From Halosimplex salinum (GTDB lineage Archaea; Halobacteriota; Halobacteria; Halobacteriales; Haloarculaceae), in contig NZ_QWGG01000004.1 of assembly GCF_003730195.1 (NCBI RefSeq), forward strand, positions 62,001-126,000: DNA of 64,000 bases, read 5' to 3'. The translations under genes and the position numbers were made by a program. The notes under the pieces were generated by a model. That model saw nothing but the letters and a program-made list of their open reading frames with translations, was not told the origin of the DNA and made no database searches. Positions 1 through 64,000 of this stretch are shown here, one piece after another (positions within the stretch are counted from its first letter, which is position 1; each line of letters opens with the position of its first letter).

Positions 1-224
1 ATCGCGAGCCCGACCGCCGCCACGAAGATGCTCCCCTCGCGGAGCGTGAGCCCGGAGGTCCCAACCGCCGACTCGCTCGGCAGGAACAGCAGGATACCGA
101 GCGTCCCCAGTACCAGCCCCGTCAGAAACACCCAGTACCCGCGCACCTCGTCGTGCGTCGTCGGTTCGCCGACCCTGTTCCGATAGATCCCGTACAGCAT
201 CCCGTCGCCTGTCTCTGTCGCCAT
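1..224 (-). CDS. Haloarchaeal membrane protein (DUF7139-like), N-terminal part, cut by window edge
   Basis: The gene runs leftwards off the window, so only about 74 N-terminal residues are visible. They begin MATETGDGMLYGIYRNRVGE and then show a hydrophobic segment (YWVFLTGLVLGTLGILLFL), a short polar linker and the start of a second hydrophobic segment. This matches my memory of a haloarchaeal family catalogued as DUF7139, but that name is from memory only. A TTTAAG box lies about 30 bp before the ATG, which suits a short-leader transcript. No function can be given. The gene shares strand with the DUF58 operon but is separated from it by a promoter-containing gap. Confidence 0.6.
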   Translation of the reverse strand, partial: MATETGDGMLYGIYRNRVGEPTTHDEVRGYWVFLTGLVLGTLGILLFLPSESAVGTSGLTLREGSIFVAAVGLA

Positions 225-403
225 GTTTCCTGACCAAAAACACACGGACGACACTTAAATTATTTCACGATATCTATGAGTTTACGTGCGTTACAGGTTC
301 GGGGATCGGCGCGTACAGACACCGTGTTCGGTCAAAACGATATCCGGTCTCCGAGAGCGGCGAGGCGGAAGCGGACGCGGTCGCGGCCGGGAGTCGCCGG
401 AAC

Positions 404-1861
404 TCACCGCCGGAAGGCGAACGCGAAGGCGACGACCGAGAGCATCGTGAGTGCGAGGGCGACCGTCGCGTGCTCGCCGGACACGGGGAGCGGGACGAAG
501 AGATAGCCGACGGCGGTCGCGAGGACGACGCCGCCGACCAGCGCCGCGGCGACGGCGGTCGCGTGGACCAGTTCGGTCCGCATCGGCGGGCCGACGCCCC
601 GCAGGTCGCGTTCGAGACCGAGCGTGTGCGCGCCGAGGTCCCACACGAGCAGGCTCGCTCCCGCACCGACCGCGACGACCACTGCCGGGAGCGCTTCGGC
701 CAGGAAGACCGTCCCCGCGAACAGCAGGACCGCACCGGCGGCGACGCCGGTCGTCGGCCGCGTCCTGGCGACGAGCGCTCGGACGAGCAGCACCAGCGCG
801 GCCGTCGCGAGGACGGTTCCCAACGCCGCTGCCAGCACGGGGACGGCCGGACCGAGCGTGACGAACAGCGATCCCGAACTCGCGGTCGGATCCGGTCCAC
901 CGACCGCGGCGGAGAGTGCCACGAACGCCGCCCACGAAACCGAGAGGGCGATCGCCGCGAAGCCGCCGGCCGCGTACGCCAGCGTGTAGCCCGGCGACGT
1001 GCCGGTCCAGAACACCGTCGCCCGCTGTAGCACCGACGCGAACGCGACGAGGGCCATGATCACCGCGACACCCCCGAGCGCGGCGTGGACGACGCCCGAG
1101 AGCAGGACCGTCTCGACGACGCGGTCGAGGACCGGTCGCGTCGCCAGGAACGACTCGACGAGACCGCTCAGAACGTTCGCGCCGAAGAACTGCACCAGGA
1201 GCGCCCCGACGTACCAGCGCGGCACGTCGCCCGGAGCCAGTCTGAACCTGTCGACGAGGCCGCCGCTCGCGGCGTCGCCGTCGGGCGTCCACAGCGCGAC
1301 GGCCCGCGCCGCCCGGTCGACGAGTACGCCGACGGCGAGGACGAAGATCTGAAGCCACCAGAGCGCACCGAGCGGGTCGGAGACGGCCACCGAGAACACC
1401 CCCACGACGACCGCCCAGAGGACGCCCGACGCGACGAACAGATCCCAGACGACGAGGGCGAACAGGGCGACGAGACAGAGGAACGCCGACTCCGACACGC
1501 CGCGTTTGAAGCGCGTGACTCCGTCCGCCGAGAACTCCTCCCCCGTCGCGACCGCGACGACGAACGTCCCGACGACGAGCGGCGCGTACCCGGTCGCGCC
1601 GGCCAGCATCGCCAGCACGAGCCCCGCGACCAGTAACGCGCTCCCGACCGCGAGCGCGACGCTCCCGACCGCGACGCGGCGCTTGCGCTCGGCTGCGACG
1701 GCCGAACCGCCCCACCCAGCCACGACGGCGCCGAAGACGCCGACCGCGGCGACGGTACCGTCGTCGAGCAGGGCGGCGACCAGCGCGGCGAATCCGACCG
1801 CGACCGCGAGCGCTACCCGTCGCGAGACGACGCTGCTCCGCGCTCGGCGTTCGGCGGTCAT
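404..1861 (-). CDS. Polytopic membrane protein, last gene of the DUF58 operon (DUF7519-like)
   Basis: About 485 residues with roughly eleven to twelve hydrophobic segments, so an integral membrane protein. The ATG at 1861 overlaps the stop of the DUF58 gene as ATGA, which is why I chose it over the ATG three codons upstream. In haloarchaea a protein of this type regularly closes a cluster of DUF4129, DUF7269 and DUF58 genes; I recall the family name DUF7519. Its biochemical role is unknown. Translational coupling suggests it works with the DUF58 protein at the membrane. Confidence 0.7.
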   Translation of the reverse strand: MTAERRARSSVVSRRVALAVAVGFAALVAALLDDGTVAAVGVFGAVVAGWGGSAVAAERKRRVAVGSVALAVGSALLVAGLVLAMLAGATGYAPLVVGTFVVAVATGEEFSADGVTRFKRGVSESAFLCLVALFALVVWDLFVASGVLWAVVVGVFSVAVSDPLGALWWLQIFVLAVGVLVDRAARAVALWTPDGDAASGGLVDRFRLAPGDVPRWYVGALLVQFFGANVLSGLVESFLATRPVLDRVVETVLLSGVVHAALGGVAVIMALVAFASVLQRATVFWTGTSPGYTLAYAAGGFAAIALSVSWAAFVALSAAVGGPDPTASSGSLFVTLGPAVPVLAAALGTVLATAALVLLVRALVARTRPTTGVAAGAVLLFAGTVFLAEALPAVVVAVGAGASLLVWDLGAHTLGLERDLRGVGPPMRTELVHATAVAAALVGGVVLATAVGYLFVPLPVSGEHATVALALTMLSVVAFAFAFRR

Positions 1862-3519
1862 CGGCCCCACCTCGCGCTCGCCCGGTCGACCGCGGACTGG
1901 AGCGGCTCGCTCGGCGACCAGTCGACGGCTCGAACGCGTTCGGTCCCGACGAGCGACCGCAGGCGCGCCTCGCGGCGGATCCGTTCGACGGCGCCGCCGG
2001 GCGTCGAATCGCCGGTCACGTCGGGACTGAGCACCGTGGTGGCGTGGTCGCGTGCGACCAGTTGCTCGACCGCCTGGACGGCGACGTCGTCCAGCAGCGG
2101 CGAGACGAACACCACCTGCGCGCCGCCGGGCAACCAGTCGACCAGCCGGAGCGTCCGACCGCTGCCACCGGACCGGGTCTTCGACGACCCACCGCCCGGT
2201 CCGTCGGCCGCACTGCCGTTCCCCGAACCGGTCGAACGAGTCGACGAGACTGACAGGTCGTCGATAGTGGCGCCGAGTCGCTGTCGTAGCAGCGTCCGGA
2301 TCCGCAGTCCCTGCTCCGTCCCGGTCCCCGGATCGAGCGCCCTTCGCGCCCTGAACCGACCGCTCCCGTACACGTCGAACACCGCCGCGCCGACCTGGTT
2401 CTGCGCGTCCAGCGACGCGTCGGCGGCGCGGACCGCCGCGTAACTGCAGAGGTCGCGCGCGCTCGGTTCCCCGGGGGCGCGCCGTTCCTCGAACCGCCCG
2501 TCGACCACGAACACGACGGTCGCGGCTCTCGACTCGCGGTACGTGACCGTCGTCAGTTCGCCGGTCGTCGCGTACCGGTTCCAGTCGACCCTGCTCGCCG
2601 GGTCGCCCTGGGTGTACTCCCGCGTCGCGTAGAACTCGACGCCTTCGCCGCCGCTGTCGGTCTCGACGCGGCCGGCGCCGATCCCGGTCTGGCCGGCCAG
2701 CGGGATCGACTCGAACGGCGCGTGACAGACCAGCGACTCGGCGGCGTCGTACACGGTCCGGCGGACGCCCGTACCGCTCGCACCGCGCGCCACGGCCACC
2801 ACGTCACCGAACTCGTGTCGACCGCGGGACGCCCGGAGGACGTAGCGCAGTGTGACCGCCGCCCCGGGTTCGACCGTGTCGGCGCCGCGCGAGTCGCCCT
2901 CGATCACGTCGAGGCCCTCGGGCGGCGCGTCGGCCAGGCGAACGTCCGGGAGGACCACCGACCCGACGTTCTCCGCCCGGACCGTCACCGTCATCCTGTC
3001 GCCGGGGTTCGGAGACGCCGGTGTCACCGTCCGCTCGACCACGAGCGGGGCCGAGGGCGCTCCCGACAGCGTGGCGTACCCCGCGTACACCAGCCCCACG
3101 ATCGCCGCGAGGAAGACCCCGGTGTTGGACAGGAAGACGCCGGCGGCCCCCGCCACGAGCGCGAGCAGGAACCCCGCGAACCAGCGCCCGTCGACGTCGG
3201 TTACCGTCTCCTCGTCGACCGTGGTCGTCTCTGTCCTGACGGTCTCGTCGGCAGTGGTCGGCTCTGTCCTGACGGCCTCGTCGACCGTCGTCGGCTCTGT
3301 CCCGCCGCCCTCGTCGACCGTGGACGTCTCCGTCCTGTCGTCCTCGTCCTCCGCTGAACCGGCCGCAGTCTCTTCGGCGAGCGCTTCCGTCCCGATCGCC
3401 CTGTCGAACCCGGGTTCGGCGGCGTCGGCGACGGATCCCGGGTCCTCCCCGTCGTTCGTCGCAGGGGTCGACGGACCGGACCCAGACTGGTCGCCGCCGT
3501 CGGGTCGACCGTCGCTCAC
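1858..3519 (-). CDS. DUF58 domain protein
   Basis: About 553 residues. The first 100 are a low-complexity acidic tail with near-repeats of TTVDE and RTEPTT. Two adjacent membrane segments follow (WFAGFLLALVAGAAGVFL and VFLAAIVGLVYAGYATL), then a beta-rich region, then the DUF58 signature near residue 310 (RVDWNRYATTGELTTVTYRE). DUF58 proteins carry a von Willebrand A-like fold and usually act with a MoxR-type AAA ATPase; none is seen in this window. The GTG start at 3519 overlaps the upstream stop (GTGA). Reading further upstream only translates the antisense of the DUF7269 gene. Confidence 0.85.
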   Translation of the reverse strand: MSDGRPDGGDQSGSGPSTPATNDGEDPGSVADAAEPGFDRAIGTEALAEETAAGSAEDEDDRTETSTVDEGGGTEPTTVDEAVRTEPTTADETVRTETTTVDEETVTDVDGRWFAGFLLALVAGAAGVFLSNTGVFLAAIVGLVYAGYATLSGAPSAPLVVERTVTPASPNPGDRMTVTVRAENVGSVVLPDVRLADAPPEGLDVIEGDSRGADTVEPGAAVTLRYVLRASRGRHEFGDVVAVARGASGTGVRRTVYDAAESLVCHAPFESIPLAGQTGIGAGRVETDSGGEGVEFYATREYTQGDPASRVDWNRYATTGELTTVTYRESRAATVVFVVDGRFEERRAPGEPSARDLCSYAAVRAADASLDAQNQVGAAVFDVYGSGRFRARRALDPGTGTEQGLRIRTLLRQRLGATIDDLSVSSTRSTGSGNGSAADGPGGGSSKTRSGGSGRTLRLVDWLPGGAQVVFVSPLLDDVAVQAVEQLVARDHATTVLSPDVTGDSTPGGAVERIRREARLRSLVGTERVRAVDWSPSEPLQSAVDRASARWGR

Positions 3520-4199
3520 GGGCGCTCGACCTCCGTCTCGACGTCGGTCAGTTCGGCCAGTTCGGCCACCGCCGCTCGCACCTGTCGGCGGTAAGGGTCG
3601 CCGCTGGCCCAGTCGACCACCCGGAGCCGGATCGGCAGTGGAACGTCGTCCCCGAGGTAGGTCGCCGCCCGCGGGTCGTCGGTCCACGCCCCCGTTTCGA
3701 GCGCGGTTTTCAAGTCGTCGTACTCGTACCCGGCGTCGACCAGTGCGTCGACCGCCACCGACCGAACCGCGCTCCGAACGTCGACGCGCTTCCACCCGCG
3801 GACCGTCTCGTTCGGGTCCCCGAGTCGCTCCAGCACCGTGTCCAGGTCGGAGCCGACCAGGTCTACGTTCACGTCCTCCGTCTCGCCGGGCGCCGGGAGC
3901 GTCGGTTCGTCCGTCTCGCCGGGCGCCGTCCAGACGCGCCACAGCGACCACGCGCCGAGCACGAGCGCGAAGTGAGCGAACACGAACACGAATATCCTCC
4001 CCGGCCAGACCACCGCGACGATAGCCTCGGCGAACTGGCCGCCGCCGACACCCGTGACGAGAGCGACCGCCAGCGCCAGCGAGAGCACGCCGACGACGAC
4101 GGCGACCACACGGAGCCAGCGCCTGTCCGGTCGCGGGCGGTCGCCGACGGCCGTCCACGACCGGGAGTCTCCCGGATCTCGCGGGCCGACACTGCTCAT
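3516..4199 (-). CDS. DUF7269-like membrane-anchored protein
   Basis: A 227-residue protein with two N-terminal membrane segments (WLRVVAVVVGVLSLALAVALV, cited in part, and IFVFVFAHFALVLGAWSLW) followed by a soluble acidic domain of about 130 residues. The ATG overlaps the stop of the DUF4129 gene (ATGA) and its own stop overlaps the GTG of the DUF58 gene, so all three are translationally coupled. I recall this position in the haloarchaeal cluster as DUF7269. Function unknown. A partner role in a DUF58/DUF4129 membrane complex is an inference from gene order. Confidence 0.7.
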   Translation of the reverse strand: MSSVGPRDPGDSRSWTAVGDRPRPDRRWLRVVAVVVGVLSLALAVALVTGVGGGQFAEAIVAVVWPGRIFVFVFAHFALVLGAWSLWRVWTAPGETDEPTLPAPGETEDVNVDLVGSDLDTVLERLGDPNETVRGWKRVDVRSAVRSVAVDALVDAGYEYDDLKTALETGAWTDDPRAATYLGDDVPLPIRLRVVDWASGDPYRRQVRAAVAELAELTDVETEVERP

Positions 4200-5332
4200 C
4201 GCTCTCCCTCCTCCTCGTCCCGGGTCGCGAGAATATCCCCGACCGACTCGATCGCCGAGCGCGTCCGGTCCTCTGTCGCCGGGAGCCCGCCGTACCGCAC
4301 GTCACGGAATACGTCCCTGAGTCGGCGGACAGGTCCCGCCGGGTCGCCGCGTTCGATCGCGACTCGCGCGAACTCGCCGGGCGTCCGCGCCTCCGGGTCG
4401 GCGACCGGTAACGGCTCCGCGAACGCCTCCCAGGCGTCCTCGACGGTCCGTATCACGACCCCGTCGTCGCCTCGCTCCGGGTCGACGGCCGACGCCGACC
4501 GCGCGTCCATGGCGGGCGAGTCGCCCGTCGCGCCACCCGACCCGCCGGCGTGCAGTCCCGAGAAGACGCCCGAGACCGAGAACAGCGGACCGTCCGGGAG
4601 CGCGAACAGCCCCGACAGCCCGTCGAACAGCCCCGTGGTCGCCGACCGGGAGCCGATACGGACGACTGCTCCCAGACCGCCCGCGGCCTGGCCGGCGACG
4701 GACCCCGCCGAACGCAACACCCGCGCCGTCCCGGTCGAGACGCCAACGAGCGCCACCATCGTCATCTGCGGAACGAGGGGCACGACTCTCGCCGGCGAGA
4801 GCCCGGATAGCTTGCCGAGGAACCCCGGTATCGGGAGCCCTCCCGACGAACCCCCGCCGCCGCCCGACGACAGCAGACCGCCCATGCTCGCGAGCGCCGC
4901 GAGCGCCAGGCAGAGCAGGACCGACAGGAACAGCCAGACGGCCAGTTCGAGGCCGGTCTCGCCGATACCGGACCCCGAATTCGGCGGCTCCGTCGGGGTG
5001 GCCGTCGGTTCGGGCGTCGGCTCGGGCGTCGCAGTCCGTTCGGGCGTCGCGGCCGTCTTCGAGTCCGAATCGGCCTCCGTGGCGGTCGATACGGGCGTTC
5101 CCTCGTCGTCGGCTCCACCTGGTGTCGCGCCCGGCGTTCCCCCGTCGTCGGTCGTCGACTGGTCCGGCGTCTGGCCGATCGAATCCCCCGAAGCGACGTG
5201 CTCCGAACCGAACAGGGCGTCGTCGCCGGCCGGCGCCGACCCGAAGCCCGTCGCCGGGAACAGCGCTCCGCCGAGCGCGACCGCCAGCACGCCCAGCGCC
5301 ACCAGCACCGCACGATGGCCTGATCGCGTCAC
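4196..5332 (-). CDS. DUF4129 domain protein, first gene of the DUF58 operon
   Basis: About 378 residues from the GTG at 5332. An N-terminal hydrophobic stretch (AVLVALGVLAVALGGALF) looks like a signal peptide. A long Thr/Pro/Glu linker follows, then a membrane segment (LAVWLFLSVLLCLALAALA), a glycine-rich stretch and a C-terminal domain. The C-terminal domain carries the DUF4129 pattern (RTPGEFARVAIERGDP, then LRDVFRDVRYGG). DUF4129 domains often sit at the end of transglutaminase-like proteins; here the transglutaminase part is absent. The reading frame stays open to 5395, but the extra residues have no ATG/GTG closer to the signal peptide. It is divergent from the metalloprotease gene with under 100 bp between them. 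Confidence 0.7.
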   Translation of the reverse strand: MTRSGHRAVLVALGVLAVALGGALFPATGFGSAPAGDDALFGSEHVASGDSIGQTPDQSTTDDGGTPGATPGGADDEGTPVSTATEADSDSKTAATPERTATPEPTPEPTATPTEPPNSGSGIGETGLELAVWLFLSVLLCLALAALASMGGLLSSGGGGGSSGGLPIPGFLGKLSGLSPARVVPLVPQMTMVALVGVSTGTARVLRSAGSVAGQAAGGLGAVVRIGSRSATTGLFDGLSGLFALPDGPLFSVSGVFSGLHAGGSGGATGDSPAMDARSASAVDPERGDDGVVIRTVEDAWEAFAEPLPVADPEARTPGEFARVAIERGDPAGPVRRLRDVFRDVRYGGLPATEDRTRSAIESVGDILATRDEEEGER

Positions 5333-5428
5333 ACCGGACAGTCGGCGTATCGTGACAAAACGTTTCCGCTCGACCGACAGTTCACTCGACCACACAGTTT
5401 TTGCCCCGGCACCGAGTACGCCTCTGTC

Positions 5429-6490
5429 GTGTCACTCCGCAGCGACCGGGGGCTCGCGGTTCGGATGGCGGCCACGCTCGGCGTCGTCGTCGTCGCGAAC
5501 GCCCTCTTCGTCGGCGTCGTCCTCTATCTGGCGGCGCCCTGGCTGGACGCGCTCGCACGCCGAGCGGCCGACGCCGCCGGCGTCCCCGAGGCCGTCGCGG
5601 CGGTCTGGTGGCTCCCACTGGCCTGCGCACTCGTCGCGGCGTGCGTCTGGGTCGAGCTCCGGTACGTCCGCCGCGAGACGCTCGCCGCCGTGGACGCCGA
5701 GCGCGCGACCGCCGAGACGTATCCCGACCTCGACCGCCGCGTCACCCGACTCGCCGCACAGGCGGCCGTCCCGGTCCCGGACTGCTACGTCGTACACAGC
5801 GAGACGCCGAACAGTTTCGCGCTCGACGGCCTCGGCCGGCCGACGCTCGTCGTCAGCACCGGCCTGCTCGCCACGCTCGACGGCGACCACCTCGACGCGG
5901 TGCTCGCACACGAACTCGCGCACCTCCAGCACCGCGACGCGACCGTCATGACCCTCGCCTCCTTTCTCCCGGCGCTGACGAGCGACCGCTACTCCCTGCT
6001 GGACTCGCTCGGCCCCTGGGCCCGCAGTCGCGGTGTGTGGGCCGTCGTGCTCGCGGCGGTCTACCTCGTCGGCGCGACCGCCACGGGGTCCAGCGCCTTC
6101 GACGGCGGCTACTTCCTCGGGTTCGTCGGCGGCCTCCTCGCGGTCGTGGTCGTCGGCGGGATCGCCCTCGGGGTCCTCGCCGCCGTGACGACGGTCGCGG
6201 CCCGTCGCCTCTCGCAGTACCGCGAGTTCGCCGCCGACCGCGCCGGAGCGACGCTCACCGGCGACCCGGCCGCGCTCGCCGACGCTCTCGCGAAACTCGA
6301 CGACGAGACGGTCACAGCGCCCTCCGCCGACAAACGCCTCGTGTACGACGAGGTACGCGGTCTCTGTCTGCTCCCGCACGGCTTCGAGGCGACCGAGGCC
6401 TCAGAGGACGATTTCCACGTCGAGACGCGCTCACACCCGCCGACCGACGAGCGGATCGCGCGACTCCGCGACCAGATCCATCGGCAGTGA
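5429..6490 (+). CDS. HtpX-like M48 family zinc metalloprotease
   Basis: A 353-residue membrane protease of the M48 (HtpX/Ste24) family. Two membrane segments lie at the N terminus (about 12-35 and 58-75). The zinc motif HELAH is near residues 161-165. Two further hydrophobic segments follow (about 200-260), then the third zinc ligand region YREFAADRAG near residue 264. This order is typical of HtpX, which degrades damaged membrane proteins with the active site on the cytoplasmic side. Start is GTG. A duplicated-membrane-helix layout and the conserved EFAADR box make the family secure; the substrate cannot be told. Confidence 0.9.
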   Translation: MSLRSDRGLAVRMAATLGVVVVANALFVGVVLYLAAPWLDALARRAADAAGVPEAVAAVWWLPLACALVAACVWVELRYVRRETLAAVDAERATAETYPDLDRRVTRLAAQAAVPVPDCYVVHSETPNSFALDGLGRPTLVVSTGLLATLDGDHLDAVLAHELAHLQHRDATVMTLASFLPALTSDRYSLLDSLGPWARSRGVWAVVLAAVYLVGATATGSSAFDGGYFLGFVGGLLAVVVVGGIALGVLAAVTTVAARRLSQYREFAADRAGATLTGDPAALADALAKLDDETVTAPSADKRLVYDEVRGLCLLPHGFEATEASEDDFHVETRSHPPTDERIARLRDQIHRQ

Positions 6491-6514
6491 GACCGGCGCC
6501 GGAGCTGACGACTC

Positions 6515-7672
6515 TCAGGACAGGTCGAACTGCTCGGCGGCGGTCTCCATGTCCTTGTCGCCCCGACCGCTGAGGTTCACGAGGATCGTCTCGTGGTCGG
6601 TCTCCTCGGCGACGCGCTTCGCCATCGCGAGCCCGTGGGCCGTCTCCAGCGCGGGGATGATCCCCTCGTCCTCGCTGAGCGCGCGGAACGCCGCGAGCGC
6701 TTCGTCGTCGGTGATCGCGCGGTACTCGGCCCGTCCCATCTCCCGGAACATCGCGTGCTCGGGCCCGACACCGGGGTAGTCGAGCCCCGCGGAGACCGAG
6801 TGGACTTCGGTGTCGTCGTCGATGACGCGCGTCTTCATCCCGTGAATGACGTCCTCGTGGCCGTCGTCGAGCGGCGCGGCGTGACGGTCCGAATCGCTCC
6901 CCTCGCCGCCGCCCTCGCCCCCGTAGAAGGCCACGTCGTCGTCCCGGAAGGCGTGGAACAGGCCGATGGCGTTCGACCCGCCGCCGACACAGGCCACCGC
7001 GGCGTCGGGTAGCTCACCCGTCCGTTCCAGGAACTGCTCGCGGGCCTCCCGTCCGATCACCGACTGGAACTCCCGGACCATCCGCGGGAACGGGTCGGGT
7101 CCGACGACGGAACCGACGAGGTAGTGCGTGTCGTCGACGTTCTCGACGAAGTCCTCCAGCGCGGCGTCGACCGCGTCCGCCAGCCCCGCGCCCCCTCGGG
7201 TGACCTCGTTGACCTCCGCACCCATCAGGCGCATGCGGAAGACGTTCATCCGCTGGCGCTCCACGTCTTTCGCCCCCATGTAGATCTCCGTATCGAGGTC
7301 GAACAGGGCGCCGACCATCGCCGTCGCCGTGCCGTGCTGCCCGGCACCGGTCTCCGCGATGATCCGCGACTTCCCCGCTTTCTCGGCCATGAGCGCCTGC
7401 CCGACGGCGTTGTTGATCTTGTGTGCGCCGCCGTGGAGCAGGTCCTCGCGCTTCAGGTAGATCTCCGCGCCGTAGCGCTCGGAGAGGTTCTCGGCGTGGT
7501 ATATCGGCGTCGGTCGCCCGGCGTAGGTCGACAGGATCGACCGGAACTCCTCGCGGAACTCGTCGGTCTTCGCGACCGTCTCGAAGGCGTCGGCCAGCTG
7601 TGCGAGCGGCTCCTGCATCGGTTCGGGCACGTGGCGGCCGCCGAACGCCCCGAACTCGTGGTTCTCACTCAT
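6515..7672 (-). CDS. trpB: Tryptophan synthase beta chain
   Basis: A 385-residue PLP enzyme that condenses indole with serine to tryptophan. The PLP lysine is K85 in GGAHKINNAVGQ. The phosphate-binding GGGSNAIG is near residue 230, and GPEHAMFREMGRAEY and LSGRGDKD near the C terminus fit TrpB. A Gly/Glu/Asp/Ser-rich insertion (GGEGGGEGSDSDRHAAPL) near residue 255 is a halophile-type surface loop. No trpA or other trp gene is adjacent, so this is a solitary trpB; whether it is the main copy cannot be decided here. A TATA-like ATATA lies at 7698-7702, 28 bp before the ATG, implying a leaderless mRNA. Confidence 0.95.
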   Translation of the reverse strand: MSENHEFGAFGGRHVPEPMQEPLAQLADAFETVAKTDEFREEFRSILSTYAGRPTPIYHAENLSERYGAEIYLKREDLLHGGAHKINNAVGQALMAEKAGKSRIIAETGAGQHGTATAMVGALFDLDTEIYMGAKDVERQRMNVFRMRLMGAEVNEVTRGGAGLADAVDAALEDFVENVDDTHYLVGSVVGPDPFPRMVREFQSVIGREAREQFLERTGELPDAAVACVGGGSNAIGLFHAFRDDDVAFYGGEGGGEGSDSDRHAAPLDDGHEDVIHGMKTRVIDDDTEVHSVSAGLDYPGVGPEHAMFREMGRAEYRAITDDEALAAFRALSEDEGIIPALETAHGLAMAKRVAEETDHETILVNLSGRGDKDMETAAEQFDLS

Positions 7673-7694
7673 ACCCGTTGGTGTCCACGCTCTG

Positions 7695-7705
7695 GCGTAT
7701 ATGTC
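7695..7705 (-). promoter_or_regulatory. TATA box of trpB
   Basis: On the minus strand the sequence reads GACATATACGC, centred 28 bp upstream of the trpB ATG. That is the archaeal TATA-to-start distance, so a leaderless transcript is expected. Prediction from spacing and base composition only. Confidence 0.5.
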
Positions 7706-7811
7706 TATCGACGACTGCCGCGGTAGCGAAATCGCCGAATACCGCCGCTCAGACCGGACGTGCGCCGCGATCTACACATACACTTATCGTGTGAGCAGCC
7801 CTATAGGAAGT

Positions 7812-8282
7812 ATGGCTACACAGTCCGTAGACACGTTCGTCGAGGGTCGAGAGGGTGACTTCTGGGTAAACGCGCTCCTCGGTGCGGTCGTGATGGTGGT
7901 CCTGTCGTGGATCCCGTTCGCGACGGTGCTCGGCGGCGGCGTCGCCGGCTACCTCCAGCGAGGGACTCGCACGGAGGGTGCGAAAGTCGGCGCCGTCTCC
8001 GGGCTCATCGCAGCGATCCCCGTCTTCGGGGTGCTCGCGCTCGTGTTCAGCATTTTCAGTTTCGGCGCGATCGCCGGCGGGGAAGCCCTCGGGTTCCTCG
8101 TCTTCGCGGCGATCATGCTGTTCGCGTTCGCGGTCACGGCCGCAGTCGTCGCCGGAACCGGCGCGGTCGGCGGGTACCTCGGCGTCGCTCTCCGTGAACG
8201 CTCGGACCGAGACGAGATGGACGACCACGGCCCGCGCTCCGTCGACACGGCGACCGAGGCGGACGTCGAGCCGACTCACTGA
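7812..8282 (+). CDS. DUF5518-like small membrane protein
   Basis: 156 residues with three to four membrane segments rich in Gly and Ala, and a polar, acidic C-terminal tail of about 30 residues. The glycine-rich first loop (GGGVAGYLQRGTRTEGAKVGAVSGLIAAIP) identifies the haloarchaeal family I know as DUF5518; I give it in fragments: GGGVAGYLQ, EGAKVGAVSGL. The ATG at 7812 is preferred over the open frame upstream because a TATA-like CTTATC sits about 25 bp before it. It is divergent from trpB. Function unknown. Confidence 0.7.
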   Translation: MATQSVDTFVEGREGDFWVNALLGAVVMVVLSWIPFATVLGGGVAGYLQRGTRTEGAKVGAVSGLIAAIPVFGVLALVFSIFSFGAIAGGEALGFLVFAAIMLFAFAVTAAVVAGTGAVGGYLGVALRERSDRDEMDDHGPRSVDTATEADVEPTH

Positions 8283-8340
8283 CCGAACCGGACTCGGTCG
8301 CTCGCCGAGGCTATTTGTACGAGCGGTCCCGAGAGGTGGT

Positions 8341-8871
8341 GTGGACGAAGTCGAGGTCAGCACAGTCGTCTACGTGTCGCCCGCGGAGGCCTACGACTTT
8401 CTCGTCGACTTCCCGCGATACGCCGACTACTCGAAGTACCTGAAAGAAGTCCGACGCGACGGTGACGGGTCCGCCGGGACGCGCTACGCGTTGCAGTTCT
8501 CGTGGTGGAAACTCAGCTACACCGCACACACCGAAGTCGTCGACACCGAGCGACCGAACCGCATCGACTGGCGCGTCACCGAGGACATCGACGCGGACGG
8601 CTACTGGAACGTGACCGAAGTCCCCGACGAGGCACCGCCGGAGGCCGAGACCGCCTCGGAGGTGTCACTCCGGATCGAGTACGACCCCGGTTCGGTCTCG
8701 GCCGGGAGCATCGACCTGCCGCGATTCATCTCGCTGTCTCGCGTGATCGACAAGGTGAAGCCGCTGATCCAGAACGAAGCCGAACGCGTCGTCGAACGGA
8801 TCGTCACCGACCTCGAGGGAACCCACCGCGAGGTCGAACTGACGATCCACACGAGACCCGACGCGGTCTGA
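8341..8871 (+). CDS. SRPBCC (START-like) family protein, COQ10/polyketide-cyclase type
   Basis: 176 residues from a GTG start. The protein opens with a beta strand (EVSTVVYVSPAEAYDFLVDF), then the helix and PRYADYSKYLKEV segment typical of the SRPBCC/START superfamily. A series of strands follows and a long C-terminal helix (SRVIDKVKPLIQNEAERVVE). Members bind hydrophobic ligands such as quinones or steroids in a central cavity. The ligand is not predictable. It starts about 60 bp after the DUF5518 gene in the same direction and may be cotranscribed. Confidence 0.75.
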   Translation: MDEVEVSTVVYVSPAEAYDFLVDFPRYADYSKYLKEVRRDGDGSAGTRYALQFSWWKLSYTAHTEVVDTERPNRIDWRVTEDIDADGYWNVTEVPDEAPPEAETASEVSLRIEYDPGSVSAGSIDLPRFISLSRVIDKVKPLIQNEAERVVERIVTDLEGTHREVELTIHTRPDAV

Positions 8872-8910
8872 GAAACGGCCGAACTGCGGCTACCGGAGCG
8901 AACGTCCGAT

Positions 8911-9576
8911 TCAGGCGCCTTCGTAGTCGCCGTAGTCGCCGCCGTACTTGATGAAGAAGTACGCCAGTCCGAGCGTCGCTGCCATCCCGAACCCGGTCGC
9001 GATGCCCAGCGACTTCGCCGCGTCCGGGACCTCCGGGCGGCTACTGCCACCGCCACCGCCGGTATCCACTTCGACGGTGGAGACGTCTTCGCCGACGGCG
9101 ACGGCGCCTTTCATGCCCTGCCCCTCGTGGGGCGCACAGTAGTAGGTGTACATGCCGCCGGTCTCGAGCGTCGCCTCGTACGTCTCTCCCTCGGGGATCG
9201 TGTCGAACTCCCCGCCCTCGGACCCGTCCAGTCCGCCGCCGTCGGGCTGGTCGTTGGGCTTGACGTTGTGACCGGGGGAGACGAACTCGAAGTTCACCGT
9301 CGTCCCGGGGTCGATCCAGATGTTGGTCGGGACGAACGCGAGGCTCCCGTCGGGACCGACATCGACGGTCACTTCCGACTCGCCGCGCAGGTCCTCGTAG
9401 CTCCCGTCCTCCGCGTCGTCCACGTAGGACGGCCACTCTGGCCGGACGTTGCCGCCGCCACCGCCTTCTTCCTCCTCCTGGGCGGCGGCGGTGCCCGCAC
9501 CCGCCGCGACTGCTGTGGCGCCTGCACCGGCGCGCAGGAAGGCCCGACGTGACACGTCCGCACTCTGCTCGCTCAT
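8911..9576 (-). CDS. Halocyanin (type 1 copper protein) with C-terminal membrane anchor
   Basis: 221 residues. The Tat signal SRRAFLRAGAGA is at 9-20 and is followed by an acidic, Gly-rich spacer. A cupredoxin domain spans about 45-170 with copper ligands H103, C147, H150 and M155 (GHNVKP; YYCAPHEGQGM). A Gly/Ser linker leads to a C-terminal membrane helix (about 190-209). Halocyanins carry electrons outside the membrane, much like plastocyanin. A second, closely similar halocyanin opens the cytochrome b operon at 15229-15894. The ATG at 9576 is chosen because the Tat signal starts directly after it; the frame is open far upstream but that stretch is antisense to the NAD-kinase-like gene. Confidence 0.93.
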   Translation of the reverse strand: MSEQSADVSRRAFLRAGAGATAVAAGAGTAAAQEEEEGGGGGNVRPEWPSYVDDAEDGSYEDLRGESEVTVDVGPDGSLAFVPTNIWIDPGTTVNFEFVSPGHNVKPNDQPDGGGLDGSEGGEFDTIPEGETYEATLETGGMYTYYCAPHEGQGMKGAVAVGEDVSTVEVDTGGGGGSSRPEVPDAAKSLGIATGFGMAATLGLAYFFIKYGGDYGDYEGA

Positions 9577-9765
9577 ACCCGGGGCTTTGGGACCGTCCGT
9601 AGTGAATCCACCGGAACGAAGCCGACCTGACGCGGGGCGCCTCCGGCCCGCGCCCCGTCGCGACAGCGGGTCGATCACGTCACCCGACGTTCCCGCGGTG
9701 TCGGACACCGGCGGACGCGAGCGCGGTGCGGTGCCTTTTTGCCGAGTCCTCGCTACTTGCCACTG

Positions 9766-10509
9766 ATGACTGACGGACCGGAAGTCGGCGTCGTCGGCGC
9801 CGACACCGACGCTGTGGTCGCCGCCGTCGAGGCGGCCGGCGGGACGCCAGCGGTCGGCGCGGCACGGCGCGTCGCCGGCGAGAGCGACCTGCTCGTCGCC
9901 GTCGGCGAGCCCGCGCTGCTGTCGCTCGCCCGCGCGTCGCCGACCGCCCCGGTCCTCCCCGTCGGCGCCGGGCGCGGCGTCCGGTCCGTCCCGCCGGACG
10001 CCGTCGACGACGCCGTCGCCGCGCTGGTCGCCGGCGAGTTCGACCGGACGGACCACCCGGTCGTCGACGTCCACGTCGCCGACCGGACGCGCGCACGCGC
10101 CCTCCTCGACGTCATGCTCGTCAGCGCCGAGCCCGCACAGATCTCCGAATACGCCGTCGAGAGCGGCGAGCATCGCGTCGCCCGGTTCCGCGCCGACGGC
10201 GTCGCGGTGGCGACGCCAGCTGGGTCCAGCGGCTACGCGAGTTCCGCCGGCGGCCCGGTTATCGCCCCCGAAACCGACGCGGTCACGGTCGTCCCCGTCG
10301 CGCCCTTCGAGACGGACATCGACCATTGGGTCGTCCCCACGGAGGGGCTCCGCGTCTCCGTCGAGCGCGACGAGACCGCCGTCCACCTGCTCGCGGACGA
10401 CAGAGTCGTCGGCCCCGTCGAGCCGGACGAGCGAGTCCGCGTCACCCCGGCCGCGTCGCTGACTGTCGCCGTCGTCCCCGCCAGCCAGTCGCCGTTTCCG
10501 ATTACGTGA
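9766..10509 (+). CDS. NAD kinase-like protein lacking the GGDG motif
   Basis: 247 residues related to ATP-NAD kinases. The C-terminal half has the family block ATPAGSSGYASSAGGPVI near residue 150, equivalent to TPTGSTAYxxSAGGPI of NAD kinases, and the downstream ITPVAPF-like segment (VVPVAPFETD). The N-terminal half, which should hold GGDGT(L/I)L for ATP and catalysis, instead reads VGEPALLSL near residues 45-53. NAD phosphorylation is therefore doubtful; it may be an inactive or regulatory paralogue or bind another nucleotide. Start is the ATG at 9766, with a T-rich box about 28 bp upstream. Confidence 0.75.
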   Translation: MTDGPEVGVVGADTDAVVAAVEAAGGTPAVGAARRVAGESDLLVAVGEPALLSLARASPTAPVLPVGAGRGVRSVPPDAVDDAVAALVAGEFDRTDHPVVDVHVADRTRARALLDVMLVSAEPAQISEYAVESGEHRVARFRADGVAVATPAGSSGYASSAGGPVIAPETDAVTVVPVAPFETDIDHWVVPTEGLRVSVERDETAVHLLADDRVVGPVEPDERVRVTPAASLTVAVVPASQSPFPIT

Positions 10510-10599
10510 GTACGACCGGCCCGATCCCGCGGGCTGGACCCGACCGAGAGCCGCGCTGGATTGGAAAAACTCTAATGGGCGACGGACAGATCTACCCGT

Positions 10600-11049
10600 A
10601 TGGTTGCATACGAGCTGTTCGGGCCGATCGACGCCGCGCTCGGGGCCGACCTCACCGAGCAGGTCCTCGTCATCGAAGCGGTGCTCCTCGGTCTCGTGGT
10701 CCTGAACATCGTGGCGCGGGCGCTCGCCCACAGACGCCACGTCTCGCAGGCCGAAAACGGCGACGCCGACGACCTCACCCGCCACCCGTTCCACGTCTTC
10801 ACCAACGTCGCGCTGGTGCTCGGGTCGTTCTACTTCCTGACCGTCCATCCCCACGCCGGAATGGTCACGGCAGTGATCGCGATCTTCATCCTCCTGACCG
10901 ACCTCTTCGAGTTCGAGTCCCGGAAGGTCGAGGTCCGCCGCGAGATCGACGTCGAGCGCCCAAAGGCCGCCATCGGCGCGTCGCTCGTCGCGCTCCTCTA
11001 CGTCGGCTACGTCACGTTCTTCTACGGCCCGATCGGCCAGTTCCTCTGA
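10600..11049 (+). CDS. Small membrane protein near the cytochrome b operon (DUF7313-like)
   Basis: 149 residues with four hydrophobic segments (about 20-40, 70-84, 90-106, 128-145). Several His lie at membrane edges (HPFHVF, HPHAGMV). It is convergent with the respiratory operon that ends at 11691. I recall a haloarchaeal family DUF7313 in this setting, but the name is uncertain. Function unknown; a role linked to the cytochrome b complex is inferred from neighbourhood only. A copy of the dispersed hairpin repeat starts 15 bp after its stop. Confidence 0.6.
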   Translation: MVAYELFGPIDAALGADLTEQVLVIEAVLLGLVVLNIVARALAHRRHVSQAENGDADDLTRHPFHVFTNVALVLGSFYFLTVHPHAGMVTAVIAIFILLTDLFEFESRKVEVRREIDVERPKAAIGASLVALLYVGYVTFFYGPIGQFL

Positions 11050-11063
11050 AGACCATCTGGTTA

Positions 11064-11262
11064 CCATCTTTTTCCGCCTCCGGTGTCCTCAGTCGCTTCG
11101 CTCCCTGCGGGCACCATCGGCGCAAAAACATGGGTGAAAAAAGCCGAGCGCTCACTGCGTTCGCGCTCGGTGTCCGCGGGAGTGAGCGCCGCGAACGACC
11201 GCGGGCTCGTCAGAGCTTGCTCTGACGGTGAACCGCCTCGCTTCGCTCGGCGGATGCCCAGT
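11064..11262 (+). repeat. Dispersed structured repeat, copy 1
   Basis: The element begins CCATCTTTTTCC, then a stem formed by GGTGTCC (11082-11088) and GGGCACC (11109-11115), then CAAAAACATGG. A second block follows with the perfect hairpin TCAGAGCTTGCTCTGA. It follows the stop of the small membrane protein gene by 15 bp. Related copies lie at 23041-23160, 27410-27616 and 62436-62607. The T-run followed by stems could act in transcription termination or RNA processing. Confidence 0.75.
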
Positions 11263-11282
11263 GCAGATGGAACACTGAACGT

Positions 11283-11320
11283 TCAGTTTGGCGTGAGCGC
11301 GCCTCTCAGTTTGGCGTGAA
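11283..11320. repeat. 14-bp direct repeat at end of the repeat element
   Basis: TCAGTTTGGCGTGA occurs at 11283-11296 and again at 11307-11320, separated by 10 bp. The right copy covers the stop codon and last codons of the small minus-strand gene at 11306-11617. The left copy lies at the boundary with the dispersed repeat. This looks like a small duplication made when one of the two segments arrived. Confidence 0.55.
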
Positions 11321-11617
11321 GAACCGATTCCGGGCGTAGCTCAGAGAGACGAAGACGAAAAAGACGACGAGACATCCGGTGAGTCCCTTCGCAATCAGCG
11401 AGTACTCTGACGGTAGCTCCCATGCATCGGTAATTTCCATTGTGAGGTGCGTCCCGAGCAAGGCACTTGCAACTATAGCGAGGAGCTTCGATCGTACAGA
11501 GCTGTAGTCGCTTAGCTCGTCCCACCTCTGCTTGAAGGACGTCAGCGATACGGTCACACGACGAGCTAAACTCAGAGACGGAATAAGCATTGGGCCCTCT
11601 CGAATCTCTATCCACAC
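11306..11617 (-). CDS. Hypothetical small membrane protein in a lower-GC patch
   Basis: 103 residues from a GTG, or 94 from the ATG at 11590 (MLIPSLSLARR). It has a basic N terminus, a moderately hydrophobic segment (LLAIVASALLGTHLTM) and a strong membrane helix near the C terminus (GLTGCLVVFFVFVSLSY). Base composition is clearly lower in GC than in neighbouring genes, and codon use is less biased. I recognise no family. It lies between a dispersed repeat and the respiratory operon and may be a remnant of transferred DNA. Confidence 0.4.
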   Translation of the reverse strand: MWIEIREGPMLIPSLSLARRVTVSLTSFKQRWDELSDYSSVRSKLLAIVASALLGTHLTMEITDAWELPSEYSLIAKGLTGCLVVFFVFVSLSYARNRFFTPN

Positions 11618-11690
11618 ACACCGAAGGGAACGCTCGGCGGCAGCGTGACTACCGAACGATTCCGAAACGCCGAGAGAAGTCGAGTCGCCG

Positions 11691-11966
11691 TCAGTCCGCG
11701 CGTTCGGCGTAGGCGGTTCGGAGCTGTTCGACGGCCGGGATGACGACCCAGAACGTCAGGACGCCGATGACCGCGAACCACGCCATCACGTCCATCAGTG
11801 CGATGCCGATCTGGTCGTAGATAGTGGGGTTGGAGAGCTCGACCGGTGCGATGAGCTGGACGCCCTCGCCCTCGAAACTCGGCGTGCGATACCAGCCCGC
11901 CAGCGTCAGCCACGCCATTCCGGCACCGGCGAGGATCGCCAACCCCTTCGCGAATTCGTCAGCCAT
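11691..11966 (-). CDS. Small membrane protein of the cytochrome b operon (DUF7314-like)
   Basis: 91 residues with two membrane helices (about 8-24 and 56-76) joined by a loop with aromatic residues (GWYRTPSFEGEG). It is the last gene of the operon and overlaps the previous gene by 8 bp. Conserved haloarchaeal small proteins in this position are catalogued, as I recall, as DUF7314. An accessory subunit of the halobacterial cytochrome bc complex is a reasonable inference, not shown. Confidence 0.65.
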   Translation of the reverse strand: MADEFAKGLAILAGAGMAWLTLAGWYRTPSFEGEGVQLIAPVELSNPTIYDQIGIALMDVMAWFAVIGVLTFWVVIPAVEQLRTAYAERAD

Positions 11967-12381
11967 TGTTCGAAGATTCGTCGGTTTCGTCTTTAGCGTT
12001 TCCCATTCCTTCGGCCTGGAACCGCGTCGAGAAGGCGTAGGTGACCGCCCCCAGCGCGATCAACCCCAGCCCTGCCAGCGCGATCAGCGGATCGATCTCC
12101 GACAGCTCCGCCGTCGCCCTGTCGGTCGCCACGTCCAACACGAGGAAGCCCCCGACGACTGCGAACACCGCGAACAGCGTCGAGAAGACGGTCACGCGCT
12201 TGTACACCGCCGTCGGGACGACGACGCTCCGAGCCTGTGCGCCCTGCGGTTCGTCGGTCCGGTCGGTGTCGGTGGTGTCTGTCATCGGTGGAGACGGGTC
12301 CGCAGAATCGCCGGATCGGTCGACCGTCCCGTCGGCGTCCGCGTCGGCGGGCGCGCTCGAGTGGGACGGGTCGTCGGCCAT
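11959..12381 (-). CDS. Membrane protein of the cytochrome b operon (DUF7315-like)
   Basis: 140 residues. The first 55 are highly acidic and disordered (Asp/Ala/Thr/Ser). Two membrane helices follow (FSTLFAVFAVVGGFLVLDV and PLIALAGLGLIALGAVTYAF), then a short charged tail. The ATG directly adjoins the stop of the cytochrome b C-terminal gene, so translation is coupled. I recall the family as DUF7315. Role unknown; probably a small subunit of the b-type cytochrome complex. Confidence 0.65.
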   Translation of the reverse strand: MADDPSHSSAPADADADGTVDRSGDSADPSPPMTDTTDTDRTDEPQGAQARSVVVPTAVYKRVTVFSTLFAVFAVVGGFLVLDVATDRATAELSEIDPLIALAGLGLIALGAVTYAFSTRFQAEGMGNAKDETDESSNNG

Positions 12382-13143
12382 CTACTTCGGTGGCCGGAGC
12401 CGGTAGTACCGGCGGTTGAGGTTGAACATGTACCCTTCCCGCATCGTCCGTAGGACCGCGTACGCGAGGAACGCGGACAGGACCGGGAGGATGAACGTCA
12501 GGTCGAACAGCAGGTGGGACTCCATCGAGATCAGGTTCTTCACGGACAGCACCGCGATGGTGAACGCGAAGACCACGCCGCTCACGCCGACGGCTCCCCA
12601 GAACGGCTGCTCGACGGGCCGCCGCGCCGCGCCCTTGTTCAGGAACGGCACGATGGCGACGAAGCCGACGACGACCAGGTTCGCGAGGACGCCGTACGTT
12701 CGGTCGGCCATGAGCTTCTGACCGCCCAGCAGGCTGATGTCCGGGTTGAGCGGGCCGAGTTTCAGCAGCCCGAACGACCAGTAGAGGTACCAGTCGGGCA
12801 GGATGACCGCCGGCGTCGACGAGGAGTCGGCCGGCGGGCCGATGTGCGGCGGGAGCGCGGCCGAGAGGAAGATGATCATGCCGACGAAGAAGCTCGTCAG
12901 CGCGAGGTTGCGGATCATCTCGTGGGGCCACGTCGGGAACGCCAGCACGTCGCGCTCGACGTAACTGGACTGCTGACGCAGGTCCTGGTCCTCGCGGCGG
13001 GACCGCTCGAAGTACTCGTAGGTCAGCCGGGCGAGCCCCTGCTGGCGCGCTTTCCGCTCGCTCCAGGTCGGGGTCTCGTCGTCCGGCGGGACGATACCCG
13101 TGCCGTCGGTGCGAACTTCCTCGCTGTTGTCGTTGTCGCTCAT
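12382..13143 (-). CDS. Cytochrome b C-terminal subunit (subunit IV/PetD-like)
   Basis: 253 residues. An acidic, charged N-terminal extension of about 90 residues precedes helices corresponding to E-G/H of cytochrome b. The quinol-oxidation-site motif reads PDWYLYWS (canonical PEWY) near residue 121, so Glu is replaced by Asp. Four hydrophobic segments follow. It forms the quinol site together with the separate N-terminal cytochrome b encoded just upstream, a split as in cytochrome b6f. Only 4 bp separate the two genes. Confidence 0.88.
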   Translation of the reverse strand: MSDNDNSEEVRTDGTGIVPPDDETPTWSERKARQQGLARLTYEYFERSRREDQDLRQQSSYVERDVLAFPTWPHEMIRNLALTSFFVGMIIFLSAALPPHIGPPADSSSTPAVILPDWYLYWSFGLLKLGPLNPDISLLGGQKLMADRTYGVLANLVVVGFVAIVPFLNKGAARRPVEQPFWGAVGVSGVVFAFTIAVLSVKNLISMESHLLFDLTFILPVLSAFLAYAVLRTMREGYMFNLNRRYYRLRPPK

Positions 13144-13147
13144 TGTA

Positions 13148-13951
13148 TCAGTGTGGTTCCGCGATGCCCTGCATCCAGACGATGCCGATGTGGACCGCGA
13201 TCAGCCCCGTCGTGACAAACGGGAGCACGAACACGTGCAGGATGTACATCCGCTGGACCGTCGACTGGCTGAGGGTGAACCCGCCGAACAGCAGCTGGGC
13301 CACCCACTCGCCTATCAGCGGGATGGAGAGGCTCATCTCGACGCCGATCTGGCCGGCCCAGAAGGCCAGCTGGTCCCACGGGAGCAGGTAGCCCGTGTAC
13401 CCGAACACCATCGTCAGCGAGATGAGCACGATGCCGATGATCCAGTTGAGTTCGCGCGGCTCCTTGTACGCGCCCGTGAAGTACACGCGCAGCATGTGCA
13501 GGAACACGGCCGCGACCATCACCTGCGCCGACCAGCGGTGGAGACTCCGGAGGAAGAACCCGAAGTTCAGGTCGGTCATGATGAACGTGATGGAGTTGTA
13601 CGCCAGCGCCGGATCGCCGTTCGATGCGCCCGCGCCGGGCGCGTAGTAGAACCCGAGCAGGGCCCCCGATATCGCCGCGACGACGTACGCGATGGTGGAG
13701 AACGACCCGAGGGCGTACAGCGGATACCAGTACCAGAACTTGTTGTCCAGGTTGTACTGCTCCGTGTGGCTCTTGGGCATCTGGAAGTTGACCTTGTAGT
13801 ACATGTTCTCCATGATCTCCAGATAGTCGACGATGCGCAGGCGCCTGTCGAGCCACAGCAGTACGGTGAGGTAGATCTCCTCGATGGCCGTCAGGTTGCG
13901 ATTCTCCATCCAGGTGTCGTGGTCGTGTTCGTCCTTGCGTTCTAAGCTCAT
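13148..13951 (-). CDS. Cytochrome b N-terminal subunit (b6-like)
   Basis: 267 residues with four core membrane helices. Haem ligand pairs are visible: H138 and H152 in the second core helix (SLHRWSAQVMVAAVFLHMLR), and H239 and H254 in the fourth (ILHVFVLPFVTTGLIAVHIG). The 14- and 15-residue spacings suit bis-His coordination of the two b haems. The N-terminal 75 residues are a polar extension. It carries electrons across the membrane in a quinol:halocyanin-type oxidoreductase with the Rieske protein upstream and the PetD-like subunit downstream. Confidence 0.92.
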   Translation of the reverse strand: MSLERKDEHDHDTWMENRNLTAIEEIYLTVLLWLDRRLRIVDYLEIMENMYYKVNFQMPKSHTEQYNLDNKFWYWYPLYALGSFSTIAYVVAAISGALLGFYYAPGAGASNGDPALAYNSITFIMTDLNFGFFLRSLHRWSAQVMVAAVFLHMLRVYFTGAYKEPRELNWIIGIVLISLTMVFGYTGYLLPWDQLAFWAGQIGVEMSLSIPLIGEWVAQLLFGGFTLSQSTVQRMYILHVFVLPFVTTGLIAVHIGIVWMQGIAEPH

Positions 13952-13954
13952 CTG

Positions 13955-14836
13955 TCAGTCCTCCGGTCGCGGGCGCGCGACGAACTGTACCTGGGTCGGG
14001 CTGAACGGCTCGTAGATCGACTGGTGACACTGACAGTACACCGCGTCCTCGCCGTCGAAGTTCGCGCTCCCTTCGAGCTGTTTGTAGCCCGGCACACAGC
14101 AGAAGTGCGTGCACTTGTTGATCCAGGCCATGAAGTCCTGGTCCGTCGCCGCGTCGATGAAGCTCTGGATGGAACTCGGAAGGTCGCTGAACTGGCCCTC
14201 ACCGTTCGCCATCTGGGAAACCTTGGGCGAGCGGAGTACCTGCACCGGAAGCGTCTTCGCGCCCTCGGCCTGCGAGCGCCACGTCGCGCTCGCGGGCTTA
14301 CCGAGGCCGTCGCGACCGATGCCGTTCCCCCACGTCTCGTAATCGTCGAACATGTCGACCGTCAGGATTGCGTCGCCCTCGACGTCCTGTTGCCACTCGT
14401 AGGCGGGCGGCGGACTGGGCGACGCGCGCAGGAAGTTGTCCGCGTCGGCCCCCGGCTTGACGCCGTGGTAGCCCTCGAGCCCACAGTACTGGAACCACTG
14501 CGAGGAGTAGGTCGTCCCGCCCATGTCCATCTCCGCGATGGTCCGTTCGATACCCTGCACGGTTTCCGTGCTCGCTTCCGGGAAGATCCCCTGAAGCTCG
14601 CCGGAGTCGTTCACTTCGAGCGGGACGATCGGCATCCCGCGCGGCGCGGGGCCCGCGGTGTTCTCGATGGCGATGTACTGCGTCGGACCGCCACCGCCGC
14701 CCGAGGCCGCCGTCAGCGTGTTCATGGCGGCCGCGCCGCCGGTCCCGACGCTGGCCAGCGCCGCGCTGCCGACGACGCCTTTCACGAAGCGTCGACGACC
14801 TGTTTCGCCCGGATACTTGTCTTCGTCCAGTGGCAT
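13955..14836 (-). CDS. Rieske [2Fe-2S] iron-sulfur protein
   Basis: 293 residues. The N terminus has an RRRF motif followed by a hydrophobic stretch (FVKGVVGSAALASVGTGG), fitting a Tat signal that remains as a membrane anchor. The cluster ligands are in CTHFCC (about 241-246) and CQCHQS (about 267-272), with CTH and CxCH supplying two Cys and two His. The long region before the cluster is larger than in bacterial Rieske proteins. It would accept electrons from quinol at the cytochrome b subunits and pass them to halocyanin. It sits 3 bp from each neighbour. Confidence 0.92.
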   Translation of the reverse strand: MPLDEDKYPGETGRRRFVKGVVGSAALASVGTGGAAAMNTLTAASGGGGGPTQYIAIENTAGPAPRGMPIVPLEVNDSGELQGIFPEASTETVQGIERTIAEMDMGGTTYSSQWFQYCGLEGYHGVKPGADADNFLRASPSPPPAYEWQQDVEGDAILTVDMFDDYETWGNGIGRDGLGKPASATWRSQAEGAKTLPVQVLRSPKVSQMANGEGQFSDLPSSIQSFIDAATDQDFMAWINKCTHFCCVPGYKQLEGSANFDGEDAVYCQCHQSIYEPFSPTQVQFVARPRPED

Positions 14837-14839
14837 TGT

Positions 14840-15229
14840 TTATCGTTTGTAGTAGGGGTAGACGGCTCGTTTCACGCTCTCGATGGGGTCTTCCTCGGTG
14901 AAGGGCGTCCCGTCGACGTCCTCCTCGCGAACGTAGAGGTCCTCCCACTTGCGGCGTCGTTTCTTCACTATCATCACGTCCGGCAGGAACTCCTTCCGGT
15001 AGACCATCAGGATGAAGGCGAGGTCGATGAAGATGATCGCGAGGATACCGCCCAGATACATGTTCCCGAGCGGGCTGTACCCCCAGCCGTTGACGAGGCC
15101 GTACGTGAACAGACCGACGAAGACGACCTCGACGATCGTCAGCAAGACGATCGCGACGGCCGCGGCCGTGCTCTCACGCGCCGGCTCGTAGCGGTGGATG
15201 TCGCCGTAGGTGCTTCCCGACGAGGACAT
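14840..15229 (-). CDS. Small membrane protein of the cytochrome b operon (DUF7318-like)
   Basis: 129 residues with two membrane helices (about 22-45 and 58-76) and a basic then acidic soluble tail ending YPYYKR. Its ATG overlaps the halocyanin stop (TGATG) and its stop is 3 bp from the Rieske start. The family is, as I recall, DUF7318. Tight coupling between a copper protein and the Rieske gene makes an accessory or assembly subunit likely, but nothing in the sequence shows a cofactor site. Confidence 0.65.
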   Translation of the reverse strand: MSSSGSTYGDIHRYEPARESTAAAVAIVLLTIVEVVFVGLFTYGLVNGWGYSPLGNMYLGGILAIIFIDLAFILMVYRKEFLPDVMIVKKRRRKWEDLYVREEDVDGTPFTEEDPIESVKRAVYPYYKR

Positions 15230-15894
15230 CAGTTGTTCCCTCCTTTCGCGTTCGGTGATTCACCGTACTTCAGCAGGAAGAACGTGAACAGCAGCGAGAC
15301 GACCATCATCACGATAGTCGACACGCCGACGTAGTGGGGGTGGAAGGGCACGCCCATGTGTTCGGGGTTCAGCTCCTCCGCCCCGCCGCCGGACTCCACT
15401 TCGACGGTGGAGACCTCGTCGCCGACGGCGACGGCGCCTTTCATGCCCTGCCCCTCGTGGGGCGCACAGTAGTAGGTGTACATGCCGCCGGTCTCGAGCG
15501 TCGGCTCGTACGTCTCGCCCTCGGGGATCGTGTCGAACTCCCCGCCTTCTGTTCCCCCCAGTCCGCCGCCGTCGGGCTGGCTGTTGGGTTTGACGTTGTG
15601 CCCGCCCTCGATGAACTCGAAGACGACCGTCGTCCCGGGGTCGACCCACACCTTGGTCGGCGTGAACGCGAACCCTGAGCCGGTGCCGACCTCGACGGTC
15701 ACTTCCGACTCGCCGCGCAGGTCCTCGTAGCTCCCGTCTTCGGCGTCCTCCACGTACGACGGCCACTCGGGCTGGACACTCCCGCCCCCGCCTTCCTCCT
15801 GCTCGGCGGCGGCGACCGTGCCGGCCCCGACGGCAGCGGCGGACGCACCACCTGCCGCGCCGCCGGCCGTCCGCAGAAAGTCCCGTCTATTCAT
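15229..15894 (-). CDS. Halocyanin, first gene of the cytochrome b/Rieske operon
   Basis: 221 residues, a close paralogue of the halocyanin at 8911-9576. It has a Tat signal NRRDFLRTAGGAAGG, an acidic Gly-rich spacer, a cupredoxin domain with the copper ligands GHNVKP and YYCAPHEGQGM, and a C-terminal membrane helix (STIVMMVVSLLFTFFLLKYG). It probably takes electrons from the Rieske protein and hands them to a terminal oxidase. A TATA box at 15921-15928 sits about 30 bp before the ATG, so the operon promoter is here. Confidence 0.93.
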   Translation of the reverse strand: MNRRDFLRTAGGAAGGASAAAVGAGTVAAAEQEEGGGGSVQPEWPSYVEDAEDGSYEDLRGESEVTVEVGTGSGFAFTPTKVWVDPGTTVVFEFIEGGHNVKPNSQPDGGGLGGTEGGEFDTIPEGETYEPTLETGGMYTYYCAPHEGQGMKGAVAVGDEVSTVEVESGGGAEELNPEHMGVPFHPHYVGVSTIVMMVVSLLFTFFLLKYGESPNAKGGNN

Positions 15895-15914
15895 ACACGT
15901 CGTTGCTCGGTACC

Positions 15915-15930
15915 GAATTTGTATAAACCC
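15915..15930 (-). promoter_or_regulatory. TATA box of the halocyanin/Rieske/cytochrome b operon
   Basis: The minus strand reads GGGTTTATACAAATTC, centred about 29 bp before the halocyanin ATG. With all downstream genes overlapping or a few bases apart, it should drive the seven-gene transcript down to 11691. Confidence 0.55.
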
Positions 15931-16069
15931 ACCGAATACACCCGCAGGCGCTCGATTAGCCGGTACCGGCGCCAGCTACACCCGTAGATATTCGGTTCGG
16001 CTTCGGCCCGACTCGCCGGACCGACGCCGCACGTCTCGGCCCGCCGACGCTGGGCGGTCCAGCGGCCTC

Positions 16070-17065
16070 TCAGGACACGTCGGTGTCACCGTCGCCATCC
16101 CGACCGGACGACGACTCCGACCCGTCGCCGGGCAGCCCCTCGGACCGTTCACCCGGGATCCCCTCCGTTTGTCGACCCACTTCCGCCTCGTCGGGGAGGA
16201 AGTCCGGTCGCTCGCCGGGTTCGAGTTCGACTGCCCGCAGCCGATTCCGGTACTCCTCCGCGCGGAACTTGTCGGACAGCCGCGCGTTCGCGACGACCGC
16301 GAACAGCAGGAGTCCGATCGCGAGGAAGAACACCCCCGCCACGAGCATCGCCACGACGTTCAGCGACGAGACCGACCCGCCGCCCGGCGGCGCGACCACG
16401 CCGATGCTGATGACGAGCCACCCGCCGATCAGCAGGACGCCCGCCAGCACCTGGAAGCCGGCGACGACCTGCAACATCGTGTTGCCGAGTTCGCCGCTCC
16501 CCTCCGGGACCTCCTGCGGTTCGGGCAGGAGGTCGTCGGGCGGCGCCTCCGGCACGTCGTAGGACTCCATCGAGGCGAGCGCCACCGTCGGTTTCACGTC
16601 CCGGAGCACCGTCCCGTGGCCCTCGACGGAGCCGTCGGCGCGGACGGTCGCGTACCCCTCGTCGGAGTACGCCAGCACCCGGTCGTCCTGGCGTTCGACG
16701 CGAGCGAACACCTCGCGCTCGGCGACCCGGCGCTTCAGGTCGGCCTCGACGCGGTCGAGCAGTTCCTGCCCCGTGATCCACGACTCCGGGTCGAACACCG
16801 CCTCCCACTCCTCCGAGGACATCGACGCCATGTCCGACGGCCCGAAGTTCTCGAAGTCGTACTCCGCCTCGACCTGCTCCCGGAGCGCCTCGATCGACTC
16901 GGTCTCGGTGGTCTCCGCGCCCTCCTCGACCTCGCCATCCGCGGCTTCGCCGCTTCCTCCGTCCGAGGTCTCGCTTCGCTCGACCTCGCCATCTGCGGCT
17001 TCGCCGCTTCCTCCGTCCGAGGTCTCGCTTCGCTCGACCTCGCCGTCGTCAGCTTCGCCGCTCAT
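16070..17065 (-). CDS. Membrane protein with acidic tandem-repeat N terminus (DUF7319-like)
   Basis: About 331 residues. Residues 2-47 hold an 18-residue repeat, two and a half times (SGEAADGEVERSETSDGG). A central soluble domain (about 60-190) follows, then two membrane helices (LQVVAGFQVLAGVLLIGGW and VVAMLVAGVFFLAIGLLLF) and an acidic tail. It lies upstream of the respiratory operon on the same strand, separated by that operon's promoter. I recall it as DUF7319, one of the conserved companions of haloarchaeal cytochrome bc. Function unknown. The start is the ATG at 17065. Confidence 0.65.
   Translation of the reverse strand: MSGEADDGEVERSETSDGGSGEAADGEVERSETSDGGSGEAADGEVEEGAETTETESIEALREQVEAEYDFENFGPSDMASMSSEEWEAVFDPESWITGQELLDRVEADLKRRVAEREVFARVERQDDRVLAYSDEGYATVRADGSVEGHGTVLRDVKPTVALASMESYDVPEAPPDDLLPEPQEVPEGSGELGNTMLQVVAGFQVLAGVLLIGGWLVISIGVVAPPGGGSVSSLNVVAMLVAGVFFLAIGLLLFAVVANARLSDKFRAEEYRNRLRAVELEPGERPDFLPDEAEVGRQTEGIPGERSEGLPGDGSESSSGRDGDGDTDVS
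16931..17065. repeat. 54-bp tandem repeat inside the DUF7319-like gene
   Basis: Two complete 54-bp units (16931-16984, 16985-17038) differ at a single base, followed by a partial third unit running to the start codon. The unit carries the self-complementary CTTCGCTCG-type motif common in this genome. It encodes the acidic repeat SGEAADGEVERSETSDGG. Near identity indicates a recent or still active copy-number expansion. Confidence 0.85.
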
Positions 17066-17127
17066 TGCCGGAACTCGGTCCCCGATAGATAAAAGCGCCC
17101 CGACCGGCCGCCGAAACTCCCTCCGAG

Positions 17128-18192
17128 TCAGCCGAGCGGGATCCAGGCGGCCGCCGGCAGGAGACCGAGCACCGAGAGACCCGCGATCACGCCGGACGTG
17201 ACGACGATACTCGCCGCGGGCGGGTCGAGATGCGTCTCCGCGTGTGCGTAGAAGATCCGCTGTACGAGTTCGCCGAGTAGCCCTCCGAGAACGCCGAACA
17301 CGCCACCGAGAACGAGGGCGACACCGAGCGTGACCGACGACCCCACTACGTCGGGCGCGGGCGCCCCACCCGAGACGCCGGCGAGCGCCACCACGACGGT
17401 ACTCGCAGGAAGCGCCATGTGATGCGTGACCGGTATCTCGGCGACCCCCGCACAGAGCAGGAACAGGGCCGCGACCGTGATCCCGAACGCGAGGAACGCG
17501 CTCCCGGTCACGTACGCGGTGTAGGCCGAGAGTACCCCGACGACGAACCCGAGTGCGGTGACGTGACTCCAGCGGTACTGGTACGGGAGCCAGGGGTCGA
17601 CACCGCCGTCCGCGTCCCCGTCGGACTCCGGCTCGCCGCCGTCGGTACTGACCGACTCCCGCCCGTCGTCGAACGGCGACATGTCGAGCAACCGCCCCGC
17701 GGGCGCGCCGACGACGCTGTAGCCGAGCACGAGTCGATGCGCGAGCGCAGAGACGACGACACCGAGGGCGACCGGGTCGACCGGAACCGCGAGCGACCCG
17801 GACAGCGTCGCGACCCAGTAGCCGACGACGCCGAAGGCACCGCCGACGGCGAGCACGTCGGGACGACTCCCGAGCCCGCGAGTCACGTCCTTGGGGTCGA
17901 ACGCCGCTCCCCCGGCGTCGAGATACCCCCTCCGCGAGGCGTAGGCCAGCGCCGCGGCGCCGCCGCCGAACGCGACGTGCGGGCCCAGCACGACGCCGAA
18001 CCCGATCCCCCCGGTCACGTCGACGGGGACCGACCCACCGAGCGACCTGGTCGCCATCGCGTACAGTTCGCCGACGACGACTACGAGTCCGGCGAGCGAG
18101 AAGGAGGGGAGCGCGCCCACCGCCGCGCCGAACGCGCCACCGGCGAACGCCGCCAGGAGGAGCTCCGCGGCGAACAACTCCGCCAGACTCAT
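17128..18192 (-). CDS. Unrecognised polytopic membrane protein coupled to an ars-type operon
   Basis: 354 residues with about ten hydrophobic segments and a hydrophilic acidic loop of about 40 residues in the middle (around 175-215). Charged or polar groups inside the membrane region include HRLVLGYSVVG and EIPVTHHMALP. The ATG overlaps the stop of the LMW phosphatase gene (ATGA), giving the order regulator, phosphatase, membrane protein. In ars operons this position usually holds ArsB or ACR3, but I see no signature of either. It could be a transporter for the same substrate; this is inferred from context only. I recognise no named family with confidence. Confidence 0.6.
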   Translation of the reverse strand: MSLAELFAAELLLAAFAGGAFGAAVGALPSFSLAGLVVVVGELYAMATRSLGGSVPVDVTGGIGFGVVLGPHVAFGGGAAALAYASRRGYLDAGGAAFDPKDVTRGLGSRPDVLAVGGAFGVVGYWVATLSGSLAVPVDPVALGVVVSALAHRLVLGYSVVGAPAGRLLDMSPFDDGRESVSTDGGEPESDGDADGGVDPWLPYQYRWSHVTALGFVVGVLSAYTAYVTGSAFLAFGITVAALFLLCAGVAEIPVTHHMALPASTVVVALAGVSGGAPAPDVVGSSVTLGVALVLGGVFGVLGGLLGELVQRIFYAHAETHLDPPAASIVVTSGVIAGLSVLGLLPAAAWIPLG

Positions 18193-18656
18193 TCCTCGGT
18201 CGAGGCCCGCTCCGAGAACTCGTCGAACAGCGCGACGACGTTCTCCGCCACCGTCTCGCGGATCTCACGGACCGCCTCGAGGTCCTGTCCGTGTGGGTCC
18301 GGGAGTGCCCAGTCGCGCACGTCGACGCCCGACGCCGGATCGAGTTCGAGCGTCGAACAGCCCATCGTCGCGACGTAGTCGCAGGCCGCCAGTTCGTCGG
18401 TCGTCACCCCTCGTGGCTCCCGGTCCGAGATGTCGATGTCGACCTCGGCCATCGCGTCGACGACGACTCCGTGGACGCTGTCGGCGGGGTCCGTCCCGCC
18501 GGTGACGATCTCCACCCGGTCTTCGAGGCCCCGGCGCTCGCGCTCGCGCTCGGCGAACGCCGTCGCCATCTGGCTCCGACCGGCGTTCTGGACGCAGATC
18601 AGCGCGACGCGGACCGGGTCGTCCGGGGCCGCCCCGGCGGGTCGGTCGTCGCTCAT
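18189..18656 (-). CDS. Low-molecular-weight protein phosphatase / arsenate reductase family
   Basis: 155 residues. The catalytic P-loop CVQNAGRS is near residues 21-28 (C-x5-R-S). The general acid region DWALPDPHGQ is near residues 118-127, and a second cysteine (TMGCSTLE) is near residue 101. LMW-PTP fold proteins with this NAGRSQ loop are typical arsenate reductases (ArsC) that reduce arsenate using paired cysteines; tyrosine phosphatase activity is the alternative. Being between an ArsR-type regulator and a membrane protein, all overlapping by ATGA, favours the arsenic role. Confidence 0.82.
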   Translation of the reverse strand: MSDDRPAGAAPDDPVRVALICVQNAGRSQMATAFAERERERRGLEDRVEIVTGGTDPADSVHGVVVDAMAEVDIDISDREPRGVTTDELAACDYVATMGCSTLELDPASGVDVRDWALPDPHGQDLEAVREIRETVAENVVALFDEFSERASTEE

Positions 18657-19048
18657 CGTCCCTCCCGCGTCTCGTCGAGCGCGGCGAGCAGTCGCTCGGC
18701 CCGGTCGGTCGCGTCGTAGTACCGCCACGTCCCGTCCTTGCGACGGGTCACCAGCCCCGCGTCGTGCAGGTCCGAGAGCGCGTGACTGACCGCGCTGTCG
18801 CTCACGTCGAGCAGCGGCGACAGTTCACAGACGCAGAGTTCGTCCGGCGCCGCCGCCAGGTAGCGCACGATGGCGTGGCGCGTCTCGTCGCTCAGCGCCG
18901 ACAGCGCCGTCAGGTCGCTCTCCGAGTCGGCCGGTACCTCGCCGGCCAGTCCCTGTAGTTCGTCGATCCGGTCCGTCACGTCCGCCTCGCAGCACTCGTC
19001 TAGTTGCTCCGAGAGCAGACGCCGTAGCCGCGTCGCGTCGGTTGCCAT
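18653..19048 (-). CDS. arsR: ArsR/SmtB-family winged-helix repressor
   Basis: 131 residues. The winged helix covers about 45-130 with ALSDETRHAIVRYL, then ELCVCELSPLLDVSDSAVSHAL as the recognition helix region, then a wing (TRRKDGTWRYYD). The ELCVCEL segment is the classic As(III)/Sb(III) site of ArsR. The N-terminal 40 residues form an extra helix with CC (DECCEAD), which might add thiol ligands. Its stop overlaps the phosphatase start. A leaderless mRNA is expected: TATA box at 19073-19078, with a palindrome between it and the start. Confidence 0.88.
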   Translation of the reverse strand: MATDATRLRRLLSEQLDECCEADVTDRIDELQGLAGEVPADSESDLTALSALSDETRHAIVRYLAAAPDELCVCELSPLLDVSDSAVSHALSDLHDAGLVTRRKDGTWRYYDATDRAERLLAALDETREGR

Positions 19049-19059
19049 GGTTGATTGAA

Positions 19060-19073
19060 TGAACAAGCGTTCA
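19060..19073. promoter_or_regulatory. Candidate ArsR operator
   Basis: Perfect inverted repeat TGAAC-AAGC-GTTCA. It lies between the minus-strand TATA (CTATAT, 19074-19079) and the arsR ATG at 19048, so a bound repressor would block the transcription start. The half sites suit ArsR-family autoregulation. Confidence 0.55.
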
Positions 19074-19173
19074 TATAGCTGTTGCGAACACGTGCGGCCG
19101 GTCGGCTGCCGGGCGACGACGGCCCGAGCGGACATTCGGCACGGTTTAGGCACAACAGCCGATAGCCTCCGTC

Positions 19174-19677
19174 ATGGTGACGGACCGGGTCGTCGCGACG
19201 GTGGTTCTGCTGGCCGTGACGGCGAGTTTCCCCTGTTTCTTCTACGGGGCCTGGTACATCATCGAGACGGAGCCGGTCACGTGGGACGTGTTGATGCACC
19301 ACCTGAAGTTCGTCGTGACGGGGCTGGTGTTGACGACGGTGCCGATGCTGACGTGGATGGCGCCGCGCCTGCTCGACCAGTTCGGCAGTTTCGCGATGGT
19401 CCACGCCTTCCTCGGACTGCAGGCCTACGCGATGCTCGCCTTCGGTTTCACCGGGATCGTCCGAATCTTCTACGCCAAGCGCCGCTACGACCTGTACAAC
19501 GACTACGACGAGGACGTCTTGCTCGACGAGATCGGCTCCGACCGGATGAGCCACTGGCGCTCCCGCGTGCGCATCGGCGTCTTCGGCTACGTGATCTTCT
19601 GGGTGCTCGCCTACGGGGCCGGCGTCGCGCGGTACGCCCTCCGGTACAACGTGCTCGAACTCGTCCCCGGACTCTGA
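19174..19677 (+). CDS. Four-helix membrane protein (DUF7321-like)
   Basis: 167 residues with about four membrane helices (6-28, 42-62, 70-94, 134-152). It has conserved-looking intramembrane His (MHHLKFVV; MVHAFLGLQAY), which could bind haem b as in small membrane cytochromes. The loop between helices 3 and 4 is rich in Tyr and Asp. I recall a haloarchaeal family DUF7321 for this protein. Function unknown. It is divergent from the arsR operon with about 125 bp between them. Confidence 0.6.
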   Translation: MVTDRVVATVVLLAVTASFPCFFYGAWYIIETEPVTWDVLMHHLKFVVTGLVLTTVPMLTWMAPRLLDQFGSFAMVHAFLGLQAYAMLAFGFTGIVRIFYAKRRYDLYNDYDEDVLLDEIGSDRMSHWRSRVRIGVFGYVIFWVLAYGAGVARYALRYNVLELVPGL

Positions 19678-19734
19678 GGACGCGAGCGCCGCCCGACCGC
19701 GGCTTTTTGACGGAGCCAGCCGAATCGGCGGCCC

Positions 19735-20709
19735 ATGACGGACGAGACGCCCGAGGCGCCCCCGGAAGTCCTGGTCTTGCGACAGAACATCCACGGCATC
19801 GCCCCCGCGGAGTACGTCGCCGCACTGGACGAACGGCTCCCGGACTACACCGTCGGCTACGCCGCGACCCCCGGCGAGGAACGCGAGTTGCTCCCCCACG
19901 CCCGCGTCGTCGCGGGGCTCGAACTCGACGCCGACGACCTGGAGCGCGCCGAATCGCTCGAACTGTTCGCCTGCTCGTACGCCGGCGTCGACCACCTGCC
20001 GCTGGACGCCTTCCGCGACCACGGCGTCGCCGTCACGAACGCCTCCGGCGTCCACGGCCCCAACGTCGGCGAGTACGCGCTCGGCGCGATCCTCTCCTTC
20101 ACGCGCGACTTTCTCGAGTCCAGACGACGCCAGCGCCGCCGCGAGTGGCGCTCCCACCAGGCCCACGAACTCGCCGGCAGCACCGTCGCCGTCGTCGGCA
20201 TGGGCGCGATCGGACAGTCGGTCGTCCAGCGCCTCCAGGGGTTCGAGGTGGACACCGTCGGCGTGCGCTACACCCCCGAGAAGGGCGGCCCCACCGACGA
20301 AGTGTACGGCTACGACGAGATCGGAGAGGCAGTGGCCGACGCAGCCTACGTGGTCCTCGCGTGCCCGCTGACCGACGCGACCGAGCACCTGATCGACGAG
20401 GAGACGTTCGTGACGATGCCGCCCGACGCCGTCCTCGTGAACGTCGCCCGCGGCGGCGTCGTCGACACCGACGCGCTCGTCGAGGCCCTGCGCTGGAACT
20501 CCATCCGCGGTGCCGCGCTGGACGTGACCGATCCCGAACCGCTCCCCGAGGACCACGAGCTGTGGACCTTCGAGAACGTCCTGATAACGCCCCACAACGC
20601 CGGCCACACGCCGGAGTACTTCAAGCGCCTCGCCGACATCGTCGCCGAGGCCGTCACCACCGCCGAGGAGTCCGGCGACTGGTCGGACCTGCCGAATCAG
20701 GTGGCCTGA
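19735..20709 (+). CDS. D-2-hydroxyacid dehydrogenase, NAD(P)-dependent
   Basis: 324 residues. The Rossmann motif VAVVGMGAIGQSVVQRLQGF is near residues 150-169. The catalytic triad of the family is visible: R in NVARGGVVD, E in DPEPLPEDHEL, and H in PHNAGHTPEY. It reduces or oxidises 2-oxo/2-hydroxy acids; phosphoglycerate dehydrogenase-like and glyoxylate/hydroxypyruvate reductase-like roles are possible. It lacks the C-terminal ACT domain of SerA, so serine biosynthesis is less likely. Substrate undetermined. Confidence 0.9.
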   Translation: MTDETPEAPPEVLVLRQNIHGIAPAEYVAALDERLPDYTVGYAATPGEERELLPHARVVAGLELDADDLERAESLELFACSYAGVDHLPLDAFRDHGVAVTNASGVHGPNVGEYALGAILSFTRDFLESRRRQRRREWRSHQAHELAGSTVAVVGMGAIGQSVVQRLQGFEVDTVGVRYTPEKGGPTDEVYGYDEIGEAVADAAYVVLACPLTDATEHLIDEETFVTMPPDAVLVNVARGGVVDTDALVEALRWNSIRGAALDVTDPEPLPEDHELWTFENVLITPHNAGHTPEYFKRLADIVAEAVTTAEESGDWSDLPNQVA

Positions 20710-20731
20710 TCCAAACTGCGGACCCGCGGGG

Positions 20732-21127
20732 TCAGACGCCGGAATCGCCCGTCGACGCGAGGTAGCCGGCACGTGCCTCGGCGAGCAGGTAGCCGACCGC
20801 GACGACACCGCCCAGCGCCGCCAGCAGCGCGTTCGAGGAGACCGGGCCGAGCGAGACGGGGTCGAACGAGACGGCCACCAGTCCCAGAAACAGGACGGCG
20901 GCGACGGCGGCGACGAACCGCCAGCGGGCCGCCACCGGGACGAGCCCGTCGTCGCCGCGCCAGGCGAGATACAGGTGTGCACCAGCCAGGACGGCGCCGT
21001 TGAAGACGACGAGGAGCAGTCCGCCTAGAGGGCTGTCGAAGTCGGTACCGAAGCGGGAGAGGGCGGCCACGCTGGCGAACGCCAGCACCACGACCGTCAC
21101 GTGGACGGCGGTGTCTCGGGAGACCAT
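20732..21127 (-). CDS. Hypothetical four-helix membrane protein
   Basis: 131 residues from the ATG at 21127, with about four membrane helices and few polar residues between them. No motif or cofactor site is visible and I recognise no family. An alternative start seven codons upstream would add a basic MPRRRWD. It is convergent with the hydroxyacid dehydrogenase gene and tandem after the SPFH gene. Confidence 0.6.
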   Translation of the reverse strand: MVSRDTAVHVTVVVLAFASVAALSRFGTDFDSPLGGLLLVVFNGAVLAGAHLYLAWRGDDGLVPVAARWRFVAAVAAVLFLGLVAVSFDPVSLGPVSSNALLAALGGVVAVGYLLAEARAGYLASTGDSGV

Positions 21128-21188
21128 GTCCCAGCGTCGGCGGGGCACGTGAAAAACGTTCGTCCCTGTGCTGTCGACCGGTCTCGGG

Positions 21189-22340
21189 CTACTCGGTCTC
21201 GTCGAGCGTCTCGGACTCGCCGGCTCGCAGCCGGTCGCCCTCCTTGATGGCCTGGGCCTCCTCCTCCATCGCGTCGACGTCGACCTGCGCTTCCTCGTCG
21301 ATCTGACCGATGATCTCCGCGATGTTGTCGAGGCCGATGAGTTCGCGCGTCTCGGCGTCGAAGTCGAGGCTGTCGAGCTGTCCGGCGCCGTCGGCCGTCG
21401 ACATGTCGCTCACGTCGCTGCCCGAGAGGTGCTTGCCGTAGCGACCCACCAGCGAGGAAAGCTCCTGGGGCAGGATGAACGTGGAGGACTCGCCCTGTCC
21501 GATCTGCTCCATCGTCTCCATCCCCTTGTCGATGATGGCGCGTTCGCCCATCGACTCGGCGGACTTCGCGCGGAGGACGGTCGAGATGGCGTCACCTTGC
21601 GCTTCGAGGATCTGGCTCTGTTTCGCACCCTGTGCGCGGACGATGTCGGACTGTTTCGCCCCCTGGGCCTGCTCGATGGCGGAGCGGCGTTCACCCTGCG
21701 CCTCGAGGATCATCGCGCGACGGCGACGCTCGGCGGAGGTCTGTTGTTCCATGGCCTGCTTGACGCCGGCCGCGGGGTTGACCTCGCGGACCTCGACGCT
21801 CTCGACGCGGATCCCCCACTCGTCGGTGGGCTCGTCGAGTTCCTCGCGGATGCGCTCGTTGATCATCTCGCGCCGCGACAGCGTGTCGTCGAGTTCCATG
21901 TCGCCCAGCACCGCTCGCAGCGTCGTCTGTGCGAGGTTCGAGACGGCGCGCTTGTACTCCTCGACCTCGAGGAACGCCTTCTTGGCGTCCATGACGCGGA
22001 CGTAGATCACCGCGTCGGCCGTCACCGGGGAGTTGTCCCGGGTGATCGCCTCCTGCTGGGGCACGTCGATGGTCTGGGTGCGCATGTCGAACGGGTACGT
22101 CCGGCTCACGAACGGCGGGATCACGTGGATCCCGGGTTCGAGCAGGTCGCGGTACTCGCCGAACACCGTCAGCGCCTCCTTCTCGTAGGCCTCGACGATC
22201 TCGACCGCGGAGTACACCGCGGCCACCGCAATCAGGAGGAGGAGCGCGCCGACCACCGTGAGCGGGGAGATATCCAACAGTGACTGGAGGGGCGGTACGC
22301 CGAGGGGGACGGCGAGCGCGCCGACGAGCGATGTGCTCAT
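21189..22340 (-). CDS. SPFH (stomatin/prohibitin/flotillin) family protein
   Basis: 383 residues. One membrane helix near the N terminus (about 29-48) precedes the SPFH domain (about 50-220: FGEYRDLLEPGIHVIPPF, then RTQTIDVPQQEAITRDN). A coiled-coil-forming stretch follows with AQG repeats (ILEAQGERRSAIEQAQGAKQ and continuations), then a conserved C-terminal segment and an acidic tail. Members oligomerise on membranes and often partner with an NfeD protein or protease; neither is adjacent here. Assignment to stomatin-like subtype is likely. Confidence 0.9.
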   Translation of the reverse strand: MSTSLVGALAVPLGVPPLQSLLDISPLTVVGALLLLIAVAAVYSAVEIVEAYEKEALTVFGEYRDLLEPGIHVIPPFVSRTYPFDMRTQTIDVPQQEAITRDNSPVTADAVIYVRVMDAKKAFLEVEEYKRAVSNLAQTTLRAVLGDMELDDTLSRREMINERIREELDEPTDEWGIRVESVEVREVNPAAGVKQAMEQQTSAERRRRAMILEAQGERRSAIEQAQGAKQSDIVRAQGAKQSQILEAQGDAISTVLRAKSAESMGERAIIDKGMETMEQIGQGESSTFILPQELSSLVGRYGKHLSGSDVSDMSTADGAGQLDSLDFDAETRELIGLDNIAEIIGQIDEEAQVDVDAMEEEAQAIKEGDRLRAGESETLDETE

Positions 22341-22400
22341 ACGTGTGCTAGGAAGTTACAGACAGATAAGCGGTTGCTCCGAGCGCCGTCACCCGGCCCG

Positions 22401-22997
22401 TCACACCAGCGGTTCGTCGGGTCGCTCGCGCTCGTAGGTCTCGCGGAGCGTCTCCGCGAAGCGGCCGTCCTTCTTCAGCGTGATCGTCACGACGGTGAAC
22501 TCGCCGCCGACGGGCCGCAGCGCGAACAGTTCGCGCGGTTCGACCTCCGCGTCGGCCTCGTCGTTGATCCGGTCGACGAGCGGTTCCAGCGGCCGGGCGC
22601 CGTCGCGGAACTCGTCGAAGACGCTCGGCTGGCCGGCGTCGGCGAAGACGTAACAGACGCCGTTGACCTCGTTGTCGGTGTTGTGCGTCTGGGTGGCGTT
22701 CATCCCCTCGCCGGCCGCGCGGGTCTCCTCCCAGAGGCTCTCCGCGACCTCGAAGATGGGGTCGGCGTCGTCGACGAACGTGTAGAGCGTCGAGCGGACG
22801 ACCGAGAGCGAGCGCACCGTCGGCTCCTCCGACCCCCAGTCGAGCCCCGCTTCGACGAGATACCCCGGCTGGAGGGCCTCGACCGGCGGGTCGTGCCCCT
22901 CGACGGGAACGGCGACGGTCTCGAAGGTCGTCCGGTCGAGAAAGCGCCACGTCTCGTCGTCGCGACCCGGCAGTACGCGGTAAGTCCCCTCGTCCAT
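22401..22997 (-). CDS. Conserved haloarchaeal protein (DUF6663-like)
   Basis: 198 residues, soluble, acidic and without membrane segments. The N-terminal domain (about 1-75) has beta character (YRVLPGRDDETWRFLDRTTF). The C-terminal part has a helical region and ends with a strand (FTVVTITLKKDGRF). I recall the family as DUF6663; nothing is known of its activity. The ATG at 22997 is chosen because the coding bias fades upstream and a dispersed repeat begins 44 bp further on. Confidence 0.6.
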   Translation of the reverse strand: MDEGTYRVLPGRDDETWRFLDRTTFETVAVPVEGHDPPVEALQPGYLVEAGLDWGSEEPTVRSLSVVRSTLYTFVDDADPIFEVAESLWEETRAAGEGMNATQTHNTDNEVNGVCYVFADAGQPSVFDEFRDGARPLEPLVDRINDEADAEVEPRELFALRPVGGEFTVVTITLKKDGRFAETLRETYERERPDEPLV

Positions 22998-23040
22998 GGC
23001 CGGAGTACGTGGAGCGGCGGGAAAACGTCGTCTATTGCGA

Positions 23041-23160
23041 CCATCTTTTTCCCGACCGGTGTTTCCTCGCGCGCCTGCCGCGCGCTGCGGGAACCCGGCC
23101 GGCGAAAACACGGATGAAACAGGCGCGGCCTCACTACGTTCGGCGCGGATGCTCAGTACC
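23041..23160 (+). repeat. Dispersed structured repeat, copy 3 (short form)
   Basis: Begins CCATCTTTTTCCC, with a stem made by CCGGTGTTTCC and GGGAACCCGG flanking a GC-rich loop, then GCGAAAACACGG. It lacks the second hairpin block of copies 1 and 2. It lies in the gap between the DUF6663-like gene (minus) and the TFS-like gene (plus). Downstream, 23161-23307 is lower in GC and should hold the TFS-like promoter. Confidence 0.65.
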
Positions 23161-23307
23161 GAATAAACACAAAGTACACTACGCTCTACCGCTCCGATTC
23201 CAGTTGCCCCTTCGATAACTCAGTGCAGTCAGCGTCAGCAGTCGCCTGAAATCCACGACGAATTGGAAATTAACACCTATATCCGACGACGTGTATTCCT
23301 GCCTTAT

Positions 23308-23625
23308 ATGCAATTCTGTGACGGGTGCGGTTCGATGATGCACACGGAGGGCGACACGTGGGTGTGTCGCTCCTGTGAGAACGAGGAGGCGCGGGACTCG
23401 CAAGCAGAAGCGGCGATGACGACCCAGGATGGACAGCGAGACGACGGGGCACCCGCCGTGGCCGACGCGACACAGGGCCCCACCGAGACGATGCAGGAGC
23501 CCTGTCCGGCGGACGACTGCGATAGCGACCGGGCCGACTACGAGATGCTGCCGAAGCCGGGCGGCTCCTACGAGGTTCGGCTGTTCACCTGCGTCGAGTG
23601 CGGCCACAAGTGGCGCGAGTCCTGA
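23308..23625 (+). CDS. TFS/RPB9/RPC11-like two-zinc-ribbon protein without the acidic cleavage loop
   Basis: 105 residues from the ATG at 23308. The N-terminal zinc ribbon has CDGCGS and CRSCEN (C4, C7 and C21, C24 region). The linker is acidic and low complexity. The C-terminal ribbon has CPADDC and CVECGHKW. This is the layout of archaeal TFS, which inserts into the RNA polymerase secondary channel and stimulates transcript cleavage with a D-E pair in the second ribbon's loop. That loop here reads LPKPGGSYEVRL with no D-E pair, so cleavage stimulation is doubtful. It may be an RPB9-like subunit or an inhibitory paralogue. Confidence 0.8.
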   Translation: MQFCDGCGSMMHTEGDTWVCRSCENEEARDSQAEAAMTTQDGQRDDGAPAVADATQGPTETMQEPCPADDCDSDRADYEMLPKPGGSYEVRLFTCVECGHKWRES

Positions 23626-23958
23626 CGGCGCATCTCGCGAACCGCGCCGCTCGAATACGCACGGACCGCCACGCCAGACTCTCGACTCCCGGGGGTACTC
23701 GGTCTCCAGTGGAGTCACACATCGACCCCAAACCAACTCCCGTAACGTTCTCGAGACTATCGACAACCGCTGTCACAAGAGCCGCTGTTGGGATGTTCGT
23801 TCCCCCGATAATCGATGCGGAAGTCGCTGGAACACTCTCTCTCCAGAAACGAAACCGAAGACCTGGCGGTGTTCGGACTCCTCGGTACCCCAGAACACTC
23901 AGTTCGCACACGTGTCGAACGATCGACTCGCCGCAAAAGCTCCGCCCGCGACGACCGC
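23626..23958. other. Intergenic stretch without a supported gene
   Basis: 333 bp between the TFS-like gene and the end of asd. Its GC content is lower than that of the flanking genes. Short open frames cross it but none has halophile-type acidic composition or a recognisable motif. No RNA gene or repeat copy was seen. Confidence 0.5.
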
Positions 23959-24996
23959 TTACAGGTAGCCGGAGTCGAGGAGGAGTTCGCCGTTCAGCAC
24001 GCTCGCGCCGGCGGCGCCGCGCAGCGTGTTGTGGGCGAGGCAGTTGAACTGGAGGCCGTGGGTGGTCTCCTGGACGCCGCCGACGGAGACGGTCATCCCG
24101 TTGCCGAGGTTCCGGTCCATGCGGGGCTGGGGACGGTCCGGCTCGTCGAACACCTTGATCAGCTGTTCCGGCGAACTCGGGAGGTCGAGGGAGGGGTACG
24201 CTTCGAGCGCGTCCTCGGCCTCGTCGGGGCTCAGGTCGTCCTCGGTGTCGGCCCAGACGTTCTCGAGGTGGCCGTCGATGGTCGGGATGCGGTTACAGGA
24301 GGCCGAAACGTCGGCGTCGTGCCAGTCGACCTCGGCGCCGTCGAAGTCGCCCAGCAGTTTCCGGGATTCGGTCTCCATCTTCTGCTCTTCCTTGCCGATG
24401 TGGGGGATGGCGTTGTCGATGATCTCCATCGAGGAGACGCCGGAGTAGCCGGCGCCGGAGACGGCCTGCAGGGTCGCGACCTCGATGCGTTCGAGCGTCG
24501 CGGCCTCGTCGATGGCGGCCAGCGGCGGCACCATCGTGATCGTCGAGCAGTTGGGGTTCTTGACGAGGGCGCCGTCCCAGCCGCGCTCGTCGCGCTGGAC
24601 CTCGATGAGGTCGAGGTGATCGGCGTTGACCTCCGGGATCACGAGCGGCACGTCGTCGTCCGCGCGCGCGTTCGAGGAGTTAGAGGAGACGACGTAGCCT
24701 GCCTCGCAGAAGTCGGACTCGACGCGCTCGCCCACGCTGGAGGGGAGCGACGAGAAGACGAGTTCGACGTCGTCCGGGACGGAGTCGGGTTCGGTCGCGC
24801 CGACCTCCATCTCGGCCACGTCGTCCGGGATCGGGGTGTCGATGCGCCACTTGCTGGCCTCGCGGTACGTCTTGCCCTCGCTGGACTCGCTGGCGGTGAG
24901 CGCCGCGATCTCGAAGTCGGGGTTTGGGTCGAGTAGCTGGATGAGTCGCTGCCCCACCGCGCCGGTCGCACCGAGGATGCCTACGCTGACAGTCAT
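23959..24996 (-). CDS. asd: Aspartate-semialdehyde dehydrogenase
   Basis: 345 residues; NADPH-dependent reduction of aspartyl phosphate, leading to lysine, threonine and methionine. The Rossmann motif GILGATGAVGQRLIQLL is at about 6-22. The catalytic cysteine is in LVKNPNCSTI near residue 150. The substrate-binding SGAGYSGV and the ASCNRIPTIDGH histidine region follow. This resembles the archaeal/fungal class of Asd. The ATG at 24996 starts directly before the first strand; the frame is open eight codons further upstream. Confidence 0.93.
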   Translation of the reverse strand: MTVSVGILGATGAVGQRLIQLLDPNPDFEIAALTASESSEGKTYREASKWRIDTPIPDDVAEMEVGATEPDSVPDDVELVFSSLPSSVGERVESDFCEAGYVVSSNSSNARADDDVPLVIPEVNADHLDLIEVQRDERGWDGALVKNPNCSTITMVPPLAAIDEAATLERIEVATLQAVSGAGYSGVSSMEIIDNAIPHIGKEEQKMETESRKLLGDFDGAEVDWHDADVSASCNRIPTIDGHLENVWADTEDDLSPDEAEDALEAYPSLDLPSSPEQLIKVFDEPDRPQPRMDRNLGNGMTVSVGGVQETTHGLQFNCLAHNTLRGAAGASVLNGELLLDSGYL

Positions 24997-25129
24997 TGTT
25001 CCGGGATAGAGAGACGCCACTTCAAAACAGTTTGGATACGCCTACCACGGTCAGGAACTATCGTGACATCCGACCGTGACGCGTCGCTGGCGGGGAACGA
25101 GAACTGCGAGAGACGAGAGAGAACTGCGC

Positions 25130-25321
25130 CTACGCTTCGGCGGGCTGGGCGTTCTTGCTGGTGACGTAGCCGGCGATGCGGTTGCGGACGCCCTTCGATT
25201 CGACGTTCGTGAGTTCGGTGACGACGTCCTTGTTGTGCTCGAAGTCGTCGCCGAAGGCGTTCGGGTACCGCTCCATCAGCAGCGTCGCCGTCTTCTTCAC
25301 GTAGGCGGGTTTGATAGCCAT
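25130..25321 (-). CDS. rps17e: Small ribosomal subunit protein S17e (eS17)
   Basis: 63 residues, the usual archaeal length. The sequence begins [20 protein letters not shown] and contains the family helix [20 protein letters not shown]. The protein is part of the 30S subunit head and is found in archaea and eukaryotes only. It stands alone between asd and the SRAP gene, an arrangement common in haloarchaea. Confidence 0.95.
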
Positions 25322-25406
25322 ACGGTCTCTTTCTGCGGTGGCGCCCTAAAAGGATTCGAATCGGTGGCGGAGCCGAGCCGAGGGGCGGACGGCCCGCGCC
25401 GCCCCA

Positions 25407-26117
25407 TCACGAGCCCGCTTCGACTTCTTCCAGGACGGCCGGCGAGTCGTTCGCCGGGTTGTTCACGGCCGTCGAGACGGGGTCGGTCCGCATCGCCGCG
25501 TCGGGGTAGGGGTCCAGCAGCGCCTCGGCTTCGTCGGGGTCGCCGGTGAGCCACGTCGCTTCCTCCGCCGGATCGAGGATCACGGCCATCCGGTGGTGGA
25601 GTTCGCCGACCGTCTCGTTGGGCTCGGTCGTGACGATCGTGAACGTCTCGACGGCGTCGGGGTCGCCGTCCGGTCCGGCACCGCCGCCGAAGTCGCCGAG
25701 ACCGGTCTGGGTCTGCGGCGGCGTCCAGCGCTCCCAGAGCCCCGCCATCGCGAAGAGGTCGTCCTCGTCCAGACTCACGCGATACGGCTGTTTCCCGCCG
25801 CCTGCCTCGGTCCACTCGTAGAAACCGTCGGCCGGCACGAGACAGCGACGCGACTCGTAGGCCTCGCTGAAGCTCGACTTCTCGCGGACAGTCTCCGCGC
25901 GTGCGTTGATGAACTCGTAGTCGGAGCGGTCGTCCGCCCACGAGGGGACCAGTCCCCACTCCATCCGCTGGATGGTCTCGGGCTCGTCGCCGGTGACGAC
26001 CGGGAGTTCCTGGCTCGGCGCGGCGTTGTACCGCGGCTCGAACTCGAAGTCGAACGTCGCGTCGAACCGCTCCTCGATATCGGCGGGCGGCGCGAAGAGG
26101 CTGTAGCGACCACACAT
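25407..26117 (-). CDS. SRAP-domain protein (HMCES/YedK family)
   Basis: 236 residues. The start MCGRY supplies the catalytic Cys2, exposed after Met removal, that forms a covalent link with abasic sites in single-stranded DNA. Other family residues are visible: the N of YNAAPSQ, the E of VPADGFYEW, and the H of LHHRMAVIL. It protects abasic sites during replication. A Gly/Asp-rich insertion (GDFGGGAGPDGDPDAVE) near residue 150 is longer than in bacterial YedK. The start is fixed by the need for Cys2. Divergent from the MazG-like gene. Confidence 0.93.
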   Translation of the reverse strand: MCGRYSLFAPPADIEERFDATFDFEFEPRYNAAPSQELPVVTGDEPETIQRMEWGLVPSWADDRSDYEFINARAETVREKSSFSEAYESRRCLVPADGFYEWTEAGGGKQPYRVSLDEDDLFAMAGLWERWTPPQTQTGLGDFGGGAGPDGDPDAVETFTIVTTEPNETVGELHHRMAVILDPAEEATWLTGDPDEAEALLDPYPDAAMRTDPVSTAVNNPANDSPAVLEEVEAGS

Positions 26118-26219
26118 AGCGACCGATACGGGCGCCAGCGACATAACGACACCAGCATCCGACCGACAGGGTCGCCGGTGGAGCACCACCGTTACGGCCA
26201 CCCCACTCACAGCACCGTC

Positions 26220-26534
26220 ATGGCCGAGGAGTTCGACAAGCTCGTCCGGGACAGGATCCCGCGGATCGTCCGGGAAAACGGGGAGGAACCGGTGACTCAC
26301 GAGGTCTCGGGAGCGGAGTACCGCGATCGTCTCCACGAGAAACTCGACGAGGAAGTCGCGGAGTTCCACGACGAGCCGAGCGCGGCGGAGATGGCCGACG
26401 TGCTGGCCGTCCTCGACGCGCTCCGGGAGAGCCACGGGATCGAGGCGTCCGAGATCGAGCGAGTCCGCCGTGAGAAAGCCGAGGAGCGCGGCGAGTTCGA
26501 GGACGGAGTCGTGCTCGAAGCCGTGCGGCGCTGA
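26220..26534 (+). CDS. MazG-like nucleoside triphosphate pyrophosphohydrolase
   Basis: 104 residues. Opens EEFDKLVRDRIPRIVREN. The metal-binding core of all-alpha NTP pyrophosphatases is visible: KLDEEVAEFHDEPSAAEMAD, matching EExxE and ExxD. Related to phosphoribosyl-ATP pyrophosphohydrolase and house-cleaning MazG-like enzymes; it probably removes non-canonical nucleotides. About 100 bp separate it from the divergent SRAP gene, so the two may share a regulatory region. Confidence 0.82.
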   Translation: MAEEFDKLVRDRIPRIVRENGEEPVTHEVSGAEYRDRLHEKLDEEVAEFHDEPSAAEMADVLAVLDALRESHGIEASEIERVRREKAEERGEFEDGVVLEAVRR

Positions 26535-26582
26535 CGACGCGACGGGACGCGGCCAGCGCGGCGAAGCCTCCCGACGAAGCCG

Positions 26583-26894
26583 TTACTTCTCGATGTCGAG
26601 TTCGGCGGCGAGGATGTTGGCGTCGGCGACGAGTTTGAACAGCGCGCCGACGACGCCGCCGAAGAAGAACGTCGCGCCGACGAGCACGATGGCGAGTCCG
26701 ATAACCTGCCTGACGATCCGCGCGAGTCCGCCGAACACGAAGGGATTCACGAACATCGACAGTCCGATCGGGAGCAAGAGCGTGCCGACGAGATAGAGGA
26801 TGATGAGCCGTCGCATCTCCGGGTGGAGCGCGTAGGCGACGGCCGAGTCGAAGTCGACGGGTGAGCGGCTGAGCGTGTCTTCCGGTTCTGCCAT
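26583..26894 (-). CDS. Hypothetical two- to three-helix membrane protein
   Basis: 103 residues. An acidic N terminus is followed by hydrophobic segments (IILYLVGTLLLPIGLSMFV and IGLAIVLVGATFFFGGVVG) and a short acidic C terminus. No motif is visible and I recognise no family. It is convergent with the MazG-like gene. The coding pattern (third-position GC, acidic ends) supports a real gene. Confidence 0.6.
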   Translation of the reverse strand: MAEPEDTLSRSPVDFDSAVAYALHPEMRRLIILYLVGTLLLPIGLSMFVNPFVFGGLARIVRQVIGLAIVLVGATFFFGGVVGALFKLVADANILAAELDIEK

Positions 26895-27049
26895 AGCGGC
26901 CTATGTCAGTCGACGGGCATAGTCCTTGGTGTCGGGCCGCTCGCGGCCGTCCCACCGGCTGGCGTCGCGTTTCGATATCCGTGTTATCCGACTCGTACCG
27001 GTCGGTAGCCGTCCGGTAGCAATACGCGCGCTGGGTGCAGTGGTGATCG

Positions 27050-27379
27050 ATGTCGATTCATCGGGGGACGGCCGTCGGCCCGGCGTCCGGTTGCTGGCTC
27101 GTCGCGCTGGTCGCGTTCGGCGCGTTCGACGTGGCCGTGACCGCGGCCGCGGTCGGGACCGGCGTGGCGGCGGAGGCACACCCACTCGTGCGCGCCGGGA
27201 TCGAGCGGTTCGGACTCGCGATTCTCCCGGTCTGGAAGGGGGTCGTCCTCGTCGTATTCTACGTGCTGTACTGGGCAGTCCCACGACCGTACGACGTCGG
27301 CATTCCGCTCGGCCTCGCGGTTGCCGGCGTCGCCGTCGGCGTCTGGAACGTCGCCGTGGTCGTCTTCGCCGTGGCGTAG
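27050..27379 (+). CDS. Hypothetical membrane protein (DUF5658-like)
   Basis: 109 residues with three to four hydrophobic segments, including CWLVALVAFGAFDVAVTAAA and VVLVVFYVLYWAV. The early intramembrane Asp (AFDVAVTAAAVG) followed by a small-residue stretch resembles haloarchaeal DUF5658 proteins, which is a tentative match. A dispersed repeat copy in reverse orientation lies directly after its stop. Function unknown. Confidence 0.5.
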   Translation: MSIHRGTAVGPASGCWLVALVAFGAFDVAVTAAAVGTGVAAEAHPLVRAGIERFGLAILPVWKGVVLVVFYVLYWAVPRPYDVGIPLGLAVAGVAVGVWNVAVVVFAVA

Positions 27380-27409
27380 TCAGCAGAGCGGTTGTGGAGC
27401 GGGGGCGAT

Positions 27410-27616
27410 AGCATCCGTGCGAGCGGAGCGAGCACGGTTCACCGTCAGAGCAAGCTCTGACGAGCCCGCGGTCGTTCGCGGGGCTCACTCCCGCGGACGC
27501 CGGACGCGAGCGAACGGAGTGAGCGAGTCGTCCGGGTTTTTCACCCATGTTTTTGCGCCGATGGTGCCCGCAGGTCGCCGGAGGCGACCGAGGACACCGG
27601 AGGCGGAAAAAGATGG
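27410..27616 (-). repeat. Dispersed structured repeat, copy 2
   Basis: Read on the minus strand it starts CCATCTTTTTCCGCC and carries the stem GGTGTCC/GGGCACC with an inner GGTCGCC/GGCGACC stem. CAAAAACATGGGTGAAAAA follows, then the second block with TCAGAGCTTGCTCTGA. It begins a few bases after the arlJ stop codon, in the direction of arlJ transcription. It closely matches copy 1 over about 200 bp. Confidence 0.75.
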
Positions 27617-27619
27617 CCT

Positions 27620-29374
27620 TCAGATGGCGAGGAACTGCGTGACGAGCCACTTGGTGATCGCGGCGGTGATCGACCCGATCCAGACGAGCGCGACGAAGTG
27701 GATGTAGGTGTTTATCTTGTGGCCGCCGTCGACGGTGCGGATCATCAGCGCCGAGAGCATGGCGCCGAACATGATGATGATGATCAGGAGGAACTCGATG
27801 AGCGGGATGTTGTACACCTCCGTGTTGATGAGGCTCCCCACGTCGAAGTTGCTCGTGTTGCTCTGGAGGTCGAGACTCATCGAGGCGAGGATGTTGACGA
27901 CCTGGAGGCCGATGAAGAAGGCGAAGGTGGACGCGGCGGTGATCCCGTAGAGGAGGCCGATGAGCGTCGTCGTCGCCTGCGTCCGCCGCTGGCGGAGCTG
28001 CTGGACCTCCTGCATGTTCGCGCTGATGAGTTCGCCGAGCTGTTTCGGGTCGCCCCCCATCTCGCGGCCGATGAGGTACATCTCGGAGAACTTCTGGACG
28101 AGGTAGGAGCGACACTCGGCGGTGAAGTGACGCCACGCCTCGGTCGTCTCGATGCGCATGTTCAGCCGCTTGTAGAGGTTGTCGACGTTCTCCGTCAGGG
28201 GGCCGAAGTCCTTCTTGCGGAGGCTCTCGAGCACCGCGGACGTGGTCGACTGCTTGGCGCCCTCGGTGGCGCCCAGCGCGCGGATGAAACTGGGGAACTC
28301 GTTGTCTCTGGCCTTGATGCGCTTCTCCTCGCCGTTGACGACGAATCCGGGGATCAGCAGCGGGAGCGTCGGGATGGCGGCGTAGAGGGTGAGCGGTATC
28401 GGGTCGAGGAAGAAGACGACGTCGTCGAGCGTGACGGGACTGACGCCCATCATCCCCGCGAGCGAGAAGCAGAGGAGCCCGACGGAGAGGGCGCTGCCGA
28501 CGACGGTGGCGTTCCGTATCGTCTCCTCGATGGGCGACTCTTTGTCTTCGGGGTGGTACCAGAGGGGGTCGTGGGGCGCCATCGAGCGGATAGCGAGGTA
28601 GAACCCGGACTGGACGAACACGTAGAGGACGATGACGGCGCTGACAGTCATCGTCGGGTTCGTGCCCGTGAGGACGGGCAGGACGACGGCGAACACGAGC
28701 GCGAACGTCATCGAGAGGATCATCGAGAGGTAGAGGTCCTTCATCACCTCCAGGTTGTCCATCGTCCCGCTGTAGTGGGTCTTGTAGTTCTCGATGATCT
28801 GCTCTTGCTCGGAGACGAGGTAGTCGTCGAGCGCCTGGCCGGCGCCGAGCGTGTAGCCGAGGCGGTCGAAGAAGTCGGAGACGGCGTCGCTAGGGACCTC
28901 CTTCGCGCGCCGACGGAGGGCGTCGTCGAGGCTCTGGTTCCAGGTGTCGACGAGTTCGACGACGCGACCGACCTCGGCGGCCATCTCGCCGTACTGGTCC
29001 TGTTCGGCGATACGGCGAAACACCTCGATGCGGTCGATGTTGGTCATCGCGAGGACGGTCATGTGGGTGACCACGAGGTGGAACTGGTTGTCGAGTTCCC
29101 GCTTGCGCCCCGAGAGGAGGATCTTGGGGTAGAACACCGCCGACGCGAGCATCAGGAACCCGAGCATGGGGATCGGCGCCCGGATCATCAGCGAGAGGTC
29201 GAGCAGGAGTCCGGCCGCGACGGTCACGGCGAAGAACACGACCGACGGGAGGAGGATGACGGTCAGATACCGGTTCAGCTCCATCGGCATCTGCCGGTAG
29301 GCGTCGATCAGGCCGGAGAGCGCCGACGTGACGGTGAGTTCGAGGTCGCTCGCGGACTCGTCGGCGGACGCCAT
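27620..29374 (-). CDS. arlJ: Archaellum membrane platform protein ArlJ (FlaJ)
   Basis: 584 residues, last gene of the archaellum operon. It has two pairs of N-terminal/central membrane helices and a C-terminal group of helices, separated by two cytoplasmic T2SF-type domains. These include a DYLVSEQEQIIENYKTHYSG segment and the QLGELISANMQEVQQLRQRR region. It is the polytopic platform on which the ArlI ATPase and ArlH ring assemble, and anchors the archaellum. Its ATG overlaps the arlI stop (TGATG). Confidence 0.93.
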   Translation of the reverse strand: MASADESASDLELTVTSALSGLIDAYRQMPMELNRYLTVILLPSVVFFAVTVAAGLLLDLSLMIRAPIPMLGFLMLASAVFYPKILLSGRKRELDNQFHLVVTHMTVLAMTNIDRIEVFRRIAEQDQYGEMAAEVGRVVELVDTWNQSLDDALRRRAKEVPSDAVSDFFDRLGYTLGAGQALDDYLVSEQEQIIENYKTHYSGTMDNLEVMKDLYLSMILSMTFALVFAVVLPVLTGTNPTMTVSAVIVLYVFVQSGFYLAIRSMAPHDPLWYHPEDKESPIEETIRNATVVGSALSVGLLCFSLAGMMGVSPVTLDDVVFFLDPIPLTLYAAIPTLPLLIPGFVVNGEEKRIKARDNEFPSFIRALGATEGAKQSTTSAVLESLRKKDFGPLTENVDNLYKRLNMRIETTEAWRHFTAECRSYLVQKFSEMYLIGREMGGDPKQLGELISANMQEVQQLRQRRTQATTTLIGLLYGITAASTFAFFIGLQVVNILASMSLDLQSNTSNFDVGSLINTEVYNIPLIEFLLIIIIMFGAMLSALMIRTVDGGHKINTYIHFVALVWIGSITAAITKWLVTQFLAI

Positions 29375-31050
29375 CAGTTCTCCCGGTGGATGTCGAAGGG
29401 GAGGCCCTCGACGCCGTCGCGGTGGAAGTCCTCGATCAGTTCGTTGACCTCGTGGTAGCCGAGGATCCCCTCCTGAATTGCGCGCTCGATGACGCTGGCG
29501 CGGAAGTTCAGGTCGTCGTAGATGTCGCGGGTGTCCTCGTACCCCAGCAGGGTCGCGATCTGCTCTTCGAGGACGAAGGAGTTGTTCATCCCCTGGAAGA
29601 CGATCTCGTCCTCGACGGGGTCCCAGTAGAACGACTGCCGGGTGACGACCCCGTCCATCTCCTTGGAGTAGCCCTCGATCTCCTGGACGGAGGTGACCCG
29701 ACGCAGGACCTGGTCGCCCTGTTTGACCCGGTTCTGGAACAGGGCCACGTCGGCGACGTCCATGAACGTCTCGGGGACGTTGATCGGTTCGCCGGTAAAG
29801 CGCTGGATCATCGAGACGATGTCGCTCGCGTGGAAGGTCAGCATGACCGGGTGGCCGGTCTGGGCGGCCTGGAACGCCATCCGCCCCTCCTCGCCACGGA
29901 CCTCACCGACGATGATGTAGTCGGGGCGCGAACGCAGAGCGGCAGCGACGAGGTCGAACATGTCGACGCTGGACCCCTCGTCTTCGCCCTCACGAGTCAG
30001 CAGTTTCTGCCAGGTGTCGTGGGGCGGGAGCACCTCGGCGGTGTCCTCCGCGGTGTATATCTTCGCGTCGCGGGGGATGAACGCCATGATGGAGTTCAGC
30101 GTCGTCGTCTTCCCTGACGCCGTCTCCCCGACGACGAACACGGTCTGTTCGTTCTCCAGGCAGAGCCAGAGGTACGCCGACAGCTGGGGCGAGAGCGTCC
30201 CCCACTTCGTGATCTGGAAGATCGAGAGGGGCACGTCGTCGCCCTGGCGGATGGTGAGCGAGGGGCCCTTGACGGACACGTCGTCGGAGTAGATGAGGTT
30301 GAGACGCGACCCGTCCGGGAGCGTGGAGTCGACGATGGGGTCGGAGTCGGAGACGGGGTCGCCGATGCGCTCGCCCATGTTCTTGAGCCACTGGTCGTAC
30401 TCCTCGGGCGTCCCGAAGTCGACGGTCGTCGAGAGCATCCCGTAGACGGCGTGGTCGACGTGGCACTCGTGGGGCCCGATGACGTGGATGTCCTCGTTCG
30501 CCGGGTCGCGCATCACCGGTTCGAGGGGGCCGAGCCCGACGATGTCCCGGTTGAGCCGGTAGAGGATGTTCTCGTAGGTCTGTTCGGTGACTTCGACCTT
30601 GCCGAGGTTCGCGAACCTGTTGAACCGCGAGAGGACGCCGCTCTCGTCGCTGGCGCCGCTCGTGACGTTCGTGGACTCCTGGAGCAGTTCCTCGATCCGG
30701 TCGTCGTACTCGTTGTCGCTGGAGGGAGCGGGCTTGGAGACGCTCTTCTGGAGGAGCTTGTTACGGACCTTCTCGAAGACGACCTTCTCCTCGTCGTCGA
30801 GCTCCGGTTCGATGGCGTAGTACTTCATGTCCTGCCCGATGTCCCCGTAGATGTGGCAGTAGATGGGGCCGCCCACGGGGTAGAGGACGTTCGGTCGGTG
30901 GGACTCGTAGTCGTCGTCGGCCTCCTCGATGAACGTGGGGAACTCCCCGGTGATCTGCTTGAACTTCTTCAGGTGGTCCATCAGGTGGGGCCGGCGCGAT
31001 GCGACCTGCCTGAGTTCGTCCGAGGGTTTGGGTCGTCCGTGGTCTGTCAT
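29374..31050 (-). CDS. arlI: Archaellum motor ATPase ArlI (FlaI)
   Basis: 558 residues, hexameric ATPase for archaellin assembly and rotation. The Walker A GETASGKTTT is near residue 307. An Asp box (IYTAEDTAEV) and a Walker B/His-box region follow (RPDYIIVGEVRGEEG and TGHPVMLTFHA). The N-terminal part (about 1-220) is longer than in crenarchaeal ArlI. It interacts with ArlH and ArlJ. It lies 21 bp after arlH. Confidence 0.95.
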   Translation of the reverse strand: MTDHGRPKPSDELRQVASRRPHLMDHLKKFKQITGEFPTFIEEADDDYESHRPNVLYPVGGPIYCHIYGDIGQDMKYYAIEPELDDEEKVVFEKVRNKLLQKSVSKPAPSSDNEYDDRIEELLQESTNVTSGASDESGVLSRFNRFANLGKVEVTEQTYENILYRLNRDIVGLGPLEPVMRDPANEDIHVIGPHECHVDHAVYGMLSTTVDFGTPEEYDQWLKNMGERIGDPVSDSDPIVDSTLPDGSRLNLIYSDDVSVKGPSLTIRQGDDVPLSIFQITKWGTLSPQLSAYLWLCLENEQTVFVVGETASGKTTTLNSIMAFIPRDAKIYTAEDTAEVLPPHDTWQKLLTREGEDEGSSVDMFDLVAAALRSRPDYIIVGEVRGEEGRMAFQAAQTGHPVMLTFHASDIVSMIQRFTGEPINVPETFMDVADVALFQNRVKQGDQVLRRVTSVQEIEGYSKEMDGVVTRQSFYWDPVEDEIVFQGMNNSFVLEEQIATLLGYEDTRDIYDDLNFRASVIERAIQEGILGYHEVNELIEDFHRDGVEGLPFDIHREN

Positions 31051-31071
31051 GTGTGTCCGAGCTCCGAAGGG

Positions 31072-31833
31072 TTACGCCACGCTACGCGATTCGATCACGA
31101 TGCCGGTACCCGAGCGGACCGAGTACCCGATGGAGTCGCCGACCTGTTCGCCCATGCCCGCGAAGCGGAGGACGCTGATCTGTCGGCGCACGTCGTTGCC
31201 GACCTCGACCATCTCCAGTTCGAGGAAGACGTCGGCGATGGCCCGGAACGGGCCGATGGCCTCCTCGTCGAGCGTCGAGGGGTCGACGGTGAGCATGATG
31301 ACCTTCCCCTGCGAGATGATGTCGCGGAAGAAGGAGATGATCTCGAGAGCGGCCTGTCGCTCGTCGTTCTGGCGGACCAGCGCCTCGAACTTGGGGTCGT
31401 TGCGGAGGATGGCGTCGAAGGTGTCGATGATGACGACCTCCGAGTCCCACATGACCTCCGCCTCCATCAGGCGCTTGAGCAGTTCCTTCCGGTCGCCCTC
31501 GTCCTCCTGGCCGGAGAAGGTGTTCCCGTCGCCGATGTCGGCGTGGAGGAACAGCATGTTCTCGTCCAGCAGGTGCTCGACCATCCCGTAGTCCAGCGAG
31601 TGCATCTGGTCGAGGAAGCTCCCGACCGTGAGTTCGGTCGAGAGCATCGTGACCGTGTGGCCCTCCTCGCAGAGCCCGTACGCGAATCGCTGGCTGATCG
31701 CCGACTTGCCGGCGCCGTAGTCGCCCTCGACGAGGACGATACTTCCGGGGGGGATCCCCCCGCCCAGTTCCTTGTTCAGTCGGTCCCGCTCTTTCAGTCC
31801 GAGGGAGAGCAGGTCGGTGGTTGCGATGCTCAT
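31072..31833 (-). CDS. arlH: Archaellum ATP-binding protein ArlH (FlaH)
   Basis: 253 residues, RecA/KaiC-like fold. The Walker A GDYGAGKS is at 37-44; the Walker B region reads [13 protein letters not shown] near residue 135. ArlH binds ATP and regulates ArlI, and in euryarchaea forms a ring connecting to ArlCDE. The ATG overlaps the arlG stop (ATGA). Confidence 0.93.
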
Positions 31834-32285
31834 GTGCGGAATTCGAACACCTCCTCGTCGCCGTTGACGATCACCTTGACGCGGTGGTCGCTGTTGGTCG
31901 CCAGCGCTTCGCTGATCTCCAGCCGGACCACCTCGCCGGGGCGCCAGCTCGGCGCGTCGCCGATCAGCGTCACGTTCACGTCCGTCTCGAACTGGCCGTT
32001 CACGAAGACGTTGATCGACTCCCCGTCCGCCGGGAGCCGCTGTGACCCCGTGTTCTTGACGTGCAACACGAGGTCGTCGTTCCCGCTGGCGTTGTACACG
32101 GCCGTGGAGCCGCTATCGCTGATAATCTCGATGTCGGTGCGCACGTCCTGGCTCACCTGCAGCCCCTGGTCGTCTATCGCGCCGCTCAGCTGCCCGACGG
32201 TGTCGGTGAACACGCCGGCGACGCTGGCCGCGACCAGCATCGAGGCGATGAACAGGATCATGTGCGAGACGGAGACGCTAGCCAC
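31830..32285 (-). CDS. arlG: Archaellum stator protein ArlG (FlaG)
   Basis: 151 residues from a GTG start. One N-terminal membrane helix ([19 protein letters not shown]) is followed by a beta-rich extracytoplasmic domain (about 60-150) typical of ArlG. ArlG and ArlF form a filament-like stator that binds the S-layer. It follows the second arlF-like gene by about 54 bp and is coupled to arlH. Confidence 0.88.
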
Positions 32286-32339
32286 GGCGGATCACCGCCG
32301 CTCCGGTGTGCTCGGCGGCCGTCGGAGCGCGTCGACGGC

Positions 32340-32807
32340 TCACGAGCACGATATCGACACCTCCTCGGTGTCCGCGACGCCGGGCCCGGAGACGACCTTG
32401 ACCGACCTGGGCGACCGATCGAGCCCGCTCTCTTCGATCGTGAGGCGCTCGCCGGGGAGCCACAGGTCGGTGTTCGGTTCGGCCCCGCCGGCGGTCCCGT
32501 CGACGGTGCTGTCGTCCCACTCGGTCCGGTACCCGTTGTCGACCAGCAGGTCGGTGTCGGGCACCCGGAGTTCCGTCGCGCCGGTGTTGTTGACCTGGAC
32601 CTCGACTCCGCAGGTCACGCCCGAGAGCTGGCTGATCGACGTGATCTCGATCGCGGTGTCGTGGACCCGGTCGAACTGGTCGGTCCGGTCCGAGTCGGCT
32701 TCGGCGACCCGCTCCATCGCGTTCGAGGCGCTCCCGTAGTACGCCCCGAGCGCGATGAACAGCCCGAGCAACACGATCACGACGGAGCCGCTGACGCTGA
32801 ACCCCAT
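32340..32807 (-). CDS. ArlF-like protein 2
   Basis: 155 residues. N terminus [20 protein letters not shown] forms a single membrane helix; the remainder is a beta-rich domain with a Cys pair (GVTCGVEV near 68 and the terminal SISCS). It is a paralogue of the next gene upstream, sharing MGFSVSGS, the (T)DLLVDNxY block and LWLPGE. ArlF binds S-layer protein as part of the stator. Its ATG overlaps the upstream stop (TGATG). Confidence 0.85.
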   Translation of the reverse strand: MGFSVSGSVVIVLLGLFIALGAYYGSASNAMERVAEADSDRTDQFDRVHDTAIEITSISQLSGVTCGVEVQVNNTGATELRVPDTDLLVDNGYRTEWDDSTVDGTAGGAEPNTDLWLPGERLTIEESGLDRSPRSVKVVSGPGVADTEEVSISCS

Positions 32808-33235
32808 CAGTTCACCTCCTGCGCGACCGAGACGCCGCGCTCGGTCACGAGTTTGACGCGAGTGGGCGCGCTCCCCATGGCGATGGTGACAGTCACGGTC
32901 TCGCCCGGGAGCCACAGGTCCGTGTCGCCGTCGCCGTCGACGGTCGCGCCCGCTTGCCAGTCGGACTCGTAGGCGTTGTCTATCAGCAGGTCCGTGCCGT
33001 TGAGCGAGAGCGCAGTCGAACCGTCGTTGGTCGCCTGGACGGTGAGCGTCCCGTCGACGTACTCGGCGGACCCGACGACGGCCGTGTTCTTCTCGTCGAG
33101 CGCCGCGTCGGAGCGGTCGCTCTGGGCTTCGCTGACGCGTTCGAAGCTGTTGGACGCGGCCGTGTGCCACATCCCGAAGGCGATGAACAGCCCGATGAAG
33201 ATGATCGCGGCTGAGCCGCTAACGCTGAAGCCCAT
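32807..33235 (-). CDS. arlF: ArlF-like protein 1
   Basis: 142 residues. N-terminal membrane helix [20 protein letters not shown], then a beta domain with [13 protein letters not shown] and [12 protein letters not shown]. It is the first of two tandem ArlF-type genes. Its ATG lies within the end of arlCDE (17-bp overlap), so both are translationally linked. Which of the two is the functional ArlF orthologue cannot be settled by eye. Confidence 0.85.
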
Positions 33236-34835
33236 CGGAACCACCTCCACGGCGCCCCATCTTCGAGAGGGCGACGGCCTCGGCGGCGTCACCGTCGAGC
33301 TGACTGATGTACCGCAAGCTCTCGGTGTGATGGTCGATCGTCAGTCCGCCCTCGCCGCCCGACCCGTCGAACCTGCGCAGGTACGCCTGCAGGTCGTCCG
33401 CGACCGGCTCGGCCACCCAGTCGATCCGCTCGTAGTAGTCGATCGCACGGGCGGTCTCCCGGACGCCGACCTGTTCGACGAGGTACTCCAGCCACTCCAC
33501 CACGACGAGCTCGCTCGCCAGTCCCTCGGGCATCGACCCGAGGTACGGCTTCCCGTCGTCGTCCGCGTCCGACTGGGCCCCGGTAGCCGGCGCGGCGGCC
33601 CTCTGGCTGGTCGTCGGTTCCGGTTCCGGTTCGGGTTCGGGCTCGGCCACCGGTTCGGGGTCAGGTTCGGGTTCGGGCTCCGGTTCGGGTTCCGGTTCTG
33701 CCACGGGTTCGGGCTCCGGCTCGGTGTCCGATTCCGGTTCGGCCGCGAGGCCCTCGGTCTCGTCGTCGAGGCCGTCGTCCTCGATGACCTCGTCGAAGAG
33801 GTCGTCGTCGGCCAGGTCGCCGTCGTCCGACTCGTCGTCTTCGAGCAGGTCGTCGGCGTCGCCGAGGTCGTCCTCGATCGACTCCTCGCCCTCGCCCTCG
33901 TCTTCGAGTTCGTCGGCCCACTCCGCGTCGCCGGACTCGTACTCGTCTTTCAGTTCCGAGAAGGACTTGCCGCCGTCGCTGTCACCTGTTGATTCACTCA
34001 TATCCTCGCTCTCTCCGTCGAAGTCGTCCAGTCCGTCGTCGAGGTCGTCCATCCCGCCGAGGTCGTCTCCCTCGTCGAGAGCGCCGTCGTCGAACGTCCC
34101 GCCGTCGTCCTCGAAGCCGCCCATCCCGCCGTCGTCCATCCCGCCGCCCATCACGTCGTCGACACTGCCCTCGGGGCCGGCGTCGTCCTCTACGAGGTCC
34201 TCGTCGAAGAACCCCTCCGCGTCGGCGTTGGCGATCTCGTCGTCGAGGTCCTCCTCCTCCTCGCCGCCGTCGTCGTCGTCGAAGAGGCCGAAGTTGCCGC
34301 CGCCACCGCCGGCGCCGCCCATCCCGCCGGCTTCCATGTCGTCGGCGAACGGGTTGACGCCGCGCGTGACCATCTCGTAGATGTCCAGCAGTTTGCGGAC
34401 GTTCTCCTCGACGTCGTCGACCGTCTCGGCGATCTGTTCGTTCTCGTTGCGGACGGTGTTGACCGTCGAGGAGAGGCTGCCGACCTCCGTCTCCAGTTCG
34501 TCGAGGCGGTGTTCGAGTTCGTCCGTGTCCGACCCGCCCTCGTCCATGTCGCCGAACTCGTCGCCGTCGCCGAACTCGCCGAAGTCGTCGCCGCCGCCGT
34601 CGTCCTCGAGGCCGCCGAACCCGCCGAGGTCGTCGTCCTCGCCGTCCTCGGCCATCAGTCCGCCGTCGGCCATGCTCTCGTCGTCCTCGCTCCCGTCGTC
34701 GCCGTCGCCGAAGATATCGATCATCTGCCGGATGCTCATCCCGACGACGCCACTGGTCAACACTACCAGCAACCCCGGGACTGCCTCCGACGCGCCCGGC
34801 CACACTGGGCCGAACGACTGGGCGACGAGACTCAT
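33219..34835 (-). CDS. arlCDE: Fused archaellum switch protein ArlCDE
   Basis: 538 residues. The N-terminal segment ([21 protein letters not shown]) is hydrophobic. It is followed by a very acidic region, a coiled coil ([20 protein letters not shown]) and the ArlC-type [14 protein letters not shown] near residue 155. A long Asp/Glu/Gly-rich linker with EPEPEP repeats precedes the C-terminal ArlD/E domain ([20 protein letters not shown], then [15 protein letters not shown]). ArlCDE links the chemotaxis adaptor CheF and CheY to the motor. It starts the arl operon, with TATA at 34873-34883. Confidence 0.9.
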
Positions 34836-34872
34836 TACGTGCGTACCTGCCTTCTGACACCCTTCAATGTAC

Positions 34873-34883
34873 CGTTTATAGTA
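34873..34883 (-). promoter_or_regulatory. TATA box of the arlCDE-FGHIJ operon
   Basis: The minus strand reads ACTATAAACGG about 43 bp before the arlCDE ATG, giving a leader of roughly 15-20 nt. The 227-bp gap to cheD also holds AT-rich sequence around 34886-34915 that may include further control elements. Confidence 0.5.
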
Positions 34884-35062
34884 TCATTACTGATAATAGA
34901 CGAGTTAATACGAGCTTACCGGCGTTGAACTAACGGCGACGGCCGCGAAAGAAACGTCGGACGTAAATTTCCGTAGATTCGGCGTGAAAAGAGTGCTCGC
35001 CCCGGAGACGAGCGCGCGCCCCCGTCAGACGCGCGTCGGACCTACGTTCCCTGTTTTCGACA

Positions 35063-35584
35063 CTATAGCGTGATCGGATCGCGATTCGCACTTTTGACGA
35101 TGAGATCGCCGTTCGCCGATTCGAGTCGGAGCGACCGACCGTGGTCGCCGCCGACGTCCTCGCCGACGACGGGGATGTCGAACTCGGCGAGCGTTCGCCG
35201 GCCCATCTCGACGTTACGGACGCCGATCCCCGACCCGTTTTCGGAGAAGTCGAGCATGTCGCTCCCGCCGGCGAGCTTCGCTTCCATGTGCTCCCGGTCG
35301 CCGCCCCGCTTCTCGAGTTCGGCGACCAGATGGCGGATCCCGGAGTCGGCGAACTTCGCCTCGTTGGTCCCCTCCATCTCGTCGATCGAGGGGAGCATCG
35401 CGTGGACGAGGCCAGCGACGGCCGCCGACCCGTCGTAGACGGCCACGCCGAGACACGAGCCGAGTCCGCTCGTCGTGAGCACCGCGTCTCCGTCGGTGAC
35501 CTTCGACTCGGCGATGCCGACCTTGACGCGCTCTGGCGGAGTCGCCGGTTCGCTGTCGGCCGTCGTGCCGTCGTAGACTTTCAT
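35063..35584 (-). CDS. cheD: Chemoreceptor glutamine deamidase CheD
   Basis: 173 residues. The catalytic Cys is C44 in GLGSCLGV and the catalytic His is H61 in LVHAMLP, with the family block GIGVRNVEMGRRTLAE downstream. CheD deamidates receptor glutamines and is regulated by binding CheC. In haloarchaea it also interacts with CheF. The gene is 3 bp after cheC. Confidence 0.94.
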   Translation of the reverse strand: MKVYDGTTADSEPATPPERVKVGIAESKVTDGDAVLTTSGLGSCLGVAVYDGSAAVAGLVHAMLPSIDEMEGTNEAKFADSGIRHLVAELEKRGGDREHMEAKLAGGSDMLDFSENGSGIGVRNVEMGRRTLAEFDIPVVGEDVGGDHGRSLRLESANGDLIVKSANRDPITL

Positions 35585-35587
35585 GTG

Positions 35588-36802
35588 TTAGAATATCTTT
35601 TCGACGTCGGCCTGGGTCTCGTCCGCCCGTTCGACGAGTAGCTCGTCAAGCGCCTGACGTAACTCCTTTTCGTTCGGGAGGGCGTGGATCTCCGCGCCGA
35701 ACTCGATGTCGTCCGTGCGCATCTCCGAGTCGATGATGAAGGCGTGCTCCTGGTGTTGGCCCACCTGCGCGGCCAGCGGGTCGACGATGGCCTGACCCAT
35801 GTCGTGGACCAGTCGCGGGGGCGTGTGTTCGACCGACGTCTGGAGGACGTTCGCCCAGCCGTCGACGAACCCGGAGGTCATGATGTTGCCGAGCTCCTCG
35901 ATGGCCGACTTGTGCTGGTCGGTCAGCTCGTCTTCGTCCATCTCGACGGGCATCATCGCCTCGGCGATGTGGACGGCCGACGCCTCGTCGAAGAGGACGA
36001 GCAGGAACCCGCTCGGGATGCCGGTGAACTCCACGACCGTCCCGACGTACGTGTCCGTCCCGACCTGTTTGGGGACGTCCTCGATCGGCGCGAAGCTGAG
36101 ACGGGTGACCTCGGCCTCCGTCTCGATACCGGTCATCATCTCGACGTTGGCCGCCGCCTGCTGGGTGCCGTCCTTGGTCATCTCGTTGAAGACCTCCAGC
36201 TTGTCGATCGGGATCGCGTCGTCCTCCGTGCCGCCGGTCCGGGCCATCACGTCCGCGAGCGGGTCGTACTCGGGGAACATGTAGATGTAGAAGCTGACGG
36301 ACTCGCCGATCCACTCGATCTCGCTTTTGAACACGAACACCTGGTCGCGCTCCTCGTCGTTCGGCGGTTCGGGGAGCATCGCCGCGCCGTCGCCCTCGAC
36401 GTACGTCGGCGGCGAGTGCTCGATGGTCGTCTCGAGGAAGTCCGCCCAGCCGTCGATGAACCCGCTCATCATGATGTTGCCGATCTCCTCGACGCTGGAG
36501 CGAGCCATCGCGTCGTCCTCGGCGCCGCCGGGCACGAGGGAGTCGACGATGGTCTCGCTACCCGACCGGTCGAAGACGAGGACCGTGTCGCCCGCGAGCT
36601 CGCCGTCGAACTCGAACTGCACGCCGACGTAGTCGCCGTCGGACAGCTGATCGCCGACGTCGGCTCGGTTGACCAGCGTGATCTTCGTTACGTCGACGAC
36701 GGCGTCGAGTCCCGTCATCTGGCACAGCGACGCGGTCGCCTGTTCGGCTCCCTCGTGGGCCAGGCGGTTGAACGTCCCGAGCGACTTGACGTCGACTTTC
36801 AT
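35588..36802 (-). CDS. cheC: Twin-domain CheC phosphatase
   Basis: 404 residues with two consecutive CheC domains (about 1-195 and 200-400). Each retains the phosphatase motif: SSVEEIGNIMMSG (S102, E106, N109) and SAIEELGNIMTSG (near 296-308). CheC dephosphorylates CheY-P and controls CheD. Most CheC proteins are about 200 residues with two active sites in one domain; here the whole domain is repeated and only the first motif of each is easily seen. The ATG overlaps the cheY stop (ATGA). Confidence 0.88.
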   Translation of the reverse strand: MKVDVKSLGTFNRLAHEGAEQATASLCQMTGLDAVVDVTKITLVNRADVGDQLSDGDYVGVQFEFDGELAGDTVLVFDRSGSETIVDSLVPGGAEDDAMARSSVEEIGNIMMSGFIDGWADFLETTIEHSPPTYVEGDGAAMLPEPPNDEERDQVFVFKSEIEWIGESVSFYIYMFPEYDPLADVMARTGGTEDDAIPIDKLEVFNEMTKDGTQQAAANVEMMTGIETEAEVTRLSFAPIEDVPKQVGTDTYVGTVVEFTGIPSGFLLVLFDEASAVHIAEAMMPVEMDEDELTDQHKSAIEELGNIMTSGFVDGWANVLQTSVEHTPPRLVHDMGQAIVDPLAAQVGQHQEHAFIIDSEMRTDDIEFGAEIHALPNEKELRQALDELLVERADETQADVEKIF

Positions 36803-37158
36803 GAGGGGACGACGTCCTCGATGGCTTCCATCACGCTGGGCTTCTGGAACGGTTTCGTGATGTACCCATCGGCGCCGGCCCTGACCGCCTCCTTCATCTT
36901 CTCCTCCTGGCCGACGCTCGTACACATGATGACGTTCGCGTCGGGGTTCGAGTTCTTGATCTCGTCTGTCGCCTCGATCCCGTCGCGGATGGGCATCACG
37001 ATGTCCATCATCACCAGGTCCGGGTGCTGTTCCTTGTACGTCTCGACCGCTTCGACGCCGTTCTCGACCTCCCCGACGATGTTGTGGTCCTCTTCGAGGA
37101 TCTCGCGCAGAAGGTTTCGCATGAACTCCGAGTCGTCGGCTATCAATACGTCTGACAT
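36799..37158 (-). CDS. cheY: Chemotaxis response regulator CheY
   Basis: 119 residues, a single receiver domain. Phosphoacceptor D52 (VMMDIVMP), acidic pocket D8/D9 (IADDSE), the T/S switch (MCTSVGQ, about 82-87) and K near 104 (YITKPFQ) are all present. CheY-P signals to the archaellum through CheF. A strong Shine-Dalgarno GAGGTGAT at 37165-37172 with a 6-nt spacer indicates a leadered mRNA, unlike many genes here. Confidence 0.95.
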   Translation of the reverse strand: MSDVLIADDSEFMRNLLREILEEDHNIVGEVENGVEAVETYKEQHPDLVMMDIVMPIRDGIEATDEIKNSNPDANVIMCTSVGQEEKMKEAVRAGADGYITKPFQKPSVMEAIEDVVPS

Positions 37159-37164
37159 GGGCCT

Positions 37165-37172
37165 ATCACCTC
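37165..37172 (-). promoter_or_regulatory. Shine-Dalgarno site of cheY
   Basis: GAGGTGAT on the minus strand is fully complementary to the 3' end of archaeal 16S rRNA (AUCACCUC). It lies six bases before the cheY ATG, and a TATA-like CTTTAT is about 20-30 bp further upstream. Confidence 0.6.
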
Positions 37173-37240
37173 TCACGTACTGTGAAAACCCAGATAAAGC
37201 CTTCCCGTAAATTATCGGGATTGATAGCACCCGAGCGTGC

Positions 37241-37816
37241 TCAGAGACGGAATCCGTCCTTGTCGCCGACGGCCGCGATGAGGTCGGCGATGGAGTCCTC
37301 GGGGGAGAGGTCGGTCGACTCCAGGAGCGCCTGGAGGCTCGCGGGCGGGTACCGGACGGGGACGTTCGCCTCCATGAGCATGATACCCAGCACCTCTTCG
37401 ACCGGAGTCTTGCCGTCGATCTGCTGGGCGTACCAGAGGACGAGGCTCTCGAAGATGGTCACCACGTCGTTCGACACCATCTGTCGCTGCTGGACCGACC
37501 CGTCGAACGTCGCCGTGATGTCGAAGCCGTACCGGGAGTTCGAGTCGTCGAACTGCTGTTCCAGGAACTCGTGGACGTCACGTTCGGTCAGCTCGGCCCG
37601 TTCCGGCTCCGAGTCCGGGGTCGGCTCCGGGTCCGGCTCGGTCGAGTCGGACCCGTCGTCGACCGTCGGTACGTCCTCGATCGGTTTCCCAGGCGAGACG
37701 ACGTAGCGGCCGTCGTCGATCTCGGCGACGTGCTCGTCCTGCGTGATGTCGAGCTCGTCGGGCGAGAGGATGGGGCCGTCGTCCGGGTCCGGCTGGTCGT
37801 CGTCGCCACTGGCCAT
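37241..37816 (-). CDS. Conserved haloarchaeal protein of the motility locus (DUF7500-like)
   Basis: 191 residues, soluble and acidic. The N-terminal segment PILSPDELDITQDEHVAEID and the RYVVSP block that follows are well conserved in my memory of this haloarchaeal family (DUF7500). A Pro/Glu/Asp linker leads to a helical C-terminal domain (ERDVHEFLEQQFDDSNSRYG and later VLGIMLMEANVPVRYPPASL). It lies between archaellin and cheY on the same strand with its own TATA-like sequences at about 37828-37846. Function unknown; the position suggests a motility or taxis role. Confidence 0.65.
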   Translation of the reverse strand: MASGDDDQPDPDDGPILSPDELDITQDEHVAEIDDGRYVVSPGKPIEDVPTVDDGSDSTEPDPEPTPDSEPERAELTERDVHEFLEQQFDDSNSRYGFDITATFDGSVQQRQMVSNDVVTIFESLVLWYAQQIDGKTPVEEVLGIMLMEANVPVRYPPASLQALLESTDLSPEDSIADLIAAVGDKDGFRL

Positions 37817-37874
37817 GGTGCGTTGTGCGCGATAAAAGGGTATAGTTCCGTCGAATGAAAGTTATTCGACAGGT

Positions 37875-38525
37875 TTAGAGCTGGACAGCTTCGGAGCCCG
37901 AGAGCGTCTCGGGGACAGTCAGCTGTTCAGTCGTGGTCGCACCGGACTTCGTGGTGACCTTCACGTTGACGGAACTCCCTTCGGGGAGCTGCGACCCGAA
38001 GAACGAGAGGCCGTCACCGGTCGTGGTGGTGTAGGTCGCGTCGTCCGGGCCGACGTCGCCCTCACCGAGGTCGAAGACCATCACCATACGGTCGTCGGGG
38101 TCGTTGAGGACCGGGTGGGACTGGTCCGCGTCCTTGAACGGGATGATACCGAAGTGGCCGTCCGCCCCGCTGGCGTCGACACTGGCGTTGACCAGGTTGT
38201 AGGTACCCGACGGACCGACCCACTGGACGGTCGCGTTCTCGAGGTCGATATTACTCGCCCCCGGCGATTTCTTCAGCGTCATGTTCACGACGCCGACGTT
38301 CGAATCCTGAAGGTGGGTCCCCGTCGCAGCCGAGACCTGCAGCCGGTTCGTGACCTGCTGCCCTGACTGCTGACCGGTCTCCTCTGACTTGGTCTGGAGG
38401 AACCCAGCTGTATTGATCAACACGCCCGCCGCGATCGCCGCCACCAGGACCATCGCGATGAACACGATGAGGGTCCCGATACCGACCTGCCCGCGCTTTC
38501 GTTCGTTGCGTTCGTTGTGTAGCAT
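37875..38525 (-). CDS. arlB: Archaellin (type III signal peptide)
   Basis: 216 residues. The class III signal peptide NERKRG ends at G12, where the preflagellin peptidase would cut before Q13 (KRG|QVGIGTL). The hydrophobic helix GTLIVFIAMVLVAAIAAGVL follows and packs in the filament core. The rest is a beta-rich outer domain with several N-x-T/S sequons (NMTLK, NATVQ, NASVD), possible N-glycosylation sites. Only one archaellin gene is present in this locus; haloarchaea often carry two or more. TATA-like TTAATA at about 38588. Confidence 0.95.
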   Translation of the reverse strand: MLHNERNERKRGQVGIGTLIVFIAMVLVAAIAAGVLINTAGFLQTKSEETGQQSGQQVTNRLQVSAATGTHLQDSNVGVVNMTLKKSPGASNIDLENATVQWVGPSGTYNLVNASVDASGADGHFGIIPFKDADQSHPVLNDPDDRMVMVFDLGEGDVGPDDATYTTTTGDGLSFFGSQLPEGSSVNVKVTTKSGATTTEQLTVPETLSGSEAVQL

Positions 38526-38585
38526 GTGTTCTCCGCCCGGGAGCGGTGCGTCGCCCCGGACTCTACTCTGAGGATACTACTCCCC

Positions 38586-38596
38586 TGTATTAAGGG
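38586..38596 (-). promoter_or_regulatory. Probable archaellin promoter TATA
   Basis: The minus strand reads CCCTTAATACA, about 63 bp before the ATG, giving a leader of about 35-40 nt. The gap 38526-38774 is AT-rich for this genome and holds a second TTTAAAC-like stretch near 38675-38690. It contains no gene. Confidence 0.4.
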
Positions 38597-38774
38597 TGGC
38601 CCCCCGATTATCGAAATTAAAACCGATATTTACCGATACGTTCGCCGTTCTCAGAGTGGAAAACTACGGCATAGACTGTTTAATACTGCTGTTTAGGCGA
38701 TTTATCCCACACCAACTATAACAGCCACGAATCCTAGAATTAATAACGAGTACGGTACCGTTACCGCCGCCGGC

Positions 38775-39059
38775 TCAGTCGTAGGTGACCAGGCTGTACA
38801 TCACGAAGAGGTAGCCGAAGGTCGTGAGGCCGCTGTTGACGAGCAGCAGCGAGCGGGGACCGGCGAAGCCGGTGAGAAAGGCACTGATCATCGTCGCGGC
38901 GGCGCCGGCCACGGCCAGCGAAAACCCGAGAGAGAGATGGAGCATCGACGTGCGCGACGTCTGTACGTACGCACGCATGGCCATGCCAACCATCGTCAAC
39001 CCGGCGACGACGAAGACGACCGTCGATACAGCGTAGAGGAGTTCGATCACTGAAACCAC
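38775..39059 (-). CDS. Small three-helix membrane protein (DUF7521-like)
   Basis: 94 residues from the GTG at 39059 (or 91 from the GTG at 39050). It has three membrane helices (ELLYAVSTVVFVVAGLTMV, LGFSLAVAGAAATMISAFL, LLVNSGLTTFGYLFVMYSL). A TTTAAG box centred on 39090 lies about 30 bp upstream and supports the chosen start. Proteins of this type are often next to an ArsR-like winged-helix gene in haloarchaea, as here. I recall DUF7521. It may be a membrane partner or target of that regulator. Confidence 0.6.
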   Translation of the reverse strand: MVSVIELLYAVSTVVFVVAGLTMVGMAMRAYVQTSRTSMLHLSLGFSLAVAGAAATMISAFLTGFAGPRSLLLVNSGLTTFGYLFVMYSLVTYD

Positions 39060-39263
39060 GTTGTATCGGGATTCACGACTCCCGGTCTTAAATCCACCCT
39101 CGAAAATATCTCTCGTGATAACAGACAGCGGTACGGAAGTTGTGGGTCGAGACCGCCGGACTGCGAGCGAACGGTGGATGGACAGAGCGATTCGATCTCC
39201 GGAGCCGTGCAATGCCGAATCCGCTCGTGCGCGTGCACGTGCAAGAAACGAGAACGGGACGTA

Positions 39264-39599
39264 CTAGCCTTCCGAGAGCGTGCGCCAGGCTTCGTCGAGC
39301 TTGTTGGTGACTTCCGTTCGCTCTTCGATGTCGACCGTGAGCGACTCCTCGAAGTCGATGTGGACGGTGTCGACGTTGCGTCGGTACACCTTGATCCGGC
39401 GCCTGTCGTCCGAGAGGATGTTGTCGTGAAGTTCGAGCAGGTCGTGCTCGGTCAGCTCGTCGATCCGGCGATAACAGGTGGCGATCGGGATCCCGAGTTC
39501 GTCACTCAACTCCTGAGCCGATTGGGGCTCGTCGGTCGCGTCCAGTATCTCTGCGCTGTATTTGTTCCCCAGAGTCTGGAGGATCTCGGCTGAAGCCAT
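39264..39599 (-). CDS. ArsR-like winged-helix transcription regulator
   Basis: 111 residues. Helix-turn-helix at about 25-55 (SAQELSDELGIPIATCYRRI), then a wing (DNILSDDRRRIKVYRRNV) and an acidic C-terminal helix. No metal-site cysteines apart from one in the recognition helix (ATCYRR). It is the upstream neighbour of the DUF7521-like gene and close to archaellin, so it is a candidate regulator of the motility locus. TATA ATTTATA at 39628-39634 lies 31 bp before the ATG, so the mRNA is probably leaderless. Confidence 0.85.
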   Translation of the reverse strand: MASAEILQTLGNKYSAEILDATDEPQSAQELSDELGIPIATCYRRIDELTEHDLLELHDNILSDDRRRIKVYRRNVDTVHIDFEESLTVDIEERTEVTNKLDEAWRTLSEG

Positions 39600-39774
39600 C
39601 CGTTATCAAAACGTATATTCACCACAGTATAAATCTATCGCTGCCGGTACGGGGTGATTAACGAGTCTGTCCCGGTTTCGTACGACGGTGGAATATCGCA
39701 GCCTCGGCCGCTGAAACAGGCGTTCTCTCGATTAATAACCAGTTACAAACGTGAAAACGGGGCGCCCGCTCCGA

Positions 39775-40500
39775 CTACAGCGGCGAGTCGTCTTCGCTCA
39801 TCATCGAGAACGCGCTCGCGTTCTGGTGGACGCGGATCCCGCCCTGCGAGATCTCCATCGGGAAGATGTCCGTCTCGATGTTCTGCTTGCGCATCTTCGC
39901 CACCCAGAGGTAGCGGTTCACGCCCGACTCCGTCGGCGTCTGGATCAGGTAGATGTTCCCGTCGGTCAGGTAGTTCTCCAGCCCGATCTCCGTCTCCGGG
40001 AACACCGCGCCCTGCTCGTTTGTCATCAGCGTCGTCAGGTTGTTCTCGCTCAGGATGTCGGTGAACTTCAGGAGGTACGTCCGCTTCTCCTGTTCGTCCT
40101 CGAAGAACAGCTCGAACATCGCCAGCGAGTCGAGCACGACCCTGTCGTAGTCGTTGTCCTCGAAGTCGTCGAGGAGCAACTCCAGCGACGACGAGAAGTC
40201 GTTCTCGCGCAGGAGCACCTTCTTGTCGTACACCTTGATGTCGCCGTTGTCGACGTGCTCGCCCCAGTTCTCGAAGCCGATCGACTCGGCGGCTTCCCGG
40301 AGGTCCGACTCGTCCTCCTCGAAGGTGAGGTAGATCCCCTTCTCGTCGAACTGCTCGACGCCGTTGTAGATGAACTGCAGACAGAGAATGCTCTTGCCCG
40401 CCCCCGGATTACCGCTCACCAGGGTGGTCGAATTCTTGACAATGCCACCGTTCAGGATCTCGTCTAATCCGTCGACGCCGGTTTTCGTTAGTTCGATCAT
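39775..40500 (-). CDS. KaiC/RAD55-like single-domain ATPase
   Basis: 241 residues. Walker A GNPGAGKS at 30-37, the family's FEEDE motif (YLTFEEDESDLRE, about 57-69) and Walker B DRVVLDSLAMFEL near residue 120. It has a single KaiC domain with the standard start (TGVDGLDEILNGG). Homologues include GvpD and ArlH, which act as ATP-dependent switches. Lying between the archaellin regulator and cheW, it may be a taxis or motility signalling component; there is no direct evidence. Confidence 0.85.
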   Translation of the reverse strand: MIELTKTGVDGLDEILNGGIVKNSTTLVSGNPGAGKSILCLQFIYNGVEQFDEKGIYLTFEEDESDLREAAESIGFENWGEHVDNGDIKVYDKKVLLRENDFSSSLELLLDDFEDNDYDRVVLDSLAMFELFFEDEQEKRTYLLKFTDILSENNLTTLMTNEQGAVFPETEIGLENYLTDGNIYLIQTPTESGVNRYLWVAKMRKQNIETDIFPMEISQGGIRVHQNASAFSMMSEDDSPL

Positions 40501-40660
40501 GTCTTCCGTGGATCCTCGCGGAGTTCGGCTTGTGGAGCATCCGGTGTGGGAGGTAAAAAGTCTTGTTCATGGAAGACTTCGCCGGGCGGCGCCGGGGCCC
40601 GATCTGGGAGCGGGGAGAGACGCGGGATCCACCGCCGGGGTGGACCCCGAGACGGGACTG

Positions 40661-41110
40661 TCAGGCGGAGTGGACGGCTTTCGGGTCGACCCAGATGACG
40701 AACTCGTCGTCTCGCTTGACGACGCCGCGGATCGACGCCTTGTCCTGCGACGGCGACTCGTCCACCTCGTCGGTGTCGACCTGGACGACCTGATACACTT
40801 CGTCGACGATCCAGCCGGCCGCTCCCTGGTCGTTCACGATAGCCGGGTCGAAGACGATGATCCGGCGCTCGGCCCCCTCGTCGCCGATCCCGAAGACGAC
40901 CTTCGGATCGACGATCGACGTCGTGCGTCCGCGCAAGTCCATCACGCCGCGGATGTGGGGCGGCGAGTTGGGGACCGTCGTCACCTTCCCCGCGTCGACG
41001 ATCTCGGTCACGTAGTCGATGCTCACGCAGTACGTCTCCTCGCCCAGCGAGAACTCGAGGACCTGTCCGTCGGTCGCGCTCGCCGCCGTGTTCTGGGTTC
41101 CGGATGCCAT
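40661..41110 (-). CDS. cheW: Chemotaxis coupling protein CheW
   Basis: 149 residues, a single CheW domain. VLEFSLGEETYCVSIDYVTE, the PPHIRGVMDLRGR block and the SIVDPKVVFGI segment are characteristic. It joins CheA to the receptors. The ATG at 41110 follows a TTAAG box at about 41145-41150 on the minus strand. It is divergent from cheB, with 188 bp holding both promoters. Confidence 0.94.
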   Translation of the reverse strand: MASGTQNTAASATDGQVLEFSLGEETYCVSIDYVTEIVDAGKVTTVPNSPPHIRGVMDLRGRTTSIVDPKVVFGIGDEGAERRIIVFDPAIVNDQGAAGWIVDEVYQVVQVDTDEVDESPSQDKASIRGVVKRDDEFVIWVDPKAVHSA

Positions 41111-41144
41111 GGGAGTCGTTGAGTGAAACACCCGTCACCGGCGA

Positions 41145-41200
41145 CTTAAGCGTGTCTTCCGGGTTATCATCGCTGATTCCGCGGGCGGAGTCTTTATCCC
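41145..41200. promoter_or_regulatory. Divergent cheW / cheB promoter region
   Basis: Minus-strand CTTAAGTCGC at 41141-41150 would serve cheW with a leader of about 10 nt. Plus-strand TCTTTATCCC at 41191-41200 could serve the cheBAR operon with a longer leader of roughly 75 nt. The boundary of control elements is not visible. Confidence 0.4.
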
Positions 41201-41298
41201 GGCGCTACTGCCAGTGTGTGAGTAGGTATGGTGCCGGCTCCGGCGAGGCCCCGGGGACGCGTTTCGGGGCAGTCCCGAGCCGTCACCGGGGGCGTCAC

Positions 41299-42411
41299 AT
41301 GGCAGTAGGATCGTCGCCACGAGCGGTGGTCGCCGACGACTCGCATTTCATGCGGAGCGTCATCTCCGACATCCTCGAGGAGGGCGGTATCGACGTCGTC
41401 GGCGTGGCCAAGAACGGACACGAGGCCGTCGAGGCCGTCGCCGAGACCGACCCCGACGTGGTGACGATGGACGTCGAGATGCCGGAGATGAACGGCATCG
41501 AGGCGACCGACCGGATCATGTCGACGCGACCGACCCCCATCCTGATGTTGAGCGCGCACACCGACGAGAACGCCGACGTGACGTTTCAGGCGCTGGAGAA
41601 GGGCGCCGTCGACTTCTTCAGGAAGCCCGGCGGCGAGGTGTCCATGGAGATGTCGCGGCTCCAGGACCAGCTCGTGGAGATCGTCCGTTCCGTCGCCGCC
41701 GTCGACCCCACCGACTCCTCGGACGTGGCCTCGGCCCGGACCGCGGGGTCGGGCGTCGCGACCGACGCCGACGCCGGGGTCGACACAGACCGGCCCGCGG
41801 ACGCCGCGACGGCGGACACCGAGACGTACGTCGACGACCCGACCGTCGTGATCGGCTCGTCGACCGGCGGGCCGACCGTCGTCGAACAGGTGCTCTCGGA
41901 CCTGCCGCTGGCCGCTGACCTCCGCGTCCTGGTGGTCCAGCACATGCCCAGCGGCTTCACCGGCCGGTTCGCCGAGCGCCTCGACGCGCGAAGCGAGTAC
42001 ACCGTGCGGGAGGCCGAAGACGGCGCCCGGATCGGCGGCGGCGAGGCGCTCATCGCCGCCGGCGACTACCACATGGAGGTGCAGGGCTACCGGCGGGGAC
42101 GCCTCCGCGTCGGCCTCACACAGGACCCGCCGGTCAACAACGTCAGGCCCGCCGTCGACGTGACGATGGAGACGGCCGCCGACGTGGTCGACGACCCGCT
42201 CGCGGGCGTCATCCTGACCGGTATGGGCGAGGACGGCGCGCGGGGCATCCGCGCCATCCACGACGCCGGCGGTTTCACCGTCGCGCAGGACGAGGCGACG
42301 TCGGCGGTGTTCGGGATGCCCAAGCGAGCGATCGAGACCGGCTGTGTCGACGGCGTCGCACCGGTCAACGACGTTGCGGCCGCGATACTCGACGCATTCG
42401 AGGTGACATAA
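41299..42411 (+). CDS. cheB: Protein-glutamate methylesterase/response regulator CheB
   Basis: 370 residues. The receiver domain (about 1-125) has phosphoacceptor D58 (VTMDVEMPEMNG). The linker is Asp/Ala-rich and longer than in bacteria. The methylesterase domain (about 180-370) has the catalytic Ser in VIGSSTGGPT, His in VVQHMPSGF and Asp in TGMGEDGARG. It removes receptor methyl groups for adaptation. The stop abuts the cheA ATG. Confidence 0.95.
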   Translation: MAVGSSPRAVVADDSHFMRSVISDILEEGGIDVVGVAKNGHEAVEAVAETDPDVVTMDVEMPEMNGIEATDRIMSTRPTPILMLSAHTDENADVTFQALEKGAVDFFRKPGGEVSMEMSRLQDQLVEIVRSVAAVDPTDSSDVASARTAGSGVATDADAGVDTDRPADAATADTETYVDDPTVVIGSSTGGPTVVEQVLSDLPLAADLRVLVVQHMPSGFTGRFAERLDARSEYTVREAEDGARIGGGEALIAAGDYHMEVQGYRRGRLRVGLTQDPPVNNVRPAVDVTMETAADVVDDPLAGVILTGMGEDGARGIRAIHDAGGFTVAQDEATSAVFGMPKRAIETGCVDGVAPVNDVAAAILDAFEVT

Positions 42412-44553
42412 ATGGACGACCAGTATCTAGACGCGTTTATCCGCGAAAGTGAGGAGGCGATAACCGACCTGAACAACTCGCTGCTCGACCTGGAGAGCGA
42501 CCCGGACGACCAGGCGGCGATGGACTCGATCTTCCGGACGGCCCACACGCTGAAGGGGAACTTCGGTGCCATGGGCTTCGAAGACGCGAGCAACCTCGCG
42601 CACGCGGTGGAGGACCTGCTCGACGCGATGCGTCAGGACGAGATGACGGTCACGTCCGAGCGGATGGACCTCATCTTCGCCGGCGTGGACATGATCGAGG
42701 TCATCGTCCGCGAGATCGAGTCCGAGGGCGAGTCGACGACCGACACCGAGGAGATGGTCGCGCAACTGCGTGCCGTCCTCGATGAGAGCGACTTCGACGC
42801 CGAAACCGGCGCCGTCGACCGGGCCCCCGACGCAGCAGCGTCCCCGGCCGACCCCGACCCGTCGAACGACCTCGGAGACGGACCCGACGGCGATTCCGAC
42901 CTCGACGCGCTCGACGTCTCGCCGGACGAGGCGGACGGCCGCGTCGTGTCCGCACGAGTGTCCGTCGGCGAGGGCGACATGCTCGGCGTCGACGCCATGC
43001 TCGCGCTCGACCGGATCACTGACGTCTTCGACCTGCTCGACGCCGATCCCGACCGCGACGCGGTCGAGAGCGGCGAGTTCGAGGATGACTTCCTGCTCGC
43101 CCTCGACGCGACCGACGCGGACGCGGTCTCCGCGGAACTCGACGCCATCGGCGCGGTCGAATCGGCCGACGTGACCGACTTGACCGACGACCTGTCGGCG
43201 GCCACCGCTCCCGAGACGGGAGGGGACCCCGTCGGTTCCCCGGCCGCGTCGGAGGACGCCGAGGGCGCGTCGGTCGACGAGATCAAGTCCGTCCGCGTCG
43301 ACGTCGACCAGCTGGACGACCTCCACGGCCTGGTCGAACAGCTCGTCACGAGCCGCATCAAGCTCCGCCGGGCCGTCGAGACCGACGACCTCGCCGGCGC
43401 CTCGGAGAACCTGAACGAGCTCGACAAGATCACGGCCAACCTCCAGAACACCGTGATGGACATGCGGCTCATCCCGCTGAAGAAGGTCGTCGGCAAGTTC
43501 CCGCGGATGGTCCGGGACCTCTCGCGGGAACTCGGCAAGGACGTCGAGTTCACCATCGAGGGCGAGGACATCGAGCTCGACCGGACGATCCTGACGGAGA
43601 TCTCCGACCCGCTGATGCACATCATCCGCAACTCCCTCGACCACGGGATCGAAGCGCCGGACGAGCGCGAGGCCGCCGGCAAGCCGACGACGGGCCAGAT
43701 CGAGCTCCGCGCCTCCCGCGAGCGCGACCACGTCATCATCGAGGTCGAGGACGACGGCGCGGGCCTCGACGTGGAGGGGATCAAGCGAAAGGCCATCGAG
43801 AAGGGCGTCCGCTCCTCCGACGAGATCGAGACGATGGACGACTCTGCGATCTACGACCTGGTCTTCCACCCCGGGTTCTCGACGGCCGACGAGGTGACCG
43901 ACACGAGCGGCCGCGGCGTCGGGATGGACGTCGTCCACGACACGGTCACGCAACTCGACGGCTCCGTCAACGTCGACTCCACCCCCGGCGAGGGAACGAC
44001 CGTCTCCCTGCGCCTCCCGGTGACGATGGCCATCGTCAAGGTGCTGTTCGTCGAGGTCGGTGACGAGGAGTACGGCGTCCCGCTGAAGAACGTGGACGAG
44101 ATCACCCGGACGACCGAGGTCAAACAGATCAACGGCAACGACGTCATCAAACACAACGACGACATCTACCCGGTGATCGACCTCGCCGAGCGCTTCGACG
44201 TGCCCGGGACGGCTTCTGCCGAAGCCGGTGGCGCGAACCCCGACGGTGCCGGAACCGCGGCGACCGCCAGCGGCGAGGCCGGCGACACGGCGGCCGTCGC
44301 GGCCGGTGCGGCCGGGAGCGACACCGTCGCCGCCGGCGTCGACAGCAGTGGGGCCGCGGGGGACGAGGGGATGCTCGTCCGCATCCGCGAGTCCGAACGG
44401 CAGGTCGCGCTCAAGTGCAACGCCGTCAACAGCCAGGAGGAGGTCGTCGTCAAGCCCCTGGAGGGCATCCTGAGCGGGACGCCCGGCCTCAGCGGCACTG
44501 CCGTCCTCGGCGACGGGAACATCGTCCACATCCTCGACGTGGTGACGCTTTAA
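42412..44553 (+). CDS. cheA: Chemotaxis histidine kinase CheA
   Basis: 713 residues. P1 HPt domain with H45 (FRTAHTLKGN). A P2-like region (about 180-265), flanked by acidic linkers, should bind CheY/CheB. P3 dimerisation (SVRVDVDQLDDLHGLVEQLV). P4 kinase with the N box (LMHIIRNSLDHGIEAPDER), G1 (VEDDGAGLD) and G2 (GRGVGMDVVHDTV). C-terminal CheW-like P5, interrupted by an Ala/Gly-rich insertion of about 50 residues near 600-650. It phosphorylates CheY and CheB. Confidence 0.96.
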   Translation: MDDQYLDAFIRESEEAITDLNNSLLDLESDPDDQAAMDSIFRTAHTLKGNFGAMGFEDASNLAHAVEDLLDAMRQDEMTVTSERMDLIFAGVDMIEVIVREIESEGESTTDTEEMVAQLRAVLDESDFDAETGAVDRAPDAAASPADPDPSNDLGDGPDGDSDLDALDVSPDEADGRVVSARVSVGEGDMLGVDAMLALDRITDVFDLLDADPDRDAVESGEFEDDFLLALDATDADAVSAELDAIGAVESADVTDLTDDLSAATAPETGGDPVGSPAASEDAEGASVDEIKSVRVDVDQLDDLHGLVEQLVTSRIKLRRAVETDDLAGASENLNELDKITANLQNTVMDMRLIPLKKVVGKFPRMVRDLSRELGKDVEFTIEGEDIELDRTILTEISDPLMHIIRNSLDHGIEAPDEREAAGKPTTGQIELRASRERDHVIIEVEDDGAGLDVEGIKRKAIEKGVRSSDEIETMDDSAIYDLVFHPGFSTADEVTDTSGRGVGMDVVHDTVTQLDGSVNVDSTPGEGTTVSLRLPVTMAIVKVLFVEVGDEEYGVPLKNVDEITRTTEVKQINGNDVIKHNDDIYPVIDLAERFDVPGTASAEAGGANPDGAGTAATASGEAGDTAAVAAGAAGSDTVAAGVDSSGAAGDEGMLVRIRESERQVALKCNAVNSQEEVVVKPLEGILSGTPGLSGTAVLGDGNIVHILDVVTL

Positions 44554-44581
44554 TGCACGGCGAGACGGAGGGTTCGAACGG

Positions 44582-45391
44582 ATGAAACGCGACCGCGGCG
44601 CCGACTTCGAGGAACTGCTCGGGTACATCGAGCGCGAGCTGGACTTCGAGTCGGGCTTCTACAACGACGCGTACCTGGACCGCCGGATCAACGCCCGGAT
44701 GCGCCGGACCGGAAAGGACGACTACGCCCCCTACCAGCGGTTGCTCGAGGACGACGACGGCGAGCGGGAGGACCTGCTCGACTCGCTGTCGATCAACGTC
44801 ACCGGGTTCTTCCGCAACCCCGAGGCCTGGGAGTCGCTCCGGGGAGTCCTCCGGGACCTCACCAGCGAGCAGCGGTCGGTCTCGATCTGGAGCGCCCCCT
44901 GTGCCGACGGGCGCGAGCCCTACTCGATAGCCATGCTCGCGCTCGACGACGACGAGATCGACGAGCGGCGGGTCGAGATCCTCGGGACCGACATCAACCG
45001 CGACATCCTCCGAACCGCCCGCGCGGGGCGCTACGAGACCTCCCAGACCACGGACATCGAGGCCGAACTCGAACCGCTGTCGGCCACCGACCCCTACGTC
45101 GACCGCGAGGGCGACGTGTTCACGGTGACCGACCGGGTGTCGGATCTCGTCACCTTCGAGCGCCACGACCTGATCCGGGGCCCCGAGAAGCGCGACTTCG
45201 ACCTCGTCTGCTGTCGGAACCTCCTCATCTACATCGACGCGGACTACAAGGTCCCGATCTTCGAGACGATCACCGGGTCGCTCACGGAGGCGGGCTACCT
45301 GATGATCGGAATGACCGAGACGCTCCCCTCCGAGTTCCGCACCCGCTACGACCCGGTCGAGAAGAAACACCGCATCTACAGACGCGCCTAA
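44582..45391 (+). CDS. cheR: Chemotaxis methyltransferase CheR
   Basis: 269 residues. The N-terminal helical domain (about 1-75) is followed by the SAM-binding domain: SINVTGFFRNPEAWE, then SIWSAPCADGREPYSIAM (motif I, with CADGREPYS in place of CSTGEEPYS), GTDINRDIL and DFDLVCCRNLLIYI. It methylates receptor glutamates. Its stop overlaps the start of the HEAT-repeat gene (TAATG). Confidence 0.95.
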   Translation: MKRDRGADFEELLGYIERELDFESGFYNDAYLDRRINARMRRTGKDDYAPYQRLLEDDDGEREDLLDSLSINVTGFFRNPEAWESLRGVLRDLTSEQRSVSIWSAPCADGREPYSIAMLALDDDEIDERRVEILGTDINRDILRTARAGRYETSQTTDIEAELEPLSATDPYVDREGDVFTVTDRVSDLVTFERHDLIRGPEKRDFDLVCCRNLLIYIDADYKVPIFETITGSLTEAGYLMIGMTETLPSEFRTRYDPVEKKHRIYRRA

Positions 45392-46617
45392 TGTCCCTCT
45401 ACCAGCTCGAACGCGACGGCGACGTGCAGGAACTCATCGGCGTCGTGCGCCGCAGCGACAACCCCGAGTTGCGCCAGCGCGCGGCCGAACTGCTCGGCAA
45501 CTTCCCGGACCACGACGACCGCGACGACATCGTGAACGCCCTCACCGGCATCGCCGGGTCGGACGCCGACGAAGCGGTGACCGCCGCAGCGGTCGACTCC
45601 CTCGACAAACTGGGCGGCGACGCCATCGAGCGGTTGATCGCCGACATGGCCGGCGTGGACTTCGGCGAGGGCGCCGACTGGATGAAGGCCAAGGCGTTCG
45701 CCCGCGCGCTGGACGCCGACCTCCCGGAACTCCGAATGGCCGCCGCGAACGGCCTCGGCGCGATCGAACAGCCCGACGCCGTCCCGAAACTGATCGAGCG
45801 GTTCGACGACCCCGACCCCCGCGTCCGCGCCCGTGCGGCCCGCGCCTGCGGACTCATCGGCGACTCGCGCGCGACCGACGCGCTCGAAGGCCTGCTGACC
45901 GACGAGAGCGTGACCGTCCGCCGCGAGGCCGCCGAGTCGCTCGGGACCGTCGGGAACCGGCAGGCGCTCTCGGCGCTCCTCCCGCTGTATCAGGACGATA
46001 GCGAGCGCGTCCGCCGGATCGCGGTCGGCGCGTTCGGCAACTTCCCCAACGCACAGCCCGTCGACTACCTCGTCGAGTCACTCACCGACGACGCCGCGGC
46101 GGTCCGCCGGACGGCCGTCTACTCGCTCGTGGAACTGCTCGCGAACGTCCCCACCCAGCAGAGCCACGAGATCCGGGAGACCGTCGTCGAGAAGCTCAGC
46201 CAGACCGACGACCGGAACGTCGTCGTGCCGCTGGTTGAGATCCTCGAGGAGAGCCAGCAGGCGGCCCAGCAGCGCAACACCGCGTGGCTCCTCGGCCGCG
46301 TCACCGAAGACGAGGAACGCGAGCGGGTGGTCGAGGCGCTGGTCGGCGCGCTCGAGGCCGACGACCAGATGACGACGCAGTTCGCGGCGACGAGTCTCGC
46401 CGAACTCGGTGACAAGGCGGTCGAGCGGCGCCTGCTCGAACTCGTCGACGAGCAGGGCGTCTCCGCCGACGCTCGCGCACAGGCCGTGTTCACGCTGGGC
46501 AAGGTCGGCGGCGAGCGCTCGCGCGAGCGCATCGACAGACTGCTCGACGAGACCGAGAACGAACAGGTCCGCAAGCGCGCCTTCTCGGCGATCTCGAAAC
46601 TCGGTGGGCGCGGATGA
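45391..46617 (+). CDS. HEAT-repeat protein of the chemotaxis operon
   Basis: 408 residues built almost wholly from HEAT/PBS-lyase-type repeats of about 30 residues (DPRVRARAARACGLIGDSRA, then SVTVRREAAESLGTVGNRQA), so an alpha-solenoid. The gene is translationally coupled to cheR. It is 50 bp upstream of cheF. A HEAT-like protein in the same position in Halobacterium salinarum (OE2401F) was shown, to my knowledge, to interact with Che and archaellar proteins. A scaffold in the signal path to the motor is a good inference. Confidence 0.85.
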   Translation: MSLYQLERDGDVQELIGVVRRSDNPELRQRAAELLGNFPDHDDRDDIVNALTGIAGSDADEAVTAAAVDSLDKLGGDAIERLIADMAGVDFGEGADWMKAKAFARALDADLPELRMAAANGLGAIEQPDAVPKLIERFDDPDPRVRARAARACGLIGDSRATDALEGLLTDESVTVRREAAESLGTVGNRQALSALLPLYQDDSERVRRIAVGAFGNFPNAQPVDYLVESLTDDAAAVRRTAVYSLVELLANVPTQQSHEIRETVVEKLSQTDDRNVVVPLVEILEESQQAAQQRNTAWLLGRVTEDEERERVVEALVGALEADDQMTTQFAATSLAELGDKAVERRLLELVDEQGVSADARAQAVFTLGKVGGERSRERIDRLLDETENEQVRKRAFSAISKLGGRG

Positions 46618-46666
46618 CCAGGGATCCTCACCCCTCGACCCGGCCCGGAACGGACGGTGATCGACA

Positions 46667-47530
46667 GTGAGCGACGAACGGCCGCTCGCCGACACGCAGG
46701 GCAGATTCGTCACGGTCGTCTCGAACGGCCGGAAGGTCAACGACCTCGAGTGGCAGAGCGGCCGCATCCTCCTCTCGAACAGGCGACTCGTGCTCGCGAC
46801 CAACGAGGGGAAACGGCAGATCGCCCTCTCGAAGGTCAGAACGGTGAAAAACCGGAAGAACGCCAACCAGGCGATGGCGGCGGTCTCGGGCTACTTCTCG
46901 CTGCAGGTCGACTCGGACGTGCTCCTCGTCGCCCCGACGGATATCGAGGAGTTCGAGGAGTCGCTCTACACGGCCTTGCTCGACGGGCAGGTCGTCCTCG
47001 TGAAACACCCCGCCGTCGAGGGCGGCGTCGTCCAGGACGCCAAGTGGGGGAAGGGGCGCATCAACATCGAGTCCGACCACCTCGGGCTCGCCGTCGCGAG
47101 CGGGTCGTTCGTCGAGGTCGAACTCGAAGACGTGGGTTCGGTCTCCGCGAGGGAGGCCACCGTCCGCGGCGACGAGCGCCGCGTCCTCGAGATCGAACAC
47201 ACCGACGACGACGGGACGAGCGTCCAGACGTACGTCTCCGGGACCGCGCGCCACATCGCGATCCTCGAGTCGCTCGTCCGGCAGGGCGAGCTCCAGAACG
47301 CCACCGACGCCGACCTCGAACAGACGGAGATGGAGGTCCTGATGGCGCTGTACTCCGGCGTCTCCCCCTTCGAGATCCCGGAGTTCGTCGGGATGGAGGT
47401 CGAGGAGGTCGAGGCCGTCTTCGACAGACTCGTCGAGGAAGAGATCCTCCGGGAGAAGCGCGTCCGCCGCGACGTGCGCCTGAAAGCCCGCGGTCGCAAC
47501 ATCGCGAGCGACGTGATCAGCGACCAGTAA
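46667..47530 (+). CDS. cheF: Archaea-specific taxis protein CheF (DUF439)
   Basis: 287 residues from a GTG. The N-terminal region has two related beta-rich halves (QGRFVTVVSNGRKVNDLEWQ, then VVQDAKWGKGRINIESDHLG), followed by a helical C-terminal winged-helix-like part (ATDADLEQTEMEVLMALYSG). CheF binds CheY, CheD and ArlCDE and carries the signal to the motor. Only one copy is present here; H. salinarum has two. Confidence 0.92.
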   Translation: MSDERPLADTQGRFVTVVSNGRKVNDLEWQSGRILLSNRRLVLATNEGKRQIALSKVRTVKNRKNANQAMAAVSGYFSLQVDSDVLLVAPTDIEEFEESLYTALLDGQVVLVKHPAVEGGVVQDAKWGKGRINIESDHLGLAVASGSFVEVELEDVGSVSAREATVRGDERRVLEIEHTDDDGTSVQTYVSGTARHIAILESLVRQGELQNATDADLEQTEMEVLMALYSGVSPFEIPEFVGMEVEEVEAVFDRLVEEEILREKRVRRDVRLKARGRNIASDVISDQ

Positions 47531-47553
47531 GGCGATTGTGCTCGGCCGATCGG

Positions 47554-48069
47554 CTACAGTGGCGTCCCGCCGCGTTCGCCGTCGCTGCCGGTCGCGGCCG
47601 CACTCAGGAGGTCCGTCACCGGTTCCTCGTAGTCGTAGCCCGGGACGACACCCTCGACGTAGGTCCCCTCGACGTACTCGACGAACGTCTTCGCGATGTC
47701 GGCCGCCCGGCCGGCGTCGCCGTAGGAGAACTCGTAGGTCACGATCACTGTTCCGTCCACCAGTCGCACGTCGAAGTCGTCGAGGTCCACCGAGGCCCGC
47801 GTCGCCATCGGCGCGTCCGCCAGTCGGCGTTCGAACGTGTCGAGCCACCCCTGCTGGACCGCGTCGCCGACCTGTCCGTCCTCGGTCGCGCTCTGCAGGC
47901 TGAGCACCTCGACGCGAACCGTGTAGTCCGTCGCGTAGTCCTCGCGGCCGAACGCGGTGACGTACGTCTCGAAGACGGTCGTCGTCAGTCCGAAGCCGTC
48001 GCCGTCGGCTTCGAACGCCTCGTGGGCCGCGAACGCCTCGCGCGCCTCCGTCGGCAGCTCGTCGGTCAT
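47554..48069 (-). CDS. Conserved haloarchaeal protein (DUF5813-like)
   Basis: 171 residues, soluble. The conserved-looking core is GFGLTTTVFETYVTAF and YTVRVEVLSLQSATED, and later FVEYVEGTYVEGVVPGYDYE. I know this family as DUF5813, widespread in haloarchaea with no assigned function. It is convergent with cheF (23 bp gap), so it ends the motility region. The ATG at 48069 follows a clear drop in coding bias. Confidence 0.65.
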   Translation of the reverse strand: MTDELPTEAREAFAAHEAFEADGDGFGLTTTVFETYVTAFGREDYATDYTVRVEVLSLQSATEDGQVGDAVQQGWLDTFERRLADAPMATRASVDLDDFDVRLVDGTVIVTYEFSYGDAGRAADIAKTFVEYVEGTYVEGVVPGYDYEEPVTDLLSAAATGSDGERGGTPL

Positions 48070-48141
48070 TACCACGTCGTAGGGCGCTGACCGGCAAAAG
48101 CCCACTGTGTCGCGACTCGACGGGCGTGTCACCGAGAGAGT

Positions 48142-48161
48142 GCGAGGGAGGGGATTTGAAC
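48142..48161 (-). repeat. Duplicated 3' end of tRNA-Leu (att-like site)
   Basis: GCGAGGGAGGGGATTTGAAC is identical to 48253-48272, the T-loop/acceptor 3' end of the tRNA-Leu gene, and in the same orientation. It lies 91 bp beyond the tRNA 3' end. Direct repeats of a tRNA 3' end are the usual scar or boundary of tRNA-targeted integration. Between the two copies there is a tRNA-like T-arm piece (GGTTCGAATCCCACC) on the plus strand but no gene. Confidence 0.7.
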
Positions 48162-48252
48162 TCGATGCCAGACCTCGCTTCGCTCGGTCTGCCGTGGTTC
48201 GAATCCCACCGAGAATTCACACGGCCCTCACGTCCGTTCGGGCCGATTTCAT

Positions 48253-48336
48253 GCGAGGGAGGGGATTTGAACCCCTGGACCCCTTCGGGAGCGGGTCTTA
48301 AGCCCGCCGCCTTTGGCCTAGCTCAGCCACCCTCGC
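48253..48336 (-). tRNA. tRNA-Leu (UAA anticodon)
   Basis: 84 nt on the minus strand. Acceptor ends GCGAGGG and CCCTCGC pair over seven bases. The anticodon loop is CTTAAGA, giving anticodon UAA. A long variable arm (CCCGAAGGGG) marks a class II leucine tRNA, and the T-arm reads AGGGGTTCAAATCCCCT. No intron is present and CCA is not encoded. Confidence 0.95.
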
Positions 48337-48451
48337 GCGTACGTCCGTCTTCCCTCCGCGGGAAAAGCGGTTACGGTCTCGGGACCGGTGACTGACCGAG
48401 CGAGTAGGCGAGAAACGAAAGGAGAGCGTCGCTAGACGCGGACGCCGACGG

Positions 48452-48724
48452 TTAGATCTCCAGGTGGAGGTCGGTGAACGGGATCCGGATCATCGCGAGT
48501 CGGCGGACCGGGCGACGATGCAGGCGAGCGCGCAGGACGACTGCGGTGAGCGCCCACGAGCCGACACCGAGCGCGACCAGCAACGCCGAGAGGCCGGGGT
48601 ACATCAACACCAGGGCACCGACGACGACCGCCAGCGAGAGGGCGAGCGACGCGAGCAGAGTCCGCGCCAGACTGTACTCCGAGGGGAGGGCCGCACGTGC
48701 GACCGCGGGTCGATTCCGTCTCAT
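48452..48724 (-). CDS. Hypothetical two-helix membrane protein
   Basis: 90 residues from the ATG at 48724. It has two adjacent membrane helices (LLASLALSLAVVVGALVLMY and LSALLVALGVGSWALTAVVL), then a basic loop (RARLHRRPVRRLAM) and the end IRIPFTDLHLEI. No family recognised. The basic composition is unusual for this genome. Confidence 0.5.
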   Translation of the reverse strand: MRRNRPAVARAALPSEYSLARTLLASLALSLAVVVGALVLMYPGLSALLVALGVGSWALTAVVLRARLHRRPVRRLAMIRIPFTDLHLEI

Positions 48725-48899
48725 CACACTCGATCGAACGATCCCCGACACCTTAATGGTAATCTGAAATACATTTCTGTAGGCGCGTTTACTGAACTCC
48801 GTTTCACGAGACGGGTTCACACGGGGCTAGGGATGAACGGGAGCGCGAGCACGAGCACGAGCACGAGAAGCGCGTCGACGGTCGAGCGGCCCGGCCGGG

Positions 48900-49451
48900 C
48901 TACTCGGTCACGTCGTAGGCGTAGATGGCTTCGGGGTCGGGGAAGAAGGCCTCGGGGTCGTCGTGGTGGACGGTCCCGAGGTTCGTGTGGTCGAGCGTTC
49001 GGACGTGGGTGTACATCTCGTCGCGCTCCATGGCGGTGCGGACGAGGCCCGCGGCGAAGCGCAGGTCGTACGACGCCGCGATGAAGACGACCACTTCGGC
49101 GTCGTGGTCGATCAGTTCGGTCACGAGGAAGGCGAACCCGCCGCTCTCAAGCTGGTAGACGGCCGTCTCGTCGAACGAGGACTCGTCGTACAGCGCCTCG
49201 AAGTCGTCGGCGTAGTTGTTGGGGACGATGTGGGCGAGCCCCCACCGGTCGTCGTCGCCCATGTCGGGGGAGAGCGTCGTCGTGTCGCCGGCGGGGATGG
49301 CGAGGGTCTCGTACCCCTGTTCCTCGCGGTCCTCGGCCATCGCCTGCATGTCGCTCAGCGCCCGCTGCCAGTCACTTTTCAGTTCCTCGCTGTGGTCCGC
49401 GACAACCTCTTTCCGGTCGGGGGTGTCGGGACCGTCACTACCGTGGGACAT
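48900..49451 (-). CDS. Conserved haloarchaeal soluble protein (DUF7529-like)
   Basis: 183 residues, acidic. A helical N terminus (VADHSEELKSDWQRALSDMQ) is followed by an alpha/beta domain (YETLAIPAGDTTTLSPDMGD; YQLESGGFAFLVTELIDHDA; VVVFIAASYDLRFAAGLV). I recall the name DUF7529. No catalytic motif is evident. It is downstream of the ABC transporter cluster on the same strand but separated by about 85 bp. Confidence 0.6.
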   Translation of the reverse strand: MSHGSDGPDTPDRKEVVADHSEELKSDWQRALSDMQAMAEDREEQGYETLAIPAGDTTTLSPDMGDDDRWGLAHIVPNNYADDFEALYDESSFDETAVYQLESGGFAFLVTELIDHDAEVVVFIAASYDLRFAAGLVRTAMERDEMYTHVRTLDHTNLGTVHHDDPEAFFPDPEAIYAYDVTE

Positions 49452-49536
49452 GTCCCGACCAACGCGGGTCGGACAGTAAAGGGTGGTGCAGACGGGTCGG
49501 CGAACGGTCCGCGCTCGCCCGGTCGGTTCCGTCCCA

Positions 49537-49929
49537 CTACACCCTGATCCCAAGGCCGACCTCCATGACCAGGGAGACGGCGAGCACGAACAGTCCGGTG
49601 ACGAACACCTTCGCGTTCCGACCGACTCGCTGGTCGAAGGGGAGTCGCCGGCCACGGAGCGGTGGGATCTCCTGTATCTTCGCCTCCAGGCGGTTCTGGT
49701 GGGCCGACTCCATCGTGACCCGCTTTTTCTCCTTGTAGGAGGGGGTGGGCTGGATGCCGATGCTCCCCAGGCCGAAGAGGGCGACGCCGACGAGGAAGAC
49801 GGCGTACTTCGCGGCGACGAGCGTGCCGCCGATCAGGTAGCCGACGCCGACGGCTCCCGCGGAGACGAGTCCGCCCACGACGACGACCCAGAGGAGGAAC
49901 TCCGCGGCCCGGAGCCAGTTACTCGCCAT
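49537..49929 (-). CDS. Membrane protein at the end of the peptide ABC operon (DUF7555-like)
   Basis: 130 residues with three to four membrane helices: two N-terminal ones (AAEFLLWVVVVGGLVSAGAV and VAAKYAVFLVGVALFGLGSI) and one near the C terminus (VFVTGLFVLAVSLVMEVGL). A basic loop lies between them. The start overlaps the end of dppF by 11 bp, so it belongs to the transporter operon. I recall DUF7555. Its role in transport is unknown. Confidence 0.65.
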   Translation of the reverse strand: MASNWLRAAEFLLWVVVVGGLVSAGAVGVGYLIGGTLVAAKYAVFLVGVALFGLGSIGIQPTPSYKEKKRVTMESAHQNRLEAKIQEIPPLRGRRLPFDQRVGRNAKVFVTGLFVLAVSLVMEVGLGIRV

Positions 49930-51262
49930 CCGACTGCCGTCCGAGCACCGAGTCGACGCTCTCGTACTCGTCGGTGTGCCGGTGACAGTAACTCAGCCGG
50001 TTCGTCGGGCTGACCGTGTAGAGGTCCGGTCGCGTCGTGTCACACACGCTGTCGAACTCCTCGCCCATGTACTCACGAGCGCGGTTCGGGTACCCGTCCT
50101 TGACGTGGTCGGCGGCCTGCTCGACGTGGGCCATGACCTCCTCGGAGACGCCGGTTCCGTCGAAGAGGTCGGCGACAGTCTCGTCGATGTCGTCGTACTT
50201 CGAGAAGCGTCCGACCCGACGGCGGATCCGGTTCCTGATCGAGAGGTCGATCCGGCTCCGCTCGCGGATCACCTCGCGGAACCGCTCGATCGCGTTCCAC
50301 GTCTCGGCGTCCAGTTGCTCGTGCGTCTCCGGGCGGATCTTCGCCGGACAGCGGGTCGTGAACTGGCACCCCTCCGGCGGGTCTCGCGGGCTCGGCGGCG
50401 TCCCCGGGAGCGTGATCCGCTCCTTCTCGACGGTCGGGTCCGGTTCGGGGATCGCCGACAGTAGCGAGTGGGTGTACGGGTTGGCCGGGTCGGTGTACAG
50501 CTCCTCGGTGAGTCCGATCTCCATGATCTTCCCGAGGTACATCACGGCGACGCGGTCACAGATGTGACGGACCGCCGCGAGGTCGTGCGCGATGAACAGG
50601 TAGGTGAGGTCGTACTCCTCCTGGAGGTCCTCCAGCAGGTTGAGGATCTTCGCCTGCACCGACGTGTCGAGCGCGCTCACCGGCTCGTCGAGGACGACGA
50701 ACTCCGGTTCGAGTGCCAGCGCGCGGGCGATACCGATGCGCTGGCGCTGTCCCCCGGAGAACTGGTGGGGGTACCGGTAGTAGTGTTCGGGCTGGAGTCC
50801 GACCGAGGCGAGCAGGTCCTTGACCTTGTCGCGGCGGTCGCGCGGGCTCCCCACCTCGTGGACGTCGAGCGGTTCGCGGACGATTTCGCCGATCGTCATC
50901 CGGTCGTTGAGGCTCGACTCGGGGTCCTGGAAGACGATCTGGGCGTTGCGTCGCCACTGCTTGAGCTGTTTGCCCGTCAGCTCGGTGATGTCCGTGCCGT
51001 CGAACTCGACGCTGCCCTCCGTCGCCGTCTCCAGTTGCACCAGCGTCCGACCGAGCGTCGTCTTCCCACAGCCCGACTCGCCGACGAGCCCGAGCGTCTC
51101 CCCGCGCTGGATGGTGAAGTCGACGCCGTCGACGGCTTTCACCGGCGGGTCCGCCAGCACGCCCTGGCCGCCGTAGTACTTCTTCAGCCCCTTCACCTCG
51201 ACGAGCGTCTCGCCGACCACGGCGGGGTCAGCGCGGCCGCGCTGCTGTGTCATCTCGCTCAT
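49919..51262 (-). CDS. dppF: Peptide ABC transporter ATP-binding protein DppF-like, with C-terminal extension
   Basis: 447 residues. Walker A GESGCGKTT at 61-69, signature FSGGQRQR, Walker B VVLDEPVSALD, then the oligopeptide C-terminal domain with GCQFTTRCP near residue 305. After it comes an extra stretch of about 130 residues with helical segments (NAIERFREVIRERSRIDLSI) and a terminal part with Cys and His (SVCDTTRPD; LSYCHRHTDEYES). Typical DppF/OppF end about 20-30 residues after the Cys-rich motif. Overlaps dppD by ATGA. Confidence 0.9.
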   Translation of the reverse strand: MSEMTQQRGRADPAVVGETLVEVKGLKKYYGGQGVLADPPVKAVDGVDFTIQRGETLGLVGESGCGKTTLGRTLVQLETATEGSVEFDGTDITELTGKQLKQWRRNAQIVFQDPESSLNDRMTIGEIVREPLDVHEVGSPRDRRDKVKDLLASVGLQPEHYYRYPHQFSGGQRQRIGIARALALEPEFVVLDEPVSALDTSVQAKILNLLEDLQEEYDLTYLFIAHDLAAVRHICDRVAVMYLGKIMEIGLTEELYTDPANPYTHSLLSAIPEPDPTVEKERITLPGTPPSPRDPPEGCQFTTRCPAKIRPETHEQLDAETWNAIERFREVIRERSRIDLSIRNRIRRRVGRFSKYDDIDETVADLFDGTGVSEEVMAHVEQAADHVKDGYPNRAREYMGEEFDSVCDTTRPDLYTVSPTNRLSYCHRHTDEYESVDSVLGRQSDGE

Positions 51263-52455
51263 CGGCCGTCACCTCCGTCGACCGAATCGCGGCCACGGTC
51301 CCCGGTCGAGCGACCGCCGTCGGCCGCGACGTCGCCGTCGCCGGCGGCGCCTGACTCGTCGGTCCCCGAACTGTCGCCGCCCAGCCGTTCGTGGTAGGCG
51401 ACCGCCTCGCCCGTCGACATGTCTTCGGGGTAGAGGAGGCACGCGGCGGTGTGCTCGGTCTCGCCCTCGGTGACGCCGACGAGTTCCGGGTGGACCGCCT
51501 CGCAGTCGTCGAACGCCTGCGGACAGCGTGGGGCGAACCGACAGTACGTCGCCGGTTCGTTCGGCGTCGGCACGTCGCCCTCGATGGTCCGCAGTCGCTC
51601 CTGACCGGCCTGCTGACCCGGGATCGCCTCGAGCAGTCCCCGCGTGTACGGGTGACTCGGTGCGGCGAACAGCTCCTCCGTCGGCGCCTTCTCGACGATC
51701 TCGCCGGCGTACATCACGTTCACGCGATCCGTGACGTCGGCGATGACGCCCATGTCGTGCGTGATGAAGAGGATCGACAGACCCCGGTCCTCCTGAAGCT
51801 CTCTGAGGAGGTCGAGGATCTGCGCCTGGATGGTCACGTCCAGCGCGGTCGTCGGTTCGTCGCAGATCAGCACCTCCGGGTCGCAGGCGAGCATCATCGC
51901 GATGACCGCTCGCTGGCGCATCCCACCGGAGAACTCGTGGGGGTACTCCCCGAGTCGGCGGGAGGCGTCGGGGATCTGGACGGCCTCCAGCAGGTCGATC
52001 GCCTCCTCGCGAGCGGCCTCCCCGGTGATCCCGCGATTCACCTTCAGCGCCTCCCGGATCTGGTTGCCGACGGTGAACACGGGGTTCAGCGACGACAGCG
52101 GGTCCTGGAACACCATCCCGATCCCGCTCCCCCGGAGGTTCTGGTACTGCTTGGTGTCGTAGCCGGTGATCTCCTCGCCCTGAAATTTGATCGACGAGCC
52201 CGGCAGGATCTCGCCGGGTTCGTCGACGAGTCCCATGATCGAGCGGGCGGTGACGCTCTTGCCCGACCCGGACTCGCCGACGAGGCCGACGGTCTCGCCC
52301 TCGTAGATGTCGAGGTCGATCCCGTCCACGGCGCGGATCGTCTCCCGGTCGGTGTGGAACACCGTCTGGAGGTTGCGCACCGAGAGGATCGGCTCCTCCT
52401 CGGTCCGTCGGTCCTCGGGGACGTGCCGGTCGTCGCCGGCAGGAGGTGTGCTCAT
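51259..52455 (-). CDS. dppD: Peptide ABC transporter ATP-binding protein DppD-like
   Basis: 398 residues. Walker A GESGSGKS at 60-67, signature FSGGMRQR, Walker B VLICDEPTTALD, and the oligopeptide-type C-terminal motif RFAPRCPQAFDDCE. The extreme C terminus is a low-complexity Gly/Asp tail. It pairs with DppF to energise uptake. ATG overlaps the dppC stop (ATGA). Confidence 0.93.
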   Translation of the reverse strand: MSTPPAGDDRHVPEDRRTEEEPILSVRNLQTVFHTDRETIRAVDGIDLDIYEGETVGLVGESGSGKSVTARSIMGLVDEPGEILPGSSIKFQGEEITGYDTKQYQNLRGSGIGMVFQDPLSSLNPVFTVGNQIREALKVNRGITGEAAREEAIDLLEAVQIPDASRRLGEYPHEFSGGMRQRAVIAMMLACDPEVLICDEPTTALDVTIQAQILDLLRELQEDRGLSILFITHDMGVIADVTDRVNVMYAGEIVEKAPTEELFAAPSHPYTRGLLEAIPGQQAGQERLRTIEGDVPTPNEPATYCRFAPRCPQAFDDCEAVHPELVGVTEGETEHTAACLLYPEDMSTGEAVAYHERLGGDSSGTDESGAAGDGDVAADGGRSTGDRGRDSVDGGDGR

Positions 52456-53999
52456 CCTGCGGTCCCCCCTGCAGCGGCTTCCTCTTCGGCGCCGCCTTCG
52501 CTCTCGGGGTCGATCGCGTCGCGGATGCCGTCACCGAAGGCGTTGAGCCCGGTCACGAGGACGACGATGAGGACCCCCGGGATGAGCGCGATGTGCCACG
52601 ACTGAGTCGAGACGTACTCCCGACCCATCGAGATGGCTCGGCCCCAGGCGGGCGTCGGCGGGTTGATGCCGAGCCCGCTCCCGATGAACGAGAGCGCCGA
52701 GAGTGCGATGATGATACCACCGACCGCCATCGACCCGTAGATCAGCAGGTACGGGAGCACGTAGGGTAACATGTGTTTTCGCATCGTGACGCTCGGTCGC
52801 TGTCCGAAGCTCCGCGCGGCGTCGATCCACTCCTCCTCGGAGACCTGCAACGCGGGACCGCGGACCGCGCGCCACAGTCCCGGCCAGCCCGTGAAGCCGA
52901 ACACCAGCGCGAGGAGGAACCCGCCGTTGAACACGTCCGAGAGCCAGTGGCCCTGGAACGCCATCGCGACCATCAACAGCAGGAGTAGCTGTGGGATCGA
53001 CGTTATCCCGTCCGCAGAGAGGATCGCGGCCAGATCCACGATCCCCTTGTAGTACGCCGAGGCGAGCGACATGACGATCGCTATCAGCCCCGCGATCGCC
53101 ATCGAGAGCGCCGAGACCGTGAGCGATATCCGCGCGCCCATGACCGCGAACGTGAACAGGTCCCGCCCGTTGGTCAGCGTACCGAACGGGTGGAACCGGC
53201 CGAAGTCGTCGTAGGTCATCGGTCCGACGTTCTGTTCGCCGTTGCCCTTCGACTTGGAGTTGAAGTTGGCGTCGCCGACCAGTGCCGTTCGGACCTCACC
53301 GTCCTCGGCGTCGAAGTACTGCAGTTCGTGGCTGTACGGCGACTGGATGTTCTGTTCGACGGTCGTCGGCCCGAGCGCCGGGGCGAACAGGGCCATCGTC
53401 GTGAATATCAACACGACGATGATCCCGAACTGCGCCCAGCGGTGGCCGTCGAGTCGGTCGATCACGTCGTCGCGGGGCGTCCAGTCGGACTGCCGGTAGT
53501 TGGCACGGAAGATCTTCCAGCCGCGGAACGCCCAGAACGAGACGAACGCCGCGTACGCGTAGACGAGCGCCGCGCGGATCGCCCACGCGACCGCGGGTTC
53601 GAGCCCGAGGAAGGTGTTCTCCCACGGGCCGTTCGGTCCGGTCTTGTAGCCCTGATTCGGGATCGTCTCCCGGGAGAGCAGCGTCGGGAGGCTGTTCGCG
53701 GTGCTCCGGAACCCGTCGAGGGTCCCGCTGGCCGCCTGCTGGATGCCGACGATACTCTCGGACGCGCTCGGCGAGACGAGTCCGACTGTCACCTCGATGA
53801 GCGCGGTGACGGCGATGACCGCCGAGTCGACCACCAGCAGGAGTCCCGCGATGAACGCCCCGAACTCGAGTCCGATCAGCGCGACCGCGACGAGAGACCA
53901 CGCGATGGCGGGTTCGGGATTGGCCGCGATCCGCTCGCGGAGCGTCGTCTCGTCCTGCCGTTCGCGGTCTCGGGCCGTGTCAGTGAGCGTTGCACACAT
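52452..53999 (-). CDS. dppC: Peptide ABC transporter permease DppC-like, N-terminally enlarged
   Basis: 515 residues; usual DppC are about 280-320. The first 200 residues hold extra hydrophobic segments (AWSLVAVALIGLEFGAFIAG, VYAYAAFVSFWAF and IIVVLIFTTMALFAPALGP) before the standard permease domain. That domain has FGTLTNGRDLFTFAVMGARI and the EAA loop (EWIDAARSFGQRPSVTMRKH). A soluble stretch with a Ser/Thr-rich part lies between the first extra helices. Forms the channel with DppB. Confidence 0.9.
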   Translation of the reverse strand: MCATLTDTARDRERQDETTLRERIAANPEPAIAWSLVAVALIGLEFGAFIAGLLLVVDSAVIAVTALIEVTVGLVSPSASESIVGIQQAASGTLDGFRSTANSLPTLLSRETIPNQGYKTGPNGPWENTFLGLEPAVAWAIRAALVYAYAAFVSFWAFRGWKIFRANYRQSDWTPRDDVIDRLDGHRWAQFGIIVVLIFTTMALFAPALGPTTVEQNIQSPYSHELQYFDAEDGEVRTALVGDANFNSKSKGNGEQNVGPMTYDDFGRFHPFGTLTNGRDLFTFAVMGARISLTVSALSMAIAGLIAIVMSLASAYYKGIVDLAAILSADGITSIPQLLLLLMVAMAFQGHWLSDVFNGGFLLALVFGFTGWPGLWRAVRGPALQVSEEEWIDAARSFGQRPSVTMRKHMLPYVLPYLLIYGSMAVGGIIIALSALSFIGSGLGINPPTPAWGRAISMGREYVSTQSWHIALIPGVLIVVLVTGLNAFGDGIRDAIDPESEGGAEEEAAAGGTAG

Positions 54000-54002
54000 G
54001 AT

Positions 54003-55085
54003 TCACTCGTTCCCTCCTTCCAGCCCGATGCGCGGGTCGATTATCGTGTAGGCGATGTCCTGCGCGATGTTGAAGAAGACGATTATCAGGATGAAGACGT
54101 ACGTCAGCGCGCCGATGATCGGCACGTCCGAGGCGAAGATCGCCGAGAGGAAGAGGTTCCCCAGCCCCCGGATACCGAAGATCAACTCGACGAGTACCGA
54201 CCCGCCGATGAGCAGGTAGAACTCGCCCATGATCACCGGCAAGAGCGGGATCATGGCGTTCCTGGCGACGTGTTTCCCGATGATCGACCGCGTCGAGAGC
54301 CCCTTCGCCTTCGCCGTGTCGATGTACGGCGCGTTGATGCTCTCGAGGACCGCCGTCCGACCGATCCGGACCTCGTTCCCCATCGACGACGAACCCAGCA
54401 CGAGGGCGGCCGGGAGGATCCACTTGAACCCGGCGGCCCAGTTGTAGAGGTTCGGCACCGGTATCCGGAGCCACTCCAGGCTCGATATCGGTGTGAAACC
54501 GCCGAACAGCGCCCCGATCGCGTCCGAGGTCCCGATCACGTCGGTCGGGATGAGGAAGCCCCGGTAGAAGGAGAGGGCGCCGCCGGCCGAGAGGAGGCCG
54601 GCGAGCATGACGGCGAGCCAGAAGTTGGGCATCGCGCGCCAGACGATCCCGCCGAAGGAGGCGGTGTAGTCGCCCCACGTGTTCGAGCGGAGGCCGGCGT
54701 ACAGGCCGAGCGGGATACCGAATATCAGTGCGATGAGCACCGACCAGAAGCCCAGCCACACCGTCGCCGGCATCCGCTCCCAGACGAGCGCGCCGACGGG
54801 TTGCCCGCGGGTGACGACCCACGACTGGCCGAAGTTGAACGTGATCGTTTCGACGAGGAAGTCCTTGTACTGGATCCACAGGGGGACCGGACTGCCGTCG
54901 GGGTTCCGGAGTCCGAGCGCGATAGCCAGCTGCCGGGCCGTTTCCGGGTCGGAGTCGCGACCCAGGATCGCCGTCATCGGGTCGAACGGCGAGAGATAGA
55001 TGATGACGAACGTCATCGTGAGTCCGAACAGTACTACCGGGATCCCCAGGAGGAGCCGCTTCGCGATATATAGGAGTTTGTTCAT
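54003..55085 (-). CDS. dppB: Peptide ABC transporter permease DppB-like
   Basis: 360 residues with six or more membrane helices. N terminus YIAKRLLLGIPVVLFGLTMT is typical of DppB/OppB, and the EAA motif NAPYIDTAKAKGLSTRSIIG is near residue 250. The periplasmic loop (SRDSDPETARQLAIALGL-like, about 44-60) is also standard. The gene is 3 bp upstream of dppC and about 115 bp after the substrate-binding protein gene. Confidence 0.93.
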   Translation of the reverse strand: MNKLLYIAKRLLLGIPVVLFGLTMTFVIIYLSPFDPMTAILGRDSDPETARQLAIALGLRNPDGSPVPLWIQYKDFLVETITFNFGQSWVVTRGQPVGALVWERMPATVWLGFWSVLIALIFGIPLGLYAGLRSNTWGDYTASFGGIVWRAMPNFWLAVMLAGLLSAGGALSFYRGFLIPTDVIGTSDAIGALFGGFTPISSLEWLRIPVPNLYNWAAGFKWILPAALVLGSSSMGNEVRIGRTAVLESINAPYIDTAKAKGLSTRSIIGKHVARNAMIPLLPVIMGEFYLLIGGSVLVELIFGIRGLGNLFLSAIFASDVPIIGALTYVFILIIVFFNIAQDIAYTIIDPRIGLEGGNE

Positions 55086-55200
55086 GGCGTCGTATCCGTT
55101 ATACGTGTGTTCGTTCCGCTATGCGGGCCGACGAGTAATACGTCCGTCGTCTGCGGTGGCGAGTCATCGGAGGTAGCCGCTGATACGGGGGAGACCGGCG

Positions 55201-57147
55201 TTACTCCGGATTGACGTGTTCGTCGTACGCCTCGATACCGCCGGGGAAGATCTGGGGCGGCGTGAGGTGGTAGGCCGGTTCGAAGCGGCTCTTGAACACG
55301 TTCTCCATGAACTCCGGCCGGTTGATGGCGTACGCCATCGCCTGGCGGACCGCCTTGGGCACTTCCTCCATGTTGAAGCCGATGTAGAAGGTCCCAAGTT
55401 CCGGCGTTCGAGCGTAGTTGACCGTCTCGCCGTTCTCGAGCTCGTAGGTCCCCAGGTCCCGTCCGAGGTCGTCGGTTTCGTCGATCGAGACGCTGTCGGC
55501 CTGGTACTGTGCGGTCGGCACGCCGCCGATGTCGGCGTTCTGGTTGAGGAAGCGGTTGTAGGTCGCCTGCGTCTCCGTGAGGATCGCCGCGTCGATCCCG
55601 TCGAAGGAAGCGCCCTCGCCGTGGTAGTCGTCGAAGGCGTCCATGACGAACTCGCCGCCGTTACCGGACTCCCAGTTGACGAACTCGAAGGGGCCACACC
55701 CGACGGGGTTCTGGGAGAACTCCTCCCACTCCATCTCGCCGTCGTAGCCCTCGATGTCCCCGACGATACCTTCGGGCACCGCGGAGAACGCCGAGTAGGC
55801 CAGCACGGACAGCGAGAACGCGAACGGCTCGTTCGTGGTGATCTCGAGCGTGTAGTCGTCGGTCGCCGACACGCCGATGGAGTCAAGCACGACGTTGCCG
55901 TCGTCGTCGGTCTCGTGTTCGATGCCCATGACGCTGATCGGGAATCGGGCGTTCGTCGAGTTCGTCGACGCCATCAGCCGCTTGATCGAGTACTCGAAGT
56001 CGGCGGCGGTCAGTTCCGAGCCGTCGTGGAACGTGACGCCCTCCTTGATGGAGAACGTGTACGTTCGGAAGTCCTCGCTGAGTTCGTACTCCGTCGCCAG
56101 GAGGTTCTCGACCTCGGTGGTCCCGTTCCGGTAGTTCGTCAGGGCGTCGAACATGTCCATGATCTTCCCGCCACTGGCCGTGTTGCCCGAGGCGATCGGG
56201 TCGAGGCTGCTGAACGTCGCGGAGGTCGTCGAGAGGCGGTCCTTGCCCTCGATCCCCGAGACGGACACGTTCGCCTTCGCCCGCGAGGGACCCATCGGGC
56301 CCGGCGGGTTGTAGTCGACGTAGTCGTACCACATGCCCTCGGTGACCGACTGGTAGAGGGGTAGCAGGGCCGCTTCCTGCCACATCCCCTCTTCCATGTT
56401 CACGGCCGCTTCACCGCGGATCTGTGCGGCGTCCTCGGTGTCCTGCGGGTTGTCCTCGATCCTGTCGAACTGCTCGGTCATGAACTGCCGAACTTCCTCG
56501 TCGGCGTCGGCGTCCTCGGACCAGAAGATACGCGCGCCGTTGGCGGCGTCGTTCTCGTCGTAGACGGTGTTTTCCGGGTCGAGCAGCTGGACGAAGTTCT
56601 GCGGGCCGGGGTAGTCCGCGATCCACCCCAGCGTGTAGGCCATGTGGTTGCCGTTGCGGGTGGTCTCCAGCAGCGGCGAGAACGCCGCTTCGCTCTGGTT
56701 CATGTCGATGTACGCAGACTCCAGCCGGCTGGCGATGGTGTCCGCCATCTCCGTCCACGTCGGGCTGGTGTACTGGAGCCAGTCGAGGGTGAACCGATTG
56801 TCCTCACCGTAGCCGGCCTCCTCCATCACCTGCTGTGCCTCCTGAATTCGCGTCTCGCCGACCCCGTACGGATACCCGTTGATCGTGATCGGCCCAGTGT
56901 CGGTGTCCGTCTCGCCGTCACCGTCCGTTCCATCGCCGTCACCGTCGCCGTCGCCGTCGCCGCCGCCGTCACCGTCGCCGTCCATCCCGTCGCCATCGCC
57001 GTCGCCGTCGCCGGCACCGTCTCCCGGCGTGTCAGTGTCGTTCCCGTCGGATCCACAGCCCGCGACCATGGAAGTGAGGGTCGCAGCGCCCGTCGCTTTC
57101 AGAAACCGTCGTCGGCTAGTGTCGGAATCGTCGGATTCGCGAAGCAT
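55201..57147 (-). CDS. dppA: Peptide-type ABC substrate-binding lipoprotein with circularly permuted SBP family 5 domain
   Basis: 648 residues. A Tat signal SRRRFLKATGA leads to a lipobox SMVAGC (Cys31), then an Asp/Gly linker (about 32-85). Residues about 88-285 match the usual C-terminal part of SBP_bac_5: IQEAQQVMEEAGYG, then LGWIADYPGPQNF (173-185), then MWQEAALLPLY. Residues about 292-648 match the usual N-terminal part: LDPIASGNTASGGKIMDMFD, SEDFRTYTFSIKEGVTFHDG (357-376), NPVGCGPFEFVNW, and VRQAMAYAINRPEFMENVFK near the end. The order of the two parts is swapped relative to DppA/OppA. Function: binds oligopeptides or similar solutes outside the cell. TATA box 28 bp upstream of the ATG. 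Confidence 0.9.
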   Translation of the reverse strand: MLRESDDSDTSRRRFLKATGAATLTSMVAGCGSDGNDTDTPGDGAGDGDGDGDGMDGDGDGGGDGDGDGDGDGTDGDGETDTDTGPITINGYPYGVGETRIQEAQQVMEEAGYGEDNRFTLDWLQYTSPTWTEMADTIASRLESAYIDMNQSEAAFSPLLETTRNGNHMAYTLGWIADYPGPQNFVQLLDPENTVYDENDAANGARIFWSEDADADEEVRQFMTEQFDRIEDNPQDTEDAAQIRGEAAVNMEEGMWQEAALLPLYQSVTEGMWYDYVDYNPPGPMGPSRAKANVSVSGIEGKDRLSTTSATFSSLDPIASGNTASGGKIMDMFDALTNYRNGTTEVENLLATEYELSEDFRTYTFSIKEGVTFHDGSELTAADFEYSIKRLMASTNSTNARFPISVMGIEHETDDDGNVVLDSIGVSATDDYTLEITTNEPFAFSLSVLAYSAFSAVPEGIVGDIEGYDGEMEWEEFSQNPVGCGPFEFVNWESGNGGEFVMDAFDDYHGEGASFDGIDAAILTETQATYNRFLNQNADIGGVPTAQYQADSVSIDETDDLGRDLGTYELENGETVNYARTPELGTFYIGFNMEEVPKAVRQAMAYAINRPEFMENVFKSRFEPAYHLTPPQIFPGGIEAYDEHVNPE

Positions 57148-57170
57148 ACTGTGGCATAGCCTGCCGTACC

Positions 57171-57180
57171 ACTTAAATTG
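57171..57180 (-). promoter_or_regulatory. TATA box of the peptide ABC transporter operon
   Basis: CAATTTAAGT on the minus strand, 28 bp before the dppA ATG, implies a leaderless mRNA. The gap 57148-57362 is unusually AT-rich and otherwise shows no gene; it should also hold the terminator of the cyclophilin gene. Confidence 0.55.
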
Positions 57181-57362
57181 CGGTGGAACTTGTGATCAGT
57201 TTCTCCCGAAACCGCCATACCACGCCGGTCGAAAATTATTTTAAATTATATTTGATCCCCTGGTATTATAACAGGGAATCGTAGGTATGGAACTGTCTAC
57301 CACAGACAGCTAGTGAGTCGAGGTAATAAAAGTATGTGCTCCCAGCGCCGGGGCGGCCGGAA

Positions 57363-57911
57363 TTAGTCGTGGATTTCGACGGATTCGAGCAGCACCGTGT
57401 CGATGGGACGGTCGCTGGGGTCGGTCTCGACGTTTCCGATGGCTTCGACCACGTCCATGCCGTCGACGACTTCGCCGAAGACGGCGTGTTTGTCGTCGAG
57501 GTGGGGCTGGGCGTCCAGCGTGATGAAGAACTGCGAGCCGTTGGTGTCGGGGCCGCGGTTGGCCATCGAGAGCTTTCCGGGTTCGTCGTGGCGCAGGTCG
57601 TCGTGGAACTCGTCGTCGAACGTGTAACCCGGGCCGCCGCGGCCGGTGCCGGTCGGGTCGCCGACCTGGAGCATGAAGTCCTCGATGACGCGGTGGAACT
57701 CGACGTCTTCGTACAGCGGGTCGACGCGCTTCTCGCCGCTCTCGGGGTCCTCCCAGGCGCCCTCGCCCGGACCGACCTCGGCCTCCTCGTAGTCCGCTTC
57801 GGTCGCGTGGTCGACGAACGCCTCGACGGTGCGGGGCACGCGGTCTTCGAACAGTCGAACCTCGATGTCACCTTCGGAGGTGTGGAGTGTCGCAGTCAGG
57901 TCGTCACTCAT
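57363..57911 (-). CDS. Cyclophilin-type peptidyl-prolyl cis-trans isomerase
   Basis: 182 residues. Cyclophilin motifs: TSEGDIEVRLF at the start, FHRVIEDFMLQVGDP with the catalytic Arg, then NGSQFFITL and HAVFGEVVDGMDVV. An acidic insertion of about 20 residues (EVGPGEGAWEDPESGEKRVD) precedes the FHRVI motif and is a common haloarchaeal feature. Cytoplasmic, as no signal is present. The ATG at 57911 is next to a short promoter region. Confidence 0.94.
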   Translation of the reverse strand: MSDDLTATLHTSEGDIEVRLFEDRVPRTVEAFVDHATEADYEEAEVGPGEGAWEDPESGEKRVDPLYEDVEFHRVIEDFMLQVGDPTGTGRGGPGYTFDDEFHDDLRHDEPGKLSMANRGPDTNGSQFFITLDAQPHLDDKHAVFGEVVDGMDVVEAIGNVETDPSDRPIDTVLLESVEIHD

Positions 57912-57967
57912 AGTTCGAGGGAGCACCGGCGCGAAGAAAACGCTGGTGGTACCGCTGTCCGATCCGG

Positions 57968-59074
57968 TCACATCGACGGGCCGACTCGCGTGATCGCCGA
58001 CGCCTCCAGCCCGTGCTCCTCCGCGCGCACGCGCTCGCCGCCCGCGACCGCCCGCACTCGGCCGAGGAGATCATCAACGTCGGCCGCTCTCGCGTCCACG
58101 TCGACGTCGTCGCCGACCGCAGACAGCGTCGCCGCGTCGCCCGAGACCTTGAGGACCGGCGCGACAGGGTGCCCCGTCGGCACGCCCTCGCCGGTGACGT
58201 GGACCACGAGTTGCGCCCCGGCCGCGACCAGCCCCGTCGCTGCCTCCTCGAACCGGGACGGCGCGTCGACGAGGGCCAGTCCCTCGTCGAGATCCGTGCG
58301 CTCGCCGTAGGCGAGCACGTCCCGGATCGGCTGGTCGCCCCAGGCCCGCGTCACGGCGTCGAACTCGTGGTCCGCGGCGTCGCGCCCGACCCGGGACGCC
58401 CGGGCAGGCTGACCGCGGTGGCGTTCGACCAGTGCCCGGACGGCCTCGGCGGCCTCGTCGTTCGCCGCCCGCTTCGCCGCGGCGTCGGGGTGTACCACCG
58501 CGCGCTCGCTCCCTGCCGCGACCAAACGCGCGCCCAATCCGACTAGTTCGTCGACGAGCTCGCCCACGAGCGGATCGGCCGTCTCGCGCGTCGATGCCGA
58601 GAGGTCACCGGAGACGACGCCGACCGTGAGATCCGAGAGCGCGGCCGTCCGCTCCGCACCCGACCGCTCGGACGCACGCAGATCCTCGACGGCGGCGACG
58701 CCGGCCTCGACGGTCGCGTCGGTGCCGCCGGCGTCCTGGATCGCCGTCTGGCGGACGGGAACCCCCAGGTCCGTCAGGTCCGCGGCCACGTCGTCGCTCT
58801 GGATCGACTCACAGCCGAGGCCGACGACGAGCGTCCCTGCGACGTTGGGGTTCGAGCCCACGCCCAGGAACGCGCGGAGCGTCTGGTCCTTGTCCGCGCC
58901 GATCTGCCCGCAACCGTGGTCGTGCGGGGCGCTCGCCGCTCCCGGCACCCCTTCGGCGATGCGGTCGGCGACGACGCGCGAGCAGATGACCGACGGGAGG
59001 ACCAGCACCCGGTCGCGGACACCGACGCCGCGCTCGCCGCGGTCGACGGCGGAGAACCCCTGTCGGAGGCTCAC
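57968..59074 (-). CDS. UxaA-family dehydratase paralogue A (keeps N-side motifs only)
   Basis: 368 residues homologous to the large domain of altronate/galactarate dehydratase. It keeps HDHGCGQIG (about 51-59) and GLGCESIQ (about 85-92), equivalent to HTYGCSQLG and GLGCENNQ of E. coli UxaA. It lacks the CGGSDxxSGITANP block (the region reads GVVSGDLSASTRETADPLVG) and the PSPGNxxGGxTTxEEKS block. The C-terminal EGVPTGHPVAPVLKVSG is conserved. The GTG start overlaps the SAF gene stop. Likely a partner subunit with the paralogue at 59391. Confidence 0.82.
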   Translation of the reverse strand: MSLRQGFSAVDRGERGVGVRDRVLVLPSVICSRVVADRIAEGVPGAASAPHDHGCGQIGADKDQTLRAFLGVGSNPNVAGTLVVGLGCESIQSDDVAADLTDLGVPVRQTAIQDAGGTDATVEAGVAAVEDLRASERSGAERTAALSDLTVGVVSGDLSASTRETADPLVGELVDELVGLGARLVAAGSERAVVHPDAAAKRAANDEAAEAVRALVERHRGQPARASRVGRDAADHEFDAVTRAWGDQPIRDVLAYGERTDLDEGLALVDAPSRFEEAATGLVAAGAQLVVHVTGEGVPTGHPVAPVLKVSGDAATLSAVGDDVDVDARAADVDDLLGRVRAVAGGERVRAEEHGLEASAITRVGPSM

Positions 59075-59394
59075 GCCGACTCACCGCCCTCGCGCTCGAC
59101 CGCCGCTCGGTCGCCCCGCCCCCGCAGGCTCTCGCAGTTGTGGGTGTGGACCCACTCGCCGCGCGCGATGGACTCGGAGGCCTCGCCGACCACCTCGCCG
59201 TACTTCCGCACGCGCTCGCCCGCCTCGATGTCCGTGAGCGCCACCTTGTGGCCGAACGGGATTTCCTCGCTGACGGTCAGCGGCGGGTCGGCGTCCGCCA
59301 GGCGGTCGCCCGCTTCGAGGTCCTCCAGCGCCGTCGCCACGGTGTCGTCGTCGGCCATCAGGAGCGCCCGGCCGTCGAGTACCTCGCCTTTCAT
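59071..59394 (-). CDS. SAF-domain small subunit of UxaA-type dehydratase
   Basis: 107 residues matching the N-terminal domain of UxaA: EIPFGHKVALTDIEAGERVR, KYGEVVGEASESIARGEWVH and THNCES. In E. coli UxaA this is fused to the large domain; here it is a separate gene, as in two-subunit relatives such as sulfolactate dehydratase. It overlaps both neighbours by 4 bp and lies between the two large-domain genes. Confidence 0.88.
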   Translation of the reverse strand: MKGEVLDGRALLMADDDTVATALEDLEAGDRLADADPPLTVSEEIPFGHKVALTDIEAGERVRKYGEVVGEASESIARGEWVHTHNCESLRGRGDRAAVEREGGESA

Positions 59395-60572
59395 GACCCG
59401 CCCTCCGCGAGTTCGAGGGGCTGGCGCTCGTTGATCGCGAACTCCGCCAGTCCACGGGTCTCTGCCGCCGTCTCCGCGCCGTCGACGACCGAGAGGAGCG
59501 TCCGGTACACCCGCTCGCCCGCCTCGGAAAGCGGTTCGCCCTCGACGACGGTGCTCGCGTCCACGTCCATATTCGAGGCGAGTCGCTCCGCGGTCCGCGG
59601 GTTGCCCGTCACCTTGATCACCGGCGCTATCGGGTTGCCCGTCGTCGACCCGCGGCCGGTCGTGAAGGCGATCACCTGCGCGCCGCCGGCGACTTTGCCG
59701 ACGACGCTCTCGACGTCGTACCCGGGCGTGTCCATCACCGTCACGCCGCCGCCGACGGGGATCTCCTCGCCGTAGTCGACGACGTGGCGGATCGGCCGCG
59801 TGCCGCACTTGGCGATGGCGCCGAGGCTCTTCTCCTCGATGGTCGTCAGCCCGCCCTCCTGGTTGCCGGGCGACGGCTGGGCGCCCCGCATGTCCACGCC
59901 CATCAGGTCGGCCAGGCCCTCGCGGCGATTCACGCAGTCGAGTAGCTTCTCGCGCGTGCTCGCGTCCGCACAGCGCTCGGCGACGACGTGTTCGGCGCCG
60001 ATGAACTCCGGCGTCTCGGAGATACAGGGCGTCCCGCCCGCGTCGACGAGGCGGTCCGACGCGTCGCCGACGGCGGGGTTGGCCGCAATGCCGCTCGTCG
60101 CGTCGCTCCCACCGCACTCCACGCCGAAGACGAGTTCGCTCGCGTCCGCCTCCTCGCGGGACTGGTCGCCCACCTCGTCCCAGAGGTCGGCGACGACGTC
60201 CGCGCCGGCGTCGAGCGCGCCGGCGGTCCCGCCGGCCTCGCGGACGGCCAGCGTCTCGACGGGCTTGCCCGACTCGGCGATGTCGTCGGCGACCGTCTCC
60301 GCACTCAGATCCTCTGTCCCGAGTTCGACCACGAGCGCCGCGCCGACGTTCGGGTTGCGGCCGATCCCGGAGAGGACCATCCGCGTGCGCTCGCGCCCAG
60401 CGTCGGGCTGACTCGTCCCCATCTGGTGCGGCGTCGCGCGGGCCCAGCGACCGGCGTCGCTCGCGACCCGGTCCGCTACCGGGCTCGCCGCGACCGACGT
60501 GGGCAACACCGCCACGTGGTTGCGCACGCCGATCCGGCCGTCCGGTCGGCGGTAGCCGTGAAAGGTGTCCAT
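59391..60572 (-). CDS. UxaA-family dehydratase paralogue B (keeps C-side motifs only)
   Basis: 393 residues. Keeps VECGGSDATSGIAANPAVGD (near 140-160), ETPEFIGAEHVV, and QPSPGNQEGGLTTIEEKSLG. It has lost the first motifs: HTYGCSQ is replaced by TPHQMGTSQ and GLGCEN by ELGTED. The N terminus GYRRPDGRIGVRNHVAVLPT is typical of the family. It is the first gene of a three-gene overlapping set. Probable lyase acting on an aldonate, galactarate or sulfolactate-like substrate; substrate unknown. Confidence 0.85.
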   Translation of the reverse strand: MDTFHGYRRPDGRIGVRNHVAVLPTSVAASPVADRVASDAGRWARATPHQMGTSQPDAGRERTRMVLSGIGRNPNVGAALVVELGTEDLSAETVADDIAESGKPVETLAVREAGGTAGALDAGADVVADLWDEVGDQSREEADASELVFGVECGGSDATSGIAANPAVGDASDRLVDAGGTPCISETPEFIGAEHVVAERCADASTREKLLDCVNRREGLADLMGVDMRGAQPSPGNQEGGLTTIEEKSLGAIAKCGTRPIRHVVDYGEEIPVGGGVTVMDTPGYDVESVVGKVAGGAQVIAFTTGRGSTTGNPIAPVIKVTGNPRTAERLASNMDVDASTVVEGEPLSEAGERVYRTLLSVVDGAETAAETRGLAEFAINERQPLELAEGGS

Positions 60573-60670
60573 GGGAGCGGATCCGCCTCGCGCTGCAATA
60601 AACTGTCGCGCTCTCGCGAAACCTGTCACCTGACGACGACCCGCCGGAACGGATCGGTCGTCGGTCCCGT

Positions 60671-61792
60671 TCAGAACTCCTGCAGCGCTTCCAGCGTCGC
60701 CTCGGCCTCGCCGCTGTCGAGGACCTCGCGGGCGATTTCGAGCCCCTCGTCCAGCGAGTCGGCGTCCTCGCGGGCGTAGATCCGCAGTGCGGCGTTGAGC
60801 GCGACGGCGTCGGCGAACTGGTCGTCGCGCTCGCCAGTCAGGACCTCTTTCGTGATCTCCGCGGAGTCGCCGGCCACGTCGTCGACCTGCAGGTCCTCGC
60901 TCTCGAAGTCCATGCCGTAGTTGGCGGTCTCGATCTCGAAGTCGTCGAGTTCGTCGTCGCCGTCTCTCGGGTCGCTCCGCTCCCCGCTCGACGATTCGTC
61001 GGTGCTCCGCACCGACCCCCACTCGGCCACGATAGTCGATCCGGGTCGCACGTCGTCGTAGCCTTCCATCCCCTGGAAGAACAGGGTCCGGGAGACGGTC
61101 TGGCTCTGGGCGGCCTGCAGCGTGTCGGTCATCTTCGTCGCGAACGCGAGGTGGTAGAAGGAGCCGAGATGCACGTCGGCGTTCGCGGGGTTTGCGAGCG
61201 TCTCGACGGTGTTGACGAAGGTTCGCACGCCCATGTTGTCGCGGCGGTCGAACAGCGCGTCGATCCCGGGGTTGAACTCGGGCTGGTAGTAGTAGCCGAA
61301 GCCGATCTCGTCGACCATGTCGGCGCTCTCGGAGGGGCGAAGCTCCGTCTCGACGCCGAGTTCGTCGAGGACGTGCTTGTAGGCGTCCTGTTTCTGCGTC
61401 GGGACGCGGTCGCCGCTGTGGACGACGACGGGCGTGCCCGCCGCGGCGGCGACGAGTCCCGCAGCGACGCCCAGAATAGCTGAGCGGCCCTTGCCGTCGT
61501 AGTTGGCGCCGCAGTCCACGGGGTCGGCCTCGGGTTCGGCCGTCTCGACGCTCTCCTCGCGCATCACGTCGACGTAGGCGGCGAGTTCCTCGGGGGTGTT
61601 GCGCTTCCAGCGGTTCGCGAGCCAGAACGCGCCGAGCGTGGTGTGGTCCGGTTCGCCGGCGAGGATCCGCTGGAACGCCTCGCGGGCCTGGTCGCGGTCC
61701 ATGTCGTCGGCGGACTTGTGTCCCGAACCGACGACCTCGGTCATGAGCCGCTTGAGCGGCCAGTCGCCGAACTCCTGCGTCGCTTGTGCCAT
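60671..61792 (-). CDS. TrpD2-like protein (anthranilate phosphoribosyltransferase family)
   Basis: 373 residues. The N-terminal helical domain (LKRLMTEVVGSGHKSADDMD) and the Rossmann-like body are those of the TrpD/nucleoside phosphorylase class III family. Where TrpD has GTGGDxxxTFNIST, this has CGANYDGKGRSAILGVAAGL, and KHGNR is replaced by VHSGDRVPTQ. That pattern matches the TrpD2/YbiB group, which in bacteria binds nucleic acids rather than making tryptophan. A Ser/Asp-rich insertion (STDESSSGERSDPRDGDD) lies near residue 265. Anthranilate transferase activity is unlikely. Confidence 0.75.
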   Translation of the reverse strand: MAQATQEFGDWPLKRLMTEVVGSGHKSADDMDRDQAREAFQRILAGEPDHTTLGAFWLANRWKRNTPEELAAYVDVMREESVETAEPEADPVDCGANYDGKGRSAILGVAAGLVAAAAGTPVVVHSGDRVPTQKQDAYKHVLDELGVETELRPSESADMVDEIGFGYYYQPEFNPGIDALFDRRDNMGVRTFVNTVETLANPANADVHLGSFYHLAFATKMTDTLQAAQSQTVSRTLFFQGMEGYDDVRPGSTIVAEWGSVRSTDESSSGERSDPRDGDDELDDFEIETANYGMDFESEDLQVDDVAGDSAEITKEVLTGERDDQFADAVALNAALRIYAREDADSLDEGLEIAREVLDSGEAEATLEALQEF

Positions 61793-61938
61793 ACGAAGCC
61801 GTTCGGACTGTGGATTATAAAGCGGCGCGCTTCGGCTGACTCGGTGGTGAGGGGTCGGGTGTGGAGTGTTCGGTGTGGCGTGCGAACTGAACAGCAGCGA
61901 GGGTACCGTACAATCGCCGCGATCGACGCGGATCCGAG

Positions 61939-62262
61939 TTACAGCAGGTCGTCGCCCAAATCTACGTACTTGCCCGCTCTCCCGCCTGGACTCGGGTACC
62001 CCCCGGAGAACAACCTGAAAACGACGAACAGGTACACGGGGAGGCTGACTACGGTCAGGAGATCGACAACCCAGTAGTCCCGTCCGCCTTGTCCGCCGAG
62101 GGCGTTCACGGCGAACCAGTCGATAGCGAACAGCACGACCACGAAGCCGCCGATGAGAGCGAGCAGTATCGCGGCGACGACAGCGAGCAATAGCGCTCTG
62201 CGTAGCAGCCACTGGGCCGCACTCGAAGTCACTGAACGGACCCGCTGTCCTCGTTCCCCCAT
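61939..62262 (-). CDS. Hypothetical two-helix membrane protein
   Basis: 107 residues from the ATG at 62262. Basic N terminus, two membrane helices (LLLAVVAAILLALIGGFVVV and YWVVDLLTVVSLPVYLFVVF) and a short Gly-rich tail. No family recognised. Composition is less GC-rich and less acidic than neighbours. Confidence 0.55.
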   Translation of the reverse strand: MGERGQRVRSVTSSAAQWLLRRALLLAVVAAILLALIGGFVVVLFAIDWFAVNALGGQGGRDYWVVDLLTVVSLPVYLFVVFRLFSGGYPSPGGRAGKYVDLGDDLL

Positions 62263-62435
62263 ACCGTAGCACCTCGTGTCAGCGAAGTAAATGTTGTGGT
62301 GGAGAGAACGTCTCAAGCCTTCATATTGCGTGGCCGTGCTTCTCGTTTTGGACTCGATTCCGATTCGGGCGGGGACGGAGACTGCCGAAGCCTCGGTGGA
62401 ACGACCTTCGAGTTCGGAGAGTTGATCGCCTATAC
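62263..62435. other. Lower-GC intergenic patch
   Basis: AT-richer than the surroundings and probably contains the promoter of the two-helix membrane protein gene. No supported gene, RNA or repeat was seen. Together with the adjoining dispersed repeat, the gap to the next gene is about 385 bp. Confidence 0.4.
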
Positions 62436-62607
62436 TGAGCATTCGCGCGAGCGAACGGAGTGAGCGAGTCGTCCGGCCTTTTTCACCACCGGGAGAGCAA
62501 AGCTCTCCCGAGCCTTGTCTCGCTTCGCTCGGCAAGACCATGTTTTTGCCGGCCGGGTTCCCGCAGGGAGCGCAGCGACCGAGGAAACCCGGCCGGGAAA
62601 AAGATGG
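62436..62607 (-). repeat. Dispersed structured repeat, copy 4
   Basis: Read on the minus strand: CCATCTTTTTCCC, a long stem GGCCGGGTTTCC/GGGAACCCGGCC, then CAAAAACATGG. A second hairpin GGGAGAGCTTTGCTCTCCC follows, then the GTGAAAAAGG block that also occurs in copies 1 and 2. It lies upstream of the siroheme decarboxylase-like gene, pointing away from it. Confidence 0.7.
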
Positions 62608-62647
62608 TCCGAAAGGGATAGGGCGCTCTACTCCTAACCACCGTCGA

Positions 62648-63697
62648 ATGAGTCAGGGGACCGCGGACTGGCGGGCACAGGTGGACGCCGTGGACGCGGC
62701 CATCGTGGACGGGTGGCAGAGCGGGTTCCCGGTCCGGGAGCGGCCGTTCGAGGCCGTCGCCGCCGATGTCGGCGTCGACGAGGCCGAGGCGCTGGAGCGG
62801 GTCCAGCGTCTGTACGAGGCGGGCGTCTTCCGGCGGTTCGGGCCGGTGCTCAACCCGCCGGTGATCGGGAGTTCGACGCTGGCGGCGGTCAAGGCGCCCG
62901 CGGGCCGCTTCGACGAGGTCGCGGCGGTGATAAACGAGTACGACCAGGTGAACCACAACTACGCGCGCGACCACGAGTGGAACATGTGGTTCGTCGTGAC
63001 CGCCGCCTCGAAGGAGCGACGCGACGAGATCCTCGCGGAGATCGAGGAGCGGACGGGCTGTACGGTGCTGGTCCTGCCGATGCTCACCGACTTCTACATC
63101 GATCTGGAGTTCCCGGTGGTCAACACCGACCGGTTCGCGCGGGAGAGTCTGGCGGAGACCGACGTGTCGGCGACGACGATCAGCGAGCGGGCCGCGGCGG
63201 ACCTGACGCCGCTCGACCGGCGCGTCCTCCTCGAGATACAGGAGGGGTTCCCGCTGACGGCGACCCCCTACGCCGACGTGGCCGCGGCGGTCGACGCCCC
63301 GGTGGCGGACGTGCTCGACAGCGTCGAGCGCCTGCTGGCCGACGGCTGTATCAAGCGGATCGGCTGTGTCGTCAACCACCTCGTGACGGGGTTCGACGCC
63401 AACTGCATGGTCGTCTGGGACGTGCCCGACGACGACCTCGACGAGTGCGGCGTCGCTGTGGGGCGGCTCCCCTACGTCACGCTCTGCTATCACCGGCCAC
63501 GCCGGCCGGACCAGGACTGGCCGTACAACCTCTTCACGATGATCCACGGGCGCGAACAGGACGCGGTCGACGAGAAGATCGACGAACTCGCGGACGAGCA
63601 CCTGCCGTACGACCACGAGCGGCTCTACTCCACGGAGACGCTCAAACAGACCGGGGCGCGCTACGAGGACCTCGTCGACGACCGGGCGGGAGAGTAG
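62648..63697 (+). CDS. Fused siroheme decarboxylase-like protein (AhbA-AhbB type, Lrp/AsnC fold)
   Basis: 349 residues containing two AsnC/Lrp-like halves (about 8-170 and 190-335). Each half has a winged-helix segment followed by an RAM-like domain: LYEAGVFRRFGPVLNPPVIG with NHNYARDHEWNMWF, and LLADGCIKRIGCVVNHLVTG with TLCYHRPRRPDQDWPYNLF. These motifs characterise siroheme decarboxylases (AhbA/AhbB, NirDLGH), which convert siroheme to didecarboxysiroheme for haem or haem d1. AhbA and AhbB are often separate genes; here one chain carries both. The His/Arg/Tyr residues in the two signature stretches fit catalysis. Confidence 0.85.
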   Translation: MSQGTADWRAQVDAVDAAIVDGWQSGFPVRERPFEAVAADVGVDEAEALERVQRLYEAGVFRRFGPVLNPPVIGSSTLAAVKAPAGRFDEVAAVINEYDQVNHNYARDHEWNMWFVVTAASKERRDEILAEIEERTGCTVLVLPMLTDFYIDLEFPVVNTDRFARESLAETDVSATTISERAAADLTPLDRRVLLEIQEGFPLTATPYADVAAAVDAPVADVLDSVERLLADGCIKRIGCVVNHLVTGFDANCMVVWDVPDDDLDECGVAVGRLPYVTLCYHRPRRPDQDWPYNLFTMIHGREQDAVDEKIDELADEHLPYDHERLYSTETLKQTGARYEDLVDDRAGE

Positions 63698-63829
63698 GGT
63701 CGAGGCCGGAGCGGGTCAGGTCCGAGCGGGTCGGGCGACGAGTCCGGCGCGTCTGGAGTGGTGTCGTCACGGGAACGGGAAACCGACGGAAGCTTTTTGC
63801 GCCCCGTTGTTCCATATGTCTACACTCGA

Positions 63830-64000
63830 ATGACGGGTCCTGAGCGGGCGGTGGTCCTGATCGTGGACGACGAGCCGGCGGTCGCCGACTCGTACGCCGC
63901 ACACGTCCGCGAGACGCACGCGGTCCGAACCGCCTACGGGGGGGAAGAAGCGCTCGAGAAGCTCGACGAGGACGTCGACGTGGTGTTGCTCGACCGACGC
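63830..64000 (+). CDS. Response regulator receiver domain (HalX-like), 5' part, cut by window edge
   Basis: 57 residues are visible before the edge: ERAVVLIVDDEPAVADSYAA, then YGGEEALEKLDEDVDVVLLDRR. The acidic pair (VDDE) and the phosphoacceptor Asp (LLDRR) are those of a receiver domain. LLDRR is common in haloarchaeal HalX-type regulators. Output domain and partner kinase lie outside the window. The ATG at 63830 follows a T-rich element. Confidence 0.85.
   Translation, partial: MTGPERAVVLIVDDEPAVADSYAAHVRETHAVRTAYGGEEALEKLDEDVDVVLLDRR

Follow-up and report, generated by a model that had tools for sequence, protein, structure and literature searches.

A candidate As(OH)3 exit channel in a haloarchaeal ars-type operon belongs to a membrane protein family mostly linked to glycerol kinase

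Introduction

How does arsenite leave a cell whose ars-type operon carries, behind a repressor and an arsenate reductase-type protein, a membrane protein that is neither ArsB nor ACR3? The question is raised by a three-gene operon in the window, that is the whole 64 kb stretch of haloarchaeal DNA analysed here. We know of no arsenite exporter or glycerol facilitator that has been identified in haloarchaea, for which glycerol is a main carbon source. According to the accessible part of a review, ArsB plays no part in the arsenic resistance of Halobacterium, for which a new kind of transporter has been suggested (PMC3600143). The operon described below makes two questions directly testable, namely which protein lets arsenite out when ArsB is not involved, and how haloarchaea take up glycerol without GlpF: among 391 genomes of the class, GlpK is found in 341 and MIP aquaglyceroporins in 20. 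If true, the reading that we favour would extend the known metalloid/glycerol channels by a family outside the MIPs, with hosts that are genetically tractable.

Results

An ars-type operon with an ArsR/SmtB-like operator

The operon consists of three minus-strand genes, in the order arsR, arsC-like LMWP gene and the gene of a membrane protein (hereafter MEM), and both junctions are ATGA overlaps. From upstream to downstream the features are:

19053–19079, minus strand: operator/promoter directly 5' of arsR, with a TATA-like TATAT and an inverted repeat
18653–19048, minus strand: arsR, 131 amino acids, ArsR/SmtB-family repressor with the As(III)/metal site ELCVCEL
18189–18656, minus strand: arsC-like LMWP-fold arsenate reductase, 155 amino acids, catalytic loop CVQNAGRS
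17128–18192, minus strand: MEM, 354 amino acids, polytopic membrane protein, predicted small-neutral-solute/As(OH)3 channel

All the elements from which a preliminary description had recognised an ars-type operon (ArsR with ELCVCEL, the CVQNAGRS protein, the membrane protein and the ATGA overlaps) are present. It had placed the operon at 17128–19079; the elements do lie there, and the coding part stops at 19048, the remainder being promoter and operator. The gene upstream of the operon is divergent (19174–19677) and encodes a DUF7321 protein.

The putative operator contains a perfect inverted repeat, TGAAC-N4-GTTCA, at 19060–19073, which is overlapped by the TATA-like element and which we take to be built from the classic half-site of ArsR/SmtB operators. 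It is the sole copy in the 64 kb window, and 10 copies occur in 1.396 Mb of loci. A similar operator, exact or degenerate, is found at the same position before arsR in most of the other ars-type loci compared; four loci (L041, L043, L051 and L053) have poor versions only.

On the other side of the operon, a minus-strand gene at 16070–17065 encodes a DUF7319 protein whose N-terminus carries near-identical acidic repeats (of the GEADDGEVERSETSDGGS type). This gene adjoins a cytochrome b/halocyanin-like cluster at 12382–15894.

The repressor and the reductase belong to known families

ArsR matches Pfam HTH_5 (8.4e-13) and scores 80.3 bits with the NCBIfam model HTH_metalloreg (NF033788, cut-off 55), which together with the ELCVC site places it in the ArsR/SmtB family; its PDB relatives are SmtB and CadC. 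Similarly, the second protein belongs to the LMWP fold, with a Pfam LMWPc match of 3.4e-24 (86.1 bits, cut-off 23.2), CVQNAGR as its CX5R motif and Corynebacterium glutamicum ArsC as best PDB matches (3t38, 1.9e-17; 3rh0, 3.3e-14). Its scores with the NCBIfam thioredoxin/glutaredoxin ArsC equivalog models (49–51 bits) fall short of their cut-offs (157–174 bits). Residues C21 and C100 are invariant in all 13 aligned MEM-linked LMWPs from 12 loci, an alignment that leaves out the frame-broken LMWP of L002.

Judged from their families, ArsR would repress the operon through the TGAAC-N4-GTTCA operator and would be released when As(III) binds to the ELCVC cysteines. The LMWP-type ArsC, judged from its family and its conserved cysteines, would reduce arsenate to As(III).

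The reductase gene varies in two other loci. In the Haloglomus ars locus (L002:4486–4892, plus strand), tblastn finds the LMWP split over two frames, possibly by a frameshift or a sequencing error. In Haloferax elongans (L003:4116–4996, plus strand), two tandem ArsC-like LMWP genes lie between arsR and MEM, the first of which deviates in the region after C100.

The third protein belongs to a haloarchaeal family absent from Pfam and NCBIfam

Hydropathy analysis of MEM gives 10 segments and a loop at 166–207 with a net charge of -8, in keeping with the roughly ten hydrophobic segments and acidic central loop described before. MEM matches no Pfam and no NCBIfam family at E<=1 and no PDB sequence. 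It is thus, as had been suspected, an unrecognised protein that is neither ArsB nor ACR3: no NCBIfam match means none to ACR3 (TIGR00832), and ArsB (PF02040) is missing both from the Pfam result for MEM and from that for 52 members of its family. The same Pfam result holds no MIP/aquaglyceroporin (PF00230) match, and the NPA motif is absent from the 354 residues. The 52 members list 19 Pfam families at E<=1, none of them convincing and none of them the urea transporter family (PF03253), and a profile made from them returned just three PDB rows (E 1.2–1.5), which we judged to be chance matches. A phosphate-related role had been suggested as well; nothing speaks for it, and a phosphate transporter was dropped as a lead, as MEM has no family match and no phosphate-transport gene is among the identified neighbours.

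MEM is a member of a haloarchaeal family that has no entry in the versions of Pfam and NCBIfam used here. The family occurs in 303 of the 391 sampled genomes of the class and, in a phylum-wide sample, in 34 of 294 genomes, all 34 of them from the window's own order; it is restricted to haloarchaea. The window genome has three copies.

Most sampled family members follow glycerol kinase, and one clade follows ars genes

We examined 108 loci longer than 8 kb, 107 of them distinct (L042 duplicates L003). This sample follows match ranking and is non-random, with lower-ranked members partly covered, so the true number of ars-linked loci may be higher. In 72 of the 108, glpK lies directly upstream of MEM on the same strand with a median gap of 105 bp (L047 also has an LMWP gene downstream), and the GlpK, GlpA and GlpB of one such locus score above curated cut-offs. 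The arsR-LMWP-MEM arrangement accounts for 12 rows, or 11 distinct loci, and because it is kept in so many, the order of the operon is above chance. In 14 of the 108 rows MEM has an LMWP gene no more than 2.5 kb away, and 12 of these rows also have arsR there on the same strand; L043 has LMWP-MEM with arsR nearby on the opposite strand.

MEM and the glpK-linked proteins are homologous over their full length, with about 44–56% identity and invariant residues common to both. In a tree of 107 rows, the ars group and L043 together form one side of a branch (12 rows, SH-aLRT 93). This ars-type clade spans at least eight genera and includes L051 and L053, though their proteins share no more than about 52% identity with the window MEM. 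A locus from a genome of another family (L047:5435–7075, plus strand) reads glpK-MEM-LMWP, and its MEM falls in the glycerol clade, which indicates that an ArsC-like gene joined the MEM family at least twice; the linkage in L047 is apparently independent.

This linkage makes it probable that the glpK-linked paralogs stand in for GlpF as glycerol facilitators of haloarchaea. A probable relative has been noticed before: HQ1732A of Haloquadratum walsbyi, an uncharacterised membrane protein beside glpK that, in the accessible part of the publication, is said to serve perhaps in glycerol metabolism or uptake (PMC5496347). Its glpK neighbour and genomic context make it very probably a member of the same family, although it is described there as having 7 TM and in a glycerol context only, unlike MEM.

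In two ars loci a further gene is inserted between LMWP and MEM, namely an arsM in L041 (NF008823, 334 bits, cut-off 263) and an arsM homologue in L044. Such insertions would fit an exporter of methylated arsenicals, MAs(III) or DMAs(III), rather than of inorganic arsenite, and aquaglyceroporins are reported to conduct MAs(III) as well as As(III) in the portion of the source at hand (PMC1440775). However, 9 of the 11 distinct ars loci, the window included, have no ArsM match within 2.5 kb of MEM, and we consider an exporter of this kind very unlikely.

ACR3 is scarce in genomes with an ars-type MEM

The window genome (99.98% complete) contains no ACR3, ArsB or MIP. Counting known ars-type members only, nine of the 391 genomes have an ars-type MEM (G000, G070, G104, G211, G234, G274, G299, G306 and G329, from eight genera). 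An ACR3 match at E<=0.001 is missing in eight of the nine, compared to 90 of all 391 (hypergeometric P 4.5e-5, for related genomes and a test devised after the data were seen). With the curated cut-off, above which 207 of the 391 score, P is 0.012, to be read with the same two reservations. Genome G104 has both an ars-type MEM and ACR3, which counts against the channel reading favoured below. The opposite holds in G161 and G275, two genomes from the same genus as the window, which have ACR3 and only MEM paralogs of lower identity.

ArsB is found in none of 12 genomes checked. An ArsP_1 permease (PF03773) is encoded elsewhere in 8 of 12 genomes tested, the window genome included, and this makes it harder to claim MEM as the sole possible exit. 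In the window genome it lies on another contig, where the surrounding 12 kb give no ArsR, LMWP, ArsM, Glp or MEM matches; it is a possible further efflux route.

Could the MEM of the ars operon still be a glycerol channel, in an operon that ties an LMWP signal, regulatory or oxidative, to the uptake of carbon, with arsenic not a substrate at all? The family is mostly glpK-linked, L047 joins glpK, MEM and LMWP within the glycerol clade, and some members of the ArsR and LMWP families have functions unrelated to arsenic, all of which counts in favour. Yet the ars-type proteins form a clade of their own, whose genes have arsR and LMWP as partners and, in two loci, an arsM insertion, and ACR3 scarcity, the ELCVCEL site and the ArsC relatives of the reductase all point to arsenic. 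We regard a role in glycerol uptake alone as quite unlikely.

Conserved residues and predicted fold suggest a channel

Polar positions with a conservation of at least 95% are common to the two clades, ars (12 rows) and glpK (71 rows), which differ consistently at only five positions, all conservative, and no cysteine is conserved in the aligned members of either clade. The common polar residues and the lack of a conserved cysteine fit a pore for neutral solutes of glycerol size rather than a thiol-based arsenite site. In addition, the N-terminal half of MEM can be aligned with its C-terminal half (prob 74, E 2.8e-5), a likeness that resembles duplicated channels and is consistent with internal duplication.

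AF2 models of the window MEM (pLDDT 91.6, pTM 0.91) and of a glpK-linked member (pLDDT 93.4, pTM 0.92) agree in their architecture: about ten helices cross the membrane, each half contains short half-helices, and the acidic loop is disordered. A Foldseek search with the 354-residue protein, proposed in the preliminary description, gave nothing at E<=0.001 (PDB, viral). Its top MFS rows were set aside as uninformative (TM <0.2, rmsd >=15 Å). When Foldseek's candidates were compared again with VIA-align, urea transporters ranked first: seven entries head the result for the window MEM (Z 7.3–8.0) and 13 that for the glpK-type model (Z 7.7–8.3), where unrelated helical models can reach about 8. 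Amt/Rh proteins come next (Z 4.5–5.8 and 5.2–6.3, respectively), and the remaining rows have Z <=5.4. The superposition on urea transporters has an rmsd of 4–5 Å over about 190 of the 354 residues. Urea transporters (PF03253) and Amt/Rh channels, which conduct small neutral solutes, are thus the best structural resemblance of both models, with no match in sequence; urea transporter sequences sought in 100 genomes for a profile comparison yielded weak sub-cut-off pieces in three only. We take the models as a consistent hint of a urea-transporter-like fold.

These results bear on whether MEM is instead an active secondary carrier for arsenite or antimonite efflux, like ACR3 or ArsB, derived from a glycerol carrier. 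It occupies the position of the pump in a genome without ACR3 or ArsB, and its conserved charged residues K101, R153, E308, R312 and D323 could couple ions. But the same charged residues are conserved in the glpK-linked clade, the best fold relatives are channels, and MEM, unlike ACR3, has no conserved cysteine. A carrier of this type seems unlikely to us.

A passive exit for arsenite as the favoured reading

In gene content and order, the operon is similar to the AqpS operon of Sinorhizobium meliloti, which also combines ArsR and an arsenate reductase with a membrane protein other than ArsB or ACR3. AqpS, however, is a MIP with NPA motifs, whereas MEM has neither a MIP match nor NPA, about ten helices and a different predicted fold. 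In the parts of these papers that were available, AqpS replaces ArsB and AqpS-ArsC fusions exist in Salinispora (PMC6205960), and AqpS, the fusion and MIPs in ars operons are covered by PMC6205960 and PMC4435449. By analogy, the logic of AqpS, downhill exit of As(III) by a glycerol-type channel, may also apply to MEM.

On balance, we lean towards reading the operon as an ArsR-controlled haloarchaeal unit for arsenate detoxification, with MEM as the passive As(OH)3 exit channel of a glycerol-type family. The As(III) formed by the reductase, mostly uncharged As(OH)3 and as such a known glycerol mimic, would leave the cell down its gradient through MEM, acting as a channel and not as a pump. This reading builds on the observed genes, overlaps, operon conservation, family, clade, absence of ACR3, ArsB and MIP, and predicted fold; from these we infer substrate, direction and passivity. 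Against it stands that a channel alone could not drive arsenite out up a gradient, and that it would make cells sensitive to external arsenite. The earlier proposal of a new arsenite transporter remains credible given the fold, the family, the conserved operon, the arsM insertions and the ACR3 scarcity. Its view of MEM as an ars-operon transporter needs revision in that the family also occurs outside ars operons. Since glycerol kinase is the usual partner of the family, a channel of the arsenite/glycerol type is more probable than a pump.

More broadly, and with a chance that we would put just short of even, haloarchaea may have swapped aquaglyceroporins for a urea/ammonia-channel-like family of their own, whose main branch would be the missing glycerol facilitator and whose ArsR/ArsC-wired branch would be an arsenite exit replacing ArsB, convergent with the AqpS strategy. 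In the haloarchaeon Halobacterium NRC-1, the arsADRC/arsR2M system likewise stands for arsenic resistance with no functional ArsB, but its gene set differs and includes ArsA and ArsD. A plasmid search found MEM relatives in three records, none from Halobacterium. The literature searched, mainly outside subscription journals and in part seen as portions of text, held no link between the MEM family and arsenic.

Family members outside the two main arrangements

The remaining 22 of the 108 loci show no linkage to ars or glp genes, which suggests that the substrate range of the family may be wider. Single neighbourhoods differ in other ways. At L075:4348–6073 (plus strand), MEM stands between a gene that we take to be GlcG/HbpS-like and glpA and glpB, with no glpK directly upstream on the same strand, an arrangement seen in one of the 108 loci. 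In L058 and L079, a third, Halosimplex-type MEM paralog follows the gene of a large membrane protein, presumably AglB/STT3-like, and precedes that of a small protein whose end, by eye, is winged-helix-like.

Follow-up and report, generated by a model that had tools for sequence, protein, structure and literature searches.

The gene at positions 55201-57147 of the window, the 64,000 nucleotides of Halosimplex salinum DNA analyzed here, very probably encodes a membrane-tethered lipoprotein that binds substrate for a Dpp/Opp-type peptide importer and whose segment order has been circularly permuted in evolution. By homology the protein is a member of the SBP_bac_5 family, and by topology it is a circular permutant. 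Its relatives likely reflect recurrent natural permutation (approximately six times, at three shared cut sites and twice in a single lineage), either because relocation of the membrane tether was favored or freely tolerated, or because recombination in repetitive linkers generates permutants unusually often. The gene and its parts are as follows.

55201-57147, minus strand: type A circularly permuted SBP_bac_5 lipoprotein gene, 648 codons, ATG start
57055-57147, minus strand: Tat-like signal peptide and lipobox, residues 1-31, ending ...TSRRRFLKATGAATLTSMVAGC, recognized from the sequence
56887-57054, minus strand: Asp/Gly-rich low-complexity linker, residues 32-87, recognized from the sequence
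56263-56886, minus strand: C segment, residues 88-295, equivalent to canonical positions 354-561 and now first, delimited by Pfam and doubled-profile alignment
55204-56262, minus strand: N segment, residues 296-648, equivalent to canonical positions 1-353 and now last, delimited by Pfam and structure match

The leader carries a lipobox (..VAGC31) and gives a weak match to the Pfam TAT_signal family, under the cut-off; the N segment opens at a new C-to-N junction, ..SRAKANVSVSGIEGKDRLSTTSATFSSLDP... A preliminary description had claimed that the two parts of the protein are swapped relative to DppA and OppA, and all the motifs that it named were found. The protein matched PF00496 with 218.9 bits (E 1.4e-64; gathering score 32.4). 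Matched to SBP_bac_5 apart, the halves came out in reversed order, the N-terminal 298 residues aligning to profile positions 238-361 of 368 (E 1e-10) and the C-terminal 350 residues to positions 1-260 (E 9e-54), which bears out the swap; the Pfam result held no full-length match in the normal order. An NCBIfam scan returned no binding-protein model above its cut-offs. When the protein was aligned in its natural order with solved OppA/DppA chains, its second half fell on the chain start, and in the best solved-chain match its first half aligned after the second. After rotation to canonical order, the protein aligned without a break (query 14-449 on 8upi 23-421), and the best solved-chain score went up from 93.8 to 103.1 bits. 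These data support reading the protein as a genuinely circularly permuted version of the SBP family 5 fold.

Relatives were classified with a doubled profile built from the type A alignment (A1), on which any rotation aligns as one stretch. The window protein gave one unbroken match, at 557-1121, and each of the 136 classified proteins (135 close haloarchaeal homologues and a distant outgroup) corresponded to one continuous circular stretch. Canonical order was found in 59 of the 135 close homologues and a permuted order in the other 76. Forty proteins of type A start at canonical position 354 and end at 352, four of type B start at about 122 and end at 119, and 32 of type C start at about 488 (cut 476/488) and end at 476. 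A doubled query against 391 genomes of the class revealed only these four ranges among the matches listed. Canonical and the three permuted kinds coexist at approximately 40-60% identity beside related transporter operons. The fully read members of each type have a Tat/lipobox leader and a linker ahead of the new start, and a lipobox-like motif lies upstream of the domain in 40/40 A, 4/4 B and 28/32 C proteins. As leader and linker stay in front of the domain in every type, permutation shifts the membrane tether. Type C proteins give a single, normal-looking Pfam stretch and would escape a domain search, because PF00496 is a "middle" model; in practice, permutations of this kind remain hidden in routine annotation.

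AlphaFold2 modeling of type A, from an alignment of type A proteins and canonical fragments, yielded one compact fold (pLDDT 94.2, pTM 0.89). Model residues 207-560, the N segment, aligned to OppA 1-331 with a Z score of 25, and sequential structure aligners paired only these residues, leaving the C segment unpaired. In the type C model (pLDDT 90.2, pTM 0.88), 426 residues were co-linear with OppA 1-445, again at Z 25. These OppA alignments place the C cut at about residue 444 and the A cut at about residue 331, in what would be a C-lobe loop before the "EAQQVMEEAGYG" helix instead of at the hinge-side boundary first proposed. Following the scheme for EppA, in which Domain I comes first and Domain III is contiguous in the second lobe (PMC7312458), the ends of A and C would lie in the C-lobe and those of B in the N-lobe. 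The loop at which type B is cut (P0001 residues 410-420) holds a variable, 21-residue T/E-rich insertion in some Halosimplex type A proteins (L016, L019 and L020), which marks the loop as a permissive site.

The preliminary description had allowed that two separate genes might have been joined by an assembly error. The window does come from a draft assembly of 28 contigs whose estimated contamination is 4.6%. However, the type A order is shared by 40 distinct proteins with the same junction sequence, 39 of them homologues additional to the window protein. A family-level search recovered the order over the whole length from each of the genus's 8 genomes, at 80-100% identity, and from other genera at 50-63% identity, and order- and class-level searches widened the set of co-linear homologues. 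It occurs in Halosimplex carlsbadense, H. pelagicum, H. aquaticum, Halobacterium salinarum and Halorubrum distributum, and also in Halolamina, Halorhabdus, Halapricum, Haloquadratum, Halosegnis and Halonotius; the genes of H. pelagicum and H. aquaticum sit on closed chromosomes. Because co-linear homologues exist in many genera, closed chromosomes among them, a chimeric join of two neighboring SBP genes is excluded, and we give it a negligible probability. It is also highly improbable that the rearranged gene is decaying or non-functional. The frame is open in the 40 type A members across several families, the operon is conserved, an aspartate of the GWIADYP motif is retained in all 40, and dN/dS within the genus is approximately 0.15-0.28 by a rough Nei-Gojobori estimate, with both segments alike.

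The permuted gene heads an ordinary dppBCDF operon, with two permease and two ATPase genes adjoining.

54003-55085, minus strand: DppB-type permease, the first downstream gene (BPD_transp_1, E 7e-31; conserved order)
52452-53999, minus strand: DppC-type permease (BPD_transp_1 and OppC_N)
51259-52455, minus strand: DppD-type ATPase (ABC_tran and oligo_HPY)
49919-51262, minus strand: DppF-type ATPase, the second of the operon (44% identity to the DppD ATPase; equivalent position in related operons)

DppB, DppC and DppD were confirmed by Pfam. The SBP gene stands together with dppB, C, D and F in nearly all operons examined with their neighbors, in all four topologies, and no dpp genes were found among the neighbors of canonical loci L091 and L170. 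The latter (L170:4683-10618, G442) contains two canonical family SBP genes separated by approximately 2 kb, and the stretch read there has no dppBCDF. Immediately upstream of the permuted gene, at 57363-57971 on the minus strand of the window, lies a cyclophilin-type peptidyl-prolyl isomerase gene whose position is kept in related Halosimplex genomes. Operon and family together point to a role of the window protein in transport. In E. coli DppA, D436 (mature D408) pairs with the amino group of the bound dipeptide (PMC12136057), and the GWIADYP aspartate aligns with this residue, the column being taken from the solved-chain alignment numbering. It is kept in 40/40 A and 4/4 B proteins and replaced by Ser in 31/32 of type C (GWIWSW). 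The GWIWSW clade includes L097, L093 and L044, and the independent C-type L052 retains Asp. The large C clade may thus bind something else.

For phylogenetic analyses, all sequences were first rotated to canonical order. The tree needs six order changes: one for A, three for B and two for C. The large C clade has one origin, as sister to canonical L109 of Halobiforma haloterrestris, and the second C origin is L052 (G143), among canonical L181-L183. B arose inside A (L081 of Haloglomus irregulare with L043 of G048), in G282, where L202 is sister to canonical L085 of Halospeciosus flavus, and in G231 (L203, on a weakly placed branch). AU tests, run after the tree had been seen, rejected trees with all C proteins in one clade (p 1.75e-63), with B kept outside A (p 4e-6), with all B proteins in one clade (p 5e-4) and with L202 joined to L203 (p 0.002). 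Thus, the family has undergone at least five and probably six changes of order, at three places; five events are well supported, that of L203 being less certain, and one lineage was permuted twice, from canonical to A to B.

Each permutation most likely began with the domain, or the gene, being duplicated in tandem and in frame. The first copy would then have lost its redundant front, bringing leader and linker up to a loop, and the second its redundant end at the same loop. The product would be an ordinary Venus-flytrap binder with its lipid tether leaving from another surface, predicted from the solved-structure alignment and the EppA scheme to be the far lobe for A and C and another N-lobe site for B; with a long acidic linker, such moves are probably tolerable. 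A trace of the duplicated ancestor at a new junction was found for the A-to-B event only. The inner junction of B-inside-A proteins reads EHWQG-YDGSDTGGSDFE-GLSGYPYSP, not the canonical short form (e.g., YTEHAESSYPYGY), and consists of an A-protein end, a linker like that before A domains, and an A-domain start. This linker is absent from canonical members, and its retention at the junction suggests that B arose there through tandem duplication of a type A gene. L202 has the loop sequence at both ends, with ..ETVTVEQ at its end and TTTVEQEVYKPG at its start. Among the loci read, a limited sample in which frames of more than 900 residues and tblastn matches running past stop codons were inspected, no fused tandem intermediate was found. 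Four candidates were rejected: the N terminus of L054 (975 residues) is kinase-like, the frame after the stop codon in G215 is unrelated and gamma-glutamyltransferase-like, and G358 and G364 are chance extensions.

Duplication and fission/fusion are the two accepted models of circular permutation (PMC3320104). Under the latter, the segments would once have been separate genes, or would derive from different paralogues, and have been rejoined in the other order, and the clean loop boundaries on which they sit fit such a history. We nevertheless consider it improbable: it requires approximately six separate splits, and split halves were not seen in the loci read. In addition, separate trees of the two halves agree on the neighbors of L043, L202 and L052, and this agreement argues that the halves have one source and are not from different paralogues. 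The type A linker retained at the B junction and the loop ends of L202 favor duplication. A one-step event, in which a DNA circle or a transposed domain segment reinserted behind the leader, perhaps aided by the repetitive Asp/Gly linker DNA, is likewise unlikely. It would be consistent with recurrence at three sites, with the highly repetitive linker sequence and with the absence of intermediates among the loci read, but it has left no direct trace, and duplication would account at least equally well for the loop sequence at both ends of L202.

The natural circular permutations on record are usually isolated cases, old and strongly diverged. In the haloarchaeal family, the order of events from canonical to A to B is readable from the tree, and the family makes it testable how permutants originate, which loops tolerate new ends, and whether the anchoring point matters for docking on the transporter. 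As far as the sequences tell, the tether moves may have been selected, or may be neutral and tolerated via the long linker.

Both segments of the window protein match the canonical SBP_bac_5/cluster C binders such as E. coli DppA and OppA in sequence, and the N segment of its predicted fold matches at a Z score of about 25; it has the dppBCDF operon in common with them and, like other archaeal binders, carries a lipoprotein leader. It differs from DppA and OppA in the rotation of its segments and, presumably, in that its N-terminal tether exits another lobe. The preliminary description had also pointed to no earlier account of permutation in this family, allowing that others may have noted it. 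In the open-licence literature, where absence is weak evidence, we found no permuted family 5 binding protein and no haloarchaeal case, nor a description of recurrent permutation at three shared sites in one binding-protein family. The only relevant report is a precedent among ABC substrate-binding proteins, from another cluster: Tp0684 (TpMglB-2) of Treponema pallidum, a naturally permuted, tethered protein designated "Type Ic / Cluster Bc" (PMC4990184), for which membrane tethering was proposed as a possible driver of permutation (PMC4990184). Tp0684 is a cluster B glucose/galactose binder of another family, with one permutation type reported and a poorly conserved permuted part, whereas both parts of the haloarchaeal permutants are clearly homologous to their counterparts. 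The window protein matched family 5/cluster C and no sugar-binding family, and by these sequence matches it does not have the cluster B glucose/galactose-binding fold. Natural permutants within one family, explained by the duplication model, are also known for DNA methyltransferases and for saposin/swaposin (PMC3320104). Both have other folds than the haloarchaeal proteins, and for methyltransferases intermediates are documented, whereas none were seen among the haloarchaeal loci read.

Some relatives carry additional domains. A type C SBP at L054:4364-7288 (G003) follows a protein-kinase-like domain in a single open frame of 975 residues; the kinase-like match (PF00069, E 2e-5) is under the family cut-off, and the product may be a sensor kinase that includes a permuted SBP domain. 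Two canonical SBPs of Halorarius (L108:5860-7905 and L119:5812-7827) have C-terminal extensions of 73-77 residues, that of L108 being dockerin-like (PF00404, E 1.6e-4, just below the cut-off).
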